Assembly (NCBI GenBank): GCA_951812925.1
Contig: OX638372.1
Span: 73,797,407 to 73,861,406, forward strand
From: Calliopum simillimum
Lineage: Eukaryota > Arthropoda > Insecta > Diptera > Lauxaniidae
DNA length: 64,000 nt
Direction: 5' to 3'
Below, in pieces: positions 1-64,000 of the stretch (its first letter is position 1; every line of letters begins with the position of its first letter). The notes below the pieces were generated by a model that saw only the letters and a list, made by a program, of their open reading frames with translations, did not search any database and had not been told where the DNA came from. A program made the translations under genes and the position numbers.

Positions 1-1
1 C

Positions 2-584
2 ATCTTTCAGGCAGAGATAGTTGCGATAAAAAAAAGCCGCGGAACTTTTAGTGGGAAATATCTCTTATAAAAAAATAAACATCTACGTTGATAATAAAGC
101 AGCTCTTAAAGCACTTAAAAGCAACACTACTAATTCTAAAACGGTCTCAAACTGTTACAACTCCTTGCAAAGTCTGAGCAACAGCAACTCAGTGCGATTA
201 CTGTGGGCATTGCAATATTGTGGGTAATGAAAGGACTGTCGAGCTTGCTAAGCAAAGTGTTCAGTCACGGGATGACCTTTTAATTGTAGAAGAACCACTT
301 ATGTCTTATTACGCGCGAAAAAACAAGCAAATATTAACCCTAGCGGAAAATAGATGGCTAACAAACAATAGTAACAAAACGGCCAAAATCTTCTGGGCTT
401 CTTATAACAACAAGAAAACAACATACGTACTTTCTCTAAACAGATCTAACTGCAGACTTTTGAACGGTGTTTCAACTGGACACTGTTTAATTGGACTCCA
501 TGCATATATTGTAGGATGGGTTTAATATCAAATAACTGGTGCAGAAACTGTTCCAAACTAGAAAAGGTAGAAACGGTAGAACAC
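2..584 (+). pseudogene. Non-LTR retrotransposon RNase H domain and C-terminal Cys/His motif, left part
   Basis: The reading frame, with shifts near 56 and 206, gives the RNase H domain found downstream of RT in I/LOA-type non-LTR retrotransposons. Visible pieces are FQAEIVAI, then NIYVDNKAALKALKS, then GHCNIVGNER followed by ELAKQ. A Cys-rich tail (WCRNCSKLEKVETVEH) ends exactly where the foldback element begins. The protein would cleave RNA in RNA-DNA hybrids during retrotransposition. The reverse transcriptase must lie before position 1. Frameshifts near 56, 206 and 515 make it a pseudogene. The same frame resumes at 5274 after two inserted transposons. Clade assignment beyond RNase H-bearing non-LTR element is uncertain. 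Confidence 0.8.
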
Positions 585-592
585 GGCGACGG

Positions 593-1020
593 GATGTTAG
601 CACCCCATTTATGGAATTTCGGGAAACCACTTATGCTATTCAAAAGGTCATAAAATGGTCAAAAAAGGTCAGTTGGTTTGGCTAATTGGTCAGCGATGGG
701 GAGTTTTTAAAAAAAATTTTTAAAAATTTTCAAGGTCAAGGATATGTTAGCACCCCATTTATGGAATTTCGAGAAACCAATTATGTCATTCTAAAGGTCA
801 TAAAATGGTCAAAAAAGGTCAGTTGGTTTGGCTAATTGGTCAGTGATAGGTTATTTTTAAAAAATTTTTTTAACAATTTTCAAGGTCATTGGAGATGTTA
901 GCACCCCATTTATGGAATTTCGAGAAACCAATTATGTCATTCGAAAGGTCAACAAATTGTCAAAAAAGGTCAGTTGGTTTCGCTAATTGGTCAGCGATAG
1001 GGAATTTTTCAAAAATTTTT
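593..1020 (+). repeat. Three tandem units of about 150 bp in the left FB-1 arm
   Basis: The block GTTAGCACCCCATTTATGG recurs at about 596, 746 and 896, each time followed by the same run containing GGTCAAAAAAGGTCAGTTGG. The right arm (3520-3800) carries two inverted units. Unequal numbers of subrepeats in the two arms are typical of Foldback-type elements and suggest unequal exchange. Confidence 0.85.
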
Positions 1021-1749
1021 TTCAAGAAACCTAAAATTTAGAAAAAAACGTTTTTTCAAAATAACTTCAGAACGGTTCATCCTAGAAAAAAATTTGGAAC
1101 GTTCAATTCCCTATAAGGGTCTCTTCAAACTGTTTTTTCGTCAGACTTACCCTTCATGAAATGCGCACTTCTATTTTCAATTTTGAATTTACAGGATTTT
1201 TTAGATTTGAAAAAAAAAAACAGGCACAATTAACTGTTAATTCAAAAATCTTTGTTGGGTGCTGTTTTCAATAATTTTAAAAAATTTATGTTTTCTTTTT
1301 TATTAATTTTGCATGGGGCCAAGACTTCTTATGCACATGCCAAATTTTTTTATTTTGCAACTATGAATTAGATTCTGATGCAAATTTTTCCACTTACTTT
1401 CATTCAGTTTCGGTTTCAACGTTAAAATCTAAGTTGAAAATTCCTTGGGATATATCTGCGGTGAATTTCGACTCAGCCAAAGCAACTTGTTGTATTGATA
1501 TGATTTTGGCACTGTTGGAAAGGTGTTGTTGCGTAGTATCAACTTTTAGGCTAATTTTTTGCAAAAAATTATCTTGTTCAAAAGTTATGACCTTTTAAAT
1601 GGAAACATATAAAATACAACATACAAAATGTATCAAAAATTTCATCTTTTTAAAAAAAAAAAATTTATTTTAAGAATTTTTTTTTTTAAGTGTGTTACTT
1701 AATGGCATTTATATATTGAAATTGATTTTTTAATTGAACTTTTAGTCAT

Positions 1750-1922
1750 ATATTTGCAAAGATCGATTTACATATAAATCTATCAATGCATTTTCTAACA
1801 CATAATTATGACAAATCAAGGAACGGATTAAAAACACGGCTATAGTGACATGTGCTTCGCCTTTCGCCACAAAGACTCATCAGACTATTTTTGTTGTAAT
1901 TATAATTATATTTATTTCACTA
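1750..1922 (-). repeat. Inverted block Y, left copy, containing the minus-strand hammerhead
   Basis: This block is the near-identical reverse complement of 2299-2475. Outward of the hammerhead both copies share the run from GTGTTTTTAATCCG to AAATCGATCTTTGC. A related block starting AAATCGATCTTTGC recurs at 1924-2020 and, inverted, at about 1665-1765. The arrangement looks like a tandem repeat unit that was rearranged into a palindrome. Confidence 0.7.
1840..1888 (-). ncRNA. Hammerhead ribozyme motif, minus strand copy
   Basis: Read on the minus strand: ATAGT (helix I), CTGATGA (core), GTCTTT-gtggcg-AAAGGC (helix II with one G.U pair), GAAG (GAAA in the canonical core), a tiny helix III within CACATGTC, then ACTAT (helix I). 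Helix I is a perfect 5 bp. The cleavage triplet is GTC, with the predicted cut between 1847 and 1846. The GAAG variant should allow a G.U pair at 15.1-16.1. Helix III is only 2-3 bp and its sequence ACATGT is palindromic, as in minimal retroelement hammerheads thought to act as dimers. Activity is inferred, not shown. Confidence 0.68.
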
Positions 1923-2170
1923 AATCGATCTTTGCAAATATGTGACTAAAAGTTCAATTAAAAAATCAATTTCAATATATAAATATCATTAAGTAACACA
2001 CTTAAGAAAAAAAATTCTTAAAGTTATTTGGGAGAACACGCCCTGATAAGGTGGAAACACCTGCAATCGGTATTGAATTTGTTCCAAAGGAACAACTATA
2101 CCAAATATCAATAAATAACACAAACAACAATTATGATATATCAATACGTATTAACACACAAAACAAAAAC

Positions 2171-2245
2171 TGGCAAAAAGTCGGCTTCGCAGCCGGGACT
2201 TCTGCTACCAACCTGGAGATCCTTGGTTCGAGTCCCGCCCAGACC
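2171..2245 (+). other. tRNA-like segment with an exact pol III B box
   Basis: GGTTCGAGTCC at about 2225 matches the B-box consensus GGTTCGANTCC exactly, and a weak A-box-like TGGCAAAAAG lies about 53 bp upstream at 2171. A T run follows at 2273. I cannot fold a proper acceptor stem or T stem, so this is not a functional tRNA gene. It could be the head of a tRNA-derived SINE or a decayed tRNA. It lies in the loop between the two hammerhead-bearing arms. Confidence 0.35.
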
Positions 2246-2298
2246 AAAAACACAAAAAGTTTTCAAAACTTGCAATTTTTTTAATTATAATTAATTTC

Positions 2299-2475
2299 GT
2301 AAAATAAATATAATTATAATTACAACAAAAATAGCCTGATGAGTCTTTGTGGCGAAAGACGAAACACATGTCACTATAGCCGTGTTTTTAATCCGTTCCT
2401 TGATTTGTCATAATTATGTGTTAGAAAATGCATTGATAGATTTATATGTAAATCGATCTTTGCAAAAAGAACTAT
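2299..2475 (+). repeat. Inverted block Y, right copy, containing the plus-strand hammerhead
   Basis: This is the partner of 1750-1922, with only a few differences across about 174 bp. A transcript crossing both copies could form a long duplex, which would compete with folding of the two ribozymes. Confidence 0.7.
2331..2379 (+). ncRNA. Hammerhead ribozyme motif, plus strand copy
   Basis: Core CTGATGA is at 2336-2342. Helix II pairs GTCTTT (2343-2348) with AAAGAC (2355-2360) perfectly, with the conserved closing G-C. GAAA follows at 2361-2364, then a short helix III within CACATGTC with cleavage triplet GTC (cut predicted after 2372). Helix I pairs ATAG with CTAT; the first pair is C.A here but T-A in the inverted copy. 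All catalytic-core bases are canonical. The minimal palindromic helix III resembles the type I hammerheads of Penelope-like elements and retrozymes. The host element here is a DNA foldback, which is unexpected. Confidence 0.72.
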
Positions 2476-3813
2476 CCAGCGAGGGTTTATTCATCCACAT
2501 AAGGCTAGTCAATTCAAAGTTATGTCCATTTGAATGAAGACAAATAAAAACTTCATACAAATTAAATATATAAGAAATTAAATCTTCCTAGAAAAAAAAA
2601 ACTGTTACTTTTGAATTTTTTTTTATAGCTCATCAAAAGGCCCAACGCAGGTCTTTTTTTCAAGATACGGCTAGCCATTTCAAAGTTATGACATTTTAAA
2701 TGAAAGCAGAGGAGAACTGTTGGGTGAAAAAATATTTAAGGCAAACTTCAACAAAAAATTTTTATTTTTTTTTTTCAATGAGTTCTAGTGAAACACTTTA
2801 GATTACCATTATTTAGTATAAAAAAACTGCCCAAGGCATATGAGCTATAAAAAAAATCCAAAAGTTTTTTTTTTTTCTAGGAGGAGTTAATTCCTAATAT
2901 ACTTTGTATAAAATTTTTATGTCTTTATTCAAAAGGACATAACTTTAAAATGACTAGTCGTATCTGGATAAAAAATCTTAAAAGTAAATTTTTTTTTTTT
3001 CAAAAAATATGAAATTTTTGGAAGATTTCGTATAAGTTTTTACTTGTTTTCATTCAAAAGATCATAACTTTTGAACCAGATGACCTTTTCCAAAAATTAG
3101 CCAAGGCATTTATACTACGTTATTACATCGTTTGAACGGTGCTAAAATCATAGCAATACAACAAGTTGTTCTGAAGTTATACATTTTCAAAGACAATCTC
3201 GCAACAGCGAAAAAAACCCAAAACTTCAAACGATTTTTGGCTGAGTCAAAATTCACTTTAGATATATGGTCCCAAGGAGTTTTTAACATAAATTTTAACG
3301 TAGAATCCGAAACTGAATGAAAGTAAGTGGAAAAAAAAATGTGATCTTCTCTAATGTATGTATGCGATATCTCATTAAGGGTAAGTCCGACGAAAAAACA
3401 GTTTGAAGAAACCATTATAGGGAATTGAACGTTCCAAATTTTTTTCTAGGATGAACCGTTCTGAAGTTATTTTGAAAAAACGGTTTTTTTCTGAATTTTA
3501 GGTTTCTTGAAAAAATATCTTTAAAAAATTTTTGAAAATTCGCTATCGCTGACCAATTACCGAAACCAACAGACCTTTTTTGACAATTTGTTGACCTTTC
3601 GAATGACATAATTGGTTTCTCGAAATTCCATAAATGGGGTGCTAACATATCCTTGACCTTGAAAATTTTTAAAATTTTTTTTTAAAAATTCCCCATCGCT
3701 GACCAATTAGCCAAACCAACTGACCTTTTTTGACCATTTTATGACCTTTTGAATAGCATAAGTGGTTTCCCAAAATTCCATAAATGGGGTGCTAACATCC
3801 CGTCGCCGTAGAA

Positions 3814-5273
3814 CACGGGGGTTCAAAACATTTTTTAACCCTCAAGTTGCATCACTCGGAAAGTTTTTATATTTTCGTGTTCAGCGTACTTTCCTTATCA
3901 CATAAAAAAAAAAAATTAAGAAAATCCGTCGGGCTCTTTTTTTTAAATCGAATTTTCCGTTTTTGGCAAAGTTGAGTTAAGTCAAAAATAACATGCGAAA
4001 ACTAAAATCAATAAAAAGGAACACGAATAGTCATTTCTAACTAACTTTTGGATGCTGAATTCAAATCCGTTAACAAAATTGATCTATCGCTACAGAATTT
4101 TGAGGTATCCTAACACAATAATTACCAAAATATAAGATTTTTCATGATTTTTTCCTACTTTTGAGGTTATGTAACACTACAGTGTAATACTTTGTCATGA
4201 AACCTGTTATGTTAGTCAAAAGCACATATCTTTGCGTACAGAACTTTTTTTAAATTATATCAATATCTTTTTTTTTCTTGGAGTTATCCTAACCTAAAAA
4301 TTTAAAAAGAAACAAAAACAAGATTTTCGACTACGTTGAAGGCTACATAGAGAACGCACAAAATTTTTCTGCTCTTTTATACAAACTGAATTACTTACTA
4401 TTGGGTGTACAACTTAAAAACCGGAATTTTTTAGCGAAATTTAATGCTTTATTGTGGAAAAATACAATACAATCCCTCGTCTTCAAAATCAGCCATCGAG
4501 TGGTCACCTACGAATTTTTCCTTCTTCGTCACAACAATTTTAAGCAAACTAACTTTTTAACTTCAGTGTATTCCTTGTTTTGGCATAAAGTTTTTGTATT
4601 TCTTGATGTCATATTAAAGAGCTCATAACTTTGTAAAGCAAAATCGTAGATGACTATTTGATAGCTCATTTTGAAGACAATAAATGATTATAAGTGATGC
4701 AGTTTGTATAAAAGACCAAAAAAATTTCATGCGTTCTCTATGTAACCTCCAACGTTGTTGAAAATCTTGTTTTTGTTTCTTTTTAAATATTTAGGTAAGG
4801 ATAACTCCAAGAAAAAAAAAGATATTGATATAATTTAAAAAGAGTTTTGTACGCAAAGATATGTGCTTTTGACTAACATAACAGGTTTCATGACAAAGTA
4901 TTACACTGTCGTGTTACATAACCTCAAAAGTAGGAAAAAATCATGAAAAATCTTATATTTTGGTAATTATTGGGTTAGGATACCTCAAAATTCTGTAGCG
5001 ATAGATCAATTTTGTTAACGGATTTGAATTCAGCATCCAAAAGTTAGTTAGAAATGACTATTCGTGTTCCTTTTTATTGATTTAAGTTTTCGCATGTTTT
5101 TTTTGACTTAACTCAACTTTGCCAAAAACGGAAAATTCGATTTAAAAAAAGCGCCCGACGGATTTTCTTAATTTTTTTTTTTTATGTGATAAGGAAAGTA
5201 TCCTGAACACGGAAATATAAAAACTTTCCGAGTGATGCAACTTGTGGGTTAAAAAATGTTTTGAACCCCCGTG
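3814..5273 (+). mobile_element. Palindromic CAC-GTG element, family 1, copy a (4-bp TSD AGAA)
   Basis: Both ends read CACGGGGGTTCAAAACATTT in inverted orientation and arms of roughly 0.6 kb flank a non-palindromic centre. AGAA flanks both ends (3810-3813 and 5274-5277). The insertion lies inside the right target duplication of FB-1, so it is younger than FB-1. Arms contain two GATATCCTAACC-like boxes. Compared with copies b and c it has about 70 extra bases in the centre (near 4402-4470). There is no coding sequence. CAC termini with 4-bp duplications suggest a Chapaev/CACTA-related transposase in trans (inference). Confidence 0.85.
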
Positions 5274-5541
5274 AGAACATGACATTTACCATTGCCCAGC
5301 GCTAGCCAGACGCAGAATGGCTACTCTTGTGCAGGCTATGTTCGGCTCCATAAATGAGGTAGCAGGAATAGCATTATCAAAACTAATGATTTTCGCTTTA
5401 AAAACTGCAACTTTCGATATTGATGATAGTTATGAAGCCAGAACAATACCATTCTCCTTAGTTTGTGATAACGCTATGGACCTAGCCGGTCTATGTGAGG
5501 TTTTTGCTCTTCGCAATAATCGCCACCCTAACCTTACCTAG
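5274..5541 (+). pseudogene. Non-LTR retrotransposon C-terminal segment, right part
   Basis: The frame left at 584 continues here. The start gives HCPALARRRMATLVQAMFGS, the CP-containing tail that follows the Cys-rich motif in RNase H-bearing non-LTR elements, and the ORF ends at a TAG at 5539-5541. Removing the two nested elements and one target duplication leaves the frame intact across the junction, which fixes the insertion site. Confidence 0.8.
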
Positions 5542-6479
5542 GAGGTACTCGTAATTTAAAAAACTGTAAGCTTGTCCAAGAACTGTAACTTACAGCTTTG
5601 TTTAAATTTAGCAGTTGTGGTTTTTATAGCGAAATTACAACCGGCTGTTAATCCCAATGCCACAATTATATTGCTCTGATATCGTCAGCAAAGTAAACGA
5701 AACAAGCAACTCAAAACTCATGAACTATTGCAACGTATACAACGGACATCGAACGAACTGAACACGGGTTGAGTGGCACGAATTGAGTTGTTCGAGTTTA
5801 ACTCGTTTTCTATGGTGAAACCAGCCATTGCACACCAAGCCAGGGATAGATAGACATAGCAGAAAGATAATTGAAAGCTCAATTGAGCTACGGAATGTCG
5901 ACCACTGAATTAAAGCTAAAGATAATATCGCTGATTTACATCATACCGCGTTATACCACTCTTAGGCAAAGAAATTTTTGAAGAAAATCTTCCAATTTAT
6001 AGGCAAGAGAGAAAAACGAAAAGGGACTCGTGAATTCGTTTCCTTTCTCTCCTTTTATTGGCACAAGTCAAAGAATATATCGCTCATTTACTACAAGAAA
6101 GGCACGCATAAAAAAACGCGATATTTGAGTTACTGATGCAGAATTATTCACTATATCATGTTACATATTGTGTAATTTCAAGTTAATATCTTTTACGGTC
6201 ACCGTTTGAGAACAAAATTACTTTTTCTTTTTTCTACAAGGTGGTCTATTGAAAACTTAAAACTTATTGTCTGCAAAGTCAAGTTTTTTGACTTGTGCCG
6301 TTCTTGTAGTAAATATTTGAGGAACTCCCATCGTGCTCTCGAATCTATTTGAAGATTTAAAATTGGGTTCTGACAAGAGATAACGCTGAAGAACAAAGTT
6401 AATTGTGCGACTATTTATCTATTTTTTTAAAAAAAATTGTGCGTCCTTCAATTATGCATAAGGAAGGGTTGGACTCCGA
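5542..6479. other. No recognisable gene; probable retrotransposon 3' flank
   Basis: AT-rich sequence with no supported ORF. It presumably contains the 3' UTR of the preceding non-LTR copy. A weak inverted pair near 6068-6105 and 6284-6318 (CACAAGTCAA / TTGACTTGTG plus TTTACTACAAGAA) hints at a decayed palindromic element. Confidence 0.4.
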
Positions 6480-6746
6480 TTCTAAATTCCAAAGAAATAT
6501 AAATTGACGGCACGAAAATAGAGTCTGGTGTAGATGATGAGTTCTTTTCCAAGGACTTGAATAGCAACGAGTCTTTAGCTGTACCCCGTTACTGCAAGGT
6601 ATTTTAAGCGGAAATTCTGGCTGTGTTGAAGGCATGCCAAATTATTAAACCCAAAATTTATGAATATAATGATACGTTTGGGTCCAATATTACTAAGTCT
6701 CGCTTAGCCCTCAATAGCCCTACAGAAAATTCCTATGTAATCTTAC
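6480..6746 (+). pseudogene. Second non-LTR RNase H relic, N-terminal half
   Basis: The frame from 6506 gives DGTKIESGV (first catalytic Asp region of RNase H) and, after an in-frame TAA at 6605-6607, AEILAVLKACQII, the conserved helix with the catalytic Glu. It ends at the MITE boundary at 6746 and resumes at 7295. Sequence and C terminus differ from the copy at 1-5541, so this is a different family of RNase H-bearing non-LTR elements. Confidence 0.75.
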
Positions 6747-7285
6747 GGTGCCGTGACATAGTCCCCACGGACATAATCCCCATTTACGAAATGGGGATAA
6801 TGTCCGCCAATAATTCGGACATAATCCCCAGGAAAAAACGGACACAATCCCCATAACGATATTTTTTTATTGACAACAGCCGCAGCTTAGGATTTACAAC
6901 TCCCAAAAATTCCAATACCGTTTCCGCGGCGGCCTTCAGCCGCTGATCAGTCTATCATAGATCAAACACCTAGTTTGCTAGCCACAGTAATTTAACATAA
7001 AAGTAGGGGTAAGTGGGCGGCCTGCGGCCGCAGCTCAAGATTTAAAACTCCCAAAAATCCAACCGTGGCTTCGCGGCGGCCTTCGGCCGCGGATCAGTCT
7101 ATAACGTCCAACACTATATAAATGGATTACTGCAAAAATTTTGTTCAATCTTAATTAAATTTTTCGGTCATAATCCCCATTTTGGTCATTTTGGTCCCCC
7201 ATTGGGATTATGTCCGAAAAATTTGCGAACATAATCCCCATTTATGAAGTGGGAATTATGTCCGTTGGGATTATATCCGGTAACC
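6747..7285. mobile_element. 539-bp MITE with 9-bp target duplication (Mutator-like)
   Basis: Flanked by the perfect 9-bp duplication TAATCTTAC (6738-6746 and 7286-7294). Ends are imperfect inverted repeats (GGTGCCGTGACATAGTCCCC and GGTTACCGGATATAATCCC). The subterminal parts hold many copies of GACATAATCCCCAT. The interior carries a direct repeat of about 90 bp (near 6873 and 7022) with a GC-rich GCGGCGGCCTTC core. A 9-bp duplication points to the Mutator superfamily, but no transposase is present. It splits an RNase H reading frame. Confidence 0.82.
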
Positions 7286-7294
7286 TAATCTTAC

Positions 7295-7718
7295 AATATG
7301 TTGGGTTACCGGACACAGAAATTTCGTTGGTAATGAAAAGGCTGACGAACTTGCTAGGAAAGGTTCTTCAACTGACATAATTTTTGAAACAAAGATTATG
7401 AAACTACTTGCATTAATAAGAGCCAACTGACTCTAAATGTCAAGGGCGACATGGTAGAACACGTAAAATTATCTCATTAGATAGGCTAAATCTCAGAATT
7501 CTAGATTGGGGCTCACTGACGCACGAGATCTTTTTAAAAGTTGTAAAAATCCTGACGTCGAAGAGTCCATTTTTCGTTTCTTTTGTGAATGACCAGCGTT
7601 GGTTAAACGACGTTATAAGGTGTTCGCAAGTCACTTCTTCGACTTTCTTGAAGATATCGCTGAAAGGAGTCCCAAATACATTTTGGAGTTTATAAATATT
7701 TCTAAATGGTTCATGTAG
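7295..7718 (+). pseudogene. Second non-LTR RNase H relic, C-terminal half
   Basis: GNEKADELARKG at about 7321-7359 is the conserved RNase H motif. Further on comes a decayed Cys-rich tail, ending with ILEFINISKWF just before the palindromic element at 7719. An in-frame TGA replaces a residue in the CP motif region near 7589, and more stops occur between 7395 and 7500. The element's 3' UTR continues at 9109. Confidence 0.75.
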
Positions 7719-9108
7719 CACGGGGGTTCAAAACATTTTTTAACCCCTAAGTTGCATCACTCGGAAAGTTTTTATATTTTCTTGTTCAGGGTACTTTCCT
7801 TATCATATAAAATAAAAATTAAGAAAATCCGTCGGGCGCTTTTTTTTAAATCGAATTTTCCGTTTTTGGCAAAAATGAGTTAAGTCAAAAATAACATGCG
7901 AAAACTAAAATCAATAAAAAGGAACACGAATAGTCATTTCTAACTACCTTTTGGATGCTGAATTCAAATCCGTTGACAAAATCGATCCATCCCTACAGAA
8001 TTTTGAGATATCCTAACCCAAAAACTACCAAATTATAAGATTTTTCGTGATTTCTTCCTACTTTTGAGGTTATGTCACACGACAGTGTAATACTTTGTCA
8101 TAAAACCTGTTATGTAAGTCAAAAGCACATATCTTTTCACACAAAACTCTTTTTAAATTATATCAATATCTCTTTTTTTTTCTTGGAGTTATCATAACCT
8201 AAAAATTTAAAAAGAAACAAACACAAGATTTTCAACTACTTTGGAGGCTACATAGAGAACGCACGAAATTTTTCTGCTCTGTTATACTAACTGAATTACT
8301 TACTACAATTTCTCGTCTTCAAAATCAGCCATCGAGTGGTCTCTTACGAATTTTCCCTTCTTCGTCACAACAATTTTAAGCAAACTAACTTTTTAGCTTC
8401 AGTGTATTACTTGTTTTGGCATAACGTTATTGTGTTTCGTGATGTCATATTAAAGAGCTCATAACTTTGTATAGAAAAATCGTAGATGACTATGTGATGG
8501 CTCATTTTGAAGACTATAAATGATTATAAGTGATGCAGTTTGTATAAAAGACCAAAAAAATTTCATGCGTTCTCTATGTAGCCTCCAAAGTAGTCAAAAA
8601 TCTTGTTTTTGTTTCTTTTTAAATTTTTAGGTTAGGATAACTCCAAGAAAAAAAAAGATATTGATATAATTTAAAAAGAGTTTTGTACGCAAAGATATGT
8701 GCTTTTGACTTACATAACAGGTTTTATAACAAAATATTACAATGTCGTGTTACATAGCCTTAAAAGTAGGAAAAAATCACGAATAATCTTATATTTTGGT
8801 AGTTTTTGGGTTAGGATATCTCAAAATTCTGTAGCGATAGATCGATTTTGTTAACGGATTTGAATTCAGCATACAAAATTTAGTTAGAAATATTTATTCG
8901 TGTTCCTTTTTATTGATTTTAGTTTTCGCATGTAATTTTGACTTAACTCAACTTTGCCAAAAACGGAAAATTCGATTTAAAAAAAAAGCGCCCGACGGAT
9001 TTTCTTAATTTTTTTTTTAAATGATAAGGAAAGTACCCTGAACAAGAAAATATAAAAACTTTCCGAGTGATGCAACTTGAGGGTTAAAAAATGTTTTGAA
9101 CCCCCGTG
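7719..9108 (+). mobile_element. Palindromic CAC-GTG element, family 1, copy b (4-bp TSD GTAG)
   Basis: Same family as 3814-5273 with the same terminal CACGGGGG, 1390 bp, flanked by GTAG at 7715-7718 and 9109-9112. It sits at the end of the retrotransposon coding region. The central unique segment (about 8290-8540) has the same orientation as in copy a. No ORF is supported. Confidence 0.85.
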
Positions 9109-9186
9109 GTAGGTTGACAGCGAAGTTATATATCGGGTATAAAATGGGCCTAATCGAGGCCTAAGTAACGATGGCAACTGCCATCT
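9109..9186 (+). pseudogene. 3' UTR remnant of the second non-LTR element
   Basis: After removal of the palindromic element this stretch follows the retrotransposon stop region. It contains GGGCCTAATCGAGGCCTAAG. The boundary with the following DD37E transposon near 9187 is approximate. Confidence 0.4.
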
Positions 9187-11141
9187 TTCCTATTGGTGTA
9201 AGTATCAAGCATAAAAAATTTGGTGCTAATCGGAAAATATTTGACCGTGCCCCTAGGTCGTTGGTTTTTTTTAGAAGGAGGAGGTTGGCACCTCCCATTT
9301 TTTATAGAAAATTTTTTCCTAGTGCCAATTACATATGTACCCAATCTCATAAGCCTAGGTCAAATATTTCCAGATACACGACGAATTTGGGGTGAAGAGG
9401 GCGTGGCATCCCCCATTTTTTATTGGATACTATTTACTCAAGTATTGTTCATTTACGTACCAAATTTCATTCACTATGGTTAATAGTTTCAAAGGTAGGA
9501 TTTATTCTTTCGATTAAAGCAACATATCAACTTACTTCGTATCATCTCACTCATACTTTTATTCCTTAAGATTATGATTTACCTGATGATCGCGCAGGTC
9601 GAAATATGGGTGCTATTTTTTCTATATAACATGACGATAACAAAAATATATAACACTTGGTAAACGAACTTCAAACGATAAAGATGTCTAGCGATGAAGA
9701 AAAAAGCGCAAACTCATTTTGTACACTTACCTGCAAAAACCAGAATTAAAATATTCAGCCATAGCTAAAAAAACAGGTGCATCAAAAATCACTGTCCAAA
9801 GGGTTATTTCGAATTAAAGAAAGGGTCAACTTATTACGCGGGGAAAGGGTTCAGGTAGAAAAGCCAGTATAGATCCACAGTTGGTGAAAAAGGTGAAGCG
9901 CCTTTTTAAGCAGAATCCAAACACTTCAGAACGAGATATGGCTGCCAGAGCAGGAACCTCAAAATCTTCTATAAACAGACTAAAGAAAAAACTTAAGCTA
10001 AAGACCTACAGAGTTGAAAAAGTACCAGACCGTTCCCATGAAAAGCAGTTAGAGGCTCAAAAGCGAGCTCGAAAGTTATATGTCGATTACCTGACTAAAT
10101 TTGACTGCTGCATAATGGACGATGAAACATACGTTAAGGCAGATTTTAAACAGCTACCAGGACACGAATTTTACACCTGTTCGGCGAAGGGGCAGGTACA
10201 GAGCAAATTTAAAGATAAGAAAATTGCAAAATTTCCCAAGCAGTATATAATTTGGCAGGCCATATGCACTTGCGGTCTGAGAAGCAGTTTTTTTGTAACA
10301 CAGGGCACAATTAACTCGAAAATTTATATTGATGAATGCCTTCGAAAACGTCTTTTGCCATTTATTCGTGAGCAAGGGGGTACTGTAATATTCTGGCCTG
10401 ATTTCGCAGCCTCTCACTACTCTAGAGCCACCATAGAATGGTACAATAGCAATAATGTAAAGTTAGTTCCCAAAAATGTGAATCCACCTATCTGCCCAGA
10501 GCTTCGACCTATTGAGAGATATTGGGCTCTAATGAAATCAAATCTTCGGAAGAGTAAAAGTACTGCAAAAAATTTAAAAGATTTCAAAAATAAGTGGCGA
10601 AGGTCGTACGGTACTGTCGACGAAACAACTGTACAAAACTTAATGAAGGGTCTTAAGAAAAAAAGCAAAATATTTTTATATAAAATAAATATAGGATACA
10701 TTTTATTTCGAAATACGCTCGGCTTCGTTCTGGTTCTTTGAAAATCCCATAATTCAAAAATCATTTAACGATTTGCATGATTTTTTGCTTTTGAAGACAT
10801 GCTATCAGATTCCAGGACAAACTCATATTTGAAAGACCCTCGGCATCGTCCGGAATATTAAAAAATTTTGGCACCGGGACAAATTACATTCGCTGGAAAA
10901 ATGTCCAATACAGGGATATAAAAAAAGACCTTCTGAGACTGTGTGACAGATATGGATGAGATTACGTATATACATTTTTAAAGGGTATCGGAAACGGGCG
11001 AATGAAGTCGCTCCCAGGAAACAAGTTTGGATGCGTTTTTCCAACCTTCAACGGCTTGGGGCACGGTCAAATATTTTCCGATCGGAACCAAAATTTTTAT
11101 GCTTGATACTTACACCAATTGAACATTTTTCAGCCATATAA
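9187..11141 (+). mobile_element. DD37E Tc1/mariner-type transposon with about 90-bp inverted repeats
   Basis: A segment around ATTGGTGTAAGTATCAAGC (9192) recurs inverted at about 11103-11125, and the two arms match over about 90 bp, flanking the transposase at 9684-10741. The 5' leader holds two copies of a block with GGAGGTTGGCACCTCCC or GGGCGTGGCATCCCCC. The same arm and leader sequences occur without transposase at 40100-40400. Exact ends and a TA duplication are not resolved. Confidence 0.65.
9684..10741 (+). pseudogene. DD37E transposase (Tc1/mariner superfamily, ITmD37E-like)
   Basis: Begins at ATG 9684. A one-base frameshift near 9703 and an in-frame TAA at 9815-9817 disable the N terminus, after which the frame is open to 10741. 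Two helix-turn-helix segments are visible: YSAIAKKTGASKITVQRVI (before the stop) and ERDMAARAGTSKSSINRLKK. The catalytic triad is MDDETYV, FWPDFAAS and RPIERYW, with exactly 37 residues between the second Asp and the Glu. This spacing defines the DD37E group described from mosquitoes. The enzyme would cut and paste the element at TA sites in the nucleus. The catalytic domain is intact, so decay seems recent. Confidence 0.88.
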
Positions 11142-12119
11142 CATATGACAGGTCTACTAACTATATACTATCCCAAAGATGCTAAATTTGATAAAAGAAA
11201 TTACTTCTATTTTTCAGCTCTACCTCTGTCAGAACCCAATTTCAAATCTGGAAAGAGATGAGAGTTCTTCTTTTTATATCCTTTGCACTAGCAAAAGTAA
11301 AGTAATATCTTCACCGGGATTCATGAGAAAAGAAACATGCGGCCACGGGTGATACCCCAATACCTCAAGATAACTTTTATTAAAGTCAAATATGCCAAGC
11401 GCTACCTCTTGTTTATGGCATATTCTGCTTTATGTTGTTTGACTTTATTTTGGGTAATCTGGGGTTTTTTAATTGCAGTATCTCGCGCTGCGTTGGAGCT
11501 CAAAAGTTTCATTTCTTATTCCGTTGAACAGAATTCATAAGCTCAGGAAAAAAATGGCATTTGATTCAATGTAAATTAGCAACGATTAAGGTCCAAAGTC
11601 CAAATTATTTGAATTGATTTTTTGATTTATAGCAATTAAAATGAATGTGATTAATATTCAAATCATATATAATTTCCTTTTGTTTTAAAAAACAAAAAAA
11701 TTTCAATTGAAATTTCTTTTTAATTTAAGAAACATTCTTGCTAGATTCAAACACATTTCTATTTGTTTTGGTTCCCTTCTAACTAATTGTTACACTGTAC
11801 AACTTTTAAAAGTTTTATATTTTATTATATTATTTTACAGCCAAAAATGCTATCTAACCATACGTTAAGCACCAAAGTCTTGTTTCTCCAACAAGTTTTT
11901 TTCTCATATGATAGCTCTACTTTTGAAATACACCCAAGGATTCCCAACTGACACCAGTTTCTATTAAAGATATGTCTGCAACTTCTGACGGCTATCTTTG
12001 AGCGGTATCTCATGCTCATGCTCATGCTCCAGAGCAGGATAATGTGGAAAAACGTTTCAAGTACACACACCTGAAACAAAAATATACAGCAAACAAAAAT
12101 ACAACTAGTAATTTTCGAT
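11142..12119. other. No recognisable gene
   Basis: AT-rich sequence. Short ORFs at 11337-11540 and 11825-12079 match nothing I recognise. A small CATGCT repeat (ATGCTCATGCTCATGCTC) lies at about 12010-12027. Confidence 0.5.
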
Positions 12120-12375
12120 GTATTTTGCGATGCTGAGTTTGAATCTGGGATCAGAAATGCTATATCCCGTATGGTTTTTGAGATATTTTAACCTAAAAGT
12201 CAAGAAAACACTGATTTTTGCAATCTTTGAGGCCATATAACAAAACAAGGTAGTTTCTTTACATAAAACTTGATATTTCTTTAAAGCCTTATATAATTTA
12301 TTTCGATATATTTATTTTTCTCCGAAATATCGTAAACTGAAATAATGAAAAAACGAATAACTTTGTAAATGCCAT
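12120..12375. repeat. Fragment related to the family 3 palindromic element
   Basis: Contains TGTATTTTGCGATGCTGA, GTATGGTTTTTGAGATATTTT and TTTTTCTCCGAAATATCGTA in the same order as an arm of the element at 32267-35530. No matching second arm follows; the family 1 element at 12380 is inserted at its edge. Confidence 0.6.
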
Positions 12376-12379
12376 CATA

Positions 12380-13773
12380 CACGGGGGTTCAAAACATTTT
12401 TTAACCCTCAAGTTGCATCACTCGGAAAGTTTTTATATTTTCTTGTTCAGGGTACTTTCCTTATCATATAAAAAAAAAAAAATTAAGAAAATCCGTCGGG
12501 CGCTTTTTTTTTTAAATCGAATTTTCAGATTTTGGCAAAGTTGAGTTAAGTCAAAAATAACATGCGAAAACTAAAATCAACAAAATGGAACACAAATAGT
12601 CATTTCTAACTAACTTTTGGATGCTGAATTCAAATCTGTTAACAAAATCGATCTATCGCTACAGAATTTTGAGATATCCTAACCCAAAAATTACCAAAAT
12701 ATAAGATTTTTCGTGATTTTTTCCTACTTTTGGGGTTATGTAACACTACATTGTAATACTTTGTCATGAAACCTGTTATGTTAGTCAAAAGCACATATCT
12801 TTGCGTACAAAACTCTTTTTAAATTATATCAATATCTTTTTTTTTCTTGGAGTTATCCTTACCTAAATATTTAAAAAGAAACAAAAACAAGATTTTCAAC
12901 TACGTTGGAGGTTACATAGAGAACGCACGAAATTTTTTTGGTCTTTTATACAAACTGCATCACTTATAATCATTTATTGTCTTCAAAATGAGCTATCAAA
13001 TAGTCATCTACGATTTTGCTTTACAAAGTTATGAGCTCTTTAATATGACATCAAGAAATACAAAAACTTTATGCCAAAACAAGGAATACACTGAAGTTAA
13101 AAAGTTAGTTTGCTTAAAATTGTTGTGACGAAGAAGGAAAAATTCGTAGGTGACCACTCGATGGCTGATTTTGAAGACGAAGGATTGTAGTAAGTAATTC
13201 AGTTAGTATAAAAGACCAAAAAAATTTCGTGCGTTCTCTATGTAGCCTTCAACGTAGTCGAAAATCTTGTTTTTGTTTCTTTTTAAATTTTTAGGTTAGG
13301 ATAACTCCAAGAAAAAAAAAGATATTGATATAATTTAAAAAGAGTTTTGTACGCAAAGATATGCTCTTTTAACTAACATAACAGGTTTTATGACAAAATA
13401 TTACACTGCCTTGTTACATAACCTCAAAAGTGGGAAAAAATCGCGAAAAATCTTATATTTTGGTCGTTTTTGGGTTAGGATATCTCAAAATTCTGTAGCG
13501 ATAGAACGATTTTGTTTACGGATCTGAGTTCAGCATCCAAAAGTTGGTTAAAAATGACTATTCGCGTTCCTTTTTATTAATTTTAGTTTTCGCATGTTAT
13601 TTTTGACTTAACTCAACTTTGCCAAAAACGGAAAATTCGATTTAAAAAAAAAGCGCCCGACGGATTTTCTTAATTTTTTTTTTATATAATAAGGAAAGTA
13701 CCCTGAACACAAAAATATAAAAACTTTCCGAGTGATGCAACTTGAGGGTTAAAAAATGTTTTGAACCCCCGTG
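12380..13773 (-). mobile_element. Palindromic CAC-GTG element, family 1, copy c (4-bp TSD CATA)
   Basis: 1394 bp with terminal CACGGGGGTTC inverted repeats and perfect CATA duplications (12376-12379 and 13774-13777). The central segment (about 12950-13200) is reversed relative to copies a and b, so this copy inserted in the opposite orientation. Arms carry the same AGATATCCTAACCC boxes. It has no coding capacity. Confidence 0.85.
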
Positions 13774-13966
13774 CATACTCTGTGTTGCGCAACGTGGAAT
13801 AACGTTTTAACTACCAATGAATTTTGAATATGAAACGTTTTTCCATTTTAAGAAGTTATAATAAGCAAATAATTAAACAAGTATTATTATTAAACAATTT
13901 TTTTTTCAGAAATTGTCTGCTAATTTTAAAACGCTTACAACGTTAATTGCGATCATGCTTCAATTA

Positions 13967-16032
13967 CACTGTACTAGTTGACACGGGTCGGACGGGAAAT
14001 CGGTCATTCTTACCTAATTTGGGCATGGGGAATTCAGTGGTGTTAACCGTTTTGCTGGATTGGTTCATCGCCCCTTACAAAAAGTTCAAATCAAAATTTC
14101 GACTAGAAAGTTTTGTTTTTCATAAAGAATCTTTTATTAAATTATGATGAATCAATGATTTTTCATCAAAATTATATTTTCCCGTTCAGGATGTATTAAT
14201 TGGCAATTTAGTGGCTAATTTTTTTATAAATTCATCGGATACTTCTTAACTTTAACGTTAATTTTTACCGAATTTTCTTATAGAGTGGGCGCTAGACGGT
14301 CTTGAGTATGCAAAATATGAGTACGAAAAACTGAGCTGAGTTTCTCATAAGTCTGACTATGAGTAACAAAAAAGTGGATGCTGCCAGGATCTGCGGTGGT
14401 CCATGTTTTAAGCCCCTACCCCGGTCCAGTCCAAATATGGTTTTCCGTTCTCAGTTTTTATAGCAATTTATGATGGATCGGGACCTTCTTATTATACCCT
14501 ACACCCAGGGTATATTCACTTTGTCCTTCCGTTTGTAACGCAGAGAAGGAGGCGTGGCAGATATGGAAAAGTATATATATTCTTGATCAGCGTCACCTCC
14601 TGAGTCGATATAGCCATGTCCGTCTGTCTGGCTGGCTGGCTGGCTGGGTAACGGCTGTGTGTGGAAATACATTTTTTGGGAAAACTAAGCAAGATAATTC
14701 AATGAAATTTGGTACACAGCCTCCGTCATCAAAGTTAGCTCGGGGGATTGAAAATGAGCGAAATCGGTCAACGGGCACGCCTACCGCCCATACAAAAAAT
14801 GTCTTCAAAATGCAAATTTTTGAGTATTTTTCTCAACAACGCAACCAAAATACATATAAATACTACGAATTGTCAGCGCAAGCTCTGACAAAAAACTGGT
14901 CGAATTCGGACAAGAGGGCGTGGCACCTCTCATATAAGTAAAAGCTTCAAAACGCTGTACAGAAAGCGTTTTTTGAGATAATCGAACTAGATTTGACTCG
15001 GACAATAAAAACTATAAATGCAAGCTTTAAGCAAAAACTGGACAAAATCGGACAAGAGGGCGAGGCTCCTCCCATATAAGCAAAAGCTTCAAAACGCTAT
15101 TCTGAAAACATTTTTTTAGATAATCCAACCAAATTTCACTTAAATACTAAGAACTATAAATGCAAACTCTGAGAAAAAACTGGGTGCATTCGGAGGGCGT
15201 GGCACCTCCCATATTAGCAAAATTTTCAAAATACTGCTGTGTAGGGTATTTAATGTTTGGCCAGGCCAAAGGTAACACCCTTACTAGTTACGATTATGAT
15301 CTTGGTTTTTTTTCTATCACTTCAGGATCCTGAGTTATCCCTGCACAAAAGTAAAAAATTCACTGTTTTAAGGTCTATGAAAAACTATTTAACAAAAACA
15401 GCAAATAGTAAAATTAATTTTTGTTAATGACTACGGATAGCAAAAATTACCCTTAACAAGCCGTACTTTAGCTATTTTTCAATTGGATCACCACATCGTG
15501 AGTAATAAACCTTTAAAAGCGGGATATCTCACAATAACATCCAAAGGCTATATCCGGACCGATAACTAAAAACTTTAAATTTTATTAATTTTATCATTTT
15601 ATTGGAAAAATTTCAAGCTTTTAGAGAAAAAAATCATATGACAAATGACAGTTCTATTCTAGATTTAGTGAATAAATCCACAAATGACTGAGCAAAAATT
15701 AAAATTTTAAGAAAATTCGGAAAAAATTAACGTTAAAGTAAAAAAATATCCAATAAATTGATTTAAAAGTTAGCAATTCGAATGTCTATTAATTCATCAT
15801 GGACTGGGAAATATACTTCTGATGAAAAATCATTGATTTATCAGAAGTTACTAAGAGATTCTTTATGAAAAACGCCTCTTTCTAGACGTAATTTTGATTT
15901 TACCTTTTTGTATGGGGTGATGAACCAATCCAGCAAAACGGTTAGCACCACTGAATTCCCCGTACCCGAATTAGGTAAGAATGACCTATCTCCGCAAGAC
16001 CAAAAAAAAAGGTCCCAAAAACTAGTACAGTG
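13967..16032. mobile_element. Foldback-like element with CACTGTACTAGT ends and a TTA duplication
   Basis: Inverted arms of about 320 bp (13967-14285 and 15710-16032) begin CACTGTACTAGTT. The ends are flanked by TTA. A 3-bp duplication with CACT ends fits CACTA/EnSpm, while the TTA target also fits PIF/Harbinger, so the superfamily is open. About 1.4 kb between the arms is not palindromic and contains a nested DINE-1-like copy (14493-15287). No transposase was seen. Confidence 0.65.
14493..15287 (+). mobile_element. DINE-1/INE-1-like Helitron (Helentron-type), copy a
   Basis: Starts TATACCCTACACCCAGGG, whose TATACCC/GGGTATA forms the 5' palindrome. Next comes the block with TATATATTCTTGATCAG and CCATGTCCGTCTGTC typical of DINE-1. 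There are three tandem units of about 143 bp, each with GGGCGTGGCACCTC-like motifs. The 3' end is a hairpin (TTGGCCAGGCCAA) followed about 13 nt later by CTAG at 15284-15287. There is no coding capacity; it would be moved by a Rep/helicase in trans. It is nested in the element at 13967-16032. Confidence 0.85.
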
Positions 16033-16670
16033 TTATTAATTAACGAAACGAGTTGTGGACGCGTCCAGGGTTGCCAGAATTTTTTACCGCAAGGCACACC
16101 AACTACATTGAAAAAGCGCAAGTTTTTTGGAAAAATCGCCCAATTTTATTTATGTTTTAAAAATAACGTTTTGTTAATGTTTTTTTTTTTATTTTTGAAT
16201 AAGGGTTGTAATCATTACATGTTGGTCTTCAAGGTTTTAGCTCTGGAAATTTCCTACAAAATTACGTAAAGAATATTTTTGTACGACTTATAGTTTAGGA
16301 GATCACCCAATTTAAATAGTTGTAAACAGTTATGATACGAAACGCTACTTATAAGTTCATATTAATATATCTTATATTTTAAATTGCGATAACTCTTCAA
16401 AAAGGAGTCGTGCAAACAAAATTAAAATACCGTTCTAAAAAATATTTTTGAAAAACCATTAAGATTTTGAAAATTTTGGTTTTTGAAGGATATCTCCGAA
16501 TCGGTAAGTACTACGATAAAAAGTAAAAGGCCCAATTTTGTAGAGAATCACAAGTACTACAATGCCTCATCCACAATCAATGCGGGACTTGCAGGAAACT
16601 TTTTAAGTTTTTTCTTATTTCGTTCTCATTCCCGCATTGATAATAAAAACTGGTCTGCAATCACTGCTTG

Positions 16671-17142
16671 CAGTAAAATTTGACGTCTATGCCGATCCCT
16701 ATAATTAAACATTAAAACCGATTAAAATGTGTAAAAAAGAATACAAATTTAATTTACCGTTTTGTTGGCGTCGAACAGAATTGATATTTATCAGTTATTT
16801 GTGTTTTATTTTTTAAATATATTTGGCATTTTTCAAACAAAAGTTTATAGTGATGCTTATTTTCTCTTGCTAAATCTGCACGTAACCGAATATAGAGCAA
16901 GTAAAATTGCAGTAAAATTTGACGTCTATGCCGATCCCTATAATTAAACATTAAAACCGATTAAAATGTGTAAAAAAAGAATACAAATTTAATTTACCGT
17001 TTTGTTGGCGTCGAACAGAATTGATATTTATCAGTTATTTGTGTTTTATTTTTTAAATATATTTGACATTTTTCAAACAAAAGTTTATAGTGATGCTTAT
17101 TTTCTCTTGCTAAATCTGCACGTAACCGAATATAGAGCAAGT
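16671..17142 (+). repeat. Recent 239-bp tandem duplication inside the hAT element
   Basis: The run beginning CAGTAAAATTTGACGTC occurs at 16671 and again at 16910. The two copies differ by a one-base A-run length change and a GGCATT/GACATT substitution, so the duplication is young compared with the host element. Confidence 0.9.
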
Positions 17143-18228
17143 ACTCGCAACTTTTTGATATATATTTTACAACATATGTAATTAAACGAAACCAATTATA
17201 ATAATAATGTGTTAAAGAAAAATGTGAGACAGTTAGACTTTCTAAACTTATGTACACAATGTTCAAATAAAGTTATGTGACAGCGTCTAAACCAAAACAG
17301 CATACAACATTATAAAAAAATATGCTTTGATGTATATTTGCATAAGGGAGCACTTATTTGCAAAGTTTGACATTTTACTGTTCGAAAATAATAAAGTTGC
17401 AAAAAAAAGTAACTAAAAAAATTAGAACATATTCGTCAATTTTGCTCAATTTGGAGATTGATGCAGAAAGTGATTTTTTAAAAGAATTTATTTGTTGTTA
17501 TTATAGTTCTGAATTGACAACCTGAAATAGTTTTTGAGGTCTGTAGGCTCAGAGTTGCTTATTTTTTTTTAAAATATTCACATATGAATATTCTTTTCTC
17601 GCGGTAACCCATCGCTTTACCCATTTGCTCCTCTTTTAATGTTTATTATTTTTTCAGCAAGCGCAATAATTAAATTTTCTTATTTTCTATGTTTACTACT
17701 GACGGTTTGGACATGAATGATAGTTTGACCGCTACCAACAATCATTCAAAACCGATGAAGTTTTGACTGACGAACATGATAGATAGTCTGTACCCCTTTT
17801 AGGAAGTCGCCCAAGATTTTAATTACACTTTTAGAATATTTCGAACATGAGTATGGCACCGACTACTTTTGAATGTATCCATTTGCTACAAACATTAGAA
17901 AAAATTGTCACTAGTTCGTTTTACTGTTCCTGCATCGGGGGAACAAGCAACAACTTTGCATGAAATCGAAAAGCTTTTTCTTACTCTCAATGCCTACATG
18001 CGGTAAAATATAATTTTTTGATCTGCTCTAACTCATGAAATTTCAACTAACTGTTTTATTTGCACCTGTTCCTGCATTGATTGTGGATAGGGCATTAAGC
18101 GAAATGTAAAGATATGATAAGACCTGTTTTTTGGAATATCTTCTAAACGGTTACTTCTATGTGTACACATATTGCTTACTTACTTTTGTAGATCTTGTGT
18201 TTTTTTTACAAAATTGGGCCTTTTACTT

Positions 18229-18343
18229 TTTATCATCCCAGTGTGCCAGACAATTCGCTTTTTTTTTGGAATTTCTCCCGCAAACGGATCAGTAACGGAT
18301 GAAAAAGCGAAGATATGAACCGTCTGGCACACTGGGATATGAC
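18229..18343. mobile_element. Short MITE of about 105 bp nested in the right arm of the hAT element
   Basis: CCCAGTGTGCCAGAC and its complement GTCTGGCACACTGGG bound the segment. The corresponding left arm of the hAT element near 16500 lacks it, which shows it is an insertion. The duplication is unclear; TAT (3 bp) is the best direct match. Confidence 0.6.
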
Positions 18344-19015
18344 TCTTCGTTTCCGAAATATCCTTCAAAAACCAATATTTTCAAAGCCTTAACGGTTTTT
18401 CAAGAATATCCTTAAGGTCATGACGGTTGCTTGGTTTTTAAATTTTAAGATGGCATAAAATTATAATGAAATCACATAGACTCAAATGATTGAAAATAGC
18501 CCAATTTGCGACTTTTAGCCCAACGAAAAATTTGGCGTAAATGAATGCTGAAAATAGCCCAATCCGCGATAAGTAGCCCAATCTGGCAAGCCTGGACGCG
18601 TCGACAATAATGCACTCACTAACTATGCAATCACCTAATTATTAGTATTTTGCATTATTAAAATAAGTACCTATTATTATAATTATTTCGAAAGAAAAAT
18701 AATTGGATTCAATAAAAGAAAGGCAACTTAAAGCCGCTTCAGACTATCTGAGAAGTCATCCCTGAAACTCTTATGATTTGTCAAATATGAAAACTCTGAT
18801 AGTGTGAAAACAAATTTACTTCACAAATGATTTATCATATGAAAACTTTTATGAATTATTTTGGCATAAGATTTGAATCTATTTGCTGTGTGAAAAATAA
18901 AAACAATTTGAGCAAAATAAATCAAAAACAACTAAAATTTGACAGTCATAGAAAAAATCACACAGAAAACGCATATGACTCCTCATATAGTCTGAAGTGC
19001 CTTTTAAACATAAAT

Positions 19016-19264
19016 GGACAGTGTTATGCAATAATGAGTCAACCCACTCGAAATTAGTTTTGAGATATTTACGTTTTTGTGTAGATGTCGTAGAACAAAT
19101 GATATGAAAATGTCAAACAAATTTTGTTGTTTTCAACCTCTTATTAACAATATTTAGGTTCGGTTTTTTAAAAATAGGTGCTTCTTCATATTTAGAATCG
19201 AACTGTATTCATAAGTCGAAAAAAATTTGTTTGAGGGTTGACTTGTTATTGCATAACAGTGTCC
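19016..19264. mobile_element. 249-bp MITE with 30-bp inverted ends
   Basis: GGACAGTGTTATGCAATAA at the left is matched inverted at the right, 27 of 30 positions overall. AAAT flanks both sides (19012-19015 and 19265-19268), a possible 4-bp duplication but low in complexity. No coding content. Confidence 0.55.
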
Positions 19265-19880
19265 AAATATAATAATATTTATTTTGCGAAAAGAAATTAA
19301 CAAAATTCACCACACAATTAATGACATTGACAACTCAATTGTCGACACCACATTGTCGACGGTACGAAACAACGCGTCGTGGAACAATACTGACAGATAC
19401 ATTTTGGCATTGCTTTTTATTTTTATTCGTTTACCTTATGCAGCGTTGCTTGCTGCTAGTGATGATTAATTATTGAAAAAAAAAAAAGTTTAATAAGGCT
19501 ATTCTATTTGAAATAAAATTGAAAACTGTTCTTAAATGGAGCAGACAAATTTTGAAAAAAACGGTTTTGTTATGGCGGGTTAGTGATCACAAAGAAATTT
19601 TAATTAAAATTCACAATAAAGAATAGACCAAAATTTTTTGCTTGATTATAGATTCTTTTCAGTCAGTACAAAACAAAAAAATGCCAAAATCAAAAGACAG
19701 TCTGCAAATTACATCTTAATAATAGGTCATTACTATGTTGAGGAAAACTTTCAAGCCAAATTCAATTGCCACTTCATATTAATCAATTAATTCCTATACA
19801 AAACAAATTTAAAGCGCAACGACTTTTTCTCGCACTCTCTTTTGTTTGGCATTTCTTTGATATTGTACTTTTTCTTCCAG

Positions 19881-20081
19881 GAGTTCCTTGTTGCCGGATT
19901 TATGACAAGAAAACTTTGGCTAGCAAGGCTCATATTGGACATACATATAGATGTGAGCCTGTGGGAAAGGTTTCCCAATTATCTGGAATGCGGCTTACTT
20001 ACTTATCCAGAACTTATGGCAGAAACACTGAGGCTAGAGCGACTAATGTTGGCCGAACTTTTAGACGAAAACTTTCAGTAA
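19881..20081 (+). other. Possible short coding exon (unrecognised)
   Basis: A convincing acceptor (TACTTTTTCTTCCAG, ending at 19880) precedes a 66-codon open frame to a TAA at 20079-20081, ending LERLMLAELLDENFQ. Base composition is less AT-rich than the surroundings. Other frames here are also open, which weakens the case, and I recognise no family. It could be a nested gene, a transposon remnant or chance. Confidence 0.22.
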
Positions 20082-20912
20082 CATCCTAGGGCCGCCGTCT
20101 TAGCCGTAATTCAAGGTAGAAAAAATTAGTTTTAGGGTTGAAAAAACATGAGGATGAGAACATTCATATTTTTTGCTATCGTTCAAAGCTAATCTTATAA
20201 CAATAGTTTCATACTATGAAATTCATAGCATTTTGATTCCGATCGTATAGTCAACCATATGGAAACAGTCAGATTTTTAGGAATTCGAAAAGAAAAAAGA
20301 AATTCTATTCAATTTAGATTTATAAATTACTTATTACTTTAAGCGTTGTAACATTTCTATTTATTGTGTATGGCATATTTTTATAAATCGTCTTAAGTGG
20401 CTTGAAAAGTTTGTTTTATCATCTGACTAAAACATATTTATGTAGTTGTTTTTTATTTTTTTAATTGGAATTTCGAGATCGATGTCGGGTTGCTGATGTA
20501 AATGTGGCAGCTTGAGAAATATCTGGCAACTCCTGTGAAGAAACGTCAACGGTGAACCGGCTATGATCAAAAAATTAAAGTTTTAATATTTTGAAGCCTT
20601 TGATATGGCGAATTTACTTTTAATCCATTGACGCACTTTGTTCTGAAGAACTGAAAGTTTATGGCTTCAATCGTTAGTGAGTGCTTTTCATTAAAGTGGT
20701 TGCTGCCATAGCTTAAGAACGAAACAAACATAAAGGAATCCCGATAATGTGCTTAGCTTGGACAACTACCACTTAAAACTCATACTTGCTATTCACAATC
20801 AAATATTCTTCTTCTTCTTCTTAGAATATATAACTCATTACGAGCAATATACATATGTGTTTTTAAAGAGAGCAACCATAAACATGGCGTTCTATTTTGC
20901 AGCTCTCAGTAT

Positions 20913-21896
20913 CAGCGTTGCCAGTTGGTTACATTTTATACATTTTGCGTAACTTTTTGGCCTCTCACGTAACTTGTAAGTAAAATTTGTATTTTGGCCA
21001 TTTTTCGTAACTTTTTAGGTTTTTCACATTACCCAATTTATATTAACGTTTTTTTAAAAAAAAAAAAAAAAAATTTCGGTATGGCACTGCCATAAACTAT
21101 ACAATAAAACAACAATAGTAAAACATAATGTGACAGTGAATAAGATCTCCCTTAGCTTTTGGCCATTTAAACCTTGTACCAGGCACCGAATCGAGTGAGC
21201 TTTGCACTAAGTTTTCGCCGGAAATTTAGCTGCGACGTGATTTATACATCTAGTCGTTAAATCCTATCCGTTTCCACCAACAGAAAGAGATTTAATATTG
21301 TTCATATATTGATATGTATGAATGTTGGTTTTTCTTTTCTTCTTAATACTTATCTTCGATTTGCTTTGTTTTAATTACATATAATGCCAATTATCCAAGT
21401 AAATGGGCGCCATTTCGTCGAAAATCGCAAAAATTTGTGGCTTGGATGAGATTTATACGCAGATTTAAAATAAATCACGACAGAAATAGATTTAATTTTT
21501 GTATAGTAGATCACGTCATAAACTGAATCTCGAAACAGCCGTAAATCACCTCTTAAAATTTGCGGTAGAAACGTAGTATTATTTTATTGATATTTCTCAT
21601 GACCAATTAAATATATTTCAGTAGGTTAAAGTGATAAGCTCAAATGGAAGCTCAGATATGCATTGAATTTATTTGGAAATGTTGTTATAGACTTTTTGAA
21701 GATTCACTGCATAATAAAATATATCCTGAACAAATTTCGGCGAAATTTTTTGTAATACAAAAGCAATGTATATATTTGCAATTGAAAATTGTGCCATTTA
21801 TTTAGAAAAAATTAATCAAAATGTAACTTTTTATCAAAAAATGTATCTTTTTAGCAGCAAAAATGTAACTTTCTCAAAAAAGCCCTGGCAACGCTG
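20913..21896. mobile_element. Non-autonomous hAT element, 984 bp, TSD CTCAGTAT
   Basis: Both ends read CAGCGTTGCCAG in inverted orientation, and the perfect 8-bp CTCAGTAT flanks them (20905-20912 and 21897-21904). The subterminal parts repeat TTACATTTT/GTAACTTTTT motifs. No ORF of note. Confidence 0.9.
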
Positions 21897-21904
21897 CTCA
21901 GTAT

Positions 21905-23080
21905 TGAAAGCCAAAAAATGTCTTTGACAAGACTTGCGATGTCCCTTGCAGGAACTGAATAGAAATGGTCTTTTTTTAAATATATATATCTTAGTTCTTT
22001 TAAACTTCCTTTTTTTTTTTTAAATGTGCATCTTATATAGACTTTTTATCGAATGGTAAAAAAAGTTCACCATTTTATATTCATTTATGGCGCATATACA
22101 TATTTTTCACAAGTCACAAAAATTGTTAAAACACTGTTTAGAGTGCTGTTATAATCGAAAGGTAAAAAATTTCACCATTTTACAGTCATTAACACCATGG
22201 ACCAAAAATAAAACCAAAGTACTAAGATGACGCTCCATGTTGCCTTTTGGCCATAATTCATTTCATTTAATTCATAATTTTCGTTTTATAACAATTTTTT
22301 TTTATTTTTTAGTTTCGTTATTTAGTTTTTTTTTTTTTGTTGTTTAATTTTGGTTTTATGAAATTATGTTAAGTTTCTTTCACACATAGGTCAGGTAACG
22401 TTGCACATTAGAAAAAAGTCACGTAAAAACATCTTAAAAAAACGATTCACAATGGGCCTTATCGTAAATAAATATTAACGAGAATCTATTCTCTCACTCT
22501 CTAGTTTGCAATAGTAAAAAAAAAATTTCTTGAACGGGAAACTTCGCTGGAAAAATAAGGCTATCGGCAATAATTTGGGAGGGAGTTTTTCACGTTCATT
22601 GGAAAATTTTGCTCCCCAACTTTTTGCTACGGAACGGAATAGTGATGTACAAATGAATAATTAAAAAATGAATGGTTTAACAAATTTCAAAATTTAGTAC
22701 AACAATTTTATAGCTTATTGAAATAGCTATCATATGACACTAATATTTTTAATATCCATCCAAGCGTTTCCAATTTTTACCGGTTCTAATAAAACTTCTT
22801 TTGACTTTGCCACTTTTTTTTTGGCAAGTTTTGTGATTTATTTAGCTGAACTCATACTAGTCAAATTTCAGCACGAGTAAAAATCAGGCAAAAGTGGTAC
22901 TGAAAAATTAATTTCTGTCAAAATATTTGTATTGCGTATACCAATCGGAGATAAATACCGAAATTTAAGCCAATTTTTGATATCATCCAATTTTCATGAA
23001 ATTCAAGCTTAAGAACAATTCTTTTATGTAACGAGAGAACATAGTGGCATTAAGGTATGATGAAAGCTTTGTTATAAATT
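21905..23080. other. No recognisable gene
   Basis: AT-rich with long T runs. A local direct repeat (ATCGAATGGTAAAAAAAGTTCACCATTTTA-like blocks near 22049 and 22155) is present. No supported ORF, RNA gene or element ends were seen. Confidence 0.5.
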
Positions 23081-23251
23081 AAGCGAGAAACACATAAAAA
23101 GTATGCATGCATCAAGAATTGTCAAATTGAAGTAAAATACATGTCTGCTTATGAGAGCGCCCAGATAGAAAGTATGCTCGAAGCATGCTTTCTATCTTAC
23201 TTCAATTTGACAATTCTTGATGCATGCATACTTTTTATGTGTTTCTCGCTT
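23081..23251. repeat. Near-perfect 171-bp hairpin with 55-bp arms
   Basis: The arm starting AAGCGAGAAACACATAAAAA is perfectly complementary to the arm ending at 23251. Pairing extends a few bases further with a one-base indel. The loop holds a second hairpin (AGATAGAAAGTATGC with GCATGCTTTCTATCT). Perfect arms imply recent origin or gene conversion. It may be a MITE or a hairpin-RNA source. Confidence 0.9.
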
Positions 23252-23689
23252 TAATTTATTGGAATATTTTTAAGTAAATGTGTCATAATGACGATCTACA
23301 CACTAACGAAGAATTTTTGTTTAGGAATTTCTATTTATTTGGCAATCGATGGAGAAAATGAAAACCAGACCGGAAAATCATAAGTAATAACAGATCTTAT
23401 AGAAACTTTGTGAATTAATAATTTAGAATTTTATATTAAGTATTTGTTATTCAGTAGATTCGCAAATATACCTTTGACTTTGTTGACCTTTTTAAGACCG
23501 CTGTAGCATGTTCATTAAAGTTGACAAGTTTGTTAAAGGTAACGAAGATACTTTATGCTGTCTTTGAAAGAAATTCGACGCCTTCTAGAAACAAAGATAA
23601 ATTTTTGCTTTCAGGAACTACGAATTTCGCACATTTTCCTGAACAAAATACCCCAAAATTTATAGAAATCGTTGATTTAAGAAATAGTA

Positions 23690-24870
23690 AAGCGCCTGGG
23701 GCTATTAACTTAAGATTTCTACAAGACCGAATGAATTTTTATGTTTGGGATAGGATTTTGTTTTTAATGCCATAAAAAAAAAGTTTACCCAAAAATTTTT
23801 TTTGTGCTTTTGATTTGTGTATTAATATTAAAAAGTTAATACAACACTACATTAAAAATCATTGTAACATTTTGCAAACCATTTTTTCTAAACACATTAA
23901 ATTGCAAACATTTTAAGCCTATGCTGAGCAAAATCGAATGAAATTTCGGGAAGATGTTAAGGATTTAGTGCAATAGACATTTCGATTTTTTTAAAAATCA
24001 GTATTTTTAATACAATTGCAACATGATCCTCAATGTTCTTCTACAGAAAATTATGAGAAGTTGTCTAGAGCATCTTTTAAATGTTCAGTGAGTGTAGAGT
24101 GGTCGATCTGGAAGCAGAAAAATTGGATCTGTTGACTAAGGCTGAACATTTTGAAAATGCTCTGGACAACTTCTCATCATCATTATTGCACTAAATCCTT
24201 AATATCCTCACGAAATTTCATTCGATTTTGCTCAACATAAGCTTAAAATGATTGAAATTGAATGTGCCATTAAATAAATTTGCAAAAAAAATGTATTTAA
24301 AAACAATACAAAATTTAAACTTGGCATACTGCGTATGACTTTTCATAAAATTATGTTCATTTTCAAATCGCGATATCCCATGAACGGTAAGTCGGACGGA
24401 AAAAGTGTTTGTAAAGACATTAATAGAAAATTGCATGTTCTGCAAAATCCAAGAACAAAATTTTTTCTACGGCATATCGTTTCGGAATATTTTGCAAAAA
24501 CAGTTCTTTTCTAAATTCTAGAGTTGTCAAAAGTTATCTCCTAAGCTTTAAGTCGTACAAAAAAAAGCAATATGCTGTTTGTAGACCAAGCAATTCTCTA
24601 TAAGCTGGTATTTTTATTTTGTTGCTGCAATGCTCCGTTCATGTGTTATCACAATTTAAAAAAATAACTCATTTTCAAAAACCTCGAAAAACTTTCTAGG
24701 TAAAACTACCAAATGAGCGCACTACAAAAAAGATCAGAACTTTTCAATGGGTAAACTTTTTTATTTATAGTATAAGCTAAACACTCCACTCTTAATAATT
24801 AAATTTCGTGCGGTCTTGTAGAAATCCTACGTATACGTGTTTTCAATGCCCTGGGAACTCTACTAAAAGA
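23690..24870. repeat. Degenerate foldback region, apex near 24,100
   Basis: Inverted pairs include GATTTCTACAAGACCG (23717 and inverted about 24812), GATTTAGTGCAATA (23964 and inverted about 24185) and AACATTTTGAAAATGCTC-like blocks around 24060-24170. GGTAAGTCGGACGG near 24387 resembles GGTAAGTCCGACG in FB-1 (3380), suggesting relatedness. Ends are not defined. Confidence 0.6.
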
Positions 24871-24899
24871 TGAGAATGGCGTTCAAAATCAGTTTTTTA

Positions 24900-26296
24900 C
24901 AAATATCTCTTTAACGGTTACATTTAGAGAAAAATATTGTGGCGCAATATTGTAGCTTATAAAATTTTCTACAAAAAAAAACAAAACTGCTTTTTTTAAG
25001 AGCAGAAGAATAGGAGTAAATTTCGTGCTTGCGCAAAAGGTCCATCATGGGTTTATGGGCATCTTGATCTTCAAGATATAGTTTACTTTTGAATTTTTAT
25101 TTGTTATTTTCAATCTGATATCAGGAGTTTAAGTTTTAAGTTAATCAATGAGACTCTTAATATTCACATTGTATAAGAAAATAGGAGGGCAGAAATTGGT
25201 TTTAGCTGCACCTTTGCTAGAATTAATTTTACTCGCGGTATTGTTTTTATTTATAGAATTAGTATTTTTTTCAATGTTGATATCACTAAGAATAGAAAAT
25301 GAGAGCAACAGAGGAAAGAATATTACAAAGGCTTGGGGAGATGTAGGCGGAGATAACTAATGTAAAATTTCGAATTCCTGGTAGATTTTTTTATCTAATA
25401 AGGTTTTTTTTTGAATATTTCTTAAGAGTACTTAATAATATTTTCATAATAAATTTGGTACTAAAAATCTAAATACGACAATAACATACATGTGGTGTAA
25501 GAAGTATGAGCTACAGATTTTATGTTTACATTCTTTTTTCTTATTTGTTCTATATTAAATGAATTGATACACAGGTATTAGATATGGACCTAAACCTACA
25601 CCACTCATCCTTTTTTCTAATGAAATTTTTTTTGCAAAAAAATATAGAGATATCTGATTGGCACTCTATATCATGGCAGGGATGGTTTTAATCAATATTA
25701 CCAAAAGAAAGTTTGATTTACACCGACCTTTTTGAAATCTGAATAATTTTTAATAAGAACAAATATTTTTTTTTCGACCTCTAAATAAGTACCTATTTGT
25801 TTTTTTCTAATTCCTCAGTTATTTTACGTCCGATCAACAAGTACAACGTTGTACGTTTCATTCATAATATTTTTGCATAATTCGTTATTTAAATTTTTTT
25901 TTTAAACAAGTGAGACGAATACATTTTTGATTTTAGTTTTAATTTGCTTTTTATTGTTAATTTTTTATTTGCTTACATTTGTCAAAAACAAAAAAAATTT
26001 TAATTTCCCTGGGATTTTTTCAATTTGGTGATGCCACCTGTCGATTGCTTGGGTAAAACTATCTAATTTTTTTGAAAACTAGGTAATCTTTTCCATGCAA
26101 ATCGAAAAACTTTTTATATCGAAAACTATCCTGGTTAGTGCTTATTCAGCATTTTTCTGGTTAACCAGGGAAGTGAGAATAGGGTATTAGACTATGCAAT
26201 ATTCGTTTATTAAATCGAATTCTTCCAAACTTCGTTTTACTTACTGAATACTTTTAATAAAAGAAAATATCATTACATATATGTGTATTTAATTAA
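24900..26296. other. No recognisable gene
   Basis: AT-rich. The ORF at 25148-25360 encodes a short hydrophobic stretch (LLELILLAVLFLFIELVFF) but shows no family resemblance and is probably chance. Confidence 0.45.
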
Positions 26297-27205
26297 TAGG
26301 GTAAGGGAGGGAAATATGGACCACCAATCTTTCATTTTTAAATAAAACTCAAAAAACATGAAACGAAACAATTAATTTTATGTCATTCATTAAAGGAAAC
26401 AATTAGCCTTTATTCTGATTCACTTTTAGATAAATATCTCATCAGGATAAAGAAAAAATATTAAAAAACTGAAAATACTCAAAATGAAGATAAAAAAAAA
26501 TTGAAGTGTTATATGGACTATATAGTCCATATTGCCCCACATGTTTATTTAGTACAGAAGTTGCATATAAAAATGTCACTTCCACATCCGGCACATTTTT
26601 CATGACTCCAAGAACGTCAGATTACACATTCAACCCAAAATTCGCCACGGCGATCTTCTGACTAAGGGTATTACATTATATGCATTTTTCATCTTCTTTT
26701 CCTTTGTAGTTTACGAATTACAAATAATGACCATCAGACTCGTCATAAAAACTGCAACTAGATTCCCCATCTGAAAAAGATGATAAATATATTTGTTTTT
26801 GAGGCTTTTTTCTTTGGTGGTCCATATTACCCACAGCACGTGTTGGTGAAATCAATGGATTTTTCATCAAAAACTCTTGTGGTTAATGAACCAACTTTTT
26901 CTCATAAATAATAAATAGTATTCACTGACTTTATATAATTAACCATTTATTTAAAAACGCTATGTCTTTAAAGTGAAATAATGAAATATACTCACTAGAA
27001 AAATATTATCACTGATCTTATTGTTTAGAAAAAATCAACTTTACAGAAACATGCGACTTCACCGAACGCTAAAATCGCACTATTATAAGCTTTAGGTATA
27101 AGCGTTAAGTTTGAACACGAATAACGGTAAATCCTATCTATGCAGTGGGAAATAACCGTGTGGTCCATATTACCCACGTAGTCCATATTTCCCTCCCTTA
27201 CCCTA
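26297..27205. mobile_element. TA-flanked MITE of about 0.9 kb, AGGGTAAGGGAGGG ends
   Basis: The left end TAGGGTAAGGGAGGGAAATA and the inverted right end match closely, and TA flanks both. GGTCCATATTACCCAC-type motifs recur internally (near 26510, 26819 and 27160-27190). TA duplication suggests Tc1/mariner or pogo mobilisation. No ORF. Confidence 0.75.
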
Positions 27206-27489
27206 TAAATTGTTTAAAATGGAAAAAAAGGATTAGGGGTGTAGGTTTTTCTGCTGATCTTAGATTATACGAACATTTGTAATTAACAATATTTTTTTAA
27301 GTGAACATAATAATTTTTAACAATGCTATTCGAACTCACTTAGTAGCTGATTTCTATATTTTAAACTATGAAGTAAAAAAGTGTACAACAAATTGTAGTC
27401 TTCGCCATTCAATATGCAGAATAAGGTGGTGCGAAATTTTTTTTGCGATTTTCGAAATGGGTCACATGCGAAGAGATGCTCCATTATAT

Positions 27490-28243
27490 TAGGGAATGTA
27501 TCCGGGTATGAGACGGGTTTTGTTTTTGAGCAATAACTTTTTACTGGTCAAACCGTTCCACCTAGAAAAATGCAATGAAAATCAGAAAGTATGAAATAAA
27601 AATCCCATGACTGTGTGTTAGCTCAAACTTTTATTCATTTTTCGTTACATTAATATTGATATTTGATAGTTGCACCAGATTTTGGTTCGAAAGAAAAAAT
27701 GTCCATATCGTCACAAATTTTGTATCCGGGTATGAGACACCTTTAAAAATGCAATTTAAATTAGAAAGTACGAAATAAAAACACCATAACTGTACGTAAA
27801 TACATGAATCATTACATAAATGTCGATATTTGACAGTTGCAAACGATTTGGGTTCGAAAAAAAAGTGTCTCATACCCGGATACATGACACCTTTTAAGAA
27901 TAGCTAAAAAAGAATGTTTTATATTTGCACAAACCCAAATCGTATCACAAAGTAGATATAAAACACTAAACGCTAACGTATAACACTTCCCATTTCCAGT
28001 TAATTAAATACAAAATATAAGACTTTGAAACAGATCATAAAAAACTTTTTACAGTCGAGTTGTGACCTGATGTGTATAACTTAAAGAAGCAATAGATCTT
28101 TTCAGTTCGGTGTTGGCTTAAAAACTTGGTCATAGCAAGAAGACAGTTCGACAGTAGTCAGATTGGCAATATTAGTTTTGCATCATAGAAAAAATCGACT
28201 GTCTCATACCCGGAGGTGTCTCATAACCGGTGACTCTCTCCTA
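27490..28243. mobile_element. TA-flanked MITE of about 0.75 kb with CCGGGTATGAGAC motifs
   Basis: The ends are TAGGGAATGTATCCGGGTAT and an imperfect inverted TAGGAGAGAGTCACCGG. CCGGGTATGAGAC occurs four to five times in both orientations. The interior holds a diverged tandem duplication of about 180 bp (27550-27740 and 27740-27890). Layout parallels the MITE at 26297-27205. Confidence 0.65.
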
Positions 28244-28437
28244 ATTGATAAAAAATATTATATGGTACTTTTTGATATATTAATGTTTTGTACTTCCGCA
28301 AAGGCATTGAAGTTTTGAAAAAAAAAAAATATTAATAGCGTTAAAGCCAATAAAACAGCTTAAACGTGTCCAAATTGTGAGCTTAGTTATGGCGAGCTAT
28401 AAGTATTATGACTTATTCAAACAGTTGAAGGCAAAAG

Positions 28438-28860
28438 AGGGGCTTAAAGCCGGTTTATTCGCAAGAAGGAGTTGTTTTGATTCACTTATTCACCTCATCT
28501 CACTCACGCGAAGCTAAAAAACAAAACCTCATCAAAAATTTTCGGTGCCAATATTTGGAGGACGATTTAATATTAATAATTTAAAAATACCAAGAAAAAG
28601 GCGCTTAAGCTCAGTTTATTCGCAATAAGGTATTGTTCCGATTAAATTTTCTTATTTTCCAACTCTGGACAAATTAACGAACAGGCCTGATCAAAATTTT
28701 CAAGACTTCGAGGTAACTATAATATAGGTAAATTAAACATGCCTCGAAGAAAGGGGCTTAAGCCCAGTTTATTCGCAAGGAGTAAGAGTCTGGATTTTAA
28801 TTTTCATATATTCCAACTCAGGAGAAGTGGACGAACAAAACCTCATCAAAAAAACTTCAG
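28438..28860 (+). repeat. Tandem repeat, three units of about 155 bp
   Basis: GGGGCTTAAGCCCAGTTTATTCGCAA-like blocks recur at about 28440, 28602 and 28753. Each is followed by diverged sequence ending in CCTCATCAAAAA-type motifs. Possibly an internal array of a Helitron-like element. Confidence 0.75.
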
Positions 28861-28899
28861 TGATCCAACTTCGAGTTTTTCCCTATATTCCCAGGAGTG

Positions 28900-29720
28900 T
28901 GTGAGGTTTGATTGACTTGCGGCATACAATGGGAACGGCGGTCATATATAGTAATAATAGAGTATTGAAATTTGGCACAGATGTTTACATTAAAATAATA
29001 AAAATCTGTGATTATGAACAAAATCTGCCAACGGACACGCCTACCTCCCATACAAAGTTGGGGCGTGGTCCGAATTTTTTTTAAAAATAGGTATCAATTT
29101 CCAATAACCTCGCTGATTTCAAAAATGTTAAAAATTCTGAGCTATCTTTTATAGTTTTCAAGTTATGAGGAATAAACGAAAATCTACTTTATAAAAACTA
29201 GATTTTGTTTGTTTGTGTATTTGTCCCTTATTAACTCGGAAACTAAGCAACCGTTTTTAAAGAAGTTTTTATATTGTGTTAGTACAAAAAAGGCTAAGTT
29301 ACATACTGAAAAAGTGGGCGGTGCCACGCCCTCCAAAAAATTGACTAATCATATCACCGAAACTCTTTGACGCAGATAAATGAGATTTGGTAAATTTGTA
29401 AAAATCATCAGGACAAATAATGTTCACCGGACAAATGGGCGGTGCCACGCCCTCAAAATAATAAAGTCATTATTTCTCTGACAATATTTGCCGCACTTAG
29501 ATATGATTGGGTACACATGCTAAGACAATTAGAACAAATAGTTCTCACTAGAAAAATGGGCGGTGCCATGCCCCTCTGAATGCTGATTCATCATATCTCA
29601 GAAACGGCATGAAGTAGATAGACAAAATCTGGTACATATGCAAAGGGCATTTGGAAAAATAATTTTCAATGCAAACATGGGCAGTGCCACTCCCTACGAA
29701 AATAAAATTTGTCATATACT
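28900..29720 (+). repeat. Tandem repeats with GGGCGGTGCCACGCCCTC core
   Basis: The core, or close variants, occurs near 29318, 29438, 29558 and 29677, about every 120 bp. A preceding block at 29030-29065 has GGACACGCCTACCTCCCATA, also found in DINE-1-like copies here. The stretch is probably a decayed Helitron-family element. Confidence 0.65.
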
Positions 29721-29984
29721 AACGCTACTTGGCGCAAATTATAAGATTTGGTAAAATGCTTCGCTATGGTATGTCCAAGTAAAGAGATGGCAATTTCCAA
29801 GGGGCTAAAAAGGGGGGAATATGCTCTTTACCTACAACCCTTTCGTAAAAAATAAGCATCTTCCGAATTTAAACAGACTGTAAGCTTAAAATTGATAAAT
29901 CTGTTGTAAAACGTTGAAGAATATAAAAAAATAAAAAAATAAAAAATTTTTTTTTTCTCAAAAACTGCAACAGGAAAAAATTCA

Positions 29985-30185
29985 TAGAAAAAAAAGTTCT
30001 CAAAAAAGGCATCAGGGACTTTGCATTTGTATTAAGCATACTTGGTCCCATATTATATCGGAAAATAATGAAAATCAGAAAATGTATTTTTTTTTTTTTT
30101 TTTATGTCAAAATTTATCGATTTTGGCTTTTTGAGCTTAAATTTTCGAAAAACCACCATAATTCACCTATCATATATAAAAACTC
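29985..30185 (+). repeat. Empty-site paralog of the family 2 insertion
   Basis: Sequence from AAAAGTTCTCAAAAAAGGCA to the T-run and the ATAATTCACCTA region is repeated at 30330-30400 plus 31852-31990. The second copy is interrupted by the family 2 palindromic element, the first is not. Confidence 0.8.
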
Positions 30186-30400
30186 AAACAAATTTCTTTT
30201 TAAAAGCTAAATGCTTGTACTTTTTGGCAAAATGCTATCTTGACATATTTCGATGCAAACGAATTAAAAATAGCGTTCCAAAAAAGTCAACTTATTTTGT
30301 CCCGTCAAAAACCACAATATAAAAAAGTTCATAAAAAAAAGTTCTCAAAAAAGGCAGCAGGGGCTTTGCATTTCGATTAAGCATACTTTCCCACATATTA

Positions 30401-31851
30401 CACACCTGTCCCTACGTGTTTTAAATAAAAAGTGCTTGCACCCAAAATGTTTTTTTGGGGAAATGTGCGGAATGACTCTGGGATCAAACATATATAGCTC
30501 TTTTTTCAAAGTGAACGGCACTTTTTCAAACCAGCGCCGAAAAACCCAGTTTTTAGCACGGGGCTCTATTCTAAAACTAAAAAGAAAAATTGACTAAAAC
30601 GAATACAAAAAAAGAGTATGCGGAAAGTTATCGTTTACGAGATATTGCGTTTTTACTTAATTTTTTGAGTTTCTATTAAAAAATTAAAATTTTGCGTACA
30701 AAAAAAATAATGATCAATGTATAGAAACAAGAATAGTCAATTCCAATGTATTTTTTGACGCTAAGTCCGAATCTGTTATTAAAATTTCTCTATGACTTCT
30801 GAATTTCGAGATATCCTAACCTGAAATTTTGGCATGTACGGTTTTTTTACCACTTTTGAGGTTATATAACAGGACCAGGTAATTGTTCATCATAAAACTC
30901 GATAAAATTTTTAAAAGTACTATTCTTTTTCTTTAAAACTCATTTTGATTTATATCGATATCTTTATTTTTCTCCGAAATATCCTAACCAAAAAAAAGTT
31001 CAAAAAGTGCACGAAAGACGTGATTGGCAACATTAGTTGATTTGTATTAAAAGTTGTTAAAAATGATCATGATGTTCAAGAATGGAGAATGTTTCAGTAA
31101 AAAGTAATTATTGTCACTTGTAATTTACCATAATCATTTTTAACAACATTTTATATAAATCAACCAATGTTGCCAATGGCGTCTTTCATGCACTTTTTGA
31201 ACTTTTTTTTGGTTAGGATATTTCGGAGAAAAATAAAGATATCGATATAAATCAAAATGAGTTTTAAAGAAAAAAAATAGTACTTTTGAAAACCCTATTG
31301 AGTTTTATGATGAACAGTTACCTGCTCCTGTTATATAACCTCAAAAGTGGTAAAAAACCGTACATGCCAAAATTTCAGGTTAGGATATCTCAAAATTCAG
31401 AAGTCATAGAGAAATTTTAAGACCAGATTCGGACTTAGCGTCAAAAAATACATTAGAATTGACTATTTTTGTTTCTATATATTGATCATTATTTTTTTTG
31501 TTCGCAAAAATTTAATTTTTTAATAGAAAGTCAAAAAATTAAGTAAAAACGCAATATCTCGTAAACGATATTTGATAGGATTTTGCAAATTACGGTTTTA
31601 TAATTTACAGACAAGCAGGTAACTTTCTGCATACTCTTTTTTTGTATCCGTTTTAGTCAATTTTTTTTTTTAGTTTTAGTATAGAGCCCCGTGCTAAAAA
31701 ATGGGTTTTTTTGGCGCTGGTTTGAAAAAGTGCCGTTCACTTTGAAAAAAGAACTATATAAGTTTGATCCCAGAGTCATTCCGCACATTTCTCCAAAAAA
31801 AACATTTTGGGTGCAAGCACTTTTTATTTAAAACACGTGGGGACAGGTGTG
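30401..31851. mobile_element. Palindromic CAC-GTG element, family 2 (4-bp TSD ATTA)
   Basis: 1451 bp with long, highly similar inverted arms meeting around 31070-31130. Ends read CACACCTGTCCC in inverted orientation and ATTA flanks both (30397-30400 and 31852-31855). Arms contain GAGATATCCTAACC and CCGAAATATCCTAACC boxes and CACTTTTGAGGTTATATAAC, in the order of family 1. The paralogous empty site at about 29985-30185 confirms the insertion and its single-copy target. No coding capacity. Confidence 0.88.
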
Positions 31852-31989
31852 ATTATATTGAAAAATAATGAAAATCAAAAAAATGTATTTTTTTTTTTAA
31901 TGTCAAAGTTTGCGATTTTTCCATTTTTTTTTTTAATATTTGAAAATCACTATAATTCACATAAAATCGGTAAAAAAAAAAAAAATTTT

Positions 31990-32262
31990 TAACAAAGTAG
32001 AAACAACGATATGCTACATTAATGGATCGGGCTTAAAATAAATTAACTAGAGCGTTTATCCAGCAGTTTCTAATTTTAAAAGTAGAGCATTTTTGCTGTT
32101 TAAAGTCCAACTTTGGGCCCACTGTGTTTCTACACCAAAACAAAATTTTAAACTTTTATAGTTTTTTTTTTCGTCCTTAAGTATTATCTGACGATTGGCG
32201 TAAACATTTTTTAAATCCATAGCACTTTCAAATTTTACCTATTTATGGCCACAATCCCCCAT
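31990..32262. other. No recognisable gene
   Basis: Low-complexity AT-rich sequence between two palindromic elements. No supported features. Confidence 0.5.
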
Positions 32263-33077
32263 TGTGCACGGTGCTCTTGAACAGTCGATAGGTTTTTTGG
32301 CTATGTGGAGAAAATCTGTGAATAGGGTTTCATTTGTATTAGTTTAGTGGTCTGAAAAATGCAAACCCCGAAATCATAGCTGGTCATCACCGCGAAATTT
32401 AGCAAAAATACATATCCCGTAAAAAAAAAAAAAAAATCGAAAAAAAAACGCAACAAACAAATATAAAAATAGTTACATTTAATGTATTTTGCAATACTGA
32501 ATCTGAATCCGGCCTTAAAATTGCTATATTTCATATGGTTTTTGAGATATCTTAGCCTAAACAAGGAAAAAACACCGTTTTTGCTATATTTTGAAGCTAT
32601 ATAACTAGAATAACGAACATTCATACGCAAAATTCGACATTATCTGAAAGCCCCAATCTTTATACCAGGCATTGAAATAAGCTGTAATAATACCCTATTT
32701 CTGCAGTAATAACTTCAAATTTGCAGTAATAACTTCAGAATATTGTAAAAAATTGTAATAATAATTTTCACCTTTATTCATATTACTTTGTTTTGCGTTA
32801 ACCGTTGAAACTAAATACTCATTTTATTTAGCTTATAACCGTTGTTTTAGTTGTCTAACCTTACCAATTTGGGCTAAAATGTAGCAACCACAATAAGTAC
32901 TTGGCAACTCTACTCTACACATATTTTTATATATGCATTCGAAGAAAATTTCGCTATAAATTTTTAAATTGAACCGTTGCCATGATATCTGTTGTTTAAT
33001 ATTAATATATAATATTCATCACTTGAATAAGGCATTAAAAAAATTTTTCTAAAAATTGCAATTAAAAACAAAAAAAA

Positions 33078-33983
33078 CTAGTAAGGGTGTAAAATTTGGC
33101 CTGGCCAAACATTAAATACCCTACACTGCAGTATTTTTCAAATTTTGCTCATATGGGAGTTGCTACGCCCCTCTTGTCCGAGGTCACCCAGTTTTTGTTC
33201 AGCGCTTGCATTTATAGTTTTTAGTGTCTGAGTGAAAACTTTTTCAGTAAAGCGTTTTGAAGCTTTTGCTTATATAGGAGGTGCCACGCCCTCTTGACCG
33301 AGTTCGTCTAGTTTTAGCTTAGAGCGTGCATTTATAGTATTTAGTATTTGAGTGAAGCTTGGTTCGATTATCTCAAGAAACTGTTTCAGTATAGCATTTT
33401 GAAACTTTTGCTTATGTGGGAGGTACCACGCCCCCTTGTCCGATTTCACCCAATTTTTGTTGAGAGCTTTCATTTATGATTCTTAGTGTCTGAGTCAAAT
33501 TTGATTCGAATATTTCAAAAAACGCTTTCAGTATAGCGTTTTTAAGCATTTGCTTATATGGGAGGTGCCACGCCCTCTTGTCCGAATTTGCTTAGTTTTT
33601 CCTCAGAGCTTGCGCTTACAATTTTTAATATTAATGCGTATTTTGGTTGCATTGTCTTGAAAAAAACTCCTAAAATTGCATTTTGAATGTATTTTTTGTA
33701 TGGGCGGTAGGCGTGTCCGTTGACCGATTTCGCTCATTTTCAATCCCCCGAGCTAACTTTGGTGACAAAGGCAGTGTACCAAGTTTCATTGAATTATCTT
33801 GCTCAGTTTTCCCAAAAAGTGTATTTCAACACACAGCCAGCCAGCCAGACAGACGGACATGGCTATATCGACTCAGGAGGTGACGCTGATCAAGAATATA
33901 TATACTTTTCTATATCTGCCACGCCTCCTTCTCTGCGTTACAAACGGAAGGACAAAGTGAATATACCCTGGGTGTAGGGTATA
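33078..33983 (-). mobile_element. DINE-1-like element, copy b (minus strand)
   Basis: Read on the minus strand it starts at GGGTATA-rich 33983 and ends with the hairpin TTGGCCAGGCCAA-type sequence and CTAG (complement at 33078-33081). It holds the TATATATTCTTGATCAG block and about five internal GGGCGTGGCACC units. It lies in the centre of the family 3 element. Confidence 0.85.
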
Positions 33984-34027
33984 AAAAATTCTGCAATAAT
34001 AACTTTTTCTTATTTCAACCCCTGCTT

Positions 34028-34962
34028 TATACCCTACACCCAGGGTATATTCACTTTGTCCTTCCGTTTGTAACGCAGAGAAGGAGGCGTGGCAGATATA
34101 GAAAAGTATATATTTTCTTGATCAGCGTCACCTCCTGAGTCGATATAGCAGTCGATATAGCCATGTCCGTCTGTCTGGCTGGCTGGCTGGCTGGCTGGGT
34201 GCTGTGTGTTGAAATACACTTTTTGGGAAAACTGAGCAAGATAATTCAATGAAATTTGGTACACTGCCTCCGTCGTCAAAGATAGCTCGGCGGATTGAAA
34301 ATGAGCGAAATCGGTCAACGGACACGCCTACCGCCCATACAAAAAATATATTCAAAATGCAATTTTAGGAGTATTTTTCACGACAATGCAACCAAAATAC
34401 GCATAAATACTAAAAATTGTAAGCGCAAGCTCTGAGAAAAAATTTAACGAATTCGGACAAGAGGACGTGGCACCTCCCATATAAGCAAAAGCTTCAAAAC
34501 GCTATACTGAAAGCGTTTTTTGAGATATTCGAACCAAATTCGACTCAGACACTAAGTATTATAAATGAAAGCTCTCGACAAAAATTGGCTGAAATCGGAC
34601 AAGGGGGCGTGGCTCCTCCCATATAAGAAGAAGTTTCAAAATGCTGTACTGAAAAATTTTTTTGAGATAATCCAACCAAACTTCACTCAAATACTAAAGA
34701 CTATAAATCCACGCTCTAAGCTAAAACTAGACGAACTCGGACAAGAGGGCGTGGCACCTCCTATATAAGCAAAAGCTTCAAAACACTGTACTGAAAACAT
34801 ATTCAACCAGACACTAAAAACTATAAATCCAAGCACTGGACAAAAACTGGGTGAACTCGGACAAGAGAGCGCAGTAGCTCCTCCCATATGAGCAAAATTT
34901 TAAAAATACTGCAGTGTAGGGTATTTAATGTTTGGCCAGGCCAAATTTTACACCCTTACTAG
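34028..34962 (+). mobile_element. DINE-1-like element, copy c (plus strand)
   Basis: Starts TATACCCTACACCCAGGG and ends CTAG at 34959-34962 after the TTGGCCAGGCCAA hairpin. It faces copy b head to head across 44 bp, so together they form a palindrome of about 1.9 kb. Internal tandem units are as in the other copies. Confidence 0.85.
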
Positions 34963-35534
34963 TTTTATTTAAAATCGCATTTAAATTATGTCAATAGCTT
35001 AATTTTTCTCTGAAATATCGTAGACTGAAATAATGACAAAACACGTTTTTTGCACTTTTTTAACTTTTTAGGTTAGGATATCTCCGAGAAAAATAAAGAT
35101 ATCGACATTACTTGAATTAGGTTTAGAAGATTAATTAAAGCTTTCTATTTCTGCATCAGAATTTACGGATATACGTCCTGTTATATAGCTCCAAAACACA
35201 ACAATAAAACATAGCGTCGGCTTTTTTTCCTTTTATAGATTAAGATATCTCAAAAACCGTATAAGATACAGCAATTCTAAGGCCGGATTCGGATTCAGCA
35301 TTGCAAAATTCATTAAAAATAACTATTTTTATAATTGTTTGTTGCGTTTTTTTTTTCTGAATTTTTTTTATTTTATATGGGATATGTATTTTTGCGATAT
35401 TTCGCGGAGATGATCAGCTACAATTTCGGGGTTTGCATTTTTCAGACCACTAAACTAATACAAATGAAACCCCATTCACAGATTTTCTCCACATATTCAA
35501 AAAATCTATCGACTGTTCAAGAGCACCGTGTGTG

Positions 35535-36209
35535 CGGCAGTACTAAAACTCAAAATTTTTAAAAAATATTTATATACCACTTAAAGGTGATTGACGGAGC
35601 ACCTTTTCCGCACTAGCCCATTTAGAATATGTAAAAATAAAAAATCTCCATAGAGCAGCGCTCTACCCTAATTCAGAATACGTAATAGGTAGAGTGGACT
35701 TCACTACCGAAGCAACTTGGACTGAAATTGCTAAAAACTGGGCAAATGCCAATAAAATTATATGTGACTTCAGCCTCATCCAGGTTACACAGTGAACGTA
35801 TACCGAGAGTATTTTTCTTTAAAGCTTTTGCAGATAGGTCCAGAAGACCACTTCTTGGCTTTGAGTACAAGGCTTAAAAAATATGTTGAGTTAGCATCAC
35901 TAAAGTAGGCAGGATTATCCAAGTCCAGAAATAGATACAGATCATGGAATTGAGAACCTTTAACTCGGACGATCGAAATTTATGATACTTGCAAGTATAC
36001 TTTTATGCAGTTTAATAAGGCTGTTAATTTCAAAGTTCGGGACTTGAGTTATGCCCATTACATTACATAGCAATGCCACCTTGCGACACAGTAAATATTT
36101 TGTGTGATAGTTCCTTAAGCAAAATACCGTGGGAGCCTATGTGCAGGTAATTGGAGAACTTTTTTTCAATAGCTTAAATGTGTTTTGCAAACTTTGGTAA
36201 AATAGAGTT
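35535..36209. other. No recognisable gene; possible decayed integrase remnant at its right end
   Basis: No confident ORF. The right end abuts the gypsy-like element, and the remainder of its integrase and 3' LTR would be expected here, but I cannot identify them. Confidence 0.4.
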
Positions 36210-36500
36210 TTAAATCCAAATTACACATACTTAGCTTTTGTACAGATTCTGCAGTTTGTTACCATTTCATTGGCTAACTTTGTCATCTTTGGGAAATAAT
36301 AGTCACAAAGGTTTTGTTTTGCATTTTCCTGCGCAGCTCTATGAGCTCGATTATGTTCTTTACTAATTATTTCCTTCTAGTCATTCTTGTCCAAAATATC
36401 CGACACCATCCTTTTTGCAATGCCAGAATTTCGTTGTTGGGAAAGCTTGGATAAGAGAATGCTGAAAGCATGCTAACATTGGCAATTCGCAATTTTATCA
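36210..36500 (-). pseudogene. Gypsy-like element 1: integrase zinc-binding remnant
   Basis: On the minus strand the frame shows EHNRAHRAA, then YYFPKM and CRICTKAKY, the H-x3-H and C-x2-C ligands of a retroviral-type integrase N-terminal domain. The DDE core is not recognisable beyond it, so the element is truncated or heavily decayed here. Confidence 0.65.
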
Positions 36501-36502
36501 TT

Positions 36503-37100
36503 TCAATGAGAGTATCTGAGTTTTTGCATTGTAAATATTAAGTGGTGGGTTTTTTCACCCAATATGATAAAATACCTTTTCAAGGGAAATCTTGCTTCTT
36601 CAATTACTATTTGGTTTCTAAAACAATTAAGTCGTTTGTCAGAATTTTCTATTATGTAAGTAAAGGACAATACACTGTGAATTGTGGCAGCATCGGACAT
36701 CGGTAAGTTTTCCAAAGCATTAATGCTCTGCCGTGACAACGCGTCTGCGACATAACTTTCCTTTTCAGGTTTATAAAAAATATTTGCGTTATTGGCCATA
36801 GTATGGTCGCTCTCCTTCATGCGTTGCATAGTGTCTTTCCCTATCTTTCAATGTCCTTGAGATCATTGTGATAGGTCTCCCGTTTTGGGACAAAACTGCA
36901 CCAAGGCCATAAGACGAAGCGTCTGTCGTTAGATCAAACGACTTCCGGAAATCTGGGTACAAAAACATAACATCCTCTGATGCTAAGATATTTTTCAATT
37001 TATTAAAAGCCTTAAGTTGTGTTTCGTTTAGTTTCACCACAACCCTTTTTGAGCGTTGAGCACTAATCCTGCTATTGAAGTAAAATCCCTTACAAAACAC
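36503..37100 (-). pseudogene. Gypsy-like element 1: end of RT and RNase H
   Basis: Two overlapping frames on the minus strand carry FDLTTDASSYGLGAVLSQ (RNase H first motif) and ADALSRQSINALE, which marks the end of RNase H in Ty3/gypsy elements. A frameshift lies near 36800. RNase H degrades the template RNA during reverse transcription. Confidence 0.85.
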
Positions 37101-37329
37101 CTTTAATAAGTCGCTAATCCCAAAAAAGATCTTACCTCAAATAAGTTGGCAGGTTCCGCATATTCCTGAATAGCTTTAACTTTTTCAGGATGCGATGTTG
37201 TTCCCCCCCTCAAGACAAGGAAACCAAGGTACTCCAAAGATTCCTTAAAGAACTGAGATTTTTCTTTTGAGACCCTCGTAAAGTGTTCTCAGGACCCAGC
37301 CGATATGTCTTACATGATTTGCTTCACTT

Positions 37330-38090
37330 TCAGAAAAAAATTATGACGTCATCGACATAGACATAACAAGTCTTTCCGATTTGCTCACGCAATACGTCGT
37401 CATTTGTACTTTGAAAAATGCTTGGAGCATTTTTTAAGGCAAAAACTCGGCAAAACTCGTATTTTCCGCCATTCACGGAAAACGAAGTTTTCTCACGGTC
37501 GCTTTCTGCAAGCATGATCTGATGATATCCTGATATCCAATATACTAAAGTATTTCGCCTTTCCCAAATTTGGCAGAATCATCGAGATGCTAGGCATAGG
37601 ATATTTATCGGCAATAGTTTTCTGATTAAGCTTTCGAAAATCTATTACAAGACGCTTTTTTTATTACCTATTTCATCATTACCTTTTTTTTATCAACAAC
37701 CCAAACAGGATTGTTGTAAGGGGACCCTGATGGCCTAATAATGCCATTTCCTAGTAAGTATTTTACTTCCTTAGTAACAAAATCAGCTACTCCCATAGGA
37801 TATGGGTGTAGCTTTGAGTAGACAGGTTCCTCATTTTCAGTTCGGAGTACTCCGACAACCGTAAAATTTACATTCTCACACTCATGGAACTGGATTCGAT
37901 CTAACCCTAGATCAAAGTGTATTATTTTTTCCTTCAAGTCGATTGTGTGGCTTATCTGCGTTAGCAGATCAAGGCCAATTATTCCATCAAAAGTACCAAG
38001 GTCTGGCAATACAAAAAATGTACTGCATCTTCCTAAAAGTTTTAAAACACACTTCTGCTTAGTATGATTGAAGCCATGTATTGACTTCAC
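37330..38090 (-). pseudogene. Gypsy-like element 1: protease end and reverse transcriptase
   Basis: At 37668-38090 the frame includes DGIIGLDLLTQ (C-terminal motif of the aspartic protease) and NGIIRPSGSPYNNPVWVV (RT motif 1). At 37330-37515 the frame includes FRVFALKNAPSIFQ-like sequence and YVDDVIIF, the catalytic YVDD box. Frameshifts and stops separate the parts. A protein of this kind copies element RNA into DNA inside particles. Confidence 0.88.
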
Positions 38091-38399
38091 AAGAAATGGA
38101 GCATCAACTGGAGCTACATTCGGTAGTCCCTGAAGAGGTTTTATGTAATTTTTTGATGCCCCGGTATCTACTAATAGTTTTACTCATCTGCCTGCTAATG
38201 TCCATTGTATGAACGGAAGCAGAGAGTTCCCCCTAAAAAATTAACAAAATCAGAGTGTCCTCCGACCTCAGCATTTGTCTCAATTTCTTCAACTGTCACT
38301 GCAGCCAAATCCTCATAGTTATATTCTTCCTGGTTACACTGTGCTACATGGTTAATCCTCTGGCGTTTTTGATCAGTTACCTCTCCGAGCTGTTTGCTC

Positions 38400-39306
38400 C
38401 CTTGAGGTTACTAGTATGCTTCTTGTGAGTTTGATGGTCTCTGTCCATAGTTTTGTCGTTGGTAATTCGTTGGTTGACGAAATTTTGAAGATGTGAGATC
38501 CACATCTATTTTTTCAACCCCATTGCTTCCTCGGGAAGCACCTTGTGTCTGATGGCTCTTGTTTGCATGAGATTTCTTAAAATAAGGGGTCTTACCCATT
38601 GTTATTTTGTTTAAAATTTTGGCGGTTCTGTGACCGCTGATTTTCAACCCTTTGCGCCTTTTCCTCAAGGCGTTTGGCATGATTTGACGCAAAGGCATGT
38701 CTTTCATGATTTGACTCCACTTCCTGAGCCAGCGCTAATGCCGATGGCAGTTTTTTTTCCACTTCATCGTAGTGCTGTAAAATAGTCAAATTGCCTTGCC
38801 TTAGACAAGCTAATTCTTGCTCAATTAAGTGCATTGGCCGTTTATCGGCATAAGTAAAATCTAGACGGCTGATGATAGCTTTGAAATTGAATTTCGTATC
38901 AAATTATGCAAGGATGCTATCTGCGGTACCCCTAACCTTATTCCTGATAATGGAAACCGCTTGATAGTGCCTAGTGCTACCAGAAAAAGTCTCGAAAATT
39001 TTGTAAGCAGCATGTGCCGCTTGACGCCAAGAAACATAGTTCTCTTGTGACCCATTGAATTCTGGTTCCATCTAGATTTATGTCTTCATAAACCTCAATT
39101 TCCGGTACAGAAATTGTGGCGTTCCTAAACTGTGCAGTCATTACCTGCAACTTTGAATTTATTTCTTCATTATATATCTTCATTACATTACTTATGGCAG
39201 CCTCTCTTTTCTGAAACTCGTTGTTTTGCTGCTACAGTGCCGCATTTACCGCAGCATCCATAAGGTTTCTAACATCACTATCACTGCCGTATTCACTACC
39301 GCTCAT
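38400..39306 (-). pseudogene. Gypsy-like element 1: Gag remnant
   Basis: A minus-strand ATG at 39304-39306 opens a frame with an in-frame TAG at 39232-39234 and continues as KIYNEEINSKLQVMTAQFRN. Later segments at 38592-38834 and 38411-38707 contain the Lys/Arg/Gln-rich C-terminal part. Several frameshifts are present. Position between the primer-binding site and pol supports the Gag assignment. Confidence 0.7.
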
Positions 39307-39531
39307 AAGGGAGCACGCACTTATAGAATTAAATTTTCACTTGTTCTTTATAACTCCACAATTTTCGGTTACACTGGCAAGAAAGATGTTTCTTAAAACA
39401 TTAAAAATGCTTAGTATCATTTAAGAATCACATAAGTAAATCGAAAGAAAAAAACAACTATCAACAAATCCGATTGACACACAAAAAAAAAAATGTGGAC
39501 AAACCAAATCACTTACATTTATACGTTTTCA

Positions 39532-39543
39532 CGTTGGGCGCCA
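39532..39543 (-). promoter_or_regulatory. Gypsy-like element 1: primer-binding site
   Basis: Minus-strand TGGCGCCCAACG matches the tRNA-Lys-type primer-binding site used by gypsy-related elements, and the same 12-mer occurs in element 2 at 40959-40970. Confidence 0.8.
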
Positions 39544-39915
39544 ATTTCAAAACGTCACTTGCTATTCTGCTTTCCAATCCGCTGCCACTAACTGAGCTTA
39601 AGCTTATGTTCGAGCCAGTTCCAAGTTTTAGGTTGATTCTTTTATTAAACTTAACTAAGTACAAATTAATATTTAATTGACTCGCTGGACTTGTGTCCCA
39701 GCTGAATAATAGAAAAAGAATGCCAAACCAAAAATTAAATAATTAACTTAAAACTAAGCCCAACCCTTACATCGGCGTTGCATGGCGTGATGCTGATCTT
39801 GCACTATTGCGCAAGAGGTTTCGCATTTCCATTTTGCTGGCGACAGAGTCGGTGGCCGTATAAGCGCTTGGTCAGCACTTACTTGGGTGCGAGTGCCCAG
39901 TGTGAAACAATGCTC
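39544..39915 (-). repeat. Gypsy-like element 1: 5' LTR region
   Basis: Sequence upstream (minus sense) of the primer-binding site should be the 5' LTR. Its inner edge is fixed by the primer-binding site; the outer edge near 39915 is a guess because no 3' LTR is present for comparison. Confidence 0.5.
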
Positions 39916-40099
39916 TTTATTACCCAGTGTTAACTTTTATACCAAGGAGACCAAAATAAGAATAGAAAAAAGTACTGCTTCTATACCAAGTAAGTACCTT
40001 AAGTTGGTTTAACATAATTGCAGTGCCATATCCTGTTCGCTTCACTGTACCTGAAATCAAATCTTATTCATATGTGTAAAATAGTTTCAGAGAAAAATT

Positions 40100-40400
40100 T
40101 GACAAATTTATTTTTTTTAGAAGGAGGGGGCGTGGCCCCGCCCATTTTTTTATTGTATATTTTTCTTCCAGTGTATTTCCCTGAGTCCAATATTTCCAGA
40201 GATACGACAAATTTCGGGCGTCAAATAGTTTCAAAGATAGGACTGATTCTTTCGATTATAGCCCCATTTTTTCATATAAATAGCGTTTTTCCGACCTTCA
40301 ACTGCCTGGGGGCACGGTCAATTATTTTCCGATCGAGACCAACATTTTTATACTTGATACTCACACCAATAGAAAATTTTTTAGCCCTTGGGAGCAAGGT
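40100..40400 (+). mobile_element. Fragment of the DD37E transposon family, without transposase
   Basis: Shares the leader block (GGGGGCGTGGCCCCGCCC), a TTTCAAAGATAGG segment and the terminal arm (GGCACGGTCAATTATTTTCC to TTGATACTCACACCAATAG) with 9187-11141. It is an internally deleted derivative or solo end. Confidence 0.65.
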
Positions 40401-40704
40401 TTTTCCCATTTTTAATTGTTTGTGGACATTATGTGTAACGTTTAGGAAGTCGCCCAATATTACACTTGCAATGAAGAAAAACCAGATGTTTAAGGAGCTA
40501 CGACTTTGCATCAACGTACAAAAGAGGCAATTCATATTACAAGGCTGAAACGAACGATTGGGATCAGTGTGAAAAGTGTGTTAAAAATGTAATGCTTTAT
40601 TTTCTTATAAGGATCTAAGGAACCAACTGAAAATTTTTAAAAAATCAAAGATTCAAATTATGTATGAAAATAATTGGATTAATTTTGAAAAATAAACATA
40701 TTAT

Positions 40705-40956
40705 TGTAGCGGTTGTATTATTTAACCAACATATTCCAACACACTTTCTTAAGTTATACTCAACAATACTTAAATAAATTCATCAAATATCCTTTTACAT
40801 TATTTTTTGAAATGTATAAAATAAAATTTAATTTTTTTCATTCGATCTAAAAATCTCAAACTTTAAACAACAAAAATTATTTCAATAAAAATCAATTTAA
40901 AATATAGAATAATTATTTTCTTAAACTTGAGGAAAACAGAAATATCTGTTGTTACA
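40705..40956 (+). repeat. Element 2: 5' LTR (252 bp)
   Basis: Begins TGTAGCGGTTG and ends CTGTTGTTACA, with the standard TG...CA ends. It matches the 3' LTR at 47213-47466 almost throughout. It should hold the promoter and poly(A) signal. Confidence 0.95.
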
Positions 40957-40958
40957 TT

Positions 40959-40970
40959 TGGCGCCCAACG
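40959..40970 (+). promoter_or_regulatory. Element 2: primer-binding site
   Basis: TGGCGCCCAACG lies two bases after the LTR. The sequence is complementary to the 3' end of tRNA-Lys-type primers as in Drosophila gypsy. Confidence 0.88.
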
Positions 40971-41094
40971 AAAAAGAAGAAGGAGCAATTCAAGAAAGAA
41001 AAATTGCTGTTGCTGTATCTTCAATCAACGTAGAGAAATAATCTCAACATCGAAGAACATTCAACATTTTCTTCTCAATTTGTTCCTTACATGT

Positions 41095-41420
41095 ATTGCC
41101 CTTGTAGACGCATTAAGCGGCTCTTGCGGATTGTTAATCGCCCTCGTAGACGAATTTATCGGCTCTTGAGGCTTAATTGTTTTTAAAATCTATTGGTATA
41201 CCCTTGTAGACGCTTAAAGCGGCTCTTGAGGAAGTTAATCGCTACACATAACCCTTGTAAACGCCATAGGCGGCTCTTAAGAAAGTTTATCGCTACATAT
41301 TGCCACAGCGGCTCTTGCGGCTTAATTTTAAAAAATATTATTCGTGTGAACACATTGGTGGCTCTTGAAGAATTGTACCTGAGAAACCAGAATATAGTGC
41401 CCTTGAAGACAAGCATCAGT
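41095..41420 (+). repeat. Element 2: tandem leader repeats
   Basis: CCCTTGTAGACGC, 8-9 variable bases and GCGGCTCTTG recur, complete at about 41099, 41142, 41202 and 41252. Partial copies (CGGCTCTTG or GGCTCTTGAAG) lie near 41308 and 41360, then CCCTTGAAGAC at 41400. Spacing is 42-60 bp. The array lies between primer-binding site and gag, where packaging signals or translation-control elements are usual. In one frame it encodes an Arg/Lys-rich repeat (PCRR..RLLRK). Confidence 0.85.
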
Positions 41421-41433
41421 CCACACTCGCTCA

Positions 41434-42896
41434 AAATGCATCGAAGTCCTCGAACCAGATCTTCAAGTGCTCAAAATGCACGAAATGGTGTAACATTCAC
41501 CGTAAATTCCTCACCGATTCCATCGACATCATCCAATGTATGCAATCCTTCAACTTCTTATGCTCAAAATACAGCAAATGGTGTAACAAACACTGATAAT
41601 TTATCACCCGATTCCATCGGCATCATCCATTATATGTAATCCTTTACCGATTCCATCGACATTTCACAATTAATAGCAAGTTTAAATTCAAGGGAAAAGA
41701 AAGCTACCTTTAGTACTTGCACCGCTCGCTTCAACGGAGGTCGTAGAGTAGAAGATTTCATCGCGACCATCCTAGTATATCAAAATTCCGAAAATATAAG
41801 CCCGGATTATGCGTTAGCAAGTCTACCTTTGCTTTCTGAGGGGTATGCTTCATCATGGTGGCAAGGTGTTAAGCACGAAGCTCATACCTTTTCCGATGCC
41901 ATTGAGTTACTGAGGAAGGCGTTTGCTTCAGCAAAGCCTGATTGGCGTATCTTTGCTGAGATAATGCAAGATAAGCAAAAATTAAATGAGTCAACTGAAA
42001 CCTTTATTTGTAGAAAGCGCTGCTTATTTGCAAAATTGCAAAATACTTTATCAGAAGTCCACATGATTGATATGGTATATTCACAATTGCTTTTAACAAT
42101 TCGTGAACGCATTCCCAGACAAAATGTTAACACGTTCCAAGAGTTGCTTACCAAAGCTCGGGATATTGAGTTATTATTAAAAGAAAATAAATTACAACAT
42201 TCGGAATCTTCAATCAATAAAGTCATAGACCAGAAACGATGTAACTATTGCCGCCTTAAAAATCACTCCACTGAAAATTGCTTCAAACGCCAAGAAGCAG
42301 AAAGAAAAGGCTTAAAAACTACAAATAATCCGATTCCAAAAATTTCATGTTATGGCTGCGGTGCCGAAGGATACTATCGTTCCAAGTGCCCTCAATGCAA
42401 TTCCAAAAATTCTCTCAACTCTTCAGAGCATTTAGATTTCAACACAGTGCAGACATCCATCGTGGGAAGAGTTGTGCCTACTGTGAATATTTGTATAAAT
42501 GGTATGAAAGGTGAAGCATACTTTGATACGGCAGCAAGGACTAGTGTTGCCGGGTATCGCTTGTTTAACAAGTTAAAACAACGAAACGTAGAATTTAAGA
42601 AGTTGAAAGCAGAAATTGTTTTGGCAGATGGTATTCCCAAAATGGAAGAAGTTCTCTGTACCATAGCGGACATAATCATCGGCAACCGATATAAAAGAAT
42701 AAAACTTATTTGTTTGCCAAACGCTCAGGCAACAGAACTCTCCTCAGAATTGATTTCTTTGAACAATGTGACATTGTATTGGATCTCGCACAACGCTTGT
42801 GGTATTTCAAAGATGACTCTAAAACGAAACATGAGTTCAAGAACCAGTTTCCTGTTGCAGAAGACTCACATGAAGCAAAAATTTCTAATTTTTTAA
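41434..42896 (+). pseudogene. Element 2: Gag and protease N-terminal part
   Basis: From ATG 41434 the frame holds a Ser/Thr-rich N terminus, then an in-frame TAA at 41637-41639, then the capsid-like Gag domain (ARFNGG near 41730 and SSWWQGVK near 41850). Two zinc knuckles follow: CNYCRLKNHSTENC (regular CCHC) and CYGCGAEGYYRSKC, in which Tyr replaces His. The aspartic protease motif is YFDTAARTSVAG, with DTA for the usual D[ST]G. The frame loses homology near 42720, where the protease continues in the frame of the next ORF, so a frame change by mutation is more likely than programmed frameshifting. Confidence 0.88.
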
Positions 42897-45068
42897 AATC
42901 TTTTGAAGCTAGTAATAACCAAAATGTTAACGTTTGTTTTAATGAATCTTATACTCCAGATGATATCGATAATATTTTTAAAAATTCCGTTCCTACGGAT
43001 TTTGTTTCATCAGTTCCTCTTGATTTGTTTCCACCCCTAAAAAAAATCAAAGAAAATAAAGATGAAGTTATGGATTTCTATACAATGTCTTTTAATTCTT
43101 TTGAAATTGAATTAAAAAACACTGAAGGATTACATCTAATTTCAGATCAAAGAGCAAAAGTAATCAATTTTTTGCAAAATAATAAAGACATTTTTGATGA
43201 CGTATCGACACCAATTTCCCATGTCGAACACTTTATTAATACGGATTCACATTTGCCCATTGCTGCAAAGGCTTACAGACTGTCACCGGCTATGAAGACA
43301 AAAATCAAAAACGAAATCCATAAAATGCTTGAAAATGGGATTATAGAAGCATCTGAATCGCCATGGGCTTCGCCTGTAGTTCTTATTCCAAAGAAAAATG
43401 GGGAAGTTAGATTTTGCGTAGATTATCGTCGTTTAAATGAAATAACGGTCTCCGATTCTTATCCTCTCCCTCGTATTGACGATTTATTACATGCTGCAAA
43501 AACAACACCATTTATGACAACTTTAGATTTAAAGTCTGGACATTGGCAGATTAAAGTTGCAGAACGAGATAAATTAAAGACAGCTTTTACTACTCCATAT
43601 GGAATTTAAATTTTTAAGAGGATGCTGTTTGGTTTCAAAAACGCACCGGCCACTTTTCAAAGAATGATTGATAAATTTCGTAAAGGTCTTCCTAAAATCT
43701 TAATTCTGGCATATTTGGATGACATAATTATTTGCTCCAATAGTTTTAACTTTCACTTGCAAGATTTAAAAACAACATTCAACCGACTACGAGAATTTGG
43801 AATTCACTTAAACAGAGAAAAATGCAATTTTTGTGTATCTGAAGTAAAATATCTTGGTCATATCTTAACCATAGACGGTTTCAAAGTTGATCCTGATAAA
43901 ACTGACGCTATTATGAAGAGACCAAATCCAACGAATGTAAAAGAAGTTCTTTCTTTTCTTCAAACATCCTCCTGGTATAGGCGTTTTATTCCTAATTTTG
44001 CGGATATTTCAAAACCACTATCCAATTTAACTAAAAAGAAAACAACATGGAAATGGTCTTCAGTAGAACAAGCAGCATTTAACAGGCTGAAACAACTTTT
44101 AACTTCTTCTCCAGTCCTTCGACAAGTCGACGAAAAACTACCTTTTGTTCTCAAAACTGATGCAAGCAATTATGCGATCGGGGCTGTTTTACTCCAGGGG
44201 GAGAAGGAAAATGAACACCCCATAGAATACGCTAGTAGACTACTAATTCCTGCGGAACGAAATTATTCCACTACTGAAAGGGAAGCATTAGCAGTGGTAT
44301 GGGCTGTACAAAAGTTTCGAGGATATATAGAGGGATCACCATTAACTTTACTTACTGATCATCAACCATTAAAATGGCTTCTCAGTTTAAAATCACCAAC
44401 ATTTCGATTAGCAAGATGGACTTTACAATTACAGATGTACGACATTAAGTACGAATATACACCAGGTAGACAAAATGTTGTAGCTGATACACTTTCTCGA
44501 CCTCCTTTGGAAGAAAACAACACGGAACAAAATGCTATTGAATATATGTCAATTGAAGTTGATTTTCCACGGAAAGGTGCAGCAGAATTTAGGATCGCGC
44601 AACTAGAAGATCCAGACATTAAAAGTATCATTGAAACTTTTGAAAATAATGACGAAAATATAATAAGATACACCGATCGTGGTTACATAATGTCAGATGG
44701 AGTTTTATTTCGATTCTGCTCTGAAGAAGACTCTGAAAATGGACAGTTAGTAGTTCCAAAGTCATTAAGACCATTTATTTTGTTCAATTATCACGATAGT
44801 CCAACCGCCGGACATTATGGAAGAGAAAAAACAATTAACCGAATAAAATCACACTACTACTGGTCAGGAATGCGTGCAGAAATTACTAAACATATAGAAA
44901 ATTGCATAGATTGCAAAGGTTATAAACCCTCAAACATGAAGCCAGCTGGTTTGTTTCAAACGGTTTCAAGTAATCAACGTTTTGAAGTTATTGCTGTAGA
45001 TTTATTTGGTACTCTTCCTTGTACTAAGGAAGGATACCAGTGGATTCTGATTGTTGAAGATGTATGTA
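42710..45068 (+). pseudogene. Element 2: reverse transcriptase, RNase H and integrase N terminus
   Basis: Visible parts in order: end of protease (LLRIDFFEQCDIVLDLAQR), RT (WASPVVLIPKKNGEVRFCVD, LDLKSGHWQI and YLDDIIICS at about 43710), RNase H (FVLKTDASNYAIGAVLLQ, TDHQPL and VVADTLSRPP), and the integrase zinc finger (H..H with CIDC) plus the first core Asp region (VIAVDLFG). An in-frame TAA at 43607-43609 splits the RT just before the FGFKNAP motif; the frame is the same on both sides. The ORF is cut at 45068 by a transposon and runs a short way into it. Confidence 0.93.
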
Positions 45069-46337
45069 GGGGAAAGTGGGGTAAAGTGGGAAGTGGGGTA
45101 AAGTGGGAAGTGGGGTAAAGTGGGAAATGCCCCTTTTCGGGCAAACTAGCAAAGTATAGCTGTCATGCGCTTGTGACATGTACTTGCAATGACCGTAAGC
45201 AAATCTTTATGGTATAGCGATGCGTGCATACGTATTTTCGTGATCTCTGGAATCATGCAAAGTTTTTAAGTGTTTTTGAAATTTCATTTTGAAATTTTTA
45301 AGCATCGATATTTTTACTGTTTCTGGAGATAAACCAATTGTAAGTACACTAAAATATTTTTTGTAGTCTTAATTTTGATTACGCAAAAGGATTCCGTGTA
45401 ATTCATAGAGTGTAAGATTGAAGCTCACATTTTTTGCAAAATGTGGTATCGGGGTAAAGTGGGAAATTTTTTATGGGGTAAAGTGGGAATTGTTATTTCA
45501 CGATTGCTAGTCCCCACTTGTCAACGTATTATACTATTTCATGATCCAAATAAGTGTTGTACATTTATATTGTGAGTAAACACTCCGGAAAAGCTAAGCG
45601 AGTTGCAAAAAGCAGCTGAGAAAAAACGTTTAGCAAATAAACGGAAGAAAGAAGGAAACGAATCACAAAAAATAGAGTATAAGAAGCAAAAAAGCACCAC
45701 CAGCAAGGAAAGCGTCAAAGACGAAACAAAGAAGCTCTAGCTCAGATGAAGATCGTGATTTTTGCACCATTTGCATGGAACTCATGCCCGAAATCATGAC
45801 CAGACACAATACCATCAAATGCAACCTAAAGGATTGTCAACACCCATTTCACTTAAAATGCGTTAATCTCACTACAAGCTTCTTTTATTACTAACACTGT
45901 GACTCGGACTTTGATGTTTCATCAGAGAACGACAAATAAGCCACTATTTCACAAATTTTTTTTAACTCATTTTTTCATATATTTTTTTCTAGCAAAATCA
46001 TTATTTCTTTTCATATTTACTTCTATTGGTGTGTTTCTTGAACCTTTTTTGACTTACAATAAAGATATTAGAACTTTTTTCCAACATTTGTATTAGTTTT
46101 TATGTGTTTTGAAAGTTTCCCATTTTACCCCACGATTTTTAATTTTTGCCTTTCTAGGCATCCTCGATCAAAGCGTCGTACTCAACAGAAAATCCATATT
46201 TTCGGTTTGTTTCTTCGGCAAAAATAAAGCTTATTTAATTTTCTTTATTATAGGAAGTTGAAACATGAAAAAATAAGAACTTTTGTTCATTTTATGGAGC
46301 TTCGAAAAAAAGTTTCCCACTTTACCCCACTTTCCCC
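45069..46337 (+). mobile_element. TA-flanked transposon with GGGGAAAGTGGGG ends, inside integrase
   Basis: The ends are GGGGAAAGTGGGGTAAAGTG and its inverted counterpart. TA is duplicated (45067-45068 and 46338-46339). The left end repeats GTAAAGTGGGAAGTGGG and another GGGGTAAAGTGGGAA pair lies near 45433 and 45475. Removing the insert and one TA leaves the integrase frame continuous, which proves the limits. The 1269-bp size and the remaining C-terminal coding trace point to an internally deleted pogo/Tc1-mariner-class element. Confidence 0.9.
45579..45939 (+). pseudogene. Transposon-borne PHD-like Cys/His cluster (remnant ORF)
   Basis: The frame from 45579 shows a basic coiled region (ELQKAAEKKRLANKRKKEGN). 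After a shift near 45738 comes a cluster CTIC, CNLKDC, H..C, HC (about 45757-45905), which fits the first ligands of a C4HC3 PHD finger. An in-frame TAA interrupts it near 45891. A PHD-like C terminus is seen in several insect DDE transposases, so I infer this is the 3' end of the element's own transposase; the catalytic domain is missing. Confidence 0.55.
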
Positions 46338-46339
46338 TA

Positions 46340-47217
46340 GTAGATGGATAGAACTCTTTGCTTTAAAAGGCGCAACTGCGGAAAATTGTGCATTAACTTT
46401 ATTGAACGAAATTTTATTAAGGTTTGGTGTACCAAGACGAATTCACACAGATAACGGAAGTCAATTTATATCTGCAGTAATGCAAAAATTAACATTTTGC
46501 CTTGGTATGGAACAAACTTTCACTCCTGTTTTTCACCCTGAAGCGAATCCGGTTGAACGAAGAAATAAGGATTTGAAAACTCAGTTATCAATATATGTTG
46601 GGAAAAAACATAGCGAATGGAATTTGAAACTGCCTACAATAAGATTTGCAATGAATACTGCGAGATGTGAAAGCACTGGATTTTCTTCTGCTTACTTAAC
46701 GTTTGGAAGAGAGTTAAGAACCCCAACTGAAGTTCATCACGTCTTGAAAGGAATTGCTCTTTTGGAAAATTTTATACCACAAATCACCCCACATCTGTTA
46801 AAATTAGCAGAAGTTTTTTCTCAGTCACAAGAAAATCAAGAAAGGATTCAGGATAAAAACAAAATATATGTTGATAAAAGACGAAGACCTCAAATAAGAT
46901 TAAAAGCTGGAGATCAAATTCTGGTTGCCACTCACTTCAAAGGCAATAAATTAAATCACCTTACTTCAAAATTTGCCACCCAAAGAGACGGGCCTTATCA
47001 GATACTATCTCAAAAAGGATCTTCCTCTTACCAAATAGCTCCTTTGAACGATTTAACAAAACCTTTAGGATTCTATCATGCTTCAGCTTTAACACTCTAT
47101 AAAGGTGCTCGGTCAACTCCGAAATATTCAATACTACGAAGAGGTCGCCCCGCAAAGCAACAGACAAATGCTGCCACATCGTCGGGACGCCTTCAGTGGC
47201 AGAGGGGGAGTGTGTAG
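46340..47217 (+). pseudogene. Element 2: integrase core and C-terminal domain
   Basis: After the inserted transposon the integrase continues with HTDNGSQF (second Asp) and HPEANPVERRNK (catalytic Glu), then a GPY/F-like C-terminal domain (SKFATQRDGPYQIL) and a basic tail. The stop codon lies inside the 3' LTR at 47215-47217. The segment itself has no stop. Integrase inserts the cDNA into chromosomes. Confidence 0.9.
47201..47212 (+). promoter_or_regulatory. Element 2: polypurine tract
   Basis: AGAGGGGGAG lies directly before the 3' LTR, where plus-strand priming takes place. Confidence 0.8.
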
Positions 47218-47466
47218 CGGTTGTATTATTTAACCAACATACTCCAACACACTTTCTTAAGTTATACTCAACAAAACTTAAATAAATTCATCAAATATCC
47301 TTTTACATTATTTTTTGAAATGTATAAAATAAAATTTAATTTTTTTCATTCGATCTATAAATCTCAAACTTTAAACAACAAAAATTATTGCAATAAAAAT
47401 CAATTTAAAATATAAAATAATTATTTTCTTAAACTTGAGGAAAATACAGAAATATCTCTTGTTACA
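47213..47466 (+). repeat. Element 2: 3' LTR (254 bp)
   Basis: Begins TGTAGCGGTTG and ends CTCTTGTTACA. It differs from the 5' LTR by about six substitutions and a 2-base insertion near its end. Confidence 0.95.
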
Positions 47467-48212
47467 TTTTGTATATTACAATTTACATACACTTATGTAT
47501 TTGCTTTACTTATGAAGAAAAGTTCAAGCAATGAAAGGTTTCATACAGGAATAAGCTGGAGTTGAGTTCAAAACTTTTGGTCGACATGCCATCGCTATAA
47601 ACCAATGCTCCAAAGGGAACATTGTAATCTTCCTTAAGCTTATACTTTAGTATAAAAAAAATTTAAATTTTTAAAAAATGAGTTGAATTGAAAATTAAAA
47701 TAATATTCACTTTATCGTAGAAGTTCACTGCAAGTGATCATTTTGAAGAGATGTGAAGTATTGTCAACAAAAGCTTCGACCTTGAAGCGTGGCTGCCCGA
47801 AATTCGGAGCGTACAAAACTATTAATTATTTTTTTAAACTTTTATACTCACTTTGTAGTCAAAGGACGAGGCGGGCCAGGTAAAAAATTAGATTTATATA
47901 GTCTTTATCAGTCCGTCTGTTTATCGATCCGTGGAAAAATTTCTTACGGAAAAACGAAGCAAGGTAATACGATGAAAAAGTTAGCTTGGAGAATCGAAAT
48001 TGGGCGAAATTGGTAAGTCGAAAAGTTTTGAAGTCATTGCATCAATATGGATTCTCTTCTTAATGGTGAGTAAAAGGATAAGTAATAATTTTTCTGAAAA
48101 TCAGGGTTTGTTTTACCACTTCCAAATAAGGTTCCTAATAGCGTACGGGTCTTTTGAACTCTGTTCAACCCAAAGTTTCTCGCACTCCAGGTTTTTTTAT
48201 TTGAAGTTATTC
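47467..48212. other. Mostly unassigned; decayed DINE-1-like block at about 47,830-48,015
   Basis: TTATACTCACTTTGTAGTC, TCAGTCCGTCTGTTTATCG and GGAGAATCGAAATTGGGCG resemble the 5' part of DINE-1-like copies in this window, strongly diverged. Nothing else is supported. Confidence 0.4.
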
Positions 48213-48221
48213 ACTGAGATC

Positions 48222-49017
48222 TTTAACTCGCAAGCTATCAATAGTCGCAACTATCAATAGTGGACGATAGTTTGGTCACTATCAATAGAGTCGATAGTAT
48301 GCATTTCAGTGCAAACTTCACCTATTTCGACATAATATGAAAATAATAATTAAAAAAGCTGTGTTTTAGACAGCGTGTTAACACAGTATTAACACATTTC
48401 TTCTAAAACGATTTTTAGTGCTATCTTCTCCTTCTTATTTTGTTTTACTTCTTATTTTGTTTTGCCTGCCATCAAACTCCAAGCGCAACTTCAACAATGT
48501 GTGGCCACTATGTTAAAAACAATGTGTAAGACGGCAACATTTACAGATCAACTTCGTGCTTAAAAATTTAACACGCAAATTTATCTGTGTTAAATTCAGC
48601 CTTTTTGTTGCTTTCCCATACGTTTCTCAAAAAGTGCTTAACTAAAAATTGTCGTCTAAAATACAGCTTGACATATGTATATTATAATCAGTAATTCATT
48701 ACCTTTTGCAGCTTAAGTTAAAAATTTGTCCATATTTTAAACTTTATCCACAGAATGAAAACTTGGCGATTTTTGGCTTCACTTTGACATAAGAAAGCAA
48801 TGCTGCAAAGTTGTCAAAATCAAACGCATTTGAAGGAATGACAATGATACTGATACAGTGGTGTAATTCAATATTATAATATATATTGATAAATGAAAAG
48901 TACGAAAATAATTCTAGGATTAAAATTAATACAAATAATTTCTATCGATACTCTGTCATGAAACATCGGCAGTCATGATAATGCGAGACTATCGATAGTG
49001 TCATCGATAGTTGTTCT
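48222..49017. mobile_element. Putative 0.8-kb element with TATCGATA-like ends and a 9-bp flank repeat
   Basis: ACTGAGATC occurs at 48213-48221 and 49018-49026. Just inside are clustered ACTATCAATAGT-type repeats at the left and ACTATCGATAGTGTCATCGATAGT at the right, giving imperfect inverted ends. TATCGATA is also the core DREF-binding sequence of Drosophila. Superfamily unknown. Confidence 0.45.
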
Positions 49018-49026
49018 ACTGAGATC

Positions 49027-49570
49027 CAAATATACAGAAAAAGCTTCTTTTTTTTTGTTTTGAATTTCCTGGCCGAATTTCCGTTATTAAATCTGTGCAT
49101 TGCCATCTTCGCACAGAAATGATCTTCGCATTGTTTCTGAATTAAATGTTAATGTAAATTTAAGCTTGTAAGAGAGTAAATAATAAAAATTTACTTAAAA
49201 TAGCCCAATGAAATTAGACAAAAAAGAGCTGTTGTACGAAATAATTTCAAATGAATTTTTTTCACCGGAATTATCTTTATTTATGTGTAGTATAGTATAT
49301 CATAAAAAAAGATTTGACAAAAATTAACGAAAACAACTTAGTATGCAGTTAGCCCATTTGTATATTCAGAATGGTATTTTCAAAAATTCCAGCTGATCGT
49401 GCAAACGAGATTTTGTATTTTTAACAATATTTTTAATTTTTTTTTATTGAAAAAAAAAAAAAATAAATTTTTGCGTTTTTTTAGAAAATTAGCAACAAAT
49501 AAAAACAAGAAATACCTTTTTCAGTGTAAATTTTGGTTTTTGTATGGTTTTCGAGAAATCCTAACTTGAA
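49027..49570. other. No recognisable gene
   Basis: AT-rich sequence upstream of a transposase fragment. It may hold the decayed 5' part of that transposon, but I see no matching helix-turn-helix sequence. Confidence 0.4.
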
Positions 49571-49573
49571 AGT

Positions 49574-49942
49574 TTGGTTTGGTCTGCCTTACGCCTTCAT
49601 GAAAATTCTGTGTTATTTTGGCCAGATTTAGCGAGTTGTCACTATGGCAAATTGGCCATAAATTGGTATGAAGAGAATGGGGTCAATGTTGTACCGAAAA
49701 ATGCAAATCGTCCGAATTGCCCTGAGCTTCGGCCGATTGGAAAATACTGGGCTATAATGAAAAGGAAATTGCTAAAAACGAAGAAAGTTGTCAAAAATGA
49801 AAAGAAACTAAAACAAAAATGGATTAAGGTATCATTCCAAGTCACCCAAAGTATTGTGCTGACCCTAGGGCAGGTGTTAATTCAAAGTTACGATATTTTG
49901 CATATATATCAACCAAATGAGCAAATCCTTTTATTTTCTTAA
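49574..49942 (+). pseudogene. DD37E transposase C-terminal fragment with catalytic Glu replaced by Gly
   Basis: FWPDLASCHYGKLAINWYEE and CPELRPIGKYWAIMKR align with the second half of the transposase at 9684-10741. The spacing is the same 37 residues, but Gly stands where the catalytic Glu should be, so the protein would be inactive. The N-terminal DNA-binding domains and first Asp are absent. Confidence 0.85.
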
Positions 49943-52056
49943 AAAAATACCTTTAAGCTTCAAAAAATGTATTACTTTCTTTTTTTTTGGTCAAAAAATA
50001 AAATAAAAAAAATAAAATGGGTATACAATTTTTTGTCGACTTACTTTTTCGAGTACATACCTTATTGTACCTTTACTTTGTTAAGCTTGATTTTGCATCA
50101 TAACCATAAAGGTATATTCCACAGTAAATTTTCGAAATTATTAGAGATTAGATTACATTGACTATATACGTACAATATGTATTGCAATTTAGTTTGTTAC
50201 TAGCCAAGCATTTAATTGCGTTCAGTGTAGCTGTCAGTGAAGTAAGTATTCAAGTGTTTAACATGTGAGTTCCATCTGTAACGCCCAATATTCTTATATT
50301 CATATATAGATTCTCTATAACTATTGTTATATTGGCATATATTTTATTCGATATTCCTATTTATTATACAACTTTAAAATTTTAGCCGCACATTTCTTAA
50401 ATATTTAAAACGAAAGTACGAGAAATGAGAAAATCGTGAATCAGTTTCATCCGCTCTTGTCGTGAATTATGCTAAAAGAGTTCAAAAGATTTCTAGGTAC
50501 CTTGCCCTACTCTAGTTAGCTACGCGATGTCAATATAATTTGCATATGAAGAAACATTCTGTTGATTTCTAATACAAACATACTCTTCATTCAATCTTTC
50601 CAACTGTAATGTGCCCGTTCCGGAATTTGGTGTTTTAGCATTGAATTTTAGTAATTTTTTAAATACTAAATTTTAACATTTCAGAATTTACATACTTTGC
50701 TAACAATGATAAGGGTTGGTGTTAAATAAAAGTTGCTTGCATTTACCTTTCGTATATTTATGTATATATACTGCTTCAGCCAACCAAACAAGAGATTTAT
50801 TTGGTTCATTTAAAAACGTAGGAACAGGGTTGAGTCATTGCGTCGGCGTTGATTTTCGTTTCTGTAAAATACACAACTATTGATTGCAAAGAGCAAATTG
50901 TAATGTAAACAGCGTATAGGGGTGGGTTGTTCTTTTGTTGTTTTCTCCGTTATTTTTTCTCTTTGTCGCTCTACACAGGGTCTGTGTAACCCTACGTGGA
51001 GAGCTTATAACTGCACAGGACGCTTGCCTATCCAGGTAGGTATGTACTACAGATATAACGAATAGTGATATCGCCGAATAGACGAATATTCGTCGGCCTA
51101 ATATTATTTACTTATTTTTATTTATGTTTCAAAAATTATAAAAAGGAAATGAAAATTGTGAAGTACAAGTTTTTGTTTTAATTCATTCGCAAAAACTGGC
51201 TCACAGGCCTCCTTTTTCATGTTCAATTACTATGTGGGGATTTTTTTTATTTTTTTTGTCAAATGTATATACATAGGTACACATATCTCAAAGGACAGCT
51301 GCTATATGTGCGGAAATATGGCATATTTAAAGGTTTTTTTGTATGGGGTTCAACGTCCCAGGTCCAAGGCCACCATTTTTTGCATGACCTTTAGTAGAAA
51401 AGTTCAAGTTTCATAGCTGATATAGGTGCAGAGTTATTAGTACCGTAAAAATGTACAATGACCTAGAAAAAATTGCGCACTGCAATTTTTTTTGCTTAAT
51501 GTTTTTAGGACCACTGTAGAGGCTTAAAGCCAAAAAGGTGACCTCCCCACCCCTGCGCTTTAGCCGCTATCTTGAAATATGTTTTATTCGATATATCTCG
51601 TTTTCTAATGGTCGGACACAAAAAAATTTTTAACAAAAATTACGGGCAATAAAATTCTACGTTTTTTTTTATCTGAGACACGGTATCCATAAATTTATAT
51701 TTCGACCGGTAGAGGCTGCCAAAGTTACAAAAAATCAGTTTTTTCCATTTGCACCCACTGGGTGTTGATTTTTCAAAAAGTTGTGAAAGCATAATTTGTA
51801 GCGCTTGATCTCTTTGGTATAGCTAAGCATGCCAGGATACTCCTTTTTTTCATATCCCGTGAAAACCTTCTGAATCTTTTTTTTTTGTTTTAAGTCCTTT
51901 TTTTGTTAATTCAAATTTTACGAAATCAAGTACGTAAAAATGAAGGTTGACTCTGCAAAAAGTGGAGAGACGACAATGTTTCTATTCCGAATCGCTGGAC
52001 AGAAATATTCAATTATCTGCTTGCTGAAAGCTGTGAATACGCCGAAAAAGCCAAGT
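49943..52056. other. No recognisable gene
   Basis: Low GC with several T runs; short ORFs at 49967-50161 and 51219-51416 look random. No element termini or RNA motifs were identified. Confidence 0.45.
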
Positions 52057-52088
52057 TATGTATGTATGTATGTGTTCTCCTTTAACTC

Positions 52089-53171
52089 CTAGGAGGAGCA
52101 TAGGGCCAATATGAAATCTCTCCATTTGTCACGATTCCTTGCGATGACTTTGATCTCTTGCCACGATTTTCCCGATTCTTGGATTTCCTTTTCCAACGAC
52201 CTTTTCCAGTTGATTTTGGGTCTACCACGTCCTCTACTGCCTTGTGGATTCCACTCAAGGGCCTGGCGACAAACTTCGCTGTGTGGTTTCCGGAAAGTGT
52301 GACCAATCCATCCCCATTTGCGCAGCTTGATCTCGTTTGCTATAGCCTTCTGTTTGCATTTTTGATGTAGCTCGGCATTTGATATAGTGCGAGGCCACCA
52401 AACCTTTAGTATTCGCCTTAAGCATTTGTTGACGAATACTTGCAGCTTGTTCGTTAGTTGTTCAGTAACAAGCCACTTTTCGCACCCATATAACAAAACC
52501 GATTTCACATTCGAGTCAAAAATGCGCACTCTCGTTTTGGTGGATATAACGGATGAAGACCATATTTTGTTTAGTTGAGCAAACGCGCCTTTTGCTTTTG
52601 CTATTCTTGAGTTGATATCGTCTTTTGCTCCACCATCCATGGAGATAATGCTGCCTAAATACGTGAAGCTATCGACGTTTCCGATGTCATCACTGCCAGC
52701 TTCAAACGTGATGTCATTGCTTGCGTTTAGCTTCATGCTTTTAGTCTTGGATACGTTGATTTTCAGGCCGGCCTTTTGTGATTCCAAGTCAAGGTCTTCA
52801 ATTTTGTTTTGCATATCTGAATGTTTGGACGATAAGAGGCAGATGTCGTCGGCATAGTCGAGGTCTTCTAGATGTTCAGTAAAGTTCCATTGGATACCCC
52901 TTTTGGCCTTATTAAGAGCTTTATCTAGAATATCGTCAAGAACGATAAGAAAGAGAGATGGTGATAGTAAACACCCCTGCCGTACGTCTGAATTAGTGGT
53001 GAATGTCGGTGACAACAACCCGATGTGTAACACACTACATTTAAAGCCTTCATATTGTGCACGTACTAAGTTTATAGCCTTTGCGGCAATACCTCTTCGT
53101 TGCAGTGACGCCCAGATGTTTTCTCGGGAGACACTGTCGAAGGCAGTGCTATAGTCAACGAAGACAAGTTA
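52089..53171 (-). pseudogene. RTE element: reverse transcriptase, C-terminal part
   Basis: The minus-strand frame opens at 53171 with FVDYSTAFDSVSRENIW (RT motif A, Asp present), continues with VRQGCLLSPSLF and DYADDICLLSS (YADD catalytic box), and ends with a long C-terminal domain containing WVGHT-like (KWGWIGHTFRK) and GRGRPKINWKRSLEKE segments. It is open to its stop at 52089-52091. The upstream part is in another frame (shift near 53168). It would copy the element RNA at a nicked chromosomal target. Confidence 0.92.
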
Positions 53172-54109
53172 AGTGCAGCACGCCACTCGCATGATTGTTC
53201 GACAATTATTCTGAGCGTGTTGATTTGATCCACGCATGATCTGTTTCGCCGGAATCCTGCTTGCTGCTTTCGAATGGCCGAATCAAGTTTTTCGCTTACC
53301 CTGCTCAGAAGCACTTTCGTCAGAACTTTTGATGGTACTGAGAGCAAGGTGATGCATCTATAGTTTCGGTACTCTCTTAGGTCACCTTTTTTCGGCAATT
53401 TGACTAACATGCCATGTAGCCAATCTTCTGGCAAACGCTCTTCACTCCAGATTTTGGTGAGCAGAGGATGGAGAATTTTAGCTGATGTTATGGGGCATGC
53501 CTTTAGCAGTTCAGCTGTTATTTGATCTATACCGGCGGCCTTGTTGTTTTTCATGCTTTGGATAGCTTTCACTATTTCATCAATTGTAGGCGGCGGTTTT
53601 TGTATTCGACTACTACTGCGAGTCACTGCGGCAGTTGTAGTTGGTGATTCTGGTTGCAGAGATGGGGTAGACATGGGATTTAGTATATCACAAAAATCGT
53701 ATTTCCATCTGTTTAGTTGGTCGTCCGCAGATGTTAAGAGATTTCCGTTTTTGTCTTTCATAGGGCGGCTCTGTTGGAGTTTTCTGCCTGATAATCTGCG
53801 GGTGATATCGTAAAGCTGTCTGAGATTTTGAGCATTTGCAGCGCTTTCGGCTTCGCTCGCGAGGTCGTTATACATTCTTCTTTTGTCTTGTCTGCACGAT
53901 CGGCTGACTTCTTTATTGAGAGAGTTAAAGACCTTTTCGGCGACGTTCTTTTGCGCTCTAGTTTTAGCGTCGTCTCTCAGTTTTTTCGCGCTTCTTCTTT
54001 TTTCGACAAGACCCCACGTTTCCTCGCTCATCCAGTGCTTCTTGTTCGAGGGTCGAAACCCAAGTATTTTTTCACTGGAGTTTAAGAACGCAGCCTTAGC
54101 GGCCCTTCA
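53165..54109 (-). pseudogene. RTE element: linker and N-terminal RT
   Basis: After a TGA at 54107-54109 the frame continues through a basic helical linker (RRSAKKLRDDAKTRAQ) into RT motifs NNKAAGIDQITAELLK, LPKKGDLREYRNYRCITLL and KQQAGFRRNRSCVDQI. Homology leaves this frame near 53168; the ORF runs on to 53072 out of frame. Confidence 0.9.
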
Positions 54110-54665
54110 TGATATTTCAATACTTCCACCACAATCGAACGGAACTGTTTTAAGTTCTTCTACGAAAGATCTGCGTACCTCGTCGTTCTTAAGCTTAAGC
54201 ACGTCGAATTTTTTTGCTACAGATTGTTCGCTGGGACGTTTATTAGCGGCAAGTTTTAGTCGAATGACCGCGACGAGAAGATGGTGGTCGGAGCCTATGT
54301 CAGCGGCCCTCTTTACTCGTACGTCCAGAAGACTCCCTCTCCATTTTCTGCTAATGCAGAAGTGTTCGATTTGGTTTTCAGTGATGTTGTTTGGAGACAC
54401 CCAAGTAGCTTTATGGCATTTTTTGTGTGGGAATAGCGTACCTCCAACGCAAGACCGGCTGTATTGCAGGCGTCAATGAGAAGCTCTCCATTGTCGTTTC
54501 TCGCACCCAAACCATGTCTTCCAATCACGTGCTCTAGGTTAAGGTTTTCTGAGCCTACTTTGGCATTCAAATCGCCCATAACCATTATGATGTCGTTTTT
54601 GTGAGCACTGTTTATTGCTGCGGCGAGCTGGCTGTAGAATTCGTCTTTGGTGAAGGTTAAAGTTT
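54107..54665 (-). pseudogene. RTE element: endonuclease C-terminal half
   Basis: EEP-type endonuclease motifs are visible: MVMGDLNAKVGSEN (GDLN), ARNDNGELLIDACNTAGL and, after a frameshift near 54,430, NQIEHFCISRKW and GSDHHLLVAVIRLKL (SDHH catalytic motif). The N-terminal half is missing, consistent with 5' truncation during target-primed reverse transcription. Confidence 0.9.
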
Positions 54666-54887
54666 TTTTCAAAAATATTCCCCTTAACATCCTCCATAAG
54701 TCTTCAAAAGACATGACACGATGAGGTGCTGAGGATTTAACTGGCGATTCTGTGCTAATTTCTATTTTAACGATATTTTTTAAATAAAGAATTTTTGTAG
54801 TCATTTTTTTCAGTGTTTTTTTGTTAGAACATAATTTTTTTATACTATACAAAACATATTGACATGATATATATGTAATATGTATGT

Positions 54888-55294
54888 TAGGCGGGTCAAA
54901 TTTTTTTGCGGCAAAGGGTATAGTAACAAAACAATCTACGAAAAATTCTAAGAAACTTTGCCCAAGAAACCATGGGACAAAAATCAGTATCGAGCCGCCG
55001 AAAATTGCGTTGAAGTTTTGTATGTATTACTTTAAAATTCAATAAAAAAAAAACCAAAAATTCAAATACTTTGAATAATTTTATATGAAACAAGTAAAAA
55101 AAAATTTGAATTTTTTCTTTTTCTTATTGTATTTTAAAGTACTACATGCAAAACTTCAATGCAATTTACGGCGGCTCGATATTGATTTAAGACCTATGGT
55201 TTCTTGGGCAGAGTTTTTTAGAATTTTCCTTAGATTTTTTTGTTGCTATACTCTTTGCCAATTTTTTGCCTCCCGAACAAATTGACCCGGCCTA
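54888..55294. mobile_element. Palindromic MITE of about 0.4 kb with TA duplication
   Basis: The ends are GGCGGGTCAAATTT and (inverted) GGCCGGGTCAATTT, flanked by TA. Almost the whole element is one inverted repeat with its centre near 55,080; arms share GGGCAAAG/CTTTGCC and CTTGGGCAGAGTTT-type blocks. Confidence 0.72.
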
Positions 55295-55334
55295 ATGTAT
55301 GTATATATATTCGTTTCAGTAATGGGTAAAATTT

Positions 55335-55660
55335 AATTTTCATATGTCGACTAAAAATATTTTTTTTCATTTAAATTTTAACGGTTTTTTCCACTTTTTC
55401 GAAAACCGGTCCATCGATTTTTTTCTACTTAGCCTTATGTTCTTCAGAATTTAATATGCTTTAAGAATTTATACACATCATAATCATTATTTGTTAAAAT
55501 AATAATAAAAATTTAATTTTTGTGTATCCACTCACAACTTTTTTTTCATTCCAATTTTAACGGTTTTTTGTCTTTTTTTTCAAAAACCGCTCTAACGATT
55601 TTTTTAAAAATTCACTACGATATGCAGAATTTGAAAGGCTTTCATAATATAAAATAACCC
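55335..55660 (+). repeat. Diverged tandem duplication of about 200 bp
   Basis: The sequence around TTTTAACGGTTTTTT, AAAACCG and TGCAGAATTTGAAAG-like blocks appears twice (about 55340-55470 and 55530-55655). Confidence 0.6.
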
Positions 55661-55956
55661 CAGAGGGGTGTTGTGATCGTCATTTAAATTCCCAGAACAG
55701 CGCCGTGATAATATACCTCAGATGTAAGGCTCGTAAAATTTTGTGTGTCGACTCAACACACGTATAGAAAACTTCAAAGACCGATTGAAAAAAATTTCGA
55801 CGTAATCCAGAAAACCGGGAAGACGCGTATAACTTATTTTTAGCCAGATTTTCAGAATAAATTAGTTTTTTTTAGTTGTGCAAAATCGTGTCGGACGGTG
55901 TGATCAAACTCTTCTTCCGAGTCATCGAATGCACTATTTTCGCTTTCACGACTAGG

Positions 55957-56098
55957 CATAAAATGCTTAGAACTGTCCAAAAAATACGTCTGCAATTTTT
56001 CAGAATTTTGAAAACATTTCAAAAATTGGTCAAAAAAATTTAAAAAATTCTGAAAAATTCACACGTATGTTTCGGACGTTTCTTAGCATTTTATACCT
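55957..56098. repeat. Short foldback around GCATTTTATGCCTAG
   Basis: GGCATAAAATGCTTAGAA at about 55957 and its inverted match TTCTTAGCATTTTATACC at about 56080 enclose further complementary blocks. A diverged third copy of the same arm lies at 57665-57775 (AAGCATTTTATGCCTAG). Confidence 0.6.
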
Positions 56099-56429
56099 TA
56101 CACAATTCTTTCGTTAGAAGCCTTTCTTTTGAGTAAAAAATCGTTTTTCCGACTACGAAAAACGGTACGATTTTTGCCGTTTTTCAACTTTCGGAATAGA
56201 ATATTATTTATACTACAAAAAAAATGTACAAGTTTTTAGCTCCAAAATTTTAGCCGTTATCTCTCTTTGTCAAGCATATTGGGTATCCATTCTGTGAAAA
56301 AAAAAAGAGCAAAAAAAGGTATTTTACAATATATTGACCCAATTGTTGAACCCCTATCTATGGCACGATAGTCGCTACTAAAAAAATTTTTAGGTGAGTT
56401 AAGCCTTTTTGCCTGAAAATTTTCGATGG

Positions 56430-56572
56430 AAGGGTGGTCCGTCTGGCTGGCTGTCTGTTGAAATCATTTAAATATTTCTTGGAAGCAAGAAGATTCGATG
56501 GAATTTTGTGTATTGCTTCTCATGGGATTGAAATTGAAATCGAAATCGGTCAACGGGTACGCCTACCGCCTA
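56430..56572 (+). mobile_element. Short DINE-1-like fragment
   Basis: Contains GTCCGTCTGGCTGGCTGTCT, GATGGAATTTTGTGTATTGC and GAAATCGGTCAACGGGTACG, colinear with the 5' half of the DINE-1-like copies. Both termini are missing. Confidence 0.65.
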
Positions 56573-57059
56573 ACACTGGTTTAAAATCCTTAAAATCTGG
56601 CCAAAAGTAGAAATTATATTCTCGGGGGTTTTCGGGGTCAGTGATTACGATCTGATAGTAGATTTTAAAATACCAAAACGGTGGATTCAAAATTACGGAT
56701 AATTTGCATAAGTATCTAGCCAACTCCGACAAAAAAAAATTACTCGTGGGTTTTTGTAGTCGCTGATTACGAATCTGATACTAAATCTTGGCAGGCTCGA
56801 AATTACAAAACACGACACATCAACAATTTTAATATCTTATTTAAAAACGTATTTCAAAATTTCAAGTTTGACAGAGTTGTGTGCAACGGTATAAATATTG
56901 TTTTCTTGAAATATTAAGTAGCTGTATAATAAATATAAATTTTATCAATTCGGGCGAACAATAAAAATTGACGCTTGGAAAACTTTTTGAGTAAAATCAT
57001 TCTATAGGCCACGGTTAGCGGCAAGAAGACGACGAAAACTAAAGATGAGGTTGTGTTCG

Positions 57060-57340
57060 GGGTCAATTATAGATGACAAGTTTGTTTGAATTAAAATCCG
57101 ATCTGATCGTTTTCGCGAGGTATTGCATTTTTACCAATTTTTTTTTTTTTTGCTTGAGTGTTTTTCTTTCAAAATGGTTCAATGTCTCAAAAACTGAGCA
57201 TGCAGAAAGTTTTCTTCTTGTTTGTGGACTAAAAAACTGCATGCCGGAAAGTTTTAGCTTATTTCATTTACGAGATATTGAATTTTTTATTAATTTTTTG
57301 AACTTTTTTTTAAAAACCTGAATTTTTTGTATATGAAGCA
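57060..57340 (+). repeat. Relic related to the family 2 palindromic element
   Basis: TTTACGAGATATTGAATTTT and ATTAATTTTTTGAACTTTTT parallel a segment of the family 2 arm near 30650. A second, diverged copy of the motif lies just before it (GCGAGGTATTGCATTTTTAC). Confidence 0.5.
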
Positions 57341-57344
57341 AAAC

Positions 57345-58038
57345 ATGCAAAGCGTAGCAGCTGAAAATTTTCTCCGATTTCGCTCAAATTCGGCAATATG
57401 GTAGATTCAGTATGCAAGAACAATAATCCTGGAGGATTTGTTTCTAGTACTATTTGTTGTTAAAATACAGGGTGTTGAAGTTGGCGTTTTTAGTCATTTT
57501 CATGAAAAGGTTGTTTTTTCAAAAATTTATAGCTTACACCAAAGTTATAAATTGATATATCTAAGTGACTGGTCCCATTTATTTCTAAGTGTTCTTTTCA
57601 TAAAAAAATATTACTTGGTGAAAACAAATTTTTTTCACCAAAATTTTTTAAACTTAAAAATATTTTTGCATTTTGTTTTTAAAAATCCCCCTTTCAGACG
57701 TATTTCTTGAACGATTTTAAGCATTTTATGCCTAGTACACTTTTTTCGTAAGATGCCTTCCGCTTGAGTAAACAAGCGCAAGCGTCCAAAAACTCCCATC
57801 TAGCGACCGAATCCCATCTTGAGTCGTACGTCATTTTAAAGCTTATAAATTATGCTTTAATTTAAAGTACTTTTAAAAAATAATTCAAGTTGAGCGCTGG
57901 CATGATCATTTGGCTTCCGGGTAGGAGTTCAGTGACGTTGTGAGTTGGTGTTCTTTGAACTATCTTCTATTCGATTGCGTACAATGTAATTTAGCTGCAT
58001 GTTTTCTTCAATCAGCAAATCGACACTTGACCGATTTA
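57345..58038. other. No recognisable gene
   Basis: Low-complexity AT-rich sequence. The ORF at 57438-57710 encodes mostly hydrophobic residues without a recognisable family. Confidence 0.45.
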
Positions 58039-58046
58039 CATGTGTA

Positions 58047-59178
58047 CAGGCCCGTGCGCACGGCGGGGGTTTTGGGGGTTCAAACCCCTCCAAGAAGATC
58101 TTTTACCCAAAATAAATATTTATGAATTGAAAATGCGTATTGAAATAAAATAGAATTAATCTAATTAGTTCACGTACCTATATTTTATTAATAATATCAT
58201 AGTCATTTTGACTATTTCTGTGGGTTAGCTCAATTTCAACCATTCACAGAGTCAATAATTTTTTAAAAAAACTTTTTTTTTCATTTCGCGTTTGTTGCCG
58301 AAAATTAAAAAAATAGTAGAAACGCTATTTGATTTTGGCTTTTATTTAAAATATAGACCATCAAATAATTTTATCGGACACCATTTAGAAGCAGCTATGA
58401 AGGTTTTTAGAAAGAAAGTAAAAAAAATAAAAATATTTGGTCCAGTTATTAGTTTTCTCATAAAAAAAATTAGAACCAGCAATTTTTCAATCTTTTTATT
58501 TTGGTAGTTTAAAAAAAAAATTTCAAAAATCGTTATCGACATCATTCCCGCATTAAATGTAATTCAGGCTCAAAGGTCGTAAAAATTAGGTGCTTTTTAG
58601 TCGAATTTCAAAACACTTGGAATTTGATTTTACGCTATCAAGATAATTCTGCAACGAATGAAACAAATGGTAATCCGAGATTCATATACTGAAAGAGATC
58701 AATGAGATTTTTTTCACTCAGATTATATAGCGAAGTTTTGACTGCTTTTGTGTTGTTCATCCACCTTTTCAAGAATTTCGTTCACCTTTATGGTGCATAG
58801 TCGACAAGATTTACATCATTTTTTTTTTGTTTTCATTTCTTGTTAATTTGCTAAAAAATCGCAAAAATTCATTATTTTTTTTCAACAAAAAAATTTAAAA
58901 AAAAGTTCTGATAGAATTTTCAAAAAAAAAAAAAATGGTACAAATTATTAAAAATGGACTTAACATTTTTTCTTTGAAAATTTTGAAGAATTCTGGACTT
59001 TTGCATATCTTTTAATTTTCATCATTTAAACATGTTATTTTGATGTCAACTTTTTTACGCTAAGTGTTGTTTTAGTACCTTTCGAACGGCATACATGTAC
59101 TGAGCATTTTATAGTGTTATTACGTTTTTTTTATGAAAAACCTACCCCCTCCAAGAGCAAATCCTGCGCACGGCCCTG
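58047..59178. mobile_element. Non-autonomous hAT element, 1.13 kb, TSD CATGTGTA
   Basis: The ends CAGGCCCGTGCGCACGG and (inverted) CAGGGCCGTGCGCAGG are flanked by the perfect 8-bp CATGTGTA (58039-58046 and 59179-59186). GC-rich ends enclose AT-rich filler. No transposase ORF is visible. Confidence 0.9.
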
Positions 59179-59395
59179 CATGTGTAAGCGACATCATGTT
59201 TATTTCAGGGTGTTCTGAAAATGCAACTTACAAGCTGATGGCTTAGCCAACTCACAACACCTTCAAATGATAAAAATAATACCCTCTGGAATCAAAAATG
59301 ATTGCAAAAAAATACACAAAATCATACGCATTAAAATAAAAAGATAAAAAAAACATAAAAAATGTGGATTTTCATCCTTTTTTTAATTTCTACTA

Positions 59396-59700
59396 AGCGC
59401 TTCAAAACATTTTGTTTTTGTTAATGCACAGCGTTGACATTATTAAAAGCGAATCCGTTTTGAATTCGTTTCTACGTACGTTTCGGGTCCGAAACGGGTC
59501 CGGACGCGCATTTACCCAGGTTCGAATCCTACCATTGGCGGATCGTTAAATTTTTATTTATTTTTTTGATCGCTAATAAGCGCTTCAAAATGCTTTTTTT
59601 TTTAACACATCATTAACATTATTAAAAGCAAATCCGTTTTGAAATCGTTTTTGATGTACGTTACGGGTTCGAAACGAATCCTCATCCATTTTTGTGCATA
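59396..59700 (+). repeat. Two diverged tandem units of about 180 bp, one with a B-box-like motif
   Basis: TAAGCGCTTCAAAA, GACATTATTAAAAGC and AATCCGTTTTGAA-type blocks recur in order at 59394 and 59577. The first unit contains GGTTCGAATCC near 59520, an exact pol III B-box match; no A box or tRNA fold is evident. Confidence 0.6.
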
Positions 59701-59989
59701 TTGGGGTGGAACAAATTTCTCTACAAATTTATGCCAAAAATACGGGATTTGTTTAGTGGCTTGAGAATGTCTTAATCAATTTTAATCTATGTAAATGTGA
59801 TTGAACTAAGCAGCGTGTGTCCAAGAAAATGTTTAAAAAGTGGCCATTGTTTTAGAATTTTTACACTTCCGCTTAATATCTGTATCTTGTGCATATGTTA
59901 GCGCGTATCATTTTCCAAAGTTTCATTAAAATCGCTTAAGCCGTTCTTGAGAAAAACATAGCAACAGTTTTCATATACACAATTTTAGA

Positions 59990-60130
59990 CCCTGTAAGAA
60001 GAGAAGATATCTCAGAAACCATACAAGATACAGCAATTTTAATGCCAGATTCGGATTTAGAATTGCCAAATACATATAAAATGACTATTTTGATTTTTGT
60101 TTGTTGCATTTCTTTCAACATTTTTTTTTT
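59990..60130. repeat. Relic related to the family 3 palindromic element
   Basis: GATATCTCAGAAACCATACA, GATACAGCAATTTTAATGCC and GATTCGGATTTAG match, in order, an arm of 32267-35530 (near 35240-35300). Confidence 0.6.
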
Positions 60131-60489
60131 ATGAAAATATAACTTTTTTAAATATTGTTTAAAAAATTATATAATTCCGACCGCGCTCCAAAATGTTTCT
60201 GATTTTAAATAAAAAAAAAAAAATTTAAAAAAAATCATCAAAATCGGAGCTGTTCTTGAGGACTTCCTCATTTTGCCTTTTTTTGGCTTCATTGACTCCA
60301 CTATAAACAGCTTTATTATGAAGTTTACCAGTTGGATTAAGGCCACTTCATCTTTTGCACAAGCGGAAGTGAATTGTCTTCGCGCCCCACCAATTAAGAA
60401 CCCTTGATGTAATGCGTATATAAAATGTAACTAACTTTTAATGAAAAAATTTAACTTTTTTGCAGCAAAAATGTAGCAATCTCAAGAAA

Positions 60490-60850
60490 AACCATGCCGA
60501 CACTGACCCTAATGCTAGAAATAGTAAGGGCAAGTTCTGAGCAAAAACTTAGCAAACACGAACAAAAGAGCGTGGTTCATGCGGTATTTGAGATAATGCA
60601 ACCAAATTTTGTACAGACACTTAAAATAGTCAAACCAAGCTCACAGTGGAAACTATGTGAACTCGGACCAAATGGCATGGCACCTCCCATACAAGCAAGT
60701 TTTTCAAATTGTCGTAGTTCATGCATTATTTGAGATAATGCATACAGGCATTAGGAATGGTCTAAGCAAGCTCAGAGCAGAAACTAGGTGATTTCGGACA
60801 AGTGGGCGTGGTTTAGGGTGTTTCAATTTTGGCCATGCCAAAACAAAAGT
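60490..60850 (+). mobile_element. Decayed DINE-1-like 3' part
   Basis: Contains repeat units with GAACTCGG, GGCATGGCACCTCCCATA and TTCGGACAAGTGGGCGTGG, then TAGGGTG and a weakened terminal hairpin (TTTTGGCCATGCCAAAA). The CTAG end is not preserved. Confidence 0.65.
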
Positions 60851-60859
60851 TTTCCTTTC

Positions 60860-61536
60860 TTTGCTGACGATATTCAAAAAGCTTAATAAAAAAAAGCAAG
60901 TTGAAATTGTCTGACTCCACGAAATCTATATATAATTATATCAAGACAAAAACGTGTCCATCTTTTTTACTATGTTCGAAATGAAGTACGACTTAAAATT
61001 ATACACCATTAGAAAGGTATTTGTATGTAGATGTGCACAAAGTTAAAGTTATGTTAATATTTTGACCTTACGCCAGGTAAAATTAGATACAAATTTTTCA
61101 ATATATATAACAACAAAATACACGGTCACACAGAACTGAAAAAAAGGATAAAGCACAAAGAGAAAGACAAAAAGAATAGCATTAACTTCATGTTTTTTGT
61201 TTTGTTTATAATTCAATTGAATTATACCAGGGCTGATTCGTACCAAATACTTAGCAAAAAAAAAAGTACTATAACAAATAGCAAAAAAGTAGTGTCCAAA
61301 AAGTACGGTACCAAATTTATTTAATACATTTGTGGTTGAATTTTGATCGCTGGGCGATTCTAGTTGTTATTAAAATAGTTTTTTCAAAAAAATTTTAAAC
61401 ACTATGAAAATACTTTCTTTTAGAGTACTATACGTATTAGCTCCAGGTTGGCTGCCGTATCATTACAATTTATAGCATCACAAAGTTACTAGATAAATAT
61501 TAGCCTAACGTTTTATTTTTTTATAACTGATTTAAG
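60860..61536. other. Intron sequence upstream of the acj6 exon
   Basis: AT-rich with no ORF. The last bases (TTTTATTTTTTTATAACTGA then TTTAAG) are the polypyrimidine tract and AG acceptor of the exon. Confidence 0.6.
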
Positions 61537-61714
61537 ATGCATCATTCAATGGACCAGCTGGATATGATAGACCCCACAGGTGCCATGACCTCACTTGCAC
61601 CGATGTCAGACACCGCTATAACTCCAACACATCAGCATATTCATTCTTCTTATCATAGCATGAACCACATGATGAGTCATCATCATCCGGGCCCTTTAAG
61701 TGGTCATACTGCTG
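61537..61714 (+). CDS. acj6: acj6 (POU domain, class 4 transcription factor), internal coding exon
   Basis: The 59 codons begin MHHSMDQLDM and include the His/Met-rich stretches SYHSMNHMMSHHHPG and LSGHT. I recognise these as the segment preceding the POU-specific domain of Drosophila Acj6 (I-POU/Brn-3 class). A good acceptor (TTTAAG) ends at 61536 and a consensus donor GTAAGT begins at 61715, so the exon ends after the first base of a codon. Acj6 is a nuclear DNA-binding factor that controls olfactory receptor choice and neuron targeting. The open frame running on to 61722 is intronic. The POU-specific domain and homeodomain are not in the window, so the downstream intron exceeds 2.2 kb. The ATG at 61537 is not necessarily a translation start. 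Confidence 0.9.
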
Positions 61715-62932
61715 GTAAGTAGTCACCGTAAAAAGCTCTGTATTTTAAAATATTTCTTGGTGATGTACAAACAAGATGTTCTGGAAGACAACCGAATTGG
61801 TACAGCACGTTTTCTTCGGTTGTGCAGTGGGTTTTCACTTTATATTATCTTAGTCAAAATTTTTTTAAATGTAAGCAAAATTAGCAGATTTTCAAATCTT
61901 TTACTCAAAACAAAAATAATTAGGAATCATTTATTATCCACGGACTCCAAGTTGCTGCATCATTAATCAGTGACAACAGTCAAAAAACACCAAAAAGTTT
62001 AAAACGTGTTTTATTTCCATTTACGTGCCATTATTGTTATAAAACTCTAGGCTACCGATTTCAATGCGGCCCGCACCGGCTAAGCAGCGGTCTCAGGGGA
62101 TCCTTAACCCGCCACATTGAAACGAAGGGGCAACAATAAATTTCATTTCCGACTTCCGCCGGAAACAAAATTATGAAAACTAAAATACAAACCAACTGTC
62201 AAATCACCTCATAATGTTTAATTCTAAAAAAACTATAAAATTTTTCACAAAAGTTCTACCTTGGCTCACTCGAAATAAGGAAATATTGTGCTTTCCTGAG
62301 CACCCACCCATCCTGTGTCATTCTAACGATTTCTTAATGACTCCCATACCATTACTTTAAACTCAAATCATCACCTACCCTTCAAAACCACAGCCCCTCC
62401 CAAAATTATGAAATCAGCACCGATTCATTTTCAATTACAGATTCACAAAATTTTATTAAAATAAATTAATCATATTTTGGACTCCTAAACACTTATATTC
62501 TATCTATGTTTTTGTGTCAGGTCAGGATTTCGGGCACCGTGCGGGCCTAACTATAAAAGTCCGAAAAAAAGAGGCCCGTAAATCACGGGAAGACTGGAAG
62601 GATAAACTTGTTCTTACATAAAAATATGCAAATTTTTGAGGCCCGTGCCCAGCTCTACTCCAAACCCCAGCCAAACGCCAATGGCTAGTACTACCAAAAC
62701 GCGGGTGCGCAAAATGCTAGTTAATTGGACTCTTGAGCAAAAACACGAAAGCTTATTAGGGGATGGAAGACATGATCGTGCAGCGCCAGCCTACTGCGCA
62801 GTGTAGCATAAATTCCGCTTGTGGCCCTCGGCCTCAGTACAGGCCTTATCCACCATTCTTTATTCTTTTTCTGTATATTTTTAATTTTAGAAGCCTTTAG
62901 CTCTGTAATTTAGCACCAGCTAACACAATTTT
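61715..62932. other. Intron downstream of the acj6 exon, with a GC-rich hairpin
   Basis: No ORF is supported. A GC-rich inverted segment at 62059-62122 is listed separately. At 62514-62650 there are repeated AGGCCCGT motifs of unknown origin. Confidence 0.5.
62059..62122. repeat. GC-rich hairpin in the acj6 intron
   Basis: TTTCAATG-C-GGC pairs with GCC-A-CATTGAAA, 11 base pairs and one mismatch. The loop is GC-rich (CACCGGCTAAGCAGCGG) and stands out in the AT-rich surroundings. I do not recognise it; a structured RNA, a transposon end or conserved regulatory DNA are possible. Confidence 0.5.
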
Positions 62933-63611
62933 TATACCCTACACCCAGGGTATATTCACTTTGTCCTTCCGTTTGTAACGCAGAGAAGGAGGCGTGGCAG
63001 ATATAGAAAAGTATATATATTCTTGATCAGCGTCACCTCTTGAGTCGATATAGCCATGTCCGTCTGTCTGGCTGGCTGGCTGGCTGTGTGTTGAAATACA
63101 CTTTTTGGGAAAACTGAGCAAGATATTTCAATGAAATTTGATACACTGCCTTCGTCGCCAAAGATAGCTCGGGGGATTGAAAATGAGCGAAATCGGTCAA
63201 CGGGCGCGCCTACCGCCCATACAAAAAATATATTCAAAATGCAATTTTAGGAGTATTATTCACGACAATGCAACCAAAATACGCATAAATACTAAGAATT
63301 GTAAGAGCAAGTTTTGAGAAAAAACTGAGCAAATTTGGACAAGAGGGCGTGGCACCTCCCATATAAGCAAAAGCTTAAAAACGCTATACTGAAATCGTTT
63401 TATGAGATATTAAAACCAAATTTGACTCAGACACTAAAAATCATAAATGAAAGCTCTCAACAAAAATTGGGTGAAATCGGACGAGGGGGCGTGGCACCTC
63501 CCATATGAGCAGACAAGAGGGCGTAACACCTCTCATATGAGCAAAATTTTAAAAATACTGCAGTGTAGGGTATTCAATATTTGGCCAGGCCAAATTTTAC
63601 ACCTTTACAAG
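62933..63611 (+). mobile_element. DINE-1-like element, copy d, in the acj6 intron
   Basis: Starts TATACCCTACACCCAGGG, has the TATATATTCTTGATCAG block, about two tandem units, the TTGGCCAGGCCAA hairpin and an end reading CAAG instead of CTAG (63608-63611). The sense orientation matches the gene. Confidence 0.85.
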
Positions 63612-64000
63612 TTTTCTTTTTGTTTATTTCACTTCACAATTCACTTGCATTTACTTTCTTAAATGTTTGAGCTGTCAAAATAAAACATATCGTATTTGAC
63701 ATTGGAGATGAAAACAGCATGTCAAACAACTTGAGGCAAAATTTTATGTCAATTTTTTACAGAGACTACTTCGGTTTAGAGTTTAGTGAAAACGCATTTG
63801 GCACATGGTCAAATGTTGACAGTTCACTATGTCAGTGAAATTGACATAGTGAAAACCAGGCATAGCTCTAGAAAGTTTACGAATTCAGAAAAAGGGTGAA
63901 ATGACGATGAACTACTACATTACCAACAACTACACAGTCGCCATAATATCGTAAGCCAGGGAAGTAAACCGTATTTTTATGTTTGACGTTTTAAATTTTT
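63612..64000. other. No recognisable gene; small palindrome at 63823-63853
   Basis: TTCACTATGTCA and its exact complement TGACATAGTGAA are separated by 7 bases. Similar TTTGACAT/ATGTCAAA words recur from 63697 to 63850. Otherwise nothing is supported. Confidence 0.5.

Follow-up and report, generated by a model that had tools for sequence, protein, structure and literature searches.

Head-to-head insertions of a hammerhead retrozyme family in Calliopum simillimum resemble those of Penelope-like elements

Non-LTR retrozymes of metazoans, as described in the main text of PMC7229834, combine a type I hammerhead ribozyme with non-coding tandem units of 150-450 bp, low GC content and many dispersed copies, and they occur in genomes that also hold Penelope-like elements (PLEs). 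Passages of that paper present PLEs as strong candidates for mobilising retrozymes because the two have hammerheads and tandem copies in common and PLEs are found in genomes with retrozymes. The words 'inverted' and 'tRNA-like' are absent from its main text. According to part of a 2020 review (PMC7761336), animal retrozymes carry no motif that reveals the mobilising retrotransposon and seem to lack promoters. A further small hammerhead element, SMalpha of schistosomes, is called SINE-like in a portion of PMC8490949, and we liken it to the present family by description alone.

PLE insertions, as portrayed in sections of PMC3846280, carry inverted pLTRs, most often head to head, with target duplications of 8-10 bp and, in one described case, a 31-bp tail at one pLTR. 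With a purified anole PLE, both strands are nicked and extended (PMC11167929). Synthesis by this element begins within an AC-rich stem loop located 111-118 nt into the ORF; its hammerhead cut is at +26, and its 30-40-bp tail corresponds to the stretch between two start sites (PMC11167929). Hammerhead mutants of the anole element still insert in vitro, and no reads end at the cut (PMC11167929); cleavage may therefore not be needed for insertion.

The sequence analysed here, hereafter the window, is a 64,000-nucleotide stretch from the lauxaniid fly C. simillimum. Its relevant features are as follows.

576..584, plus strand: 9-bp target duplication GTAGAACAC, left copy, a perfect match to the right copy
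585..3807, no strand assigned: host foldback DNA element; both arms contain 150-bp tandem repeats (593-1022, 3529-3798)
1669..2466, no strand assigned: retrozyme insertion, a minus arm and a plus unit head to head; on the left its outer 3' end is at unit position 178, on the right at 94
1669..1925, minus strand: minus arm, unit 469-547, then 1-178
1686..1702, minus strand: AC-loop hairpin of the minus arm; the minus strand reads TTAAGTAACACACTTAA, a hairpin known from the reference unit
1840..1888, minus strand: hammerhead, minus copy, predicted cut between 1847 and 1846, G15.1.U16.1 wobble
1921..2466, plus strand: plus unit, 546 bp, beginning at unit position 77
1989..2005, plus strand: AC-loop hairpin of the plus unit, read from the sequence and known from the reference unit
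2225..2236, plus strand: B box in the tRNA-like segment, which has no A box at this site
2331..2379, plus strand: hammerhead, plus copy, predicted cut between 2372 and 2373, C2.1/A1.1 mismatch
3808..3816, plus strand: 9-bp target duplication GTAGAACAC, right copy, a perfect match to the left copy

A first-pass annotation had placed two opposed hammerhead motifs in this segment, and their presence was confirmed with a type I hammerhead descriptor, which matched only two sites in the 64-kb window, 1840-1888 and 2331-2379. The chance expectation is 0.0078 sites per 64 kb, based on 30 descriptor sites in 245 Mb of order-1 Markov sequence with the composition of the window. The motifs lie in 173-nt arms (1753-1925 and 2294-2466) that differ at five sites. 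The minus copy reads GAAG, with a G.U pair at 15.1/16.1, the plus copy carries a C/A mismatch at 2.1/1.1, and both copies fail a strict test of intactness that is passed by 38 of 50 aligned family copies. We take the changed pairs, C2.1/A1.1 in the plus copy and G15.1.U16.1 in the minus copy, to be important for hammerhead activity. The palindromic helix III that had been reported is a property of the family rather than of this locus: a self-complementary octamer, ACATATGT, forms helix III in 40 of the 50 family copies but in neither window copy.

Support from Rfam covariance models, which the first-pass annotation had looked to, was not obtained, as neither window copy gave a hammerhead match at the gathering threshold. 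In relaxed searches RF00163 scored the plus copy at 18.1 bits and the minus copy at 14.2 bits (gathering score 34), and RF00008 scored a short plus-strand stretch at 22.6 bits (gathering 48.5); a relaxed search over the whole 64-kb window listed neither hammerhead copy. Intact copies from the family's tandem array likewise score under the cut-off (22.7-23.8 bits), and the Rfam miss is therefore hardly informative about the window copies. The minimum-energy fold differs from the hammerhead, and we counted this against the explanation that we favor below. A test for kissing between loop II and stem I gave a null result, with a run of five pairs (shuffle P = 0.08; genomic background 0.05), and covariation across copies was uninformative because the helices, judged by eye, are nearly invariant. 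Scans of viral contigs and of prokaryote contigs for the hammerhead each returned 0 matches.

What decided the nature of the segment was the search for tandem arrays elsewhere in the genome. The window segment has at least 207 matches in the 690-Mb assembly of the species itself (40 of 1,982 candidates scored), and locus L009 holds nine hammerheads in direct tandem at 544-548 bp spacing, all of them intact. This array bears out the earlier description of a retrozyme-like unit. The intact array unit of ~545 bp comprises the hammerhead, tRNA-like A and B boxes and an AC-loop hairpin. In the reference unit, taken from L009, the A box reads TGGTGCAGTGG and the B box GGTTCGACTCCC, and the hairpin (TTAAGT-AACAC-ACTTAA) occupies unit positions 150-166. 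The unit has a GC content of 31.6%, and the longest open frame is 95 codons (three joined units). Sequence comparison with the array unit reveals that the window unit lacks a stretch of ~20 nt that includes the A box. The B box noted previously between the two motifs is present, but it is no separate feature, being part of the ribozyme's own repeat unit.

The family thus shares with the metazoan retrozymes of the main text of PMC7229834 the type I hammerhead, the lack of coding capacity, low GC, tandem units, many dispersed copies and the presence of PLEs in the same genome. Its 544-548-bp unit lies outside the range of 150-450 bp given there, and we therefore regard it as a larger retrozyme variant, of which a 406-bp form also exists. 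Unlike the elements described in that text, it has tRNA-like A and B boxes, and its insertions are head to head with 3' ends at two fixed sites. The boxes recall tRNA-derived SINEs: of 46 anchor matches (loci L009-L028 and L063-L073), 37 are followed by an A box and 29 by a B box. ARAGORN detected no tRNA, and the tRNA-like segment is the most variable region of the unit (201 mismatches in 3491). Runs of T4 and T5 sit between the B box and the hammerhead and therefore speak against production of the full-length RNA by Pol III. For this reason we rejected the view that Pol III transcription through the hammerhead is settled.

Conservation of the hammerhead core was assessed at two scales. The exact core occurs 1,754 times genome-wide (875 + 879; reversed control 0) and 2,874 times when up to three mismatches are allowed, and an equally long control segment taken from elsewhere in the retrozyme unit gave 1,765 and 3,176 occurrences, respectively. 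With 61% exact matches for the core and 56% for the control, the core is only slightly better kept across the genome. A clearer difference emerged from a group of 20 loci selected for overall similarity, namely L010-L028 together with the window (L009 was left out as the source of the reference), in which the core has 22 mismatches in 2121 and the unit outside the motif and the tRNA-like part has 362 in 15859, a ratio of 0.45 (bootstrap 0.23-0.71). Note that adding the second set of insertions described below would lower the ratio to 0.34, a value that we did not use because that set was chosen by exact hammerheads.

A second array departs from the standard unit. The first 4000 bases of contig C1 (L062 1-4000) contain a 406-bp tandem form whose loop II is GTGGCGAACG and which lacks about unit 100-181 and 216-317; the first of these missing stretches covers both end sites and the hairpin. 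It could represent a satellite close to the end of a chromosome; alternatively, the assembly may break inside an array. That a 406-bp satellite form lacks the start region would agree with a function of this region in retrotransposition, as far as a single array from which other parts are missing too can be read in this way.

The dispersed copies have a characteristic insertion form. Among 100 places listed, neighboring copies of the control segment within 1 kb were arranged minus-plus in 17 cases, plus-plus in 8, minus-minus in 1 and plus-minus in 0; for the hammerhead pattern within 1.5 kb (100 places listed, the array at the start of C1 left out), there were 11 minus-plus and 6 plus-plus neighbors. 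We analysed a first set of 22 insertions at 21 loci, 16 of them two-armed and head to head and six one-armed. One outer end in an A interval (94-147, the value 94 being that of the window's own insertion) and the other in a B interval (178-185) were seen in 12 of the 13 two-armed insertions with both outer ends scored, the exception being L010 with two A ends; L012, L015 and L023 have a single scored outer end each and stand outside this count. Because L014 is a near-duplicate of L013 (825 bp shared at 99%), it was dropped from the total, which leaves 11 of 12. The second set comprised all 11 minus-plus pairs among the places listed and was chosen on orientation before the ends were seen. Every one of these 11 has one A end (121-147) and one B end (164-185), six in the order BA and five in the order AB. 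Taking both sets together, 22 of the 23 two-armed insertions that were scored are bounded by two 3' ends, of which one falls at 94-147 and the other at 164-187.

Flanking sequences carry a matching signal. Flank matches of at least 9 bp were found for 9 of 22 insertions of the first set, all nine two-armed, versus 12 of 460 mispaired flanks, and for 8 of 11 of the second set versus 7 of 110. Matches of 9-18 bp that resemble target duplications are thus present at 17 of 27 two-armed insertions and 0 of 6 one-armed insertions, although the compared stretches take in 8 nt of the element and some of the matches are A or T runs (e.g. L013, L024 and L072). Head-to-head arrangement with the 3' ends outside is a common insertion form of this retrozyme family, one end falling at a site A of about 120-147 and the other at a site B of about 164-187. 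No description of this form for retrozymes was found in the literature searched, which covered few subscription papers, and searches on foldback plus hammerhead or arthropod plus hammerhead yielded nothing relevant.

The two arms of an insertion are more alike than arms of different insertions. Over unit positions 21-118, arms differ by 1.7% within and 2.6% between insertions (permutation P = 0.0002) at 20 of the 24 two-armed loci; L009, L013, L023 and L025 were too short in one arm. No difference at all separates the arms at 10 of these 20 loci. Contrary cases are L020 (12 of 91 sites differ) and L027 (6 of 98) and, outside the 20, L013, whose arms carry different variants. The two arms tend to derive from the same or a sibling template. 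The inner ends are mostly far apart on the unit, and 9 of 57 fall between -10 and +20 relative to the predicted cut (P = 0.005; L014 and the minus arm of L015 left out), an interval that was chosen after the first set had been seen. The first set contributes 8 of 35 and the second 1 of 22, but the requirement for a hammerhead core in both arms, by which the second set was chosen, works against such ends and makes that set an unfair test. Stopping of the cDNA near the predicted cut is thus a lead only, to which the second set lends no support.

The window insertion can now be compared with this form. Its left end at 178 conforms and its right end stops at 94; its flanks hold no convincing target duplication. 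The surrounding element is of another kind. The host element at 585-3807 resembles foldback/MULE-like DNA transposons in its long inverted arms, in the tandem repeats inside them and in its 9-bp target duplication, and it is only the landing site of the retrozyme. Its TIR starts GGCGACGGGATG, and its left arm pairs with the right arm up to 1681 and resumes from 2487. The corresponding site in the right arm, near 2970, is without the retrozyme block, and therefore the block was either inserted in the left arm or lost from the other. Judged from these sequences, the hammerhead pair in the window is one decayed retrozyme insertion in an arm of a separate foldback element. A MITE-like element with a hammerhead in its loop had also been considered and was rejected, as genomic copies identify the supposed 'terminal repeats' as the 3' ends of two copies that face opposite ways.

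PLEs are present in the same genome, with at least 51 GIY-YIG matches (150 of 209 candidates scored). Both PLE reading frames examined (841 and 673 aa) contain RVT_1 and GIY-YIG domains. Downstream of the endonuclease, four PLE groups (L032-L061) carry hammerhead-like motifs, each of which has a single additional nucleotide between CTGATGA and helix II and is thus non-canonical as written. The 3' ends of one group, PLE-1, fall at two positions, about 88 and 125 nt past the predicted cut, and at two of its loci the shorter end is on the minus arm and the longer on the plus arm, with flank matches of 13 and 15 bp. Post-cut sequences of the retrozyme and the four PLE groups show no similarity beyond chance (P = 0.44, 0.49, 0.90 and 0.32), and thus no partner PLE is named.

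Three side observations concern these elements. Close opposed GIY-YIG pairs, among the matches listed, are minus-then-plus in 4 of 4 cases, as in the retrozyme (C2:48387135/48387972, C2:128911501/128913193, C5:64069088/64071562 and C3:12136299/12136751). At the shorter end site of the PLE-1 loci L050, L052 and L058, as at site A of the retrozyme, CAATTT is followed within two bases by TCAATA, a likeness noted by eye only, for which the whole-region alignment test was not significant. Diverged retrozyme pieces with 78-80% identity to the unit (L039 227-379 and 698-862) are found beside a PLE locus on contig C118.

PLEs, as described in parts of PMC3846280 and in PMC11167929, share with the retrozyme the head-to-head inverted arms, a tail at one 3' end, short target duplications, an AC-rich stem loop near the start sites and a minimal type I hammerhead. 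The retrozyme unit, unlike PLEs, is without an RT/endonuclease (GIY-YIG) frame, and the two have no common sequence. Its AC-loop hairpin lies between its two end sites, which recalls the anole PLE, although the distances differ: the retrozyme ends fall 120-187 nt past the cut and ~57 nt apart, whereas the anole PLE starts at ~85-92 nt and has a tail of 30-40 nt (PMC11167929). Because the insertion form is PLE-like, we infer that PLE enzymes mobilise the retrozyme. The window pair is probably a decayed, non-autonomous retrozyme insertion in a foldback arm, from a family that such enzymes would move by extending both ends of a break. Under this proposal, the hammerhead would cut transcripts into units, which would probably be circularised; a PLE-type RT/endonuclease would make a staggered double break; each broken end would act as a primer for copying the same RNA, starting at A or B around the AC-loop hairpin; and the cDNAs would grow, sometimes through several rounds of the unit, until their inner ends were joined to leave an inverted pair. 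A more specific version, that retrozymes are the SINEs of Penelope elements and that asymmetric, two-ended target-primed reverse transcription on one (circular) RNA, from sites A and B flanking the hairpin, would give the regular head-to-head product with one A and one B end, stands in our judgment at an even balance.

Other explanations were weighed against this one. The first-pass annotation had suggested that a foldback transposon captured a retrozyme piece once and that the opposed pair arose from the inverted structure of that transposon. A foldback element does enclose the block, but the opposite arm is without it, and opposed minus-plus pairs with the same end positions recur at many loci with unrelated flanks; this cause of the orientation was abandoned as very improbable. 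Twin priming by LINEs yields inverted pieces, and the failure to find a partner PLE by sequence leaves some room for LINE-type or other machinery, or for recombination after insertion, as the source of the pairs. Outer 3' ends that fall at two fixed sites are not a prediction of twin priming, however, and none of the outer ends displayed has a poly(A) tail, though many are A/T-rich, so that we regard such an origin as unlikely. Whether the hammerhead likeness is fortuitous, with an RNA that does not cut, is a separate question. All Rfam scores fall under the gathering threshold and the core is little better kept than the control (1,754 of 2,874 versus 1,765 of 3,176 exact), but every tested core base and helix is kept in 38 of 50 copies, the mismatch ratio of 0.45 has a bootstrap range (0.23-0.71) below one, and only 0.008 sites were expected per window, which makes mere resemblance improbable.

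The retrozyme family may also be accepted and the second arm ascribed to self-priming, by folding back of a cDNA or an antisense RNA, as has been proposed for rotifer PLEs. The inner ends of L023 and L025, the exceptions in lying 3 nt apart in a near-perfect palindrome, are what such a process would leave, and the likeness of arms within one insertion agrees with it, as does the preference for self-priming on an antisense template expressed in part of PMC3846280. A snap-back copy should repeat one end, whereas the outer ends differ (A versus B) in 22 of 23 insertions, and the inner ends are mostly distant on the unit. The second arm is therefore not generally a fold-back copy of the first, and we consider self-priming a doubtful account of the family. 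Extension of both break ends by PLE enzymes remains our preferred reading. Retrozyme insertions carry a PLE-like signature, the rule for their ends held in a second set, and an A box is present in most units examined. With the purified-PLE assay (PMC11167929), the link between retrozymes and PLEs and the use of both sides of a break by PLEs become directly testable.

The window holds several further features. The sequence to the right of the foldback element has five further occurrences within it. Two long self-inverse palindromes, with ~90-91% identity between arms, occupy 30629-31570 and 33070-34970, and a reading frame with a DDE_3 match lies at 9818-10741. A Ty3/Gypsy element is spread over several frames at 41640-47217, and the named best matches of its pol frame are from spiders, butterflies, moths and beetles.
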